Of a stretch of DNA of 35,012 nucleotides, positions 1-35,012 are shown piece by piece. Below the pieces are notes generated by a model. It was not told the origin of the DNA. It did no database searches and saw nothing but the letters and a program-made list of their open reading frames with translations. The DNA is from Akkermansia muciniphila. Its GTDB lineage: Bacteria; Verrucomicrobiota; Verrucomicrobiia; Limisphaerales; BJHT01. Position numbers and translations under genes: made by a program. Position 1 is the first letter of the stretch. Each line of letters opens with the position of its first letter. The stretch covers positions 1-35,012 of the forward strand of contig CAMAUZ010000080.1 in the NCBI GenBank assembly GCA_945861535.1. Direction: 5' to 3'.

Positions 1-1
1 C

Positions 2-130
2 CTGTCCCAAATGCTACAGATTGTGAGCGTCAACGCGTTTGAGCAAGTGCCTATGGCTGAGCTGTTTGCCAATATCGGCTCTCAAGATGAGGCTACCGCC
101 TCTCGTAACCAGTTGATGCTGTGGGACTAA
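2..130 (+). CDS. IS4-family-like transposase, C-terminal fragment
   Basis: An open frame enters from the left edge and stops with TAA at 128-130, giving 42 residues. It ends in a NQLMLWD-like tail after a segment containing VNAFEQVPMAELF. From memory, this '(I/V)S-x-x-FE-x-(V/T)P' segment followed by 'NQL-x-LF/W' is the usual C-terminus of IS4-type DDE transposases; the catalytic residues lie outside the window. Codon use is less GC-rich than in the neighbouring genes (tct, cgt, ttg), as expected of a mobile element. It runs towards, and slightly into, the 3' end of a convergent TonB receptor reading frame, suggesting that the element inserted there. The right inverted repeat should lie at about 131-160, but I cannot define it from one end. 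Confidence 0.6.
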   Translation: MSQMLQIVSVNAFEQVPMAELFANIGSQDEATASRNQLMLWD

Positions 131-2084
131 TATCCGGATGGTTATGATAGCGGATGTTGGAGCCTCGGGTCTTGAGTTCCCCATTCAGATAAGTGAAGGA
201 ACCCCAAACATCGAAGCGGCTGCGGGTGGTTTTCCAACTTTGGTCCAGCGTCAGTTCCACGCCGCGCGACGTGAGCGTGCCGACGTTCTGATACTGCTGG
301 ACACTGCCAATGGTCACGCCAGGGATGGCCGTCGTGTTGCCACCGGGCAGGGCGACGCCGCGGATGGTGTCCTCCGCCAGCGTGTAGAAGCCAACCACGC
401 CGGCCGTAAGGTCGGGCGTGAACTTATGGGTCAGACTGAGTTCAAGGGTCTTCAACTGCTCGGGCTTGAGGTCGGGATTGGGGATCAGTTGGAAGGACGA
501 GGTGGTCGCACTGTCAAAGCGGCCGAAGCTTTCGTAGCGCCGATCGGCGGAGGGCGCGAGAAAGGCGCTCCCATACAGCATCTTCCAGGCGGTGTCCGGC
601 GTCTGGTTGAACACGAGGCCGGCGCGGGGATTGAAGGTCTCGCCGTATTTGGTGTTGTAGTCCCCGCGGAAACCGACGGTGCTCGAGATACGGTCGGTCC
701 ACTCGGTTTGCAGTTGGGCGAAGGCCCCGGCGTTATAGGATGACTCGTCGTAAATTTTCGCCGGAATGGTCGTGTTAAGATAGAACTGCCCTTGTTGGGA
801 CGGCCGGAGCCGGGTGTTGTAAGGTGTCGCGAGGTCCGGGGTCTTGGCAATCGAGTAGCTGTAGTCACCGGTAAGTCCGGCGGTGACGGTATTTCTCTCG
901 CCAACCTCCAGGGTGCCGCGGCTTTCAATCTGGTACCGCTCACCGAAGGCGTATTTGTAGGTCTGGTTGTAATTGAAGAAAATGTCGCTTGTGTAGTAAT
1001 TGCGATAGCCGGAGTGGGGCAGGCGTTCGTAGCGGGAGTAGTTCGCCCGCACCAATCCCGAGAACCGCTCGTTGGCCGTGAATTTGTAGGCGGCGTAGGC
1101 GGTGGCCTGGGCCGTGGGATTCTCCGGCGAACCGTCGTACGGCACGATGCCGAGCAGTGAAAACGGCCCCCCCGGCAGTTCCGCGTCGGTCAGACTCGTC
1201 GCCAAAAAGGACTGCCGCCAGCCGACGGTCAAATCCTCCCACAGGTCCACCTTCAAGAAGGTGCTGAAGCTTTTGAAGCCCGGATGATATGGCGCGTCTC
1301 CCGGCAGGAGGAAGTCACCGCCCCGATGGAAGTCCGAGTAATACTGCTCACTCAAGGGCGCGCCGTGCGACTCCTGCCAGTGACCGCCGAGACTCACCGC
1401 CACGGCCGACGAGAAGCGCTTGGCGGCGAACACCGCCAATTGATAGGTTTCAAACGATCCTCCCGCGAAACTACCGCGCACCATCCCTTCTTCCGTCGGT
1501 GTCTGGGTGATGATGTTGATCACCCCCGTGAACGCATCCGCGCCATAGAGCGCCGAGGCCGGGCCGGAGAGAATCTCGACCTGCTTGGCCATGTAGAGCG
1601 GATAGTTCTCCGACACCTGCAAATCCGTCTCGCCCGTCGGCCCGCTGATGCGGATGCCATCCTGCAGGACGACGAACTTGTTGTTCCCGGTGACGCCCCG
1701 GATGGTGACGATGTTTTTGGAATCCGAGTGAACGTGGTTGAGCACATCCACGCCGGGCAGGCTCTTGAGCACGTCCTCGAGATTGCGGTAGCCGCGCTCC
1801 TCGATCTGGCGCTGGGTGATCACGCGCACCGTTGCGGGCGCGCGTTCCGGCGATTCGGCGCGGAAGGACGCCGTGCTGACGGTGAGTTTCTCCGCCTGGA
1901 GCCACGCCAGCTCCTGGGCCAGCGTCGTCACGGTGTTCCGTGGTTTTTCCTCCTTCGCTCCCTCCGGTTTGGCGTCCTGCGCGACGGTGGGGGAGGACAT
2001 CGACGCGGCGAGCAGTCCGACCGCGAGCAGTTGCCGTGCGGGAAATGCCCGAACCAGGGCGCAATCAGGCTTAGGTGAATTCAT
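93..2084 (-). CDS. TonB-dependent outer-membrane receptor, C-terminus lost to IS insertion
   Basis: The 663-residue frame starts with an apparent signal peptide (hydrophobic LLAVGLLAASM, cleavage near VAQ-DA at about residue 36). A plug domain follows at roughly residues 80-195, with 'VRVITQRQIEERGYRNLEDVL', 'IRGVTGNNKFVVLQDGIRI' and 'EILSGPASALYGADAFTGVI', the classic plug signature. The rest is beta-barrel sequence rich in aromatic and alternating residues. Such receptors import siderophores, vitamin B12 or oligosaccharides using ExbBD-TonB energy; the substrate cannot be told here. The barrel stops short after 'TYLNGELKTRGSN'. The final roughly 20 residues read antisense into the transposase fragment and lack the terminal aromatic strand that barrel assembly needs. 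I therefore regard it as a truncated, probably non-functional gene, although most of the frame is intact. Confidence 0.85.
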   Translation of the reverse strand: MNSPKPDCALVRAFPARQLLAVGLLAASMSSPTVAQDAKPEGAKEEKPRNTVTTLAQELAWLQAEKLTVSTASFRAESPERAPATVRVITQRQIEERGYRNLEDVLKSLPGVDVLNHVHSDSKNIVTIRGVTGNNKFVVLQDGIRISGPTGETDLQVSENYPLYMAKQVEILSGPASALYGADAFTGVINIITQTPTEEGMVRGSFAGGSFETYQLAVFAAKRFSSAVAVSLGGHWQESHGAPLSEQYYSDFHRGGDFLLPGDAPYHPGFKSFSTFLKVDLWEDLTVGWRQSFLATSLTDAELPGGPFSLLGIVPYDGSPENPTAQATAYAAYKFTANERFSGLVRANYSRYERLPHSGYRNYYTSDIFFNYNQTYKYAFGERYQIESRGTLEVGERNTVTAGLTGDYSYSIAKTPDLATPYNTRLRPSQQGQFYLNTTIPAKIYDESSYNAGAFAQLQTEWTDRISSTVGFRGDYNTKYGETFNPRAGLVFNQTPDTAWKMLYGSAFLAPSADRRYESFGRFDSATTSSFQLIPNPDLKPEQLKTLELSLTHKFTPDLTAGVVGFYTLAEDTIRGVALPGGNTTAIPGVTIGSVQQYQNVGTLTSRGVELTLDQSWKTTRSRFDVWGSFTYLNGELKTRGSNIRYHNHPDISPTASTGYERR

Positions 2085-2205
2085 ATAACTTCAGGGAAAT
2101 TCCGTAGCCTGTCTGGCGGCGGCGGGCCTTGAAGTAAAGGCTAAAGCCACCCCTCCCACCTAAAACATGCCCACACCCGCCAGCGCCGCTCGCAGCCGCG
2201 CCAGC

Positions 2206-2319
2206 GGGGAAACCAAGCAGACTGGCAAAGCCGGCACCGAACCTGCGACCGGATTAAATATTCCCGGGCGATAGAATGCTAGCTGCCAACCCCGGTGACG
2301 AACCGGAGCTTTTTGTTTT
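2206..2319 (+). promoter_or_regulatory. possible structured leader RNA with weak intrinsic terminator
   Basis: The 469-nt gap between the receptor and the next + strand gene has no convincing gene. Its centre reads like a folded RNA on the + strand: GGGGAAACC at 2206-2214, GGCAAAGCC just after, a CCGG-bounded stem, then a hairpin with GGC/GCC and TAG/CTA pairings near 2266-2288. A short hairpin CCGGT-gacga-ACCGG (2292-2306) followed by TTTTTGTTTT (2310-2319) resembles a weak terminator. The AAACC and GCAAAGCC words recall the cyclic di-GMP-I (GEMM) riboswitch, but the spacing between them is far shorter than in that class. The next gene starts about 230 nt downstream. The call is speculative. 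Confidence 0.2.
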
Positions 2320-2553
2320 CCCGGTTCCACCTTCTTCCCCAGAAATTTCCACCTATAAAAATGCCGATCACACCTGCCCTGCGCGGCGCGCTGAGGACAG
2401 CGACGCCCTACCACCCGCGCCAACCCCGAGCCACCCATCCGCGAAAGCGAGGTTTCGTTTCCCCTTCCTGATTTTTCGGGCCCCCTGTTCTTTCTGCCAG
2501 CCTCCCGTTCCTTTTCAAATTATCCCACCCCGCCCCGCGTCCATGCCGCCCGC

Positions 2554-4185
2554 ATGAACCGCCGCCGCTTCCTCCAACTCACCCTCGCCGCCAGCTCCCT
2601 GCCGCCCGCTTTCCCCGCCGCCCTGCGCGCCGCATCCGCCGCACCCACCTTGTCCGCCGCGCCGTCCGCCGCTGCAGGCGAGCTGCTGCCCAACGGCATC
2701 CGGCTCCCCGCGGTCTGGCCGCCGGCAACTTCCACGCCCGTCCTCAAGCCCGCTCCCCTGCCCTTCTATCTCGCGCAACCGCCCGCCGTCCTTCCCATCG
2801 ATTTCGGCCGTCAGCTCTTCGTCGATGACTTCCTCATTGAGCACACCACGCTTCAGCGGCGCTTCCATCTGCCGGAGCTGCATCCCGCCAATCCGCTCAT
2901 TCGCCCCGAGCAGCCGTGGGAAAAAGCCGGTCTCGCACCGATGGCCGCGATCCTCGGCGATGGCGTGTGGTTCGATCCGCAGGACCGGCTTTTCAAACTT
3001 TGGTACATGGCGGGCTGGCGCAGCGGCACCGCGCTGGCGGTCTCGGAGGACGGCATCCGCTGGCGCAAACCGGCGTTCGGCATCGTCCCCGGCAGCAACC
3101 TCGTCCACACCGGCGACCGCGATTCCACAAGCCTCTGGCTGGATCCCACCGAGACCAATCCCGCGCGCCGCTACAAATTTTTCCGCAGCCATCGCGAAGT
3201 CCGCGACGGCAAGGCCGAGTGGTATTTCGAGATTCACACCTCCGCCGATGGCATTCACTGGAGCGCGCCCGCGGGCCGCAGCGGCTCGATTTATCCGCGC
3301 AGCACCGTGGGCTGGAATCCGGCGCGCAAGGTCTGGATTTACAGCCTGCGCAAAGACTCGAGCACCGCCATCGGCCGCTGCCGCCGCTACTACGAATGCG
3401 CCGATCCGATCACCGGCGCGGACTGGGGAAAAGAAGCCCGCCACTGGTGGGTTGGGGCCGATTCGCTCGATCCCGCGCGCCCCGGCACCACCTTCCAGCC
3501 GCAGCTCACCAACATCGACGCCGTCCCCTATGAGAGCGTGATGCTCGGCCTCTACACGCTCTGGCGCGGCGCGTTGAATCCCGACCTCGGCCGCCCCGAA
3601 CTCAACGACGTCTGCCTCGGTTTCAGCCGCGACGGTTTTCATTTTCATCGGCCGGACCGCCGCCCGTTTCTCGCGCTGTCGGAGGAAAAAGGCGCATGGA
3701 ACTGGGGCAACGTCCAGCCCGCCGCCACGCCGCCGCTCGTGGTCGGTGACAAACTCCACTTCTATTTCAGCGGTCGCAGTGGCGCGCCCGGCTTCCCCGA
3801 CGGCGGCGGCAGCACCGGCCTCGCCACGTTGCGCCGCGACGGCTTCGCCTCGCTCGACGCCGGCGACACCGAGGGCAGCATCACCACGCGGCCGGTGCGA
3901 TTCAGCGGCTGCCATCTCTTTGTGAATCTCGCCACCGCACCCGGCGGCGAGCTGCGCACCGAAATCCTCGACGCCGACAATCGCGTGATCGCCCCGTTCA
4001 CCCGCGAAAACAGCGTTCCCCTCCGCACCGATCAAACCCGACACGCCGTGAAATGGCTGGGCGCTGACGACCTCGCCGCCGTCACCGGACGCGCCGTCAA
4101 GCTGCGCTTCCACCTTCGCAACGCCAGTCTCTATGCGTTCTGGACCAGCCGGGATTCCTCGGGCGCCACCGCGCCGTTGAGCTGA
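2554..4185 (+). CDS. Tat-exported glycosyl hydrolase-like beta-propeller protein
   Basis: The 543-residue protein begins NRRRFLQLTLAASSL, a twin-arginine (RRxFL) export signal with Ala-rich cleavage region near residue 30, so it is probably exported folded. After a Pro-rich linker comes 'GRQLFVDDFLIE' (about residues 88-99), then HPANPLIRPEQPWE, and repeated W/D-rich segments such as 'FDPQDRLFKLWYMAGW' and 'LAVSEDGIRWRKP'. This pattern is common in planctomycete and verrucomicrobial proteins distantly related to the five-bladed GH43/GH32 propeller fold. A C-terminal beta-rich region from about residue 445 ('FVNLATAPGGELRTEILD') resembles the sandwich that follows such propellers. A polysaccharide-related role is inferred; the substrate is unknown. 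The ATG at 2554 is chosen because it gives the complete Tat motif. Confidence 0.65.
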   Translation: MNRRRFLQLTLAASSLPPAFPAALRAASAAPTLSAAPSAAAGELLPNGIRLPAVWPPATSTPVLKPAPLPFYLAQPPAVLPIDFGRQLFVDDFLIEHTTLQRRFHLPELHPANPLIRPEQPWEKAGLAPMAAILGDGVWFDPQDRLFKLWYMAGWRSGTALAVSEDGIRWRKPAFGIVPGSNLVHTGDRDSTSLWLDPTETNPARRYKFFRSHREVRDGKAEWYFEIHTSADGIHWSAPAGRSGSIYPRSTVGWNPARKVWIYSLRKDSSTAIGRCRRYYECADPITGADWGKEARHWWVGADSLDPARPGTTFQPQLTNIDAVPYESVMLGLYTLWRGALNPDLGRPELNDVCLGFSRDGFHFHRPDRRPFLALSEEKGAWNWGNVQPAATPPLVVGDKLHFYFSGRSGAPGFPDGGGSTGLATLRRDGFASLDAGDTEGSITTRPVRFSGCHLFVNLATAPGGELRTEILDADNRVIAPFTRENSVPLRTDQTRHAVKWLGADDLAAVTGRAVKLRFHLRNASLYAFWTSRDSSGATAPLS

Positions 4186-4234
4186 TTGCCGGACGCCGAC
4201 GGTCGGTGCCGCACGCGGTCGCGGAGCGCGGCCG

Positions 4235-4342
4235 GGGTAGCGCAGGCGTCCTCGCCTACGAGTTCGGGCGGCGTCTCGCCGCCCGTACCAACTCGGGGCG
4301 AGACGCCCCGCGAACTCGCAGGCGGGACGTCTGCGGTACCCG
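4235..4342. repeat. palindromic element with internal hairpins
   Basis: Imperfect inverted arms of about 34 nt (4235-4268 and 4309-4342) share the words GGTA-CGCAG-CGTC and CGAACTCG. Between and within them are two tight hairpins, GGGCGGCG-TCT-CGCCGCCC (4266-4284) and GGGGCG-AGA-CGCCCC (4295-4309). No gene is seen here. It belongs to the 'hairpin-arm' class of elements found across this window. Confidence 0.6.
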
Positions 4343-4495
4343 GGGTGACACAGGCCGGCAGACTGAAGCGGCGTGAACGACGCGCACCGCGGTTTCCCTT
4401 CTTTCGGTATGCGCGGCGCGGCGGATTTCGCAGACTGCCGACTCCTTTTACGAATCGGGAAGAGCTGTCCCGGCGTCGTCGCTCCGCGACGGTAT

Positions 4496-4699
4496 GCGCT
4501 TAGCCGTAATCATTCAGTCGAACCGAATTTTTGACCACAGAGACACGATGAACACAGAGAAAGCCAAGGACTCGCTGGTCAAGCTTCGTTCACTGAATGG
4601 TGACTTCTCGGAGCCGCGGCCGTCCGACGTTCTTCTCTGTGTTCATCGTGTCTCTGTGGTTTTCTGTCCCATTCCAACTGAATAGTTACGGCTTAGCGC
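4496..4699. repeat. long inverted repeat, family E copy 1
   Basis: A perfect 28-nt inverted repeat (4534-4561 against 4633-4660, containing GACACGATGAACACAGAG) is flanked by longer imperfect arms with AGCCGTAA...ATTCAG on the left and its complement at 4675-4699. The whole unit is about 200 nt. The same core arms recur at 7327-7354/7426-7453 and, with slight change, at 21756-21783/21855-21882. The centre of copies 1 and 2 shares GGTGACTTCT. It has no coding capacity that I trust. Confidence 0.85.
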
Positions 4700-4905
4700 C
4701 AAAGGCGCGGCTCATACCAGACTGGGGCAACGCCCCAGATCAGATGCCAGCTAATGAATTCAGGGCTGAAGACCCGTTCTATCTATCTGACGAAGGATGA
4801 TGCTTCCCCGCGATAGACCGCGCTTTCAGCGCTCAAATGGTAATTGGCTCGCTTCCTGGGGCGTTGCCCCACGCTGGTACAAGTCCGCGCCTTTGGCGCC
4901 AAACA
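4690..4905. repeat. long inverted repeat with nested inner pair
   Basis: The outer arms (about 4690-4739 and 4855-4905) both carry GCGCCAAAGGCGCGG and TGGGGCAACGCCCCAG in inverted order. These words are themselves small hairpins. Inside lies a second, less perfect inverted pair (about 4757-4782 and 4812-4838, with CTGAA and GATAGA words). The element abuts family E copy 1 directly, so 4496-4905 is a compound palindrome. No gene is visible between 4186 and 4980. Confidence 0.75.
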
Positions 4906-4980
4906 CATACCCGCGACGGAACGAAAACGGCGCTTGGTTATTCGCAGAAAGAGCCGGACCAGCCACCGCACGCCAAAAGT

Positions 4981-6027
4981 TCACGGCGCTGCCGGCAGCG
5001 CGAGGGCGAGAGCAGTGGTGGCCCAGCCGGCAGCGGTGATGGAGATGAACTGGTTGGTCCCGTGCGGGTAGCCGGATTCGTAGAAGGTCTGGATCGGCTT
5101 GCTGCGGGATTTCACGATCCACGAACCGTCGGGAAGCTGCTGGGACAGGAGATAGCCGAGCCCGCGGCGGTACGGGGCGGCTGTGGTGGCGAGGCCGCCG
5201 GACTGGTGCAGGGCGACGAGCGCGGTGCCGGTCGCGTAGGCGTCGGGGCCGAGCTCGGGGAGCTGGGACCAGCCGCCGTCGGCCTGCTGGGTCGCGAGCA
5301 AATCCTGCGCGGCCTGTTGAATCTCGGCCGCGGTGGCGCCGGCCAGAGACAGCGCGCGCAACCGGAAGACGCGGTCTTCGGTGTCGGTCGCAGGAGTTTT
5401 CAGCAGCCACGAACGGACCTGGGCGACGCGCTGATCGATGCGCTCGCGCTGTTCGGCGGTGCCGAAGCTTTTCAATCCGCGCAGCGCGGCGTGGGTGGAG
5501 GTGAAGAGGCTTTGTTCCGACGGCGGGCGGCGGGATTGCGGCTTCCAGTGCGGGAGATTCTTCTGCCAGACAAGGAGATATTCGGCGACGGCGGCGGTGG
5601 TCGCGTCGGGTTTCCAGCCGCCGTTGGCGAGCGCCCAGAGCGCGTAACCGGCGGTGTCGGTCTGGCCGCCCTGGCCTTTGCCAGCAAGATAATTGGTGCG
5701 GTTCTTCGCGAGGAAATCGGCGGTGAACTGGAGCTGCTGGCGCAGTTCGTTGGTGTCGATGCTGAAGCCGCGCGCCTGCGCGAGGGTGAGGGCCATGATG
5801 GGCAGCCCCTGATTGTGACAGGTGAAACAGCGCTCGCGTTTTTCCATCGAGCCGCGCGCGCCGGCGGTCAGGAGCGGCAGCGAATTCGTCACGGCGGCGC
5901 GGAGGGCGGCCGGGGACGGCGAGGGAATGTCGGTTGCGGAAGACGCGGGCGCGGGCGCCGGCGCGGCGACGACGGCGGGTGCGAAAATAGCGAGGACGGC
6001 GAGGAGGAAGCAGGCGGGGATTTTCAT
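4981..6027 (-). CDS. secreted alpha/alpha-toroid (squalene cyclase/prenyltransferase-like) protein with CxxCH
   Basis: The 348-residue protein has a clear signal peptide from the chosen start (MKIPACFLLAVLAIF..VVA-AP). An upstream in-frame extension to 6324 has low-complexity, non-native composition and would hide the signal, so I reject it. A CFTCH motif at about residue 65 resembles a c-type haem attachment site. The rest is helical with repeated GW and QxxDGxW-type words ('QQADGGWSQLP', 'QQLPDGSW', 'GYALWALANGGW'), the hallmark of the squalene-hopene cyclase/prenyltransferase toroid. The acidic DxDD cyclase motif is not seen, so terpene cyclase activity is unlikely. Similar CxxCH-toroid proteins are, as far as I recall, common and uncharacterised in Planctomycetes and Acidobacteria. 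Function unknown; probably periplasmic. Confidence 0.65.
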   Translation of the reverse strand: MKIPACFLLAVLAIFAPAVVAAPAPAPASSATDIPSPSPAALRAAVTNSLPLLTAGARGSMEKRERCFTCHNQGLPIMALTLAQARGFSIDTNELRQQLQFTADFLAKNRTNYLAGKGQGGQTDTAGYALWALANGGWKPDATTAAVAEYLLVWQKNLPHWKPQSRRPPSEQSLFTSTHAALRGLKSFGTAEQRERIDQRVAQVRSWLLKTPATDTEDRVFRLRALSLAGATAAEIQQAAQDLLATQQADGGWSQLPELGPDAYATGTALVALHQSGGLATTAAPYRRGLGYLLSQQLPDGSWIVKSRSKPIQTFYESGYPHGTNQFISITAAGWATTALALALPAAP

Positions 6028-6220
6028 CGGGTTCGAGCTGGTTGGCGCGGGGTGGCGTGGCGTGTTGCGGCGCAATGTATTTTGGTGCGTTGAATCGTGT
6101 TGTCGCACAGCCGGCGTCGACGCGCACGCGCATTGTGACGGGCAAGTTGCCGAGCTGGAACCCGACGTCAGCGCACGAAGCCCGGCCACGCCGCGGGTGC
6201 GGTAACGGCGGATTTGGAGT

Positions 6221-6928
6221 TCAGCGGCGAGCGTGGAAGACGAGGAAGAGTTCGTCGCCGCGGCGGCGGCGGGAGTGGAGTTGGAATTGGGCGGCGGCGG
6301 CCAGGTTCGGCGCTCCGAGACCATCGGAGAGGGTGGGAGCGGTGCGGCCGCCGAAGAGGCGCGGGCAGAGGGTAAGATTGATTTCGTCCACGAGATTTTC
6401 GCGGAAGAGGGCGTCGTTGAGTTCGCCGCCGCCTTCGCAGAGGAGGCGCTTCACTCCCCATTCGGAATGAAGCCAGCGGAGGGCGCGGGTGAAATTGATT
6501 TTCTTGTCGCCGCAGATTTTCACGGTGTCGGCGACGGCGCGGAGGGCGCGGAGTCGTTCGGCTCCGGCGGCGCGGGTGGTGAGGATGATGAGCGGAGAGA
6601 AGTGGTGGCGGAAAATTTCGGCCTCGAGATTCACGCGGCCGGTGCCGCTCACGATGATGCGGAGGTTGTACTCGGCGAGGCCGACGCGCAGGCGTTGGCG
6701 GCGGTATTTGGCGGCGCCGGGGCTGAGCTGGATTTCGGGCTGGGCATTGATGGTGCCGGCACCGGTCATCACGGCGTCCGCGGTGGCGCGCAGGGCGTAG
6801 AGATGGGCGTGGTCGGCGGCGCTGCCGAAGGAGGTGACGGCGCGGTTGGCAGTGGCGATCTTGGCATCGGCGGTGAGAGCCATGTTGATGGCGACCACGG
6901 GGCGGGGCGGGGCGGGAGGGGGTGGCAT
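6221..6928 (-). CDS. RibD C-terminal domain / dihydrofolate-reductase-fold protein
   Basis: The 235-residue protein matches the stand-alone RibD_C family (PF01872). 'VVAINMALTADAKIA' near the N-terminus is the first strand and substrate loop, 'ADAVMTGAGTINAQ' is the second block, and 'LLCEGGGELNDALF' is the NADPH-binding glycine motif. The C-terminal block is 'VDEINLTLCPRLFGGR'. Family members reduce the ribosylaminopyrimidine intermediate of riboflavin synthesis or act on related pterins. There is no deaminase domain and no other rib gene nearby, so the exact substrate is uncertain. The start at 6928 gives a short Pro-rich leader; a later start is unlikely because the first strand begins at residue 11. 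It lies upstream of the toroid gene on the same strand with a 193-nt gap. Confidence 0.8.
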   Translation of the reverse strand: MPPPPAPPRPVVAINMALTADAKIATANRAVTSFGSAADHAHLYALRATADAVMTGAGTINAQPEIQLSPGAAKYRRQRLRVGLAEYNLRIIVSGTGRVNLEAEIFRHHFSPLIILTTRAAGAERLRALRAVADTVKICGDKKINFTRALRWLHSEWGVKRLLCEGGGELNDALFRENLVDEINLTLCPRLFGGRTAPTLSDGLGAPNLAAAAQFQLHSRRRRGDELFLVFHARR

Positions 6929-7109
6929 GGGGATTAGGGCGGGAGGGGAAATTTAACCACGGATGGACTCGGATGAACACGGATGGGAAAGCTCAAAGGA
7001 TAAAGCTCAAAGCTTAAGGGAAGGACCAGGCTCCAAGGACCAAGTGACGAGCGATGGGCTGGCCACGCCGACTTATTGCCTAAGTCGAAGTTATGCGGTG
7101 AGGGCGGCG

Positions 7110-7273
7110 GGAGCGCGGCCTTCAGGCCGCAGAAACGTCCACCCGCAGCCGCTGCTCCAAACCACCCGCACGCGTACCTCCACTCACCATTTGAGTGAAG
7201 CGGAAAAGGAGCGTCTGGAAATTCGCCCGCCCCATCCATGACGCACGTTTCTGCGGCCTGAAGGCCGCGCTCC
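7110..7273. repeat. perfect 29-nt inverted repeat with hairpin arms
   Basis: Arms 7110-7138 and 7245-7273 are perfectly complementary over 29 nt. Each arm contains GCGGCC-TTCA-GGCCGC, a hairpin in its own right. The roughly 106-nt centre includes CACTCACCATTTGAGTG, another small stem. No coding sequence is recognised. Confidence 0.85.
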
Positions 7274-7287
7274 AGCTGCATGGTTGC

Positions 7288-7493
7288 GCCTAAGCCGTAG
7301 CTATTCAGTTGAGCAGATGCAAATGAACCACAGAGACACGATGAACACAGAGAAGAAAAGGAATTCGCTAAGACACATCTACTAACTGATTGGTGACTTC
7401 TTAGTGGCGACTCTACTCCTCTTCTTTCTCTGTGTTCATCGTGTCTCTGTGGTCTTACTTCCCGTTTCAACTGAATAGGAACGAATAAGTCCC
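7288..7493. repeat. long inverted repeat, family E copy 2
   Basis: The same 28-nt arms as at 4534-4561/4633-4660 occur here at 7327-7354 and 7426-7453. The outer arms contain CTATTCAGTTGA in both orientations. The centre shares GGTGACTTCT with copy 1, which shows that the whole element was copied, not just the arms. Confidence 0.85.
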
Positions 7494-7679
7494 TACCGTA
7501 GTCCCGGCCATGTAACTCTGTGTGCCGGAGGTGTCTGGCGTCTTGGTTTTGGAATCTGCTTTGTGCTTGGTCCTTCCCTTGAGCTTTGAGCTTTGAGCTT
7601 TGAGCTTCCCCCCCCTTTCCCCATCCGTGTTTATCCGTGTGCATCCGTGGTTTCAAAATTCCGGTTTCGCGGTTCGGCC

Positions 7680-8777
7680 TCAGAGCAGGAGCATGGCGTC
7701 GCCGTAGCTGAAGAAGCGGTAGCGCTCGCGGATGGCGGCGGCGTAGGCGGCGAGGATGAGGTCGCGACCGTGCAGTTCGCCGGGCGCGGCGAAGGCGGAG
7801 GCGAGCATGAGGAGCGTGGATTGCGGGAGGTGAAAGTTGGTGAGGAGGGCGTCCACGATTTGGAAACGCGCGGGGGGATGAAGGAAAATGCGGGTGCGGC
7901 CGGGTCCGGGGACGAGCGCGCCGTGGTGTTGCGCGGCGACGCTCTCGAGCACGCGCGCAGTCGTGGTGCCGATGGCGAAGACGCGGCGGCCGTTGGCGCG
8001 CGTGCGGGTGATGAGGTCGGCGGTGGCGGCCGGGAGTTCGTAGCGTTCTTCGTGCATGAGGTGTTCGCCGAGGGTGGCGGCTTTCATGGGGGCGAAGGTG
8101 CCGAGGCCGACGTGCAGGGTGACGAAGCCGACGTGCGCGCCGGCGTCGCGAAGTTGCGCGAGCAGCGCAGGCGTGAAGTGCAGTCCGGCGGTGGGCGCGG
8201 CGACGGAGCCGGGTGCCTGTGCGAAGACGGTTTGGTAGCGCTCGCGGTCGCCGGCGGATGCGTGGTGCGGGGCGCGCTCGATGTAGGGCGGGAGCGGGGT
8301 TTCGCCAAGGTCGTCGAGCGCGGCGAAAATATTTTTCGGACCGGAAAACCGCAGGCGGCAGTGACCGTCGGGATTTTTTTCAAGGACGACAGCGGTATGG
8401 GCGGTGGCATGGCCGCGCGTGTCGGTGAGGTGAATCTCGGTGCCGGGGCGCACGCGTTTTCCCGGACGGAGCAAAGCCCACCAATCGTTCGGCGCGTTTT
8501 CCTCGGTCAGGAGCATTTCGATCTGGCCGCCGCTGCCGGCTTTATTGCCCCAGAGGCGGGCGGGGATGACGCGGGAGTCGTTGAAGATGAGCGCATCGCC
8601 CGGGGCGACGTGTGCGGGCAGATCGGGCAGGCGGCGGTGTTCCCAGCGGGCTTCGCGGCGATGGAGGACGAGCAGACGGGCGGCGTCGCGCGCGGCGGCG
8701 GGTTGCTGGGCGATCAGCTCGGGGGGGAGCAGGTAATCAAAGTCGGCGGGGCGCAGGGTTTTTCCGGGGTCGTTCAC
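7680..8777 (-). CDS. queA: S-adenosylmethionine:tRNA ribosyltransferase-isomerase
   Basis: QueA transfers and isomerises the ribose of S-adenosylmethionine onto preQ1 at tRNA position 34, forming epoxyqueuosine. The sequence shows the family throughout: 'FDYLLPPELIAQQPAAARD' at the N-terminus, 'FNDSRVIPARLWGNK', 'VAAPTAGLHFTPALLAQL', 'HVGLGTFAPMKA', 'NGRRVFAIGTTTARVLES' and 'TNFHLPQSTLLMLASAFA'. A GTG start at 8777 gives 365 residues, close to the usual 350-360. The frame stays open to 9014, but that extension is Pro/Ser-rich and overlaps a repeat, so I reject it. No other queuosine gene is adjacent. The gene is divergent from the dcw cluster. Confidence 0.95.
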   Translation of the reverse strand: MNDPGKTLRPADFDYLLPPELIAQQPAAARDAARLLVLHRREARWEHRRLPDLPAHVAPGDALIFNDSRVIPARLWGNKAGSGGQIEMLLTEENAPNDWWALLRPGKRVRPGTEIHLTDTRGHATAHTAVVLEKNPDGHCRLRFSGPKNIFAALDDLGETPLPPYIERAPHHASAGDRERYQTVFAQAPGSVAAPTAGLHFTPALLAQLRDAGAHVGFVTLHVGLGTFAPMKAATLGEHLMHEERYELPAATADLITRTRANGRRVFAIGTTTARVLESVAAQHHGALVPGPGRTRIFLHPPARFQIVDALLTNFHLPQSTLLMLASAFAAPGELHGRDLILAAYAAAIRERYRFFSYGDAMLLL

Positions 8778-8895
8778 GCGGGCGCAGCGTAGCAGAGGAT
8801 TTTGTGCGGGCCAGCTTTGGGCGCGCCGGACAGGGGTTTTTGGCAGGGGAATTTGGGGCAGGGGAATTGGAGGGGGAGGGGAATCCGGATTTTTT

Positions 8896-8986
8896 GGCAA
8901 AGGAATGGAGGCAAACGAATGGGGAGGAACGGGGGGGGCAGATTCAGGATTCCCGGTCCCCATTCCTTTGCCTCCATTCCTTTGCC
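8896..8986. repeat. inverted repeat of GGCAAAGGAATG words
   Basis: Arms 8896-8924 and 8958-8986 match in inverted order at 28 of 29 positions. Each arm is a doubled 14-nt word (GGCAAAGGAATGGA type). Flanking 8830-8880 is a purine-rich run of GGCAGGGGAATT words that looks like further decayed copies. It sits between divergent queA and mraZ. The remaining stretch to 9190 shows nothing I can name beyond a TTGACG at 9172-9177 that could be a -35 box without a clear -10. Confidence 0.8.
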
Positions 8987-9190
8987 CCCCTCTGCCGCTC
9001 CGTTTTCGGGGCACGACGGCCTGTCTGATCGCCGGGTTTGGCGGGCTGGTGCGGGCGATTGTCCCGGACGGGTCCGAGTGGAGGCGCGCGGCGATTTCGC
9101 CCTAACCCTTTGCCTCTCAAATCACCCCAAGATTTGTGAGTAAGTTTCAGGCCCTTAAGGCCCGATCGGAATTGACGATGGAAAGGTAAA

Positions 9191-9240
9191 GTGGCAAAAA
9201 GTGGGAATCAGTGGAAGCAAATGGGTTGTAGTGGGTTTCG
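9191..9240 (+). promoter_or_regulatory. MraZ operator: five TGG-type repeats at 10-bp spacing
   Basis: Five consecutive 10-nt units begin at 9191, 9201, 9211, 9221 and 9231, each reading (G/A)TGG followed by six variable bases; three have TGGG. MraZ proteins from other bacteria bind direct TGGGN repeats separated by 5-nt spacers upstream of mraZ, usually three or four of them. The exact 10-bp phase and the position 22 nt before the mraZ ATG make autoregulation of the dcw cluster very likely. Confidence 0.85.
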
Positions 9241-9261
9241 GTTTCGGCGCAGTATTTGGTC

Positions 9262-9732
9262 ATGGCCTCCGGCGACAACATCGCGACGACGGTCTTCAAT
9301 TTTCGCTACCGGCATGGGGTGGATGAGAAGCGGCGCGTGCAGATACCAAAGCCGTGGCGGCCGGCTGATGAGGACACCGAGTTCACGCTGATGCTCTGGT
9401 CCAAGTCGCCGCACGGCCCGTGTCTGCGGATGCTGCCGCGGGCGCAGTTCGACAAGCTGATGCAGGACATCGAGGCGCTGGCGGGGAGCGATCCGCTCAA
9501 GGCGCTGCGGAAGCGGGCGCTCGGGTCGTGGTCGCTCCAGGTCACGTTCGACAAGACCGGGCGCATTTGCATCCCGGAGGAGCTGGCGAACGAGGCGGGC
9601 ATCCTCCCGAACCAAGAAGTGTTGCTGGTCGGCCTGATGACCAGTTTTGAAATCTGGAACCCCGAGCGCCTCGTCAAGGTGGACAAGGCGGACCGGGAAA
9701 TGTCGGCGGACGTGTTCCGCGATCTGGAGTGA
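9262..9732 (+). CDS. mraZ: transcriptional regulator MraZ
   Basis: This is the first gene of the dcw cluster; MraZ is a DNA-binding repressor of its own cluster in studied bacteria. The 156-residue protein has the two SpoVT/AbrB half-domains: 'YRHGVDEKRRVQIPKPWRP' near residue 16 and 'QVTFDKTGRICIPEELANEAGI' near residue 93, each with the D-x-K/T-x-R-x-x-IP loop that contacts DNA. It is slightly longer than the usual 140-150 residues because of the N-terminal end and a C-terminal tail. ATG at 9262 is preferred over the TTG six bases upstream. No strong ribosome site is seen. It ends 2 nt before the next gene, and the operator lies immediately upstream. Confidence 0.93.
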   Translation: MASGDNIATTVFNFRYRHGVDEKRRVQIPKPWRPADEDTEFTLMLWSKSPHGPCLRMLPRAQFDKLMQDIEALAGSDPLKALRKRALGSWSLQVTFDKTGRICIPEELANEAGILPNQEVLLVGLMTSFEIWNPERLVKVDKADREMSADVFRDLE

Positions 9733-9734
9733 TT

Positions 9735-10199
9735 ATGGGACTCATCAACTTGCTCAGCGTGGGCCGGAGCCTGATCGGAGTCTCGCACGGCACCGGGCAT
9801 TACAAATTGGCGCAGGGAAATCTGCTGCCGAATTTCGGCGGCGCACGGCCCGCGGGCGGCGCGGCGGGCGGGTCGGTTGGGAAATCGGTGGAGCGTGCGG
9901 TGGTGGGATCGAAGTCCGCGGCTCCGGCGCGCGGGACGGGCCAGGGTGAATTGAAACTGGAAGTGCCGGCGGCGGTGAAACTGGCGGTAACGGCATCGCC
10001 GAAGGCCGCAACCGCCGCGGTCGCCGCAGTCAGTGCGGTCACTGCGGTCACTTCGTCACCCGCCACGGCGGCGGTGGCAGAAACAAAAACCGCTCCGGCG
10101 AGTACAGCGACCACCGCAGCGGCACCGACCCCGGCGCGTCCGCGGGCCGAGGAGAAATTCACTCTCGGACGCTGGGTCAGCCTGATGCTGAACCGCTGA
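9735..10199 (+). CDS. unrecognised small protein between mraZ and rsmH
   Basis: The 154-residue product starts 2 nt after the mraZ stop, so it is almost certainly translated with it. It has three visible parts: an N-terminal conserved-looking block (MGLINLLSVGRSLIGV..GHYKLAQGNLLPNFG, residues 1-35), a long low-complexity Ala/Thr/Val/Pro linker (about 36-138), and a short C-terminal motif (EKFTLGRWVSLMLNR). No transmembrane segment or enzyme motif is evident. The ends look constrained and the middle looks disordered, the shape of a tether or adaptor with two short binding motifs. I do not recognise a family. Its place inside the dcw cluster suggests a lineage-specific division or cell-wall role. 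Confidence 0.75.
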   Translation: MGLINLLSVGRSLIGVSHGTGHYKLAQGNLLPNFGGARPAGGAAGGSVGKSVERAVVGSKSAAPARGTGQGELKLEVPAAVKLAVTASPKAATAAVAAVSAVTAVTSSPATAAVAETKTAPASTATTAAAPTPARPRAEEKFTLGRWVSLMLNR

Positions 10200-10235
10200 C
10201 GCTGACCGCGCACTCCGCGGCCATCTGCATGAACC

Positions 10236-11165
10236 GTGAACGATTTCATCCACAGCCCGGTGATGGTGGCGGAAGTGCTCGCGGCGTTGCAGCCGCGGGA
10301 CGGCGGCCGGTTCGTGGACGCCACGCTGGGTGGGGCTGGGCACGCGGCCGCGATCTTGAGGGCGAGCGCGCCGACGGGATGGCTGTTTGGTTGCGATCGC
10401 GATGGCGACGCGCTTGAGGTCGCGCGCGAGCGGCTGCGGGAGTTCGCGGAGCGCTGCGAGCTGCGGCCGGGAAATTTTGCAGAGCTGGCCGGCTGGGTGC
10501 CGGCGGCGAGTTGCGACGGCGTGCTGATGGACCTCGGGGTGAGCTCGCCGCAGATCGACCGGGCGGAGCGGGGCTTCAGTTTTATGCAGGACGGGCCTTT
10601 GGACATGCGGATGAACCGGCAGCAAACGCTGACCGCGGCGCAGTTGGTGAATGAAGCGCCGGCGGACGAGCTGGCGCGGTGGTTTTGGGAACTGGCCGAC
10701 GAACGCGCGTCGCGCCGGATCGCCCGCGCCATCGAGCACGAGCGGTGCGTGCGGCGCATCGCCACGACGGGCGAACTGGCCGCGCTGATCGAGCGGGTCG
10801 TGCCGCGGCGCGGGCAGAAAACCCATCCGGCCACGCGGGTGTTCATGGCGCTGCGGATGGTCGTGAACGACGAACTGGCCTCGCTCGAACGTGGCCTGCA
10901 GGCGGCGTTTGCCGTGCTGAAGCCGGGCGGCCGGCTGGCAGTGATCACGTTCCATTCGGTGGAAGACCGCCTGGTGAAAAGTTTCGGCCGCGACCTGGCG
11001 CGCGAGTACCGCGTGATCGGCGACGTGGACGTGCCCGAGCTGCGGCAGGCGCGCACGCCGCTGGCACGACTGCTCAGCCGCAAGGCAATCCTGCCGGGCG
11101 CGGAAGAAACGGCGGAAAACCCACGCGCCCGCAGCGCGCAATTGCGGGTGCTCGAGAAAATTTGA
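10236..11165 (+). CDS. rsmH: 16S rRNA (cytosine1402-N4)-methyltransferase
   Basis: RsmH (MraW) methylates N4 of C1402 in the ribosomal P site using S-adenosylmethionine, and is a standard second or third dcw gene. The 309-residue protein has 'HSPVMVAEVL' at the start, the SAM-binding 'VDATLGGAGHAAAIL', 'LMDLGVSSPQIDRAERGFSF', 'GPLDMRMN', and the late motif 'AVITFHSVEDRLVK'. The start is a GTG at 10236; the ATG at 10229 is in another frame and would give only a short peptide. The length matches the family. Confidence 0.95.
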   Translation: MNDFIHSPVMVAEVLAALQPRDGGRFVDATLGGAGHAAAILRASAPTGWLFGCDRDGDALEVARERLREFAERCELRPGNFAELAGWVPAASCDGVLMDLGVSSPQIDRAERGFSFMQDGPLDMRMNRQQTLTAAQLVNEAPADELARWFWELADERASRRIARAIEHERCVRRIATTGELAALIERVVPRRGQKTHPATRVFMALRMVVNDELASLERGLQAAFAVLKPGGRLAVITFHSVEDRLVKSFGRDLAREYRVIGDVDVPELRQARTPLARLLSRKAILPGAEETAENPRARSAQLRVLEKI

Positions 11166-11172
11166 ACTGGTT

Positions 11173-11601
11173 ATGAAACGAGAAAATGAAACGGCGGGGT
11201 TCACGTTTGGCCCGGCGATCAAGGCCTTCCTGTTCTGTGTGTTCATCGGCGGCTCGGGCCTGGGCTTCGTGTGGCAGAAGCAGGAGATCGGCGACTTGGG
11301 CCGCCAGCTCAAGGACGCCGAGCTCCGGCTCGAAGAACTCAAGCGCCAAAACAAAAACCGCGCCGAAACACTCCAGCAATTTCTCGATCCGCGCCTGCTC
11401 GCCCAGAAGGCTACCACCCAGTTTCCCGACCTGACGCAGCCGGTGCCGAACCGGATTTTCATTCTGCCCGAACCGCCGCGGATCGTGCGTGAATCGGTCG
11501 CGCCCGCCGTGGCTCCGTCGTCGGTGCCGTCGGGTGCGCCTGGCCCGGCCGCCACTCCTTCCATCCGCCAGATCGCCCGCACGGGCGGCCGTATTCTCTA
11601 A
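11173..11601 (+). CDS. ftsL: FtsL-like bitopic division protein
   Basis: It lies between rsmH and ftsI, the usual place of ftsL. The 142 residues show a short cytoplasmic N-terminus, one transmembrane helix (about residues 13-33, 'AIKAFLFCVFIGGSGLGFVW') and a coiled coil (about 34-70, 'EIGDLGRQLKDAELRLEELKRQNKN'), the FtsL/DivIC layout. A Pro/Ala-rich tail of about 50 residues follows, longer than in typical FtsL. FtsL forms a complex with FtsQ and FtsB that activates FtsW-FtsI. Sequence identity in this family is too low for a firm call, so the name rests on position and topology. Confidence 0.75.
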   Translation: MKRENETAGFTFGPAIKAFLFCVFIGGSGLGFVWQKQEIGDLGRQLKDAELRLEELKRQNKNRAETLQQFLDPRLLAQKATTQFPDLTQPVPNRIFILPEPPRIVRESVAPAVAPSSVPSGAPGPAATPSIRQIARTGGRIL

Positions 11602-11624
11602 CCCAACCCATCGGAGTCACGATC

Positions 11625-13535
11625 ATGGAACCCAACCTCAACGCCTCGGTTTACCGCCGCCTTGTCCTGCTGTCCGGGCTGTTGCTGCTCGGCTTTGCCG
11701 CGCTGGGGGGCCGCCTCGTTTATCTCCACCTAGTCCCGAGCAAACAGGTCATCCATGTGGCGATCGCCAATCATCAGCACGAGACCTTGCGCGAGCCGCG
11801 GCGCGGTGAGATTCGCGACATCCGCAACCGCGTGCTGGCCAGCAGCACGTTTGTCAAAACGGTCTGCGTCGATCCGTCGATCGTGAGTGTTTACGGTCCG
11901 CTGATCGCCCGGACGCTGGCGCCCATCCTGCAAGTGCCCGAGGCGGAACTGGCCCGGCTGGCGGGGCAGCGCCTGCGCACGAACGACGCCGGCGTCGTGG
12001 TGACGAACAAGTTCGTGGTGCTGTGTCGCAAGGTGCCGAACGAGGTGTGGCAGAAGGCGCAGTTCGCGCTCGCGACGATGCCGGTCGCGGTCAGCACCAA
12101 CGGCCTGACCAAGGCCCAGATCGCCGCCCAGAACGCCACGCTCTACGTCGTGCGCAACAAGGCCGTCTTCGCCGATGCGGTCGATGACCAGCAGCGCATG
12201 TATCCGAACCGCACCCTCGCGGCGCATGTGGTCGGGTACCTCAACCCCTTCGACAACGCGCCCGTCCGCGGCATCGAGGCCTCGATGAACGAGCAACTCA
12301 CGGGCGTGCGCGGCTGGATGACCAGTCAGACCGACAAACGCAAACGCGAGGTCGTGTCGCTCCGCTCGCAGGATGTCCAACCGCGCAACGGCCTCAACGT
12401 CGTGCTCACCCTCGACGCCACGGCGCAGTATGTGGTCGAGGAGGAAATCGCGGAGGCCATGCGCCAGCACACGCCGATCAGCATTTCCGCCATCGTGGTG
12501 CGGCCCAAGACCGGGCACATCCTGGCGATGGCGACGTGCCCGACGGTCGATCTGAATTCGCCCACGAATTTCCCGCTGGAGTTCCATCGCAACCAGAGCA
12601 TCTCCGCCGTGGCCGAGCCGGGCTCGACGTTCAAGATCGTGGTGGTCGCCGCCGGTTTGAACGAGCGGGTCGTCACGCTGCGCGACCGGATTGAGTGCGA
12701 GAACGGGGCGTTCCATTACGGTGGCCGGGTGCTGCACGACCACGATCATTATGGCTTACTGTCCGTCGAGGAGATCATCACCAAGTCCTCCAACATCGGC
12801 TCGGCCAAGATCGGCCTGCGGCTGGGCGAGCGGAGGCTGTATGACTACATCCGCGCCTTCGGTTTCGGCGAGCGCTCCAACATCACCCTCGACCGCGAGG
12901 AGAAGGGCATCGTCCGCGGCCTCGAACGGTGGACCAAAATCTCGAACGCGTGGATCCCGATGGGCCACGAAATCATGGTGACGCCGTTGCAGATGGTGAT
13001 GGCCATGTCCGCCATCGCCAATGGCGGCAAGCTCATGGCCCCGGTGCTGGTGGATCACGTCGTGGACGACAACAACAACGTGGTCGCGCGCACGCAGCCG
13101 CAGGCGCTCCGTCAGGTGGTCTCCGCCGAGGCGGCGCGGCTCACGGTGCAGGCGCTCAAGACCGTGGTTTCGACCAATGGCACCGCGCCCAAGGCCCGCC
13201 TCGACCTGTACACGGTGGCGGGCAAAACCGGCACCGCCCAGAAGGCGATCGGCGGCGCGTATGTGAAGGGAAAATACTTCTCTTCGTTCATCGGTTTCTT
13301 CCCGGCGGACGATCCCGAACTGTGCATCTCGGTGGTCATGGATGAACCGCGCAACGGCTACTACGGCGGCCACACCGCCGCGCCGGTGTTCAAGAAAATC
13401 GCCGAGCGGCTCGCCAATTATCTGAACATCCGCCCCGATCTGACGCCCACGGATTCGCTGAATCCGGGCACGCCGGGCACGCCGGTCATTCCGGCCACGC
13501 CCGCCGCACGGGTTGCGGCCAAACGCTCCCGCTAA
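11625..13535 (+). CDS. ftsI: septal penicillin-binding protein (transpeptidase FtsI/PBP3)
   Basis: This is a class B PBP that cross-links septal peptidoglycan together with FtsW. The 636 residues show an N-terminal membrane anchor (about 11-33, 'LVLLSGLLLLGFAALGGRLV'), the dimerisation domain ('LREPRRGEIRDIRNRVLASS', about 53-72), and the transpeptidase domain. All three active-site motifs are present: Ser334-T-F-K337 in 'EPGSTFK', Ser388-S-N390 in 'TKSSNIG', and Lys534-T-G in 'VAGKTGTA'. The C-terminus is a Pro/Thr-rich tail with no PASTA domain. It starts 23 nt after the FtsL-like gene and ends 12 nt before murE. Confidence 0.95.
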   Translation: MEPNLNASVYRRLVLLSGLLLLGFAALGGRLVYLHLVPSKQVIHVAIANHQHETLREPRRGEIRDIRNRVLASSTFVKTVCVDPSIVSVYGPLIARTLAPILQVPEAELARLAGQRLRTNDAGVVVTNKFVVLCRKVPNEVWQKAQFALATMPVAVSTNGLTKAQIAAQNATLYVVRNKAVFADAVDDQQRMYPNRTLAAHVVGYLNPFDNAPVRGIEASMNEQLTGVRGWMTSQTDKRKREVVSLRSQDVQPRNGLNVVLTLDATAQYVVEEEIAEAMRQHTPISISAIVVRPKTGHILAMATCPTVDLNSPTNFPLEFHRNQSISAVAEPGSTFKIVVVAAGLNERVVTLRDRIECENGAFHYGGRVLHDHDHYGLLSVEEIITKSSNIGSAKIGLRLGERRLYDYIRAFGFGERSNITLDREEKGIVRGLERWTKISNAWIPMGHEIMVTPLQMVMAMSAIANGGKLMAPVLVDHVVDDNNNVVARTQPQALRQVVSAEAARLTVQALKTVVSTNGTAPKARLDLYTVAGKTGTAQKAIGGAYVKGKYFSSFIGFFPADDPELCISVVMDEPRNGYYGGHTAAPVFKKIAERLANYLNIRPDLTPTDSLNPGTPGTPVIPATPAARVAAKRSR

Positions 13536-13547
13536 CCGCGCCGATTC

Positions 13548-15053
13548 ATGCAACTCAAACAACTCATCCACGACCTCGAGACGGTGACGGTGGAAGGCTC
13601 GCTGGACCGCGAGGTCGTCGGCGTCGGCTACGACTCGCGGCGCATCAGCCCCGGCATGGTGTTCGTCGCCATTCCTGGTAAAAACACCGACGGCCACCAG
13701 TACATCACCGCCGCGTTGGAACGCGGCGCGGTGGCCATCATTTCCCAGCAAAACGGGTTTGTGCCGCAGCGCGCGACGAAGATCAAAGTGCCGGATGCGC
13801 GCCGCGCGCTGGCGCGGACAGCGGCGGCGTTTTACGGTTTCCCGAGCCAGCAGCTCAAGGTCATCGGCGTCACCGGCACGAACGGAAAAACGACAGTCTC
13901 GTTCATGGTGAAACACATCCTCGAGGCCGCGGGCGTGAAGACCGGCCTGCTCGGAACGGTGCGTTACGAGATCGGCGAGCGGTGCATTCCGGCCCAGCGC
14001 ACGACGCCCGAGGCGCTCGAAATCCAGGCGATGATGGCGCAGATGCTCAACGCCGGCTGCAAGGCGTGCGTGATGGAGGTCAGCTCGCACGCGCTCGATC
14101 AGCAGCGCGTGGTGGGCGTCAATTTCAACGTCGGAATTTTCACCAACCTCACGCAGGACCACCTCGATTATCACGGCACGATGGACGCCTATTTTCAGGC
14201 GAAACAGCGGCTGTTCGCCACGCTCGGGGCCGGTGGAAAACCGGCCACGGCGGTCATCAACATCGACGACGCCTACGGAGTGCGCCTGGTCAACGAGTCC
14301 AGTCTCGAAGTTCAACTGACCTACGGGCTGCACGACGCCGCGCGGTTGCGCGCCACGAAAATCCAACTCGGCCGCGGGGTGACGCGGCTCACGATTGAAA
14401 CGCCCGCGGGCAGCTTCGCCTGCCGCCTGCCGCTTATCGGCCGGCACAACATTTACAACGCGCTCGCCGCGGTCGGCGCGGCGCTCGCGTTGCAGGTGGA
14501 CCTCAGCACCATCAAGACGGGCCTCGAGACGATGAAGCCGGTGCCGGGGCGTTTGGAGAAGGTCGATTGCGGCCAGCCGTTCTCGGTCTTCGTCGATTAC
14601 GCGCACACGGATGACGCGCTCCAGAACGTGCTCACCACGCTGCGCGAGGTAACGCAGGGCCGCGTGTTGCTGGCCTTCGGCTGCGGCGGCAATCGCGACT
14701 CCGGCAAGCGCGCGAAGATGGGCCGCGTCGCCGCGCAGCTCGCCGATCACACGATCATCACGACCGACAATCCGCGGAAAGAATCGGCCACCTGGATCGC
14801 GGCGCAAATCGAAGAGGGCTTCCGCGCCGTCCGCACCGGCGGGCATCAGGTCGAGCTGGACCGGCATCGCGCGATTGATGAACTGATCCGCATGGCCAAG
14901 CCCGGCGACGTGGTGTTGCTCGCCGGCAAAGGGCACGAGACCTATCAGGAATTCGAGGACACCGTGGTGCCCTTCGATGACCGCGTTCACGCCCGCGAAA
15001 CCCTCGAGGCCCTCGGTTTTTCTCAGGACGAGGAAACCGCCGGCACGATGTGA
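13548..15053 (+). CDS. murE: UDP-MurNAc-L-Ala-D-Glu:meso-diaminopimelate ligase
   Basis: MurE adds the third residue to the peptidoglycan stem peptide in the cytoplasm. The 501-residue protein has the Mur ligase P-loop GTNGKTT at residue 110, 'GTVRYEIG..PAQRTTPEAL', 'MEVSSHALDQQRV', 'NLTQDHLDYHG' and the C-terminal domain. The specificity loop reads D407-N-P-R410; DNPR is the established signature for meso-diaminopimelate, against D(D/N)P(N/A) for lysine. The wall is therefore predicted to be the Gram-negative A1-gamma type. The family's carbamylated lysine region is represented by 'DAYFQAKQRLF'. Confidence 0.95.
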   Translation: MQLKQLIHDLETVTVEGSLDREVVGVGYDSRRISPGMVFVAIPGKNTDGHQYITAALERGAVAIISQQNGFVPQRATKIKVPDARRALARTAAAFYGFPSQQLKVIGVTGTNGKTTVSFMVKHILEAAGVKTGLLGTVRYEIGERCIPAQRTTPEALEIQAMMAQMLNAGCKACVMEVSSHALDQQRVVGVNFNVGIFTNLTQDHLDYHGTMDAYFQAKQRLFATLGAGGKPATAVINIDDAYGVRLVNESSLEVQLTYGLHDAARLRATKIQLGRGVTRLTIETPAGSFACRLPLIGRHNIYNALAAVGAALALQVDLSTIKTGLETMKPVPGRLEKVDCGQPFSVFVDYAHTDDALQNVLTTLREVTQGRVLLAFGCGGNRDSGKRAKMGRVAAQLADHTIITTDNPRKESATWIAAQIEEGFRAVRTGGHQVELDRHRAIDELIRMAKPGDVVLLAGKGHETYQEFEDTVVPFDDRVHARETLEALGFSQDEETAGTM

Positions 15054-15080
15054 AATGGTGAACCCGCGCTGAAGATTTTC

Positions 15081-16511
15081 ATGGCTCCCCGCACGCTCCA
15101 ATATGTCGCCGACGCCTGTGGCGGCACGCTGCTGCACGGCCCGCCGCTGAGCACGGTGGTGCGCGTCAGCACGGATTCGCGGCGCGTGGCGGCGGGCGAT
15201 CTGTTCGTGGCGTTGAGCGGCGAGCGGTTTGATGCGCACCAGTTTCTGGATCAGGTCGCGCACGCGGGCGCGGCGGCGACGGTGGCGGAGACAAATCGGT
15301 TGCCGGCGGACTGGCGCGCCCTGCCGGTGGTCGCGGTCGAGAACACGCGCACGGCTCTCGGCGCATTGGCAGCGCGGTATCGCGGCGATTTCTCGCTGCC
15401 GGTAATTGCGGTGGCCGGCTCGAACGGGAAGACGACGACGAAGGAATTGATCGCCGCCGTGTTGCGCGAGGCGTTCGCCACAATCGCGAGCGAGGCCAGT
15501 TTCAACAACGACATCGGCGTGCCGCTGACGCTGCTCCGGCTTGATGCGTCGCATCGGGCGGCGGTGCTTGAGGTCGGGACAAATCATCCCGGCGAACTCG
15601 CGCCGCTGGTGCGCATGATCGCGCCGCGCTTCGGTGTCATCCCGAGCATCGGCCGCGAGCATCTGGAATTTTTCGGCGACGTGGCCGGTGTCGTGGCCGA
15701 GGAAGGCTGGCTGGCCGAGCTGCTGCCCGCGGACGGCGGCCTTTTCATTAACGGCGACAATCCGCACATCGCGCCGATCCTCGCGCGCACTGCGGCCCGC
15801 GTGGTGAAAGTCGGCCTCGCCGCCGGCAACGACTGGCGCGCGACGGACGTGCGCTGCGACGAGCGCGGCATGACTTTCGCGGTCACGGCCCCGCGCGCGG
15901 AATTCTCCGGTAGCTACCAGCTTCGCCTGCATGGCCGCCATCAAGTCGTCAACGCCCTGCTCGCGCTCGCCGTGGGCGCGGAGCTGGGGCTGACGCGTGG
16001 TCAATTGCAGGCGGGCCTGGCGGGATGCACCCCGCCCGGCATGAGATTGCAACTGTGGGAAACCGGCGGCGTCCGCGTGCTCGATGATTCGTACAATGCG
16101 AATGCCGACTCGATGCTGGCGGGGTTGCAGACGTTGCAGGATTTTCCGTGCGCGGGCCGCAAGTTCGCGGTGCTCGGCGACATGGCGGAACTGGGCAATC
16201 ACACCGCGAGCGCGCACGCGGAAGTCGGCGCGCGTGCGGCGACGGCGGGTGTGGAAATATTGCTCGCCGTCGGGCGCATGGCCGGTGTGACCGCGCAGGC
16301 CGCGACGCGCGCGGGCCTGGCGGGCGTGCGCGAATTCGCCGATGCCGAGAGCGCGGGACAGGCGCTGCGCGAACTGGTGCGGCCCGGCGATGTCGTGTTG
16401 CTCAAGGCGTCGCGCTCGTCGCGCATCGAGCGGGTCGGCGAGATTTTGCGCGGCGCAGGAACAACGAGCGGCGCGGAGCAGACGCGCGCCGGGGAGGGGC
16501 AACGGTCATGA
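15081..16511 (+). CDS. murF: UDP-MurNAc-tripeptide:D-Ala-D-Ala ligase
   Basis: MurF completes the UDP-MurNAc-pentapeptide by adding D-Ala-D-Ala. The 476 residues contain 'VSTDSRRVAAGDLFVALSGE' near residue 29, the ATP-binding 'GSNGKTTTKELI' starting at residue 113, 'ASFNNDIGVPLTLL', 'EVGTNHPGELAPL', and 'DSYNANADSMLAGL' in the C-terminal domain, all typical MurF motifs. The TGA overlaps the mraY ATG in an ATGA arrangement at 16508-16511, suggesting coupled translation. Confidence 0.95.
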   Translation: MAPRTLQYVADACGGTLLHGPPLSTVVRVSTDSRRVAAGDLFVALSGERFDAHQFLDQVAHAGAAATVAETNRLPADWRALPVVAVENTRTALGALAARYRGDFSLPVIAVAGSNGKTTTKELIAAVLREAFATIASEASFNNDIGVPLTLLRLDASHRAAVLEVGTNHPGELAPLVRMIAPRFGVIPSIGREHLEFFGDVAGVVAEEGWLAELLPADGGLFINGDNPHIAPILARTAARVVKVGLAAGNDWRATDVRCDERGMTFAVTAPRAEFSGSYQLRLHGRHQVVNALLALAVGAELGLTRGQLQAGLAGCTPPGMRLQLWETGGVRVLDDSYNANADSMLAGLQTLQDFPCAGRKFAVLGDMAELGNHTASAHAEVGARAATAGVEILLAVGRMAGVTAQAATRAGLAGVREFADAESAGQALRELVRPGDVVLLKASRSSRIERVGEILRGAGTTSGAEQTRAGEGQRS

Positions 16512-17656
16512 TTTACTACCTCGCCCATTATTTGCAGGAGCAGGCCGCCGGGACCGAGTGGGCCGATTCGTTGTCGGCGCTGCGCGTGTTTCGTTACATC
16601 ACGGTGCGCAGCGCGGGCGCGGCGTTGACGGCCTTGCTGCTCTCGCTGTGGCTGGGGCCGCGGATGATCGCGTGGCTGAAGGAATTGAAGTTCGGCCAGA
16701 ACTACCGTGACCGCGCGGAAGAACAGGGGGACCTGAAGGCGCGCATCCTCAGCAAGAAAGGCACGCCGACGATGGGCGGGCTGATGATTGTGCTGGTGCT
16801 GGATTTCACGGCGCTGCTGTGGACGCAATGGAACGAGCTGGTGGTGCTGACGCTGCTGTCGGTGGTCGTGCTGGCGGGACTCGGATTTTACGACGACTAC
16901 GCGAAGATCACGCGGCAGAGCAGCGCGGGCGCGACCTCCGTGGTGAAGCTGACGGTGCAGACGACGCTGGCGTTGTTCATCGGCGTTTATTTGTGGCGGC
17001 TGCCGGCCACCGCGACGCTGATCACCGAGGTGCATGTGCCGTTTTTCAAGCATCCGGTACTGACCGGCGCGGGGCTGGCCGGCCTCGCGGTGGCGGTGTT
17101 GACGATCGTCGGCAGCTCGAACGCGGTGAACCTGACGGACGGCCTCGACGGACTCGCCACCGGCTGCACGGTGATCGTCGCGCTGGTGTTTCTGATCATG
17201 ACCTATATCGCGGGCAATGTGATCGCGGCGCGTTATTTGCAGGTGCCGTATGTGCCGGGGGCGGGCGAGCTGACGGTGATTTGCGCGGCGCTGATCGGCG
17301 CGGGATTGGGTTTTCTCTGGTTCAATTGCCACCCGGCGCAGGTGTTCATGGGCGACACCGGTTCGCTGGCGCTGGGCGGGGCGCTGGGGCTGATCGCGCT
17401 GCTGATTCACCAGCCGTTTGTGCTCGTGATCGCGGGCGGCGTGTTCGTCGCCGAGGCGGCGTCGGTGATGATGCAGACGGGGTGGTTCAAGCTGACGCGG
17501 CTGCGGACGGGGACGGGGCAGCGGGTGTTTTTGAAAGCGCCGCTGCACCATCATTTTGAAGTCAAGGGCTGGTATGAATCGCAGGTGGTGACGCGGTTCT
17601 ACATCCTGAGCATCGTGTGCGCGCTGATCGCGCTGAGCACGCTGAAGCTGCGGTGA
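16508..17656 (+). CDS. mraY: phospho-MurNAc-pentapeptide transferase
   Basis: MraY attaches phospho-MurNAc-pentapeptide to undecaprenyl phosphate, forming lipid I at the inner membrane. The 382-residue protein is strongly hydrophobic with about ten membrane helices. Active-site blocks are intact: 'GFYDDYAKI' (the DDxxK-type aspartates), 'AVNLTDGLDGLATG', 'FMGDTGSLALGGALG', and 'LKAPLHHHFEVKGW'. The start at 16508 is chosen because it overlaps the murF stop and begins the family-typical 'MIYYLAHYL'. The frame upstream to 16148 is only a murF shadow. Confidence 0.96.
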   Translation: MIYYLAHYLQEQAAGTEWADSLSALRVFRYITVRSAGAALTALLLSLWLGPRMIAWLKELKFGQNYRDRAEEQGDLKARILSKKGTPTMGGLMIVLVLDFTALLWTQWNELVVLTLLSVVVLAGLGFYDDYAKITRQSSAGATSVVKLTVQTTLALFIGVYLWRLPATATLITEVHVPFFKHPVLTGAGLAGLAVAVLTIVGSSNAVNLTDGLDGLATGCTVIVALVFLIMTYIAGNVIAARYLQVPYVPGAGELTVICAALIGAGLGFLWFNCHPAQVFMGDTGSLALGGALGLIALLIHQPFVLVIAGGVFVAEAASVMMQTGWFKLTRLRTGTGQRVFLKAPLHHHFEVKGWYESQVVTRFYILSIVCALIALSTLKLR

Positions 17657-17659
17657 TGC

Positions 17660-17712
17660 GTGATGCGTGATTTGAAATTCGTAACTCGAAATTTGTAATT
17701 CGAAATTTGGAA
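17660..17712. repeat. short-word repeat in the mraY-murD gap
   Basis: The 72-nt gap holds TGATGCGTGATGCGTGAT followed by three versions of an AT-rich word (GAAATTCGTAACT, CGAAATTTGTAATT, CGAAATTTGGAACT). This AT-rich, periodic patch is out of keeping with the flanking genes and resembles the microsatellite-like arms of the larger elements elsewhere in the window. Confidence 0.55.
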
Positions 17713-17728
17713 CTGTTTTTGCCGTAGC

Positions 17729-19123
17729 ATGTTTTCTCTCGCACAAAAATCGGTCGTGGTGCTGGGCCTCGGAACGAGCGGCCAGGCGGCGTGCCGGCTG
17801 CTCGTCGAGCAGGGCGCCACGGTGACCGCCGTGGACTCCGCGGACAGCGCGGCGTTGCGGGCCGAGGCGGAGGCGCTGCGCACGCTCGGAGTCGCGGTGA
17901 CGCTCGGTTGCGCGACCGCGCCGGAGGGGGCGTTCGATCTCGCGGTGGTGAGTCCCGGGATCGCGACGAGCTCGGCGCTGGTGCGCGGCGTGACCCAGCG
18001 GGGTGTGCCGTTGATCGGCGAATTGGAACTCGGTTACCAACAGTCGCGCTGCCTGACCATTGCGATCACGGGCACCAACGGAAAAACCACGACGACCGAA
18101 CTGGTCGCGCGGATGATCAATCATTGCCACCGCAAGACCATCGCTGCGGGCAACATCGGTCTGCCCGTGTGCGCCGTGGCCGCGCAGACGCACGAACTGG
18201 ATTTCCTCACGGTCGAAGCCAGCTCGTACCAACTCGAGACCACGCAATATTTTCGCCCCTCCGTCGCGGTGTTGCTCAACATCACGCCCGATCATCTCGA
18301 CCGCTACGCGACCATGGCCGACTACGCGCGGGCCAAGGCGCGGGTGTTCCTGAACCAGCAGCCGTTCGACTGGGCGATCATCCAGAGCGAGGCGCTCGCG
18401 CAACTCCACGCGCTCGGCGTGAAGGTGCCGTCGAAGCTCATCACCTTCAGCGCGACCTCGCGCATGGCGGACCTGTTCTTCGACCGCGGCCTGCTCGTGA
18501 GCCGGCTCGATGACTGGTGCGGGCCGCTCCTCAACATGGAGCAGGGCCAACTGCGCGGTCCCCACAACGCGGAGAATCTCATGGCCGCGCTCGCCGTCGG
18601 GCGCGTGCTGCGCCTGCCGCTCGCGCAGGTGATCGAGGCGCTGCAAAGCTACCCGGCCGCGGCGCACCGCTGCGAACTGGTGGCCGAGATCAATGGCGTA
18701 AAATTCGTCAACGATTCCAAGGCCACCAACGTGGACGCCGTGCGCAAAGCGCTGCTGACCATGCCCACCGGCGAGCGCGGCGAACCGAACATCCTGCTCA
18801 TCGCCGGCGGCAAGGACAAAGGCCTCGATTATCACGACCTCGGACCGCTGCTGGCGCAGCGCGTGAAACACGCTTTTTTGCTGGGTGAAACGCGCGAGAA
18901 AATCCGCGCCGCTTGGGGTCTGTTTACTCCTTGCACCGTGGTGGATACGTTGCTAGAAGCAACCCTTGAAGCGGCCCGGAAGGCGGTTCCCGGTGACGTA
19001 GTTTTGCTTTCACCAGCTTGTTCCAGCTTTGACATGTTTCAGAATTATCAACATCGGGGTGAAGTGTTTCGACAGGCGGTCAATGTCGGGGCGCGCACAA
19101 TGAATGGTGGTGCCTCCGCGTGA
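17729..19123 (+). CDS. murD: UDP-MurNAc-L-alanine:D-glutamate ligase
   Basis: MurD adds D-glutamate to UDP-MurNAc-L-Ala. The 464 residues start with a Rossmann-like 'VVVLGLGTSGQAACRLL', then 'VVSPGIATSSALV', the P-loop GTNGKTTTTE at residue 115, 'NIGLPVC', 'VEASSYQLETT' and 'LNITPDHLDRY'. The C-terminal domain has 'FVNDSKATNVDAV' and 'LIAGGKDKGLDY', and closes with 'LLSPACSSFDMFQNYQHRGEVF'. These are complete MurD signatures and the length is normal. Its start is separated from mraY by the 72-nt repeat-bearing gap. Confidence 0.96.
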   Translation: MFSLAQKSVVVLGLGTSGQAACRLLVEQGATVTAVDSADSAALRAEAEALRTLGVAVTLGCATAPEGAFDLAVVSPGIATSSALVRGVTQRGVPLIGELELGYQQSRCLTIAITGTNGKTTTTELVARMINHCHRKTIAAGNIGLPVCAVAAQTHELDFLTVEASSYQLETTQYFRPSVAVLLNITPDHLDRYATMADYARAKARVFLNQQPFDWAIIQSEALAQLHALGVKVPSKLITFSATSRMADLFFDRGLLVSRLDDWCGPLLNMEQGQLRGPHNAENLMAALAVGRVLRLPLAQVIEALQSYPAAAHRCELVAEINGVKFVNDSKATNVDAVRKALLTMPTGERGEPNILLIAGGKDKGLDYHDLGPLLAQRVKHAFLLGETREKIRAAWGLFTPCTVVDTLLEATLEAARKAVPGDVVLLSPACSSFDMFQNYQHRGEVFRQAVNVGARTMNGGASA

Positions 19124-19271
19124 GGCCACAGCCGATGGTGTCCGGGGTTCCGGGTCGCGACAGTTGCCAGCAACAGATCAGAAATAAATCGACGTATTGA
19201 AAATAAATTTCGCGTTGGGCGGTGATTTTACCCCGCCGTGCGAAGCCAGTGTCCCCAACGAAAAACCAGTT

Positions 19272-20081
19272 ATGAACAACCCCAACCAACCTGCTCCCGA
19301 GGGCGCGCTGAACGATTCCGCCTCGAAACCCAAATCCAACGTCCGCCTTTTTGTCTTCGTGATCATCGCGATCCACGCGGTCTTCTTCGCCGGCGTGCTG
19401 CTCCAAGCCTGCAAGCCGAAGGATGAAAAGTCCGCCAACTCGGGCGTGCCGACCCCGCCGCCGATCGACTACACGCCGGCCGGCACCAGCACCCCGCCGC
19501 CCATCGGCCTGCCACCCGGCGGCCCCGCATTCAACCCGCCGGCCGGTCCTGGAAACTTCGCGACGACCCCGCCGCTGCCGCAGCCGCCGGTCGCCCCGGC
19601 CTTCCCCGAGCCGCCGCCCGCAGTGCCGCCCGCGCAGCCGCCGGTCGCCGTTCCGCCGACGATCAGGTCGGAGGTGCCGCCGTCGGTCGATGGCCCGAAA
19701 CAGCACGTCATCGGCAAGGGGGACTCCTTCTCCACGCTCGCGAAGAAATACGGGGTTTCCGCCGCCGCGATCACGAAGGCCAATCCGGACGCCAACCCGA
19801 CCAAGCTGAAGATCGGGCAGAAGGTGACCATCCCCGCCGCCGCGCCCAAGTCCGCCACGCCCGACGCCAAGAAGACGGCCGATGCGAAACCCGATGAAGC
19901 CGGCACCTACACGGTCAAATCGGGCGACACCCTCGGCAAGGTCGCCAAAGCCAACAAGACCACGGTCAAGGCGATCCGCGATCTCAACAAACTCAAGACC
20001 GACCAGATCAAGGTTGGTCAGAAACTCAAGCTGCCCGCGGCCTCCGACAAACCGGCGGCGAAGGCGGTTCCCGCCAGTTGA
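19272..20081 (+). CDS. membrane-anchored protein with two LysM domains
   Basis: The 269-residue protein has one hydrophobic segment (about residues 26-46) ending LLQAC. It could be a plain membrane anchor or an unusually long lipoprotein signal with Cys47. A long Pro-rich linker follows (about 55-135). Two LysM peptidoglycan-binding domains come next: 'HVIGKGDSFSTLAKKYGV' (about 140-185) and 'YTVKSGDTLGKVAKANKT' (about 212-257). There is no hydrolase domain, so it probably tethers membrane to wall or localises at the septum. I chose ATG 19272 over an in-frame ATG at 19197 because the extra residues would be odd and the region looks like untranslated leader. A LysM gene between murD and ftsW is not part of the classic dcw order. 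Confidence 0.85.
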   Translation: MNNPNQPAPEGALNDSASKPKSNVRLFVFVIIAIHAVFFAGVLLQACKPKDEKSANSGVPTPPPIDYTPAGTSTPPPIGLPPGGPAFNPPAGPGNFATTPPLPQPPVAPAFPEPPPAVPPAQPPVAVPPTIRSEVPPSVDGPKQHVIGKGDSFSTLAKKYGVSAAAITKANPDANPTKLKIGQKVTIPAAAPKSATPDAKKTADAKPDEAGTYTVKSGDTLGKVAKANKTTVKAIRDLNKLKTDQIKVGQKLKLPAASDKPAAKAVPAS

Positions 20082-20182
20082 TCCGACGGGTTCTTCCGGC
20101 GGGCGTCCCCTGATGGATGCCCGGCGCGACCGGTCGGAAACCCGATCCGGCGGCGGCGGCAAATGGTGACCATGGCCCGGGG

Positions 20183-20205
20183 CGGAGTGTCGGTTGGACA
20201 CTCCG
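20183..20205. repeat. 9-bp hairpin upstream of ftsW
   Basis: CGGAGTGTC (20183-20191) pairs perfectly with GACACTCCG (20197-20205) around a 5-nt loop. It lies 18 nt before the purine-rich ribosome site of ftsW (GGAAGGA at about 20224-20230) and has no T-tract, so it is not an intrinsic terminator. It may be a decayed or minimal member of the hairpin-arm repeats, or a leader structure. Confidence 0.5.
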
Positions 20206-20235
20206 TCCACGCGGGGCGACGGCGGAAGGACAATT

Positions 20236-21723
20236 ATGCGACGAGCGACAACGCTGCTGGTATTTTGCGTGGGTGGCCTGCTGGCCTTGGGGCTGGTGAC
20301 GTTGTACAGCGCCAGCATCTACATGCAGGCGCGGCCCCATCGGCTGACGGTCGCGGACCTCAAGAATGTGAGTCCGGTGGCCGCCAGGCTCGCGCGGCGG
20401 GCGGACCCGGTGGCGGCCTTCCTAGCCGACCAGTTTTCCCCCGCCGGCCAGTGGGCGGTCTCCGAAGCCCTCGCCAAAACTTCCGACATCAAGACCGTCC
20501 GCCGCGTGCTGGTGGACGAGTTCAACCGAATTCTGGCCGGCCCGCTCATCTACAATTCCGTGCTTTTCAGCCGCGTGGACTTGCGCGCCGACACCCGCAA
20601 GCTGGCCGAGTCGAATCCCACCGACACCGAAATTGCCCACGCCAACCGGCTGCTGCTCGAGGACGCTTTCCCCCACGAATTGTCGCGAAAGAAACGTCCG
20701 GGTTTGTTGTTCATGCAGCTCGCTTGGGCTGCGCTCGGCGTGCTGATCGGGATTGGCGCCGCGGCCTTCGACTACCGCAAACTCAAGGACTGGTCGTGGT
20801 TGATCTACGCCGTGGCGATCGTCCTGCTGGCGCTGGTGTTCGTCCCCCACATCGGGGTCAAGAAAAACGGCGCGTTTCGCTGGCTCGATTTCCGCGTCGC
20901 CGGCTTCCAGCCCTCCGAGCTGGCCAAGTTCGCGCTGATCATCGTCCTCGCGCATTACGCAGAATTTCATCGTCGCCAAATGGTCAATGTGGGGCGCGGC
21001 CTCGTGCTGCCCGGCCTGCTGGTGGCCCCGCTGCTGGGCCTGATCATTTTCGAGCCGGACTTCGGCACCACGATTCTGCTCGTGCTCGTGACGGCGTCCA
21101 TGCTCGTGCTCGCCGGGTCGTCGTGGAAATGGGTCGTGACCTCCGGTGCGGCGATCGCCGTCGCGATTGGCGTGGCCATCTACCACAATCCGGTTCGGTT
21201 CAATCGCATCCTCGCCTTCCTTGATCCCGAGGCGCACAAGTCCGGCGTCGGCTACCAGGCCTGGCAGGCGCTCGTGGCGATCGGCTCGGGCGGCTGGAGC
21301 GGCCTCGGTCTCGGCAACGGGTTGCAGAAACTCGGCTTCGTCCCTGAGAACCACACCGACTTCATCCTCTCGGTCATCGGCGAAGAACTGGGCCTCGTTG
21401 CCACGCTCGGCATCGTGCTCGCCTACGTGGTGCTCGTCATCTGCGGCCTCTTCATTGCGTCGCACGCGCGCGATCGCTTCGGCTTCCTGCTCGGCGCGGG
21501 CATCAGTTTGCTCATCGGGTTTCAGGCCTTCATCAACATCGGCGTGGTCACCAGTTCGCTCCCGAACAAGGGCCTGCCGCTGCCCTTCATCAGCTACGGC
21601 GGTTCGAGTCTGCTGATGATGCTCATCGGCGTCGGCATCCTCCTGAGCATCGCGCGCCAAGCCGCCGCGCCGGAATCCGCGACGGTCGAGGTGCTCGACG
21701 AAAACGCCGTGCCCGCCACCTAG
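20236..21723 (+). CDS. ftsW: septal peptidoglycan polymerase FtsW with enlarged first periplasmic loop
   Basis: FtsW is the SEDS-family glycosyltransferase that polymerises lipid II at the septum with FtsI. The 495 residues contain the SEDS signatures 'GAFRWLDFRVAGFQPSELAKF', 'FEPDFGTTILL', 'GVGYQAWQALVAIGSGG', 'FVPENHTDFILSVIGEELG' and 'SLPNKGLPLPFISYGGSS'; the LPxKGLPLPFISYGGS block favours FtsW over RodA. The start ATG at 20236 has a good GGAAGGA ribosome site, and the frame upstream to 20194 is not needed. Unusually, about 125 residues (roughly 30-155) lie between helix 1 ('LYSASIYM') and helix 2 ('LLFMQLAWAALGV'), where FtsW normally has about 20. The insert is mostly charged and helical in appearance and should face the periplasm. 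Confidence 0.93.
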   Translation: MRRATTLLVFCVGGLLALGLVTLYSASIYMQARPHRLTVADLKNVSPVAARLARRADPVAAFLADQFSPAGQWAVSEALAKTSDIKTVRRVLVDEFNRILAGPLIYNSVLFSRVDLRADTRKLAESNPTDTEIAHANRLLLEDAFPHELSRKKRPGLLFMQLAWAALGVLIGIGAAAFDYRKLKDWSWLIYAVAIVLLALVFVPHIGVKKNGAFRWLDFRVAGFQPSELAKFALIIVLAHYAEFHRRQMVNVGRGLVLPGLLVAPLLGLIIFEPDFGTTILLVLVTASMLVLAGSSWKWVVTSGAAIAVAIGVAIYHNPVRFNRILAFLDPEAHKSGVGYQAWQALVAIGSGGWSGLGLGNGLQKLGFVPENHTDFILSVIGEELGLVATLGIVLAYVVLVICGLFIASHARDRFGFLLGAGISLLIGFQAFINIGVVTSSLPNKGLPLPFISYGGSSLLMMLIGVGILLSIARQAAAPESATVEVLDENAVPAT

Positions 21724-21755
21724 CTGCAGCCCTTTCGGCAAGACAAGACAGATGA

Positions 21756-21882
21756 ACCACAGAGACGCGATGAACACAGAGCAGGAAAGAAAGTGGCTGT
21801 GTTGTTTTGGTTCGCTGCTCGGTGGCATCCCGGCGCGGGAGCATCGGTCGGTTTTTCTCTGTGTTCATCGTGTCTCTGTGGT
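21756..21882. repeat. long inverted repeat, family E copy 3
   Basis: Arms 21756-21783 and 21855-21882 carry the same 28-nt core as copies at 4534 and 7327, with GACGCGATG in place of GACACGATG and one end change in the left arm; the right arm is identical to the other copies. The outer arms and centre differ more than between copies 1 and 2. It fills most of the 203-nt gap between ftsW and murG. Confidence 0.85.
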
Positions 21883-21926
21883 TAATCAATTTGGCCCCGC
21901 CTGCCTCGTCACCGCCTAGCTCCCCA

Positions 21927-23159
21927 ATGCAACCTGCCCCTGCAAAACCGTTGGTCGCTCTCGCTTGCGGCGGCACGGGTGGTCATCTCTTCCCCGGCCT
22001 CGCGATCGCCGACGCGTTGCAGCAGCGCGGCTGCGACATCCTTCTGCTCGTCTCGCCGAAAGAAGTGGACCAGCAGGCCGTGCGCTCCCTGCGCGGACTG
22101 CGCGTGGAAACCCTGCCCGCCGTGGGCCTCAGTCGCGGCGGCGTGGGACGATTTGCGCTCGGCTTTTTCCGTTCGGTCAATGCCGCCCGCCGCCTTTTCA
22201 AAGCGACGCCCCCGCGCGCCGTGCTCGCGATGGGCGGCTTCACCAGCGCCCCACCCGTGCTCGCCGGCAAATTTTGCGGCGCGGCCACGTTCTTCCATGA
22301 AGCCAACGCCATTCCCGGCCGCGCCAACCGCCTGCTCGCGCACGTCGTGAACGAAGCCTTCGTCGGGTTCGCCGCGGCCACCGATCATCTTTTTCTCCAA
22401 CGCGTCACCACCACCGGCACGCCCGTGCGTTCGCAATTCCTCCCGCAGCCGCCCGCCGGATGCCGTGCCGCGCTCGGTTTGAAATCCGACCGCCCCGTCC
22501 TGCTCGTCGTCGGCGGCAGTCAGGGTGCGAGCGGCGTCAACGACCTCGTGCTCGCCGCGCAACCGCTCTTCACCCGCGACCTGCCCGAGCTGCAAATCCT
22601 GCACCTCACCGGCGCGGACGATTTTGAAAAAGTGCGCGCCGCGTGGGCGGCCACGGGACAAAAAGCCGTCGTCCGCCCTTTTCTCACCGAAATGGAACTC
22701 GCGCTCGGCGCGGCCACCGTGGCCGTCAGCCGCGCGGGCGCGTCGTCGCTAGCGGAATTCGCCGCCGTGCGTGTGCCGACCATTCTCGTTCCTTACCCGG
22801 CCGCCGTGGACAATCACCAGTTCCACAACGCCATGGCCCTCGTCCGCACCGGCGCGGCCGCGCTGCTCGAACAACGCGGCGCAACCGGCGAACAACTCGC
22901 CCGCCAGATTCTCGATCTCCTCCGCGACCACGCCGCCCGCACCCGCATGACCGACGCCCTCGCCGCGTGGCATTTCCCCGCCGCCGCCGAACAAATCGCC
23001 GGCCGCATCGCCGAAGTCATCGGCTGCGAAACGAAAGCTCAAGGGAAGCACCAAACCCCAAGCTCCAACCCCGTCCGCACTCTCGTTGGTCCTTGTCCCT
23101 TGGCCCTTTCTTTGAGCTTTGAACTTTATCCTTTGAGCTTTTTTCCCAAGCGCGCATGA
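21927..23159 (+). CDS. murG: lipid II synthase MurG with repeat-derived C-terminal tail
   Basis: MurG transfers GlcNAc to lipid I on the cytoplasmic face of the membrane, giving lipid II. Family motifs are intact: 'CGGTGGHLFPGLAIADAL' near the N-terminus, 'GGFTSAPPVLAG', 'HEANAIPGRANRLL', 'VVGGSQGASGVNDL' and 'VSRAGASSLAEFAAV..PYPAAVDNHQF'. ATG at 21927 gives the normal N-terminus; the frame upstream to 21807 reads through a repeat and is rejected. The fold should end near residue 365. The last roughly 40 residues of the 410 are encoded by an inverted repeat (23034-23142) and end in Leu/Phe/Pro-rich sequence unlike any MurG. The stop overlaps the murC start (ATGA, 23156-23159). Confidence 0.94.
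   Translation: MQPAPAKPLVALACGGTGGHLFPGLAIADALQQRGCDILLLVSPKEVDQQAVRSLRGLRVETLPAVGLSRGGVGRFALGFFRSVNAARRLFKATPPRAVLAMGGFTSAPPVLAGKFCGAATFFHEANAIPGRANRLLAHVVNEAFVGFAAATDHLFLQRVTTTGTPVRSQFLPQPPAGCRAALGLKSDRPVLLVVGGSQGASGVNDLVLAAQPLFTRDLPELQILHLTGADDFEKVRAAWAATGQKAVVRPFLTEMELALGAATVAVSRAGASSLAEFAAVRVPTILVPYPAAVDNHQFHNAMALVRTGAAALLEQRGATGEQLARQILDLLRDHAARTRMTDALAAWHFPAAAEQIAGRIAEVIGCETKAQGKHQTPSSNPVRTLVGPCPLALSLSFELYPLSFFPKRA
23034..23142. repeat. AAGCTCAAAG-type inverted repeat inside the murG 3' end
   Basis: The left arm from 23034 (AAAGCTCAAGGGAAGCACCA) and the right part 23088-23142 (TTGGTCCTTGTCCCTTGG, then TTTGAGCTTTGAAC and CTTTGAGCTT words) are complementary in order. They belong to the same family as the inner arms at 6987-7028/7567-7607. 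Here the element lies within the open reading frame of murG. Confidence 0.75.
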
Positions 23160-25599
23160 CCCGCATCGACCCCAGCCAAGTCAGCGCCATCCTCCGCGAG
23201 GCTCCGCCCGGCGGCACCGTGCATCTCATCGGCGCGGGCGGTTGCGGCATGAGCGGCCTCGGGCATCTGCTGCTCGATCTGGGTTTTGGCGTCAGCGGCT
23301 CCGACCTCTGCGCAAACGAGGACGTGGAAATTCTGCGTCGCCGCGGGGCGCGCATCGCGGTCGGACACGCCGCCGCGCACCTCGGCGACCCGCCGCCGTT
23401 CCTCGTGGTTTACTCCTCCGCCATCCGGCTCGAGAACCCCGAGATTCTCGCGGCGCAACAACGCCAGCTTCCCCTCGCGCGCCGCGCCAGCCTGCTCGCC
23501 GCGCTGGTGCGACGCCAACGCGGCATCTGCGTCGCCGGCATGCACGGCAAGACCACCACGTCGTCGCTGCTCGCGTTTGCCCTCGAGAAACTGCAGGCCG
23601 AGCCGAGCTTCGCCATCGGCGCGACCGTCCCGCAACTGCCCCGCCACGCGCGCTTCAGCCGCGGTTCGTCGCGCGAACCGCTGCTCGCCGGTAGCGGTGC
23701 CGGCGCGGCTCCGAACGCCTTCGCCGTCGCCGGGCAGGACCGCTGGTTCGTCGTCGAGGCCGATGAAAGCGACGGCACCCTGCGCGAGTTCCACCCCGAG
23801 CACGCCATCGTCCTCAACGTCGATGAAGAGCATCTCGACTACTACGAAACCTTCGAGGCCATCTGCGACGAGTTCCAACGCTTCGCCAGCCACACCAGCG
23901 GACGCCTCGTCTATTGCGCCGACGATCCGACCCTCGTCGCGCTCTTCGCCAGCCGGCCCGGCGCGATTTCCTACGGCTTCAATCCCGCCGCGCAGTTTCG
24001 CCTCGAGGCCGTGACCGTGCGGCCCGCCGCCGGTCGGCAACTCGCCGAAACCCTGTTTGAAATCCATCGAGGCACCACGCGACTCGGCGGCTTTTCGCTC
24101 AATCTGGTCGGCGAAAAAAATGTCTCCAACGCGGCCGCGGTCGTCGCGCTGCTCACGGAACTCGGCTACGAAGCCGCCGACATCGCCCGCGCTCTCCGTG
24201 GTTTTACCGGCGCGGCGCGGCGGCAGGAATTGCTCCACAGCAGCCGCGATTTCCGCATCTACGATGACTACGGCCATCATCCGCGCGAGATCGCCGCGAC
24301 GCTGCGGGCGTTGAAGCAGCTTGGCTGCGGGCGTTTGCTCGTCGCTTTCCAGCCGCACCGCTTCACCCGCACGCGCAGCCTGCTCGCGCAGTTCGCCACC
24401 TGTTTCAGCGACGCCGACTGCCTCTGGCTCACCGAGGTTTACGCGGCGAGCGAACCCGAAATCCCCGGCATCAACGGCGGCGTCCTCGCCGACGCCGTGC
24501 GCGCCCGCGGCCAGTCCGCGCGCTTCGTGCCGGTCCTCGATGACCTCGTCGCCGCCGTGCGCGCCGAGATGCGTCCCGGCGACCTCGTCCTGTTTCTCGG
24601 TGCCGGCGACATCACGCGCGTCGCCCATCAGCTCGCGGCGGAAATGAAAACCACGGTCACGAACCTCACCGCCACCGGTACAGCCACCGCCGCGCCCGCC
24701 CCGCTCGCCACCGACCTCCGCGCCCTCCTCGCGCCCGACACCGTCCTGCGCCAGAACGAACCCCTCGCCAAACGCACCACGCTCCGCGTCGGCGGCCCCG
24801 CGGATTTTTTCATCGAGCCGTCGTCGGACGACGAACTGGCGCGGCTCGCGCGCTTCTGCGCCGAGCGCGCCGTGCCGTTCTTCGTGCTCGGGCGCGGCTC
24901 GAATCTCCTCGTGCGCGACGGCGGCATTCGCGGCGTGGTTGTGTCGCTCGCGCATTCGCATTTCTCGCAGGTCGAGATTCGCGGCGAGCGCCTGCACTGC
25001 GGCGCGGGCGCGAAATTGAAAGCCGTCGCCGTCGAGGCGAAGCGGCACAGCCTGAGCGGACTCGAATTTCTCGAAGGCATTCCCGGCAGCGTCGGCGGCG
25101 CGCTCCGCATGAACGCGGGCGCGATGGGGTCGTGGACCTTCGCTGCGCTCGAGTCGCTGCGCTTCATGGATTTCACCGGCCAGATTCACGAACGCCTCGT
25201 GGCGGACATCCCTGTGAACTACCGCTCGTGTCCGCTGCTCCGCACGCACATCGCGCTCGGCGCGGTCTTCCGCGGACGCCCCGCGCCGCGCGAAGAGATT
25301 GAGAAAACGATGCGCGCCAGCAACGACAAGCGCTGGACCACCCAGCCCGCCGCGCCGAGCGCCGGCTGCATTTTCAAAAACCCCGGCCCGTGCCCCGCCG
25401 GCAAGCTGATCGACGAACTCGGCTTGAAGGGCCGCCGCGTCGGCGATGCCGTCGTCTCGGATGTCCACGGCAATTTCATCGTCAACGGCGGCCACGCCAC
25501 CGCGCGCGACGTGCTCGAACTCATCGAGGAAATCCGCGCGCACGTCCGCGCCCAGCGCGGTCTCGAACTCGAAACCGAAGTGGAAATCATCGGCGAACC

Positions 25600-25603
<4 letters not shown>
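23156..25603 (+). CDS. murC-murB: MurC-MurB fusion: UDP-MurNAc:L-alanine ligase and UDP-MurNAc dehydrogenase
   Basis: One 815-residue frame carries two enzymes. Residues 1 to about 495 are MurC: 'HLIGAGGCGMSGLGHLL', ATP-binding 'AGMHGKTTTSS' (about 126-136), 'FVVEADESDGTL', 'NVDEEHLDYY', and 'YDDYGHHPREI' in the C-terminal domain. An Ala/Thr/Pro linker leads to MurB at about 519-815: FAD-binding 'TTLRVGGPADFF', 'VLGRGSNLLVRDGGIRG', 'LEGIPGSVGGALRMNAGA' and 'APSAGCIFKNP'. The last block is the type II MurB proton-donor site, with Cys738 where Ser is more common. MurB reduces enolpyruvyl-UDP-GlcNAc; MurC uses its product, so the fusion joins consecutive steps. No stop or frame change interrupts the linker. 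The TGA overlaps the ddl ATG. Confidence 0.95.
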
Positions 25604-26529
<926 letters not shown>

Positions 26530-26535
26530 GCGCTT

Positions 26536-27495
26536 ATGGCCTGGCCTGGCAAAAGTAAAAACAAACGGAAACGGCAGATGGAACGCCTCGACGTGAATCT
26601 GCGCAACGAGCGCGTCCGCGCCCAGCGCGTGCGCGTGCTCGGCGTCGGCTTCGGCGTGCTCTTCGCGCTCGTGGTGGTCGTGTTCGGCGTCTGGCGCGGC
26701 GGCGAGTGGGTGCTCGACCGCCTCGTGTTCGCCAGCGATCAGTTCGCCATCCAGCACATCGAGACGATCACCGACGGCGTGCTCGCGCCGCAGCACATCG
26801 AGAAATGGGCCGCCGTCCGCAAGGGGCAGAACCTGCTCGGGCTGAATCTCTGGGAGGTCAAACGCAACCTCGAGCTGGTGCCGATCATCCGCACCGCGTC
26901 CGTCGAGCGCACGCTGCCGCACACGCTCCGCATCCGCGTCGCCGAGCGCGAGCCGATTGCGCAGATCGTGTCGCTGACGGCCGATCCGAAGCTGGGCCTG
27001 CAAAACCGCGTGTATCACGTGGACCCGACCGGGCACGTCATGCTCCCGCTGGACCGCCGTCTCGCGGCGGATCCCGCGAGCCTGCCCGATGATTCCCTGC
27101 CCATGCTCACCGGCGTGAACGCGGCGGACTTCAGCCTGGAACGCGGGATTTCCACGCCGCAGTTCAAGGCGGCGCTCCAGCTCATCGACCAGTTTGAAGG
27201 CTCGCCGATGTCCGGCGTGGTGGACCTGCGGCGCATCGACGTTTCCGCGCCGGACGTGCTCACGGTCGTCACCGGTGCGGGCGCGGAAGTCACGCTGGCG
27301 CTGCACGATTTGGAGAAGCAACTGCGCCGCTGGCGGCAGATTCACGAGGCCGGCGTCAAGCTCGGCAAGCAGGTCGCCACGGCGGATTTGTCGGTCGTTC
27401 ACAACATCCCCGTGCGCTGGCTCGAGCCGGGCCAGGCCCCGCCGCAAAACCCATCGCCGGTCAAAAGCACCCGGCCAAGGAGGAGACATGTTTGA
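26536..27495 (+). CDS. ftsQ: cell division protein FtsQ
   Basis: It sits between ddl and ftsA, the standard ftsQ position. The 319 residues show a basic cytoplasmic N-terminus, one transmembrane helix (about 36-56, 'VLGVGFGVLFALVVVVFGV'), then a POTRA domain at about 72-140 ('FAIQHIETITDGVL..', 'KWAAVRKGQNLLGLNL', 'VERTLPHTLRIRVAEREPIA'). The FtsQ/DivIB beta domain follows. FtsQ binds FtsL and FtsB and recruits them to the septum. The gene overlaps ftsA by 8 nt. The Pro-rich C-terminus ends in a basic tail. Confidence 0.9.
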   Translation: MAWPGKSKNKRKRQMERLDVNLRNERVRAQRVRVLGVGFGVLFALVVVVFGVWRGGEWVLDRLVFASDQFAIQHIETITDGVLAPQHIEKWAAVRKGQNLLGLNLWEVKRNLELVPIIRTASVERTLPHTLRIRVAEREPIAQIVSLTADPKLGLQNRVYHVDPTGHVMLPLDRRLAADPASLPDDSLPMLTGVNAADFSLERGISTPQFKAALQLIDQFEGSPMSGVVDLRRIDVSAPDVLTVVTGAGAEVTLALHDLEKQLRRWRQIHEAGVKLGKQVATADLSVVHNIPVRWLEPGQAPPQNPSPVKSTRPRRRHV

Positions 27496-28726
27496 GAAGA
27501 AACGCACCATCATCGGACTGGAAACCGGCACCGCCAAAATCCGCGTCGCCGTCGGCGAGCAAAGCCCCACGGGCGCGCTCAACATCGTCCACGTCAGCGA
27601 GGTCGAGTCCAACGGCGTCGTCAAGGGCGAGATCGTGAACCCCGGCGCGGCGCTCGAGGATCTCCGCAATGCCCTCGCCAACGCCGAGGACCAGGCCAAC
27701 GTCGAGATCACCCATGTCGTCCTCGGCGTCACCGGCCGCCACGTCTCCGGCTTCAACAACCGCGGCGTGAAAATGATCCCCTCCGCCGACCGCGAGATCA
27801 CCGAAGAGGATGTCGAAGACGTGCTCAAGGACGCCAAGGCCGTCGCGCTGCCGAACGGCAACTTCATGATCCATTGCATCCGGCAGAATTTTAGCGTTGA
27901 TGCCCGCACCAACCTCCCCAGCCCAGTGGGCATTTGCGGCAGCCGCCTCGAGTCCCATCTCCATGTCGTGCATGGCAACAAGGATCGCACTCAGACGGCC
28001 TTTAAGCTCCTCAAACAGCTCGAACTGGGCGTGGACGAAATGGCCTTCACCGGCCTCGCCGCGGCCATGTCCCTCCTCGAACCCGAGCACAAGGAACTGG
28101 GCGCGCTGGTGATTGATCTCGGCGCGGGCACGACCGAATTCGTGGTCTATGCCAACCGCATCATCAAGCACACCGGCGTCGTCGCCGTCGGCGGTCACAA
28201 CGTCACCAACGACCTCGCCCTCGGCCTGCGCGTGTCGCAGGTCCAGGCCGAGCAGCTTAAAATCAAACACGGCGAAGCCATCGCCGACGACAGTTGCAAA
28301 GGGCAGATTCTCCACCTCCCCACCGATGTCGGACTGCCCCCGCGCCCGGTCAACCTCGAACATCTCCGGCGCATCCAGACCCTGCGCCTGACCGAGACCT
28401 TCGAGATCATCGCCGATGCCCTGACCGACAATGACCTGTGGGAATGCCTCGGTGCCGGCGTGTTCCTCTGCGGCGGCGGCAGCCGCACGCCGCGCATCCA
28501 GGAGCTCGCCGAAAAAGTTTTCCAGCTTCCCGTCACGCTCGGCAAATCCAGCCTGAGCGGTCCCACCAGCGTGACCTCCGTGCCCGAGTTCCAGGCCGCC
28601 ATCGGCCTCGTCCGCTTCGGCGCCTCCCAGCGCGCCCGCCGCTCGACCGGCGACTCGTTCATGGAACGCCTGGCCGAACCGCTGAAAGTCATCTCGTCCT
28701 GGCGCAACCCTGTCAAAGCGCGGTAA
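27488..28726 (+). CDS. ftsA: cell division protein FtsA
   Basis: FtsA is the actin-like protein that ties FtsZ filaments to the membrane and to later divisome proteins. The 412-residue protein has the actin-fold phosphate loop 1 'IIGLETGTAKIRVAVG', the 1C insertion ('REITEEDVEDVLKDA' and following), 'ALVIDLGAGTTEFVVYA' (phosphate 2), and 'FLCGGGSRTPRIQELAE' (adenosine motif). The last roughly 20 residues, 'FMERLAEPLKVISSWRNP', look amphipathic and basic, fitting the membrane-targeting helix. A strong AAGGAGGAG ribosome site lies at about 27476-27484 inside ftsQ, and the ATG at 27488 fixes the start. Confidence 0.95.
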   Translation: MFEKKRTIIGLETGTAKIRVAVGEQSPTGALNIVHVSEVESNGVVKGEIVNPGAALEDLRNALANAEDQANVEITHVVLGVTGRHVSGFNNRGVKMIPSADREITEEDVEDVLKDAKAVALPNGNFMIHCIRQNFSVDARTNLPSPVGICGSRLESHLHVVHGNKDRTQTAFKLLKQLELGVDEMAFTGLAAAMSLLEPEHKELGALVIDLGAGTTEFVVYANRIIKHTGVVAVGGHNVTNDLALGLRVSQVQAEQLKIKHGEAIADDSCKGQILHLPTDVGLPPRPVNLEHLRRIQTLRLTETFEIIADALTDNDLWECLGAGVFLCGGGSRTPRIQELAEKVFQLPVTLGKSSLSGPTSVTSVPEFQAAIGLVRFGASQRARRSTGDSFMERLAEPLKVISSWRNPVKAR

Positions 28727-28746
28727 TCCCCCACCCCTCGCTGCCT

Positions 28747-30114
28747 ATGATCCATCACACCGATTACCCGGCCGACGCCCCTGAACCCGCTGCCGTTCCG
28801 CGCCCCCTCACCGTCCGCTTCTTCGGCGTCGGCGACGCCGGCTGCAAAGCCCTCGAGCACCTTGCGCGTCTCGGCTTCACCAACGCCGAGTTCATCGCCG
28901 TCAACACCGACAGCCACGCACTGCACGCCTGCGCCATTGCGCACAAACTGCCCATCGGCACGCGCACCACGCACGGCCTCGGCACCGGCGGCGACATGCA
29001 GATCGGCCACACCGCCGCGCAGGAAGGCCTCGACCGCATGCGCCACTGGTGCAAAGGCGCGGACCTCGTCTTCTTCGTCACCAGCCTCGGCGGCGGGACC
29101 GGTTCCGGCGCGACCCCCGTGCTCGCCCGCCTCGCGCGCGAGTGCGAGGCCCTCGTGATCGTCATGGCCACGTTGCCCTTCGAGTTCGAAAGCCATGCCC
29201 GCCACCGCACCGCCGGCAACGCCCTCGACCAGCTCAAAGCCGCCGCCGATGCCGTCGTCACGCTCCCCCTCGCCAAACTCCTGAAACTCACCGGCGAAAA
29301 TCCCGCCGTGCCCCAAAGCCTCGCCCTCACCTACGACCTGCTCGGCCAGTCCGTCGCCGGCATCTGGCGGCTGCTCCACGGCGACCATCTGCTCAAGCTC
29401 GATTTCGCCAACCTCCGCGCCGTGTTCCGCGGACGCCACGCCGAGAGCGCCTTCGCCACCGTCGAGGCCACCGGCCCCAACCGCGCGCGCGAAATCATGG
29501 AAAAACTCACCGCGCACCCCCTCCTCGAACACGGCCAGATACTCGCCGAAGCCACCTCCGTCCTCGTCAGCTTCGCCGCCGCCGGCGACCTCGGCATGAA
29601 CGAAATCGGCCGCGTCATGGAAGACCTCAACCGCCACTGCGTCCACGCCCAACCGGCCTTCGGCGCGGTGCTTGATCCGGCGCTGGGCGAGCGCCTCCTC
29701 GTCACCGTCTTCGCTGCGCGCCATTCCTCCGCGAAGCACCTCACCCACGCCCCAGCACATCCCATCACCGCCCCCGCGCCCGCCCCCGCGCCGGTGCCCG
29801 CTCCAGCCCCCGAGACGGACATCATCCTCGAGCCAGTCCAGGAACCCCTCCTGCCCACCCTGCCCCCCTCCCGCATCCCCGCGACCCTCGACGAACCAGC
29901 CGCCGCACCCGCTTCCGCCCCCGCCCCCGCCGCCTCGCGTTCCCGCACTGGCAACGGCGGCGTTGCGCGCCCCAAGCCCGCCCGCCCGCAACAACAGCAA
30001 CTCCCCCTCGAAGCCATGACCAAAGGCCGCTTCGAGAAATGCGAACCCACCTACTACAAAGGCGAGGACCTCGACATCCCCACCGTCCACCGCCGCCGCA
30101 CCGTGTTGAACTGA
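28747..30114 (+). CDS. ftsZ: highly divergent FtsZ
   Basis: FtsZ is the GTP-dependent tubulin homologue that forms the division ring. The 455-residue protein keeps the tubulin signature GGGTGSG at residues 115-121, but the N-terminal nucleotide loop is G27-V-G-D-A-G-C in place of the usual GVGGGGxN. The T7 loop reads D219-F-A-N222, where almost all FtsZ have DFAD; the second aspartate takes part in GTP hydrolysis by the neighbouring subunit. After the core (to about 330) comes a Pro/Ala linker of about 100 residues. The end, 'GEDLDIPTVHRRR', closely matches the conserved FtsZ tail (DIPxFLRR) that binds FtsA. Position after ftsA supports the name. Divergent FtsZ proteins are known from Verrucomicrobia. 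The start ATG at 28747 avoids an ftsA overlap frame. Confidence 0.9.
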   Translation: MIHHTDYPADAPEPAAVPRPLTVRFFGVGDAGCKALEHLARLGFTNAEFIAVNTDSHALHACAIAHKLPIGTRTTHGLGTGGDMQIGHTAAQEGLDRMRHWCKGADLVFFVTSLGGGTGSGATPVLARLARECEALVIVMATLPFEFESHARHRTAGNALDQLKAAADAVVTLPLAKLLKLTGENPAVPQSLALTYDLLGQSVAGIWRLLHGDHLLKLDFANLRAVFRGRHAESAFATVEATGPNRAREIMEKLTAHPLLEHGQILAEATSVLVSFAAAGDLGMNEIGRVMEDLNRHCVHAQPAFGAVLDPALGERLLVTVFAARHSSAKHLTHAPAHPITAPAPAPAPVPAPAPETDIILEPVQEPLLPTLPPSRIPATLDEPAAAPASAPAPAASRSRTGNGGVARPKPARPQQQQLPLEAMTKGRFEKCEPTYYKGEDLDIPTVHRRRTVLN

Positions 30115-30220
30115 CCGTCACGCCACCGCGCGCCGCTCCGGCCTTCTGACTTGCGACTCTGCTCCCACCTCCGCCTCGCCCGCTAACCCGCAACCCCACC
30201 GCAGTCGCCACCACCTGGTA

Positions 30221-30241
30221 GGGACGCGTTGTGCGCGTCCC
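30221..30241. repeat. 8-bp perfect hairpin after ftsZ
   Basis: GGGACGCG-TTGTG-CGCGTCCC (30221-30241) lies about 105 nt after the ftsZ stop. There is no T-tract on the + strand, so a classical terminator is unlikely. It resembles the hairpin-arm elements of the window. I see no gene in 30115-30367. Confidence 0.5.
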
Positions 30242-30310
30242 CAACTAAGCCCCCGTTTGGCCGCACCCGCCTTAGTGCCTCCGATTCGCCCATCCCCTCC
30301 GCCCATCGGG

Positions 30311-30342
30311 AAAAAGTTAGGGCCGCGCGCAGCGCGGCCCTA
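30311..30342 (-). terminator. intrinsic terminator candidate for the 30368-31348 gene
   Basis: TAGGGCCGCGC-GCA-GCGCGGCCCTA (30318-30342) is a perfect 11-bp stem. Read on the - strand it is followed by AACTTTTT, about 25 nt after the stop of the - strand gene. That is a good rho-independent terminator. It may also be a member of the hairpin repeats recruited to this role. Confidence 0.5.
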
Positions 30343-30367
30343 CCGAGTGGCTTCCGACTCTCCGCGC

Positions 30368-31348
30368 TCACACAGCCGTCCAGCTCTGTTTGGGTCCCGG
30401 ACCGCTCGAGCCGGAGCCGTTGCGGGCTTGGAGCCAGAGTTGGTAGGTCTGACCGGCCACGAAGGTGATGTCTCCGGGGATGGTGACTTCCAGCGCGCCG
30501 ACGGCGCCGATGGCGAGTTGTTCGGGCATTGCGCCGGGGCCTTGTCGCCAGGCTTCGAGACGGGTGGCGTCGTTCGGCAGGGCGGCGGTGCTCAGGCGGC
30601 GGGTGGCGGGCGTCCAGGTGGTGGTGGTCGGCGCGGTGGGGATGGCTTGGACGGCACCGCGTAGCAGCGCGACATCGAACAAGGTGTCCACCAGCTCGGG
30701 CGTGTCCTTCCAGACTTGGAGGCCGATGCCGACCATGTTCAGCAGGGCTGCCGCCGCGCCTTTGCGGATGGGTTCTTGATTCAGGCGGGCGTCTTCGAGG
30801 GTGGTCTTGGCGGTGTTCTGCGTGGTGCGCAGGGCGCGGGCATCGGTGTAGAAGTCGGCCACGGTCTCGCCGAGGGCGATGAGGGTCGCCTTGCCGACTT
30901 GCTGGCTCAGGCGGATGGCGAAGTCGCGGCCGGCATCGAGGCGGGCATCGTAGGTGCCGGCGGTGAGAGTCTCGCGGCCGTTCGGGAGGAGGAGCATGTA
31001 GGTGGTGCCTTGGTAGGCCACGACGCTGCGGATGGTGATGTCCCAGGTTTCGATCAGGCTGTTGGTGTCCGCGTCGGGTTTGTGGGTGAGGCTGTCCAGT
31101 TTCTCGGTAAAGGCGAGGGTCCGGGCCGGGAGGGTGGCCTCGGCGTTGGCGATGGCGGTTTCCCCGGCCTCCCAAGCGGCCGTGGCGGTGTCGAGCAGGG
31201 TCAGGGCCGGAGTGAAGGCCGCATGCGCGGCGGCGGCGGCGACCAGCCGGGGCCGGGTGTCCGCGAGGATTTCGCTCAGCAGCGGGTAGCGACCCACGGT
31301 GGCGACATCGAATTGGTTGCTGGCATATTTGGACGGTTCTGTTGGCAT
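30368..31348 (-). CDS. unrecognised protein with helical N-terminus and fibronectin-like C-terminus
   Basis: I do not recognise the family. The 326-residue product has no signal peptide (MPTEPSKYASNQFDVATVG). Residues about 20-210 are rich in Ala, Leu, Thr and charged residues with few prolines, probably helical bundles ('LVAAAAAHAAFTPALTLLDTA', 'FTEKLDSLTHKPDADTNSLI'). The last roughly 80 residues look like a beta-sandwich of the fibronectin type III kind ('TTTTWTPATRRLSTAALP', 'ITFVAGQTYQLWLQARNGSG'). Composition and frame length argue for a real gene, and a terminator-like hairpin follows it. It lies downstream of the TIR-STAND gene but 674 nt away across repeats, so an operon is doubtful. 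Confidence 0.7.
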   Translation of the reverse strand: MPTEPSKYASNQFDVATVGRYPLLSEILADTRPRLVAAAAAHAAFTPALTLLDTATAAWEAGETAIANAEATLPARTLAFTEKLDSLTHKPDADTNSLIETWDITIRSVVAYQGTTYMLLLPNGRETLTAGTYDARLDAGRDFAIRLSQQVGKATLIALGETVADFYTDARALRTTQNTAKTTLEDARLNQEPIRKGAAAALLNMVGIGLQVWKDTPELVDTLFDVALLRGAVQAIPTAPTTTTWTPATRRLSTAALPNDATRLEAWRQGPGAMPEQLAIGAVGALEVTIPGDITFVAGQTYQLWLQARNGSGSSGPGPKQSWTAV

Positions 31349-31514
31349 GATGTTTTTAGGGGTTGAGGTTTAAGGGACGGAAAGGGGTGGGGATGGTGGG
31401 TCGCGGTGGATGGTCGGGGGAGAGGCGGGGAGGAAGGAGAAGTGGCAGCGGATGACCGGCGGAGCAACGGCAAGGGTGGCGGTGCGGTCTGGCAAGTCCG
31501 GCGGCACAATCCCC

Positions 31515-31703
31515 AGCTCGGCCAAGCGCCAGCGGATAGGGCGGGAGGCTTCCGCAAGGTCGGCAAAGGGGCAGCGGAGGTTCGGGGACGCATCGGGGAG
31601 CTTGGAGATGGGGTTCCGAAGGTTCCGGGGCGCTTCCGGGAGGTCCAGGATGGGGTTCTGGAGGTTCCGAGACGCGGCGGGGATTGGGGAACTGGTGCGC
31701 GGG
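31515..31703. repeat. degenerate 21/42-bp tandem repeat with heptad periodicity
   Basis: Nine successive 21-nt units start at 31515, 31536, 31557, 31578, 31599, 31620, 31641, 31662 and 31683. Alternate units resemble each other more (AGGTTCCGGGGCGC type and AG-TTGGAGATGGGG type), giving a 42-nt higher period. On the - strand an open frame runs through it and reads as heptads with Leu or Ile first (LPEAPRN, LRNPISK, LPDASPN, LRCPFAD, LAEASRP). The frame has no convincing start, because upstream it reads through palindromic elements. I list it as a repeat, not a gene. Confidence 0.6.
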
Positions 31704-31713
31704 AATGGCGGGG

Positions 31714-31899
31714 TCCCGGAGGGACGTATGATAATAGCCCAGTGCTTTAGCACTGGGTTGGGCGGGAGGGGAAGCGAGTCCCGAAGGGACGAATGAATCG
31801 GGCGGGTGGGGTTCAGTCGTCCCTTCGGGACTTGGGGGTTCCGGGTGGGGTGTGACCCAGCGCTAAAGCACTGGGCTATTGTCGGGCGTCCCTGCGGGA
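31714..31899. repeat. long inverted repeat with hairpin arms
   Basis: Arms of about 82 nt (31714-31795 and 31817-31899) are complementary in order. Both carry AATAGCCCAGTGCTTTAGC-type sequence and GTCCCGAAGGGAC-type hairpins. The centre is only about 20 nt. It lies in the 674-nt gap between two - strand genes, which is entirely repeats. Confidence 0.8.
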
Positions 31900-31912
31900 C
31901 TGGGGGTGCGGT

Positions 31913-31991
31913 GGTAGGGCGCGTCTGTCCCCAGCGCGCCGGTGGGGCGTGCGGATGGTCCGGCGGCGCGGTGAGGACACCGCGCCCTACC
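31913..31991. repeat. GGTAGGGCGCGG inverted repeat, intergenic copy
   Basis: The right arm (31961-31991) contains GCGCGGTG-TCCT-CACCGCGC, a hairpin when read as the complement, and ends GCGCCCTACC. The left arm from 31913 is a more diverged complement. The 31-nt right arm is identical to that of the copy at 33154-33184 inside the TIR-STAND gene. Confidence 0.8.
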
Positions 31992-32022
31992 AGCGGTGGG
32001 TTGGCGTTGGCTCCGGTGGGGT

Positions 32023-34638
32023 TCATGCTTGGCACTCCTGGAGGGTGGCTTGCGCTTTCACGAGTTCGGTGTGGCTGAGGGAGGTGTAGAGGGCCACGGC
32101 CTGCTGGGCATGGGGCAGCGCCTCCTTCCGGCGGTCCTGGCGCAGCAGGGCCATCGCGAGGCGGTGGTGGTTGCTGGCCACCAGTTCCTTGCGGCCGACC
32201 TTTTCAGCCATGGGCAGGGCCTCCCGCGCCCGCGCCTCGGCTTCCTTCCAGTCTTCGCGGTCCAGCGCCAACTCCGCCAGATTGCCGGTGTAGATGGCCA
32301 CGCCCTCAGCATGCCCCACCGCGCGGGCGATGCGCAGGGCCTCGCGGAAATCCCGCTCCGCCGCCGGGTAGTCCTCCATGGAGCTCTCAATGTTCGCCAC
32401 GGTATTCAGGCCGCTGGCCACATCCGCGCTCTCCGCCGACAAGGAACGGAGTAGCTCGACGACCTGGCGGGCGTCCGCGAGGGCGGCGCGGTAATCCTGC
32501 TTCAACCGATGGCCAAGGCTGCGCAACTGGAGGGCAGTGGACTGTTCCCGCACTCCGTCCTGGGCCTGGGTCCAGTGGGCGGCCGCCCGCGCGGCACAGG
32601 CCAGAACTTCGTCACCCTGGCGCCGGAGGTAATGCACCCAGCCGGCTTCGTAGGCACGCCAGCCGGCTTTGTCATCGTCCCCGGCGGCTAAAGCTCTGGT
32701 CTCGGACTGGAGGTTCAGCGCCAGCCATTCATCCCAGCGGCCGGTGAAGTTGAGGAAGCTTATCAGGGCGTCGCAGACGGTCTGAAGGCGCGGGTTTGGC
32801 CCAGCCACGAAGAGGGGGATGGCGGGAGCCACGGTCGGCCACGCGGCCTCGAGGATGGGGAAGCGGGCGTGCTGCTCGTAGCCATTCTCCACGATGAGGG
32901 CGTAGGCGCGGTTTTCCAGACTCTTCGCGGTGGCGGCCATGAGGGCGGGGAACTTGTGGCGCAGGAAGTCCGCCACCATGGGCACCAGAGTGTAGGCGCG
33001 CTCCTCCTGGTCCGGCACGACGAGCGAGCGGTTGGCGAGGGAGCGGAGGGCCACCTCCACGGCGGCGAGGTCGAAGGCGTTGGTAGGGCGCGGCGTCCTC
33101 ACCGCGCCGTCGGGGGACGGGGGGTTCGCGAGGTTGGGAGATGCTCCGGCGTTCGGCGGCGCGGTGAGGACACCGCGCCCTACCTTTGTGGCGGGGGAGG
33201 GAGGCGCATTCGGAGCCGGAGCGCCGAGCATTGCTCGGCCCGGTGACGACGGGTGGTCCGTGCCGAGCAATGCTCGGCGCTCCGCACCGGCCACGGTGGC
33301 GATGTGCGCCACGGTGGCGGGTTGGGTGAAGTAGCTCAGGGCTACCAGCACCTTGGTTTCCGCTTCGGAGAAGTCCTTCGCGAGGTCGCCGAAGATGAAT
33401 TCCAAGGGGTCGTTGCCTTCGGGACAGCTCCGCAGGTAGTCAATGGCACCGGTGAAGGTGCGGCAGTTGCCCCGGCCTAGTTGGCCAGCGGTCCAGCGCA
33501 GGAGCAGGGGCTTCCCGCCGGTCTGGGTGTAGAGGACGATGCGCTCGGCTTCGTTCGTCTTCGCGAGGAGTTTGTTGCGGCGGGCCAAATCCGCGAGCAG
33601 GGCCAGGGCGGCGTCCTGGTCGAGCTGTTCCAGGATGAGCAGTTCCGCTCCAGCCGAGAGGCGGCGACGGCTGGTGAGGATGGCCTTGCAGCCGCCGGGG
33701 AGGCGTTTGACAAAGTTGAAGAGCTGGTCGCGGTCGCCTTTGGTGAGGGACTCCAGATTATCGAGGATGAGGAGGACTTTGAGCGGGCGGAGGGCTTCGA
33801 GGAGGAGCCGGGGGCGGTCGGTGTCGGCGGATTTGCCAAAGTCGGTGAGGCCCAGCTCGCGGGCGAGTTCACTGAGCATCTCCTGAAAGCCCGGAATGAG
33901 CTTGGTGTCGAGGTAACGCTCGCCGTCGTCATCCATCTCCCGGTCCTTGACGGAGGTGAAGAGGATGCGGTCGAAGAGGCCCGGAGGACAATCGTAGGCG
34001 GCGCGGATGGCCAGGGAGGTCTTGCCCATGCCGCCGGGGCCGTCAATGAGCGCACCCCAGGTGCGGGCTTCGGGAGAGAGGGCGTCGCGGATTTGCTGGA
34101 GTTCGGCGGTGCGGCCGAAGAAGGGCTGGAGGCGGGGGAGGTTGTTGGGGGTGGAGGTGTGGAGGGGTTTGTCGTTGGGAGGAGTGGGCTTCGTGTAATG
34201 GTCCTTGGGGTGGCGTTCGTTCAGGGCCAGGCGTTCCAAGATGAGGGTGGCGGCGCTCTCCGGTGTTTCAGTGTCGAGATCGACGTAGCCGGCGAGACCT
34301 TCGAGGGCTTCGGGTTCGACGCGAGCGAATCGGGTGAGCATGATTCGCTTTCCCTTTCGCTTCTTCAGCAGGCCGCGAATAGTTTTCCACTCCAAGCCGC
34401 ACCATTCCTTTTTGTCGTACCCGGGACACAGGATAGCGACAATGAGATCGGATTTGTCGCGGTATAGTTTCGTCAGGTGGGCGACGAGATCGGCCTGCGC
34501 GAATTCGGCGCGATGGAATTTGTCATAGAGAATTTTCTCCTCTTTGAAGCGAGCCGCGAGGATCTCGGCCACCTTGGCGACAAAGTCGCGCTTCTCTCCG
34601 GCAAAGGAGAACGCTATGCGAAACCGACGGGGAGTCAT
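32023..34638 (-). CDS. TIR-STAND NTPase-TPR protein (NLR-like, probable defence protein)
   Basis: The 871-residue protein has three parts. Residues about 4-140 form a TIR domain ('FRIAFSFAGEKRDFVAKVAEI', then 'LIVAILCPGYDKKEWCGLEW'); the WCxxE glutamate matches the catalytic residue of NAD-cleaving TIRs. Residues about 175-440 form a STAND/NB-ARC NTPase: Walker A 'GPGGMGKTSLA', Walker B 'VLLILDNLE', and sensor 'AILTSRRR'. A winged helix follows, interrupted at about 452-519 by repeat-derived sequence, then C-terminal TPR-like helices ('GNLAELALDREDWKEAEARA'). In bacteria such proteins sense phage proteins through the repeats, oligomerise and deplete NAD+. That role is inferred here. ATG 34638 is preferred over a TTG at 34677. 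No partner gene is adjacent. Confidence 0.85.
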   Translation of the reverse strand: MTPRRFRIAFSFAGEKRDFVAKVAEILAARFKEEKILYDKFHRAEFAQADLVAHLTKLYRDKSDLIVAILCPGYDKKEWCGLEWKTIRGLLKKRKGKRIMLTRFARVEPEALEGLAGYVDLDTETPESAATLILERLALNERHPKDHYTKPTPPNDKPLHTSTPNNLPRLQPFFGRTAELQQIRDALSPEARTWGALIDGPGGMGKTSLAIRAAYDCPPGLFDRILFTSVKDREMDDDGERYLDTKLIPGFQEMLSELARELGLTDFGKSADTDRPRLLLEALRPLKVLLILDNLESLTKGDRDQLFNFVKRLPGGCKAILTSRRRLSAGAELLILEQLDQDAALALLADLARRNKLLAKTNEAERIVLYTQTGGKPLLLRWTAGQLGRGNCRTFTGAIDYLRSCPEGNDPLEFIFGDLAKDFSEAETKVLVALSYFTQPATVAHIATVAGAERRALLGTDHPSSPGRAMLGAPAPNAPPSPATKVGRGVLTAPPNAGASPNLANPPSPDGAVRTPRPTNAFDLAAVEVALRSLANRSLVVPDQEERAYTLVPMVADFLRHKFPALMAATAKSLENRAYALIVENGYEQHARFPILEAAWPTVAPAIPLFVAGPNPRLQTVCDALISFLNFTGRWDEWLALNLQSETRALAAGDDDKAGWRAYEAGWVHYLRRQGDEVLACAARAAAHWTQAQDGVREQSTALQLRSLGHRLKQDYRAALADARQVVELLRSLSAESADVASGLNTVANIESSMEDYPAAERDFREALRIARAVGHAEGVAIYTGNLAELALDREDWKEAEARAREALPMAEKVGRKELVASNHHRLAMALLRQDRRKEALPHAQQAVALYTSLSHTELVKAQATLQECQA
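33082..33184. repeat. GGTAGGGCGCGG inverted repeat, in-gene copy
   Basis: Arms 33082-33112 and 33154-33184 are inverted copies differing at about two of 31 positions. The right arm is identical to 31961-31991. On the coding strand it supplies the words VGRGVLTAPP and DGAVRTPRPTN in the TIR-STAND protein. Confidence 0.9.
33218..33283. repeat. perfect 22-nt inverted repeat inside TIR-STAND gene
   Basis: Arms 33218-33239 and 33262-33283 are perfect complements. Each contains GCCGAGCATTGCTCGGC, itself a palindrome around one base. The unit spans 66 nt, exactly 22 codons, so insertion keeps the frame. It is adjacent to the previous element. Confidence 0.9.
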
Positions 34639-34767
34639 ACCGGGGTGGAGAGTAGGGACGGCGGGGGAGGAAGGCAAGGGGCGGGGTGGGAAAAGGCAAA
34701 AGGGGGACTGGGGAGGGCAAAAGGGGAAAGGAAGGGAGTGGGGGAGCAGGCGGGGCGGGGTTTGGGT

Positions 34768-35012
34768 TCAGCGGAGGAGGGCGTCGAGGAATTTCCGGGC
34801 GAGGGCGAGGCGTTCGGGGTCGTAGAATTGGGGGCCGCCGTGGAGGCCGCCGGGGATGGTCTGGAATTGCACGGGACGTTGGGCTTTTTGGTAGGCGGCT
34901 TCGAGGGCGCGGGACTGGGCGAAGGGGGCTTGCGGGTCTTGGTCGCCGTGGATGAGCAGGAGCGGCGGATCGGTGGCATCGACGTGGAATACCGGGCTGG
35001 CGAGGCGGGCGA
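34768..35012 (-). CDS. alpha/beta hydrolase, C-terminal part (runs off the window)
   Basis: A frame enters from the right edge and stops at 34768-34770, giving about 80 residues. It carries 'PPLLLIHGDQDPQAPFAQS', the strand and catalytic-Asp segment of esterase/dienelactone hydrolase-like alpha/beta hydrolases, and 'IPGGLHGG', where the His completes the triad. The nucleophile serine is outside the window. The end 'ARKFLDALL' is the usual final helix. Substrate unknown. It lies upstream of the TIR-STAND gene on the same strand, with a 129-nt purine-rich gap (34639-34767) in which I see only GGCAAAAGGGG-like words. Confidence 0.8.
   Translation of the reverse strand, partial: ARLASPVFHVDATDPPLLLIHGDQDPQAPFAQSRALEAAYQKAQRPVQFQTIPGGLHGGPQFYDPERLALARKFLDALLR

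What the first reader, a model, noticed from the sequence alone, without database searches (positions are those of the whole stretch)
33082..33283. Two palindromic elements inserted in frame in the winged-helix region of a TIR-STAND protein
Two inverted-repeat elements lie back to back in the coding sequence, and one is shared, with an identical 31-nt arm, with an intergenic copy at 31913-31991. Together they encode about 68 residues (452-519) that interrupt an otherwise normal winged helix. The 66-nt unit is exactly 22 codons. This is analogous to Rickettsia palindromic elements, which become part of proteins, but in an unrelated phylum and in a likely immune gene.
Basis: partly seen in the sequence, partly recalled or inferred. 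Interest (0 to 1): 0.85.

Follow-up and report, generated by a model that had tools for sequence, protein, structure and literature searches.

The report
Mobile palindromes coding a receptor loop
Small mobile palindromic repeats appear to have inserted in frame, more than once and in different lineages, into the same loop of a bacterial immune-receptor-like protein, so that repeat DNA now most likely codes part of that protein without destroying it.

Summary
The 884-codon TIR-STAND-TPR gene (window 32023-34677, minus) holds two adjacent palindromes, A (33082-33184) and B (33217-33284), which make up a 210-nt in-frame block (33076-33285). The 31-nt arm shared with the intergenic copy is confirmed.

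Both are REPIN-type repeats: inverted pairs of GTAG- or GGAG-tagged palindromes, high copy in this 7.9-Mb genome. B lies on both sides of a RAYT-like transposase gene.

Sixteen homologue rows from several phyla join the two sides with no extra residue, so this is an insertion. The same position, the helix-turn-helix turn of the winged helix, carries different repeat inserts in four other proteins: the in-genome paralogue, the syntenic gene of the sister species, and two other genomes. A tree needs four label changes. AlphaFold2 gives the insert very low confidence and folds the helices on either side.

IspG and an RND pump show similar inserts in loops, so this is not immune-specific. Best reading: REPINs insert widely, and selection spares in-frame, stop-free copies in permissive loops. 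Intragenic REPs, including in Verrucomicrobia, are already published (PMC3733652); recurrence at one exact turn is the notable part.

The parts
32023..34677 (-). TIR - STAND NTPase - winged helix - TPR protein, 884 codons from TTG; likely start ATG at 34638 (871 aa)
   Evidence: ORF; Pfam TIR_2 and TPR_12 over the curated cut-off, AAA_16 and NB-ARC just under it; PH0952 STAND, CED-4 and plant NLR structures match the fold
33076..33285 (-). whole in-frame insert, 210 nt = 70 codons (residues 465-534 of 884; 452-521 from ATG 34638)
   Evidence: absent from 16 insert-free homologue rows; pLDDT under 50 at model residues 453-520
33217..33284 (.). type B REPIN: inverted pair of GGAGCGCCGAGCATTGCTCGGC
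   Evidence: 27-nt arms, 96% complementary; both arms 0 mismatches to the type B query; 28 B units in 2.0 Mb
33082..33184 (.). type A REPIN: inverted pair of GTAGGGCGCGGTGTCCTCACCGCGCC
   Evidence: 31-nt arms, 94% complementary; arms 1 and 0 mismatches to the type A query; 20 A and 102 A2 units in 2.0 Mb
33185..33216 (-). 32-nt coding spacer between the two REPINs
   Evidence: sequence
33289..33312 (-). helix 2 of the winged helix (model residues 443-450), just before the insert
   Evidence: AlphaFold2 model
33031..33069 (-). helix 3 of the winged helix (model residues 524-536), just after the insert
   Evidence: AlphaFold2 model
31913..31991 (.). intergenic type A REPIN downstream of the stop codon; kept at the same place in the sister species
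   Evidence: alignment with L042

Best explanation
The block is two REPINs (paired REP elements, non-autonomous repeats thought to be moved by RAYT tyrosine transposases) that landed in the turn between helices 2 and 3 of the STAND winged helix. They are kept because they are open, in frame, and extend a surface turn as a disordered loop. Shown here: the elements are high-copy repeats; homologues lack them; other repeats sit at the same turn in four other proteins; similar inserts occur in loops of IspG and of an RND pump; strong hairpins are about 26-fold rarer inside open coding sequence than random positions. Inferred: that RAYTs moved them; that the insert is translated, and tolerated rather than useful; that selection rather than target preference explains the recurrent site.
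For: Repeat nature: 82 matches to the intergenic copy at E <= 0.001 in the own genome (places listed on both strands; 40 of 292 candidates scored); in 2.0 Mb 28 B and 122 A/A2 units and 91 tags-outward pairs of families A, A2, B, C and D. RAYT link: of 9 Y1_Tnp genes, L027's has B REPINs on both sides (0-1 mismatches), L028's has E units on both sides (3-5 mismatches), L029's has a further GTAG palindrome on both sides. Insertion: 16 insert-free homologue rows, 15 different. Recurrence: inserts of 70, 70, 28, 28 and 56 aa in the window gene, L032, L042, L159 and L041, all after residue 451 of the reference L050, made of B+A, C, D, a D-like REPIN and a 25-nt direct repeat; 4 label changes on the tree, bootstrap range 4-4. 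The sister-species gene is syntenic (flank 88% identical) but carries D instead of B+A. Load: the D core occurs 181, 194 and 22 times in the three insert-bearing genomes tested, and 1, 5, 0, 0, 1 times in the five insert-free ones. Permissive loops: IspG and RND pump. Frame: of hairpin clusters with same-strand coding on both sides, 7 are open in frame and 1 is shifted. Clusters open inside coding: 7 of 360 against 1529 of 3000 random positions. Structure: model residues 453-520 are the only long stretch under pLDDT 50, between helices 443-450 and 524-536.
Against: No transcript or peptide data. The RAYT gene between the B REPINs seems frame-broken near its N-terminus, and for A there is only a REPIN about 750 nt from L021's Y1_Tnp domain. 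The window gene and its sister orthologue form one clade, so one old insertion with later replacement is possible; starred branches alone force only 2 changes. L041's insert is a direct repeat, inverted-repeat score 11, near the 99th percentile of random coding. One further internal insert lies elsewhere: L158, 28 aa in the TPR part, with 13-nt inverted arms and a 17-nt direct repeat. In 68 sister-species gene pairs neither of the 2 internal indels of 12 aa or more was palindromic. Two of the 7 in-frame clusters (C16, C80) come from stretches that I chose because they held this family, and one (C7) is probably a mis-called 5' extension. A stricter count on the 91 REPIN pairs gave 4, 2 and 2 in-frame open cases with three settings, and 1 in-frame with a stop in the last. 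Low pLDDT is partly expected, because few alignment rows cover the insert.
Confidence: 0.85

Rival explanations
1. The inserts are adaptive: repeat-coded linkers at the helix-turn-helix turn tune or diversify the receptor, for example by loosening autoinhibition or exposing a binding loop.
For: Five of the six internal inserts of 15 aa or more in the alignment fall at the same turn; the two related genes in one genome each carry one.
Against: IspG and an RND pump show similar inserts; the inserts differ in sequence and length; the insert has low predicted order.
Confidence: 0.1
2. The site is a DNA target hot spot for repeat insertion.
For: Several inserts at one site; flank bias outside type A units (G at -1 in 112 of 112, G at -4 in 67%), B units (C at -1 in 81% of 26) and D units (C at -1 in 69% of 42).
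Against: The repeat tags start at different offsets from the conserved codons, 2, 51, 4 and 16 nt in the window gene, L032, L042 and L159; the strongest bias is in the base next to the repeat and may belong to it; different repeat families are involved.
Confidence: 0.07
3. The inserts shut the receptor off, or mark a decaying gene.
For: Insertion in a core domain; two insert-free relatives are broken, one by a stop (L040) and one by a frame change (L052).
Against: The frame is open with a strong coding score on both sides; conserved residues are kept on both sides in the aligned parts of the five carriers.
Confidence: 0.1
4. An ancestral linker domain, not an insertion.
For: Five related proteins have extra residues there.
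Against: Sixteen rows have none; the inserts differ, and for the window gene, L042, L159 and L041 the insert sequence recurs elsewhere in its own genome.
Confidence: 0.01

Closest known systems
Intragenic GTAG REPs (Di Nocera et al. 2013, PMC3733652; section 15 read whole, other passages by term search, supplement not seen)
   Same: GTAG-tagged palindromes, often dimers, inside ORFs and coding 20-30 aa or more; highest number of intragenic GTAG REPs in O. terrae, a verrucomicrobium; different REPs at about the same site of recB in two Xanthomonas species
   Different: Section 15 names no STAND/NLR or IspG case (its supplementary list of target ORFs was not seen); here several lineages share one exact turn, with different repeats, next to insert-free homologues
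REPINs/BIMEs and RAYT transposases (definition partly recalled)
   Same: Inverted pairs with tags outward, high copy, mostly outside genes, one family beside a RAYT-like gene
   Different: These copies are inside a gene and probably translated; mobility not shown
Rickettsia palindromic elements (recalled, and as cited in PMC3733652)
   Same: Palindromic repeats that become part of proteins in frame
   Different: CGTC tag for the two that the paper classifies; other bacteria; RPE sequences not compared here
STAND/NLR receptors (PH0952, CED-4, plant NLRs)
   Same: NTPase plus winged-helix core
   Different: TPR sensor, N-terminal TIR, and a repeat-coded insert in the winged-helix turn

Membership tests
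REP/REPIN elements | short palindrome with a GTAG/GGAG-type tag at one end | tested here: met
   A = GTAG..., B = GGAG...; that GGAG counts as a REP tag is recalled
REP/REPIN elements | high copy, interspersed, mostly between genes | tested here: met
REP/REPIN elements | inverted pairs with tags outward | tested here: met
   91 pairs in 2.0 Mb
REP/REPIN elements | cognate RAYT gene flanked by the same repeat | tested here: inconclusive
   B on both sides of L027's Y1_Tnp gene, which looks frame-broken; for A only a REPIN near L021's gene
REP/REPIN elements | mobility by the RAYT | not testable with these tools
   needs insertion assays or population data
Rickettsia palindromic elements | RPE sequence, CGTC tag where classified | tested here: not met
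   tags are GTAG/GGAG; RPE sequences themselves were not compared
Rickettsia palindromic elements | in-frame, stop-free insertion inside genes | tested here: met
STAND/NLR protein | P-loop NTPase, winged helix, repeat domain, effector domain | tested here: met
   AAA_16 and NB-ARC are just under Pfam's cut-offs
Known anti-phage defence system | match to a PADLOC-DB 2.0.0 model | tested here: not met
   0 families at E <= 0.001 for 2 proteins

The most novel reading that the evidence does not exclude
The helix-turn-helix turn of this receptor family is a reusable docking point for mobile repeats: REPINs repeatedly supply and replace a translated loop that changes how the receptor is held off or switched on, so that mobile DNA acts as a source of receptor variation.
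Probability: 0.12. Interest if true: 0.8.

Novelty: new member of a known kind. Interest (0 to 1): 0.5.

Why it matters
It gives a natural experiment: the same loop, in one protein family, filled by unlike repeats several times, next to insert-free homologues, with a parallel in a housekeeping enzyme. That makes it testable whether mobile repeats only mark tolerant loops or supply useful protein parts. It also warns that in repeat-rich genomes a protein segment without homologues may be recent repeat DNA.

Tried and rejected
Ancestral domain: rejected; 16 homologue rows lack the segment and the inserts differ. DNA target motif: flank bias only close to the repeats, and tag offsets differ. Known structured RNA in the insert: Rfam gave only MIR531 hits far under its threshold, taken as chance. 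Known defence system: no PADLOC model. Sister-genome indel census: 68 gene pairs, 2 internal indels of 12 aa or more, neither palindromic, so no rate could be given. A phylum-wide search (387 genomes) found no homologue beyond the own genome at E <= 1e-60. IspG second loop: at first I counted four palindromes (my notes still say so); one search shows that the score of one (L210, 8) is reached by 89 of 600 random coding stretches of 111 nt, so three count. Whether these IspG inserts are repeats in their own genomes was not tested. L052 was left out of the tree because a frame change splits it; L048 and L156 are identical rows.

Full report
What is there. The last gene that lies wholly in the window (32023-34677, minus; 884 codons, probably 871 from ATG 34638) codes a TIR domain, a STAND NTPase core, a winged helix and TPR repeats. 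In Pfam, TIR_2 and TPR_12 pass the curated cut-offs; AAA_16 and NB-ARC are just under theirs. Structure matches are PH0952, CED-4 and plant NLRs for the core and TPR proteins for the C-terminal part. Two palindromes lie inside it: A (33082-33184) and B (33217-33284), with 31-nt and 27-nt arms that are 94% and 96% complementary. The B unit, GGAG to CTCC, is 66 nt. One A arm is identical over 31 nt to the intergenic palindrome 31913-31991. As RNA the stretch 33075-33295 folds into two stems at -142 kcal/mol, z -11.2, with 0 of 200 shuffles as good.

What the elements are. The intergenic copy has 82 matches at E <= 0.001 in the own 7.9-Mb genome, places being listed on both strands, with 40 of 292 candidates scored. 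I read 2,004,583 bases of the genome: 100 stretches and the window. Of these, 1,812,787 bases are the twelve largest contigs or parts of them; the rest was chosen because it held known hits (C15, C16, C29, C37, C128) or is the window. These families and C form 91 tags-outward pairs, the REPIN form. The tags are GTAG or GGAG. Nine Y1_Tnp genes exist in the genome. L027's has B REPINs on both sides, L028's E units on both sides at 3-5 mismatches, and L029's a further GTAG palindrome on both sides. L028 and L029 hold open frames of 234 and 248 aa with a PNHVH motif; L027's gene seems frame-broken near its N-terminus. For A the link is weaker: a REPIN about 750 nt from L021's Y1_Tnp domain.

It is an insertion. 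The scan of genome contigs gave 14 loci; searches of the family (2 genomes), class (384) and phylum (387) gave the other homologues. In the 21 rows used for the tree, 16 (15 different) join the two sides of the site directly and 5 have extra residues. L052, split by a frame change, was left out.

It recurs at the same turn. The five inserts all lie after residue 451 of the reference L050: the window gene (70 aa, B+A); its paralogue L032 in the same genome (70 aa, a long hairpin of C units); the sister-species gene L042 in G001 (28 aa, D); L159 in G012, a genome of another family (28 aa, D-like); and L041, a Verrucomicrobiaceae bin (56 aa, two copies of a 25-nt direct repeat). Inverted-repeat scores are 25, 33, 25, 21 and 11; of 600 random coding stretches, 1 reaches 13 at 111 nt and 4 at 240 nt, where the 99th percentile is 11. 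So L041 is not clearly palindromic; its unit occurs at 11 further places in its genome at up to 3 mismatches. One other internal insert of 15 aa or more exists, elsewhere: L158, 28 aa in the TPR part, with 13-nt inverted arms and a 17-nt direct repeat. The tree needs 4 changes of the label, bootstrap range 4-4; starred branches alone force 2, and 184 of 500 label shuffles need as few, so carriers are not clustered. If the four are independent and the protein had 30 equally open loops, one loop would take all four with a chance of about 4 in 100,000 (arithmetic, not a call). The sister gene is syntenic (flanking DNA 88% identical) and keeps the intergenic A copy almost unchanged, yet carries D in place of B+A: either two insertions or one replaced. 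The D core occurs 181, 194 and 22 times in G000, G001 and G012, and 1, 5, 0, 0 and 1 times in the five insert-free genomes G004, G048, G303, G347 and G356.

Where it sits. The AlphaFold2 model (mean pLDDT 79) has one long stretch under 50, residues 453-520, between helices 443-450 and 524-536, with the wing strands following. This is the turn of the helix-turn-helix. The low confidence is partly expected, because few alignment rows cover the insert.

It is not special to immunity. IspG (essential in bacteria that use this pathway; recalled) holds a 74-nt A REPIN in a linker that varies in length among relatives; the sister species has another, AT-rich sequence there. Of 30 genomes searched I aligned 29 genes. 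At a second loop four of the 29 carry inserts. Three are palindromic: G646 (type B, score 14), G651 (13) and G658 (D-like, 25); 1 of 600 random coding stretches of 111 or 130 nt reaches 13. The fourth, G329 (8), is at chance level. The four need 4 changes on the tree, at least 3 forced, though its bootstrap had not settled and many inner branches are weak. An RND pump of the same genome has an A REPIN in one loop and single A and C2 units in two others; by RND topology, recalled, these loops are cytosolic. The sister species has other content in the first two loops and shares part of the third; in the first loop the 8 other relatives are short, in the second all but one are, and the third is covered by only 4 of them, all shorter.

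Selection. Of 360 hairpin clusters, 290 have no coding flank, 59 have one, 7 lie open and in frame within coding sequence, 1 has shifted frames on one strand and 3 have flanks coding on different strands. Of 3000 random 77-nt positions, 1529 lie open in coding, so strong hairpins are about 26-fold rarer there. Five of the 7 are from the twelve largest contigs; C16 and C80 were chosen; C7 is probably a mis-called 5' extension. On the 91 REPIN pairs the in-frame open cases were 4, 2 and 2 with three settings, with no same-strand shift and one in-frame with a stop. These REPINs are open in 62% of six frames and a multiple of 3 long in 19 of 91 cases, so by chance about one in eight would leave the frame open.

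Against or limiting. No expression data. In 68 sister-species gene pairs from 379 kb only 2 internal indels of 12 aa or more were seen, neither palindromic: in-gene gains are rare. The window gene and L042 could share one older insertion. Flank bias exists close to the repeats, but the tags start 2, 51, 4 and 16 nt after the conserved codon in the window gene, L032, L042 and L159, which speaks for a permissive loop rather than a fixed DNA target.

Literature. Di Nocera et al. 2013 (PMC3733652; section 15 read whole, other passages by term search, supplement not seen) report REPs inside ORFs in several species, most in O. terrae for GTAG repeats, and different REPs at about the same site of recB in two Xanthomonas species. 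My other searches of the held library, seen as listings only and as 10 of 161 papers, showed no title or abstract start on this site; the library is partial. Rickettsia elements are from memory and from that paper's citations.

Verdict. The finding is right. It is best explained as REPIN insertion into a permissive turn, known in kind; its recurrence at one exact turn across lineages is the notable part.

Noticed in passing
31712-31757 (-) and 31856-31901 (+): Two inverted copies of Rfam's 'Acido-Lenti-1' sRNA (RF01687), 45.9 and 46.8 bits. The family has at least 135, 82 and 54 matches in G000, G001 and G303 (150 candidates scored in each), many as divergent pairs about 145-150 nt apart, so here it behaves like a high-copy inverted-pair repeat rather than an ordinary sRNA gene.
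   Followed up: partly
L082:7279-9129 and L188, L211, L212: IspG carries an A REPIN in this genome, and three relatives carry different palindromes at a second loop.
   Followed up: yes
L109:3271-6708 and L191: RND efflux pump with repeat units in three loops, with partly different content in the sister species.
   Followed up: partly
L072/L073, G000:C2:157325-160186: A membrane-protein-like gene with four F units and a B REPIN in its reading frame.
   Followed up: no
4534-4660, 7110-7273, 7327-7453, 8896-8986, 21751-21887: Other strong hairpins in the window, between called genes or near a gene start; 7102-7273 has an 83% identical copy on contig C16.
   Followed up: no
L158, insert after reference residue 737: 28-aa insert in the TPR part with a 17-nt direct repeat and 13-nt inverted arms.
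   Followed up: partly
L027:1396-2200 (-): RAYT-like gene between two B REPINs, apparently frame-broken near its N-terminus.
   Followed up: partly
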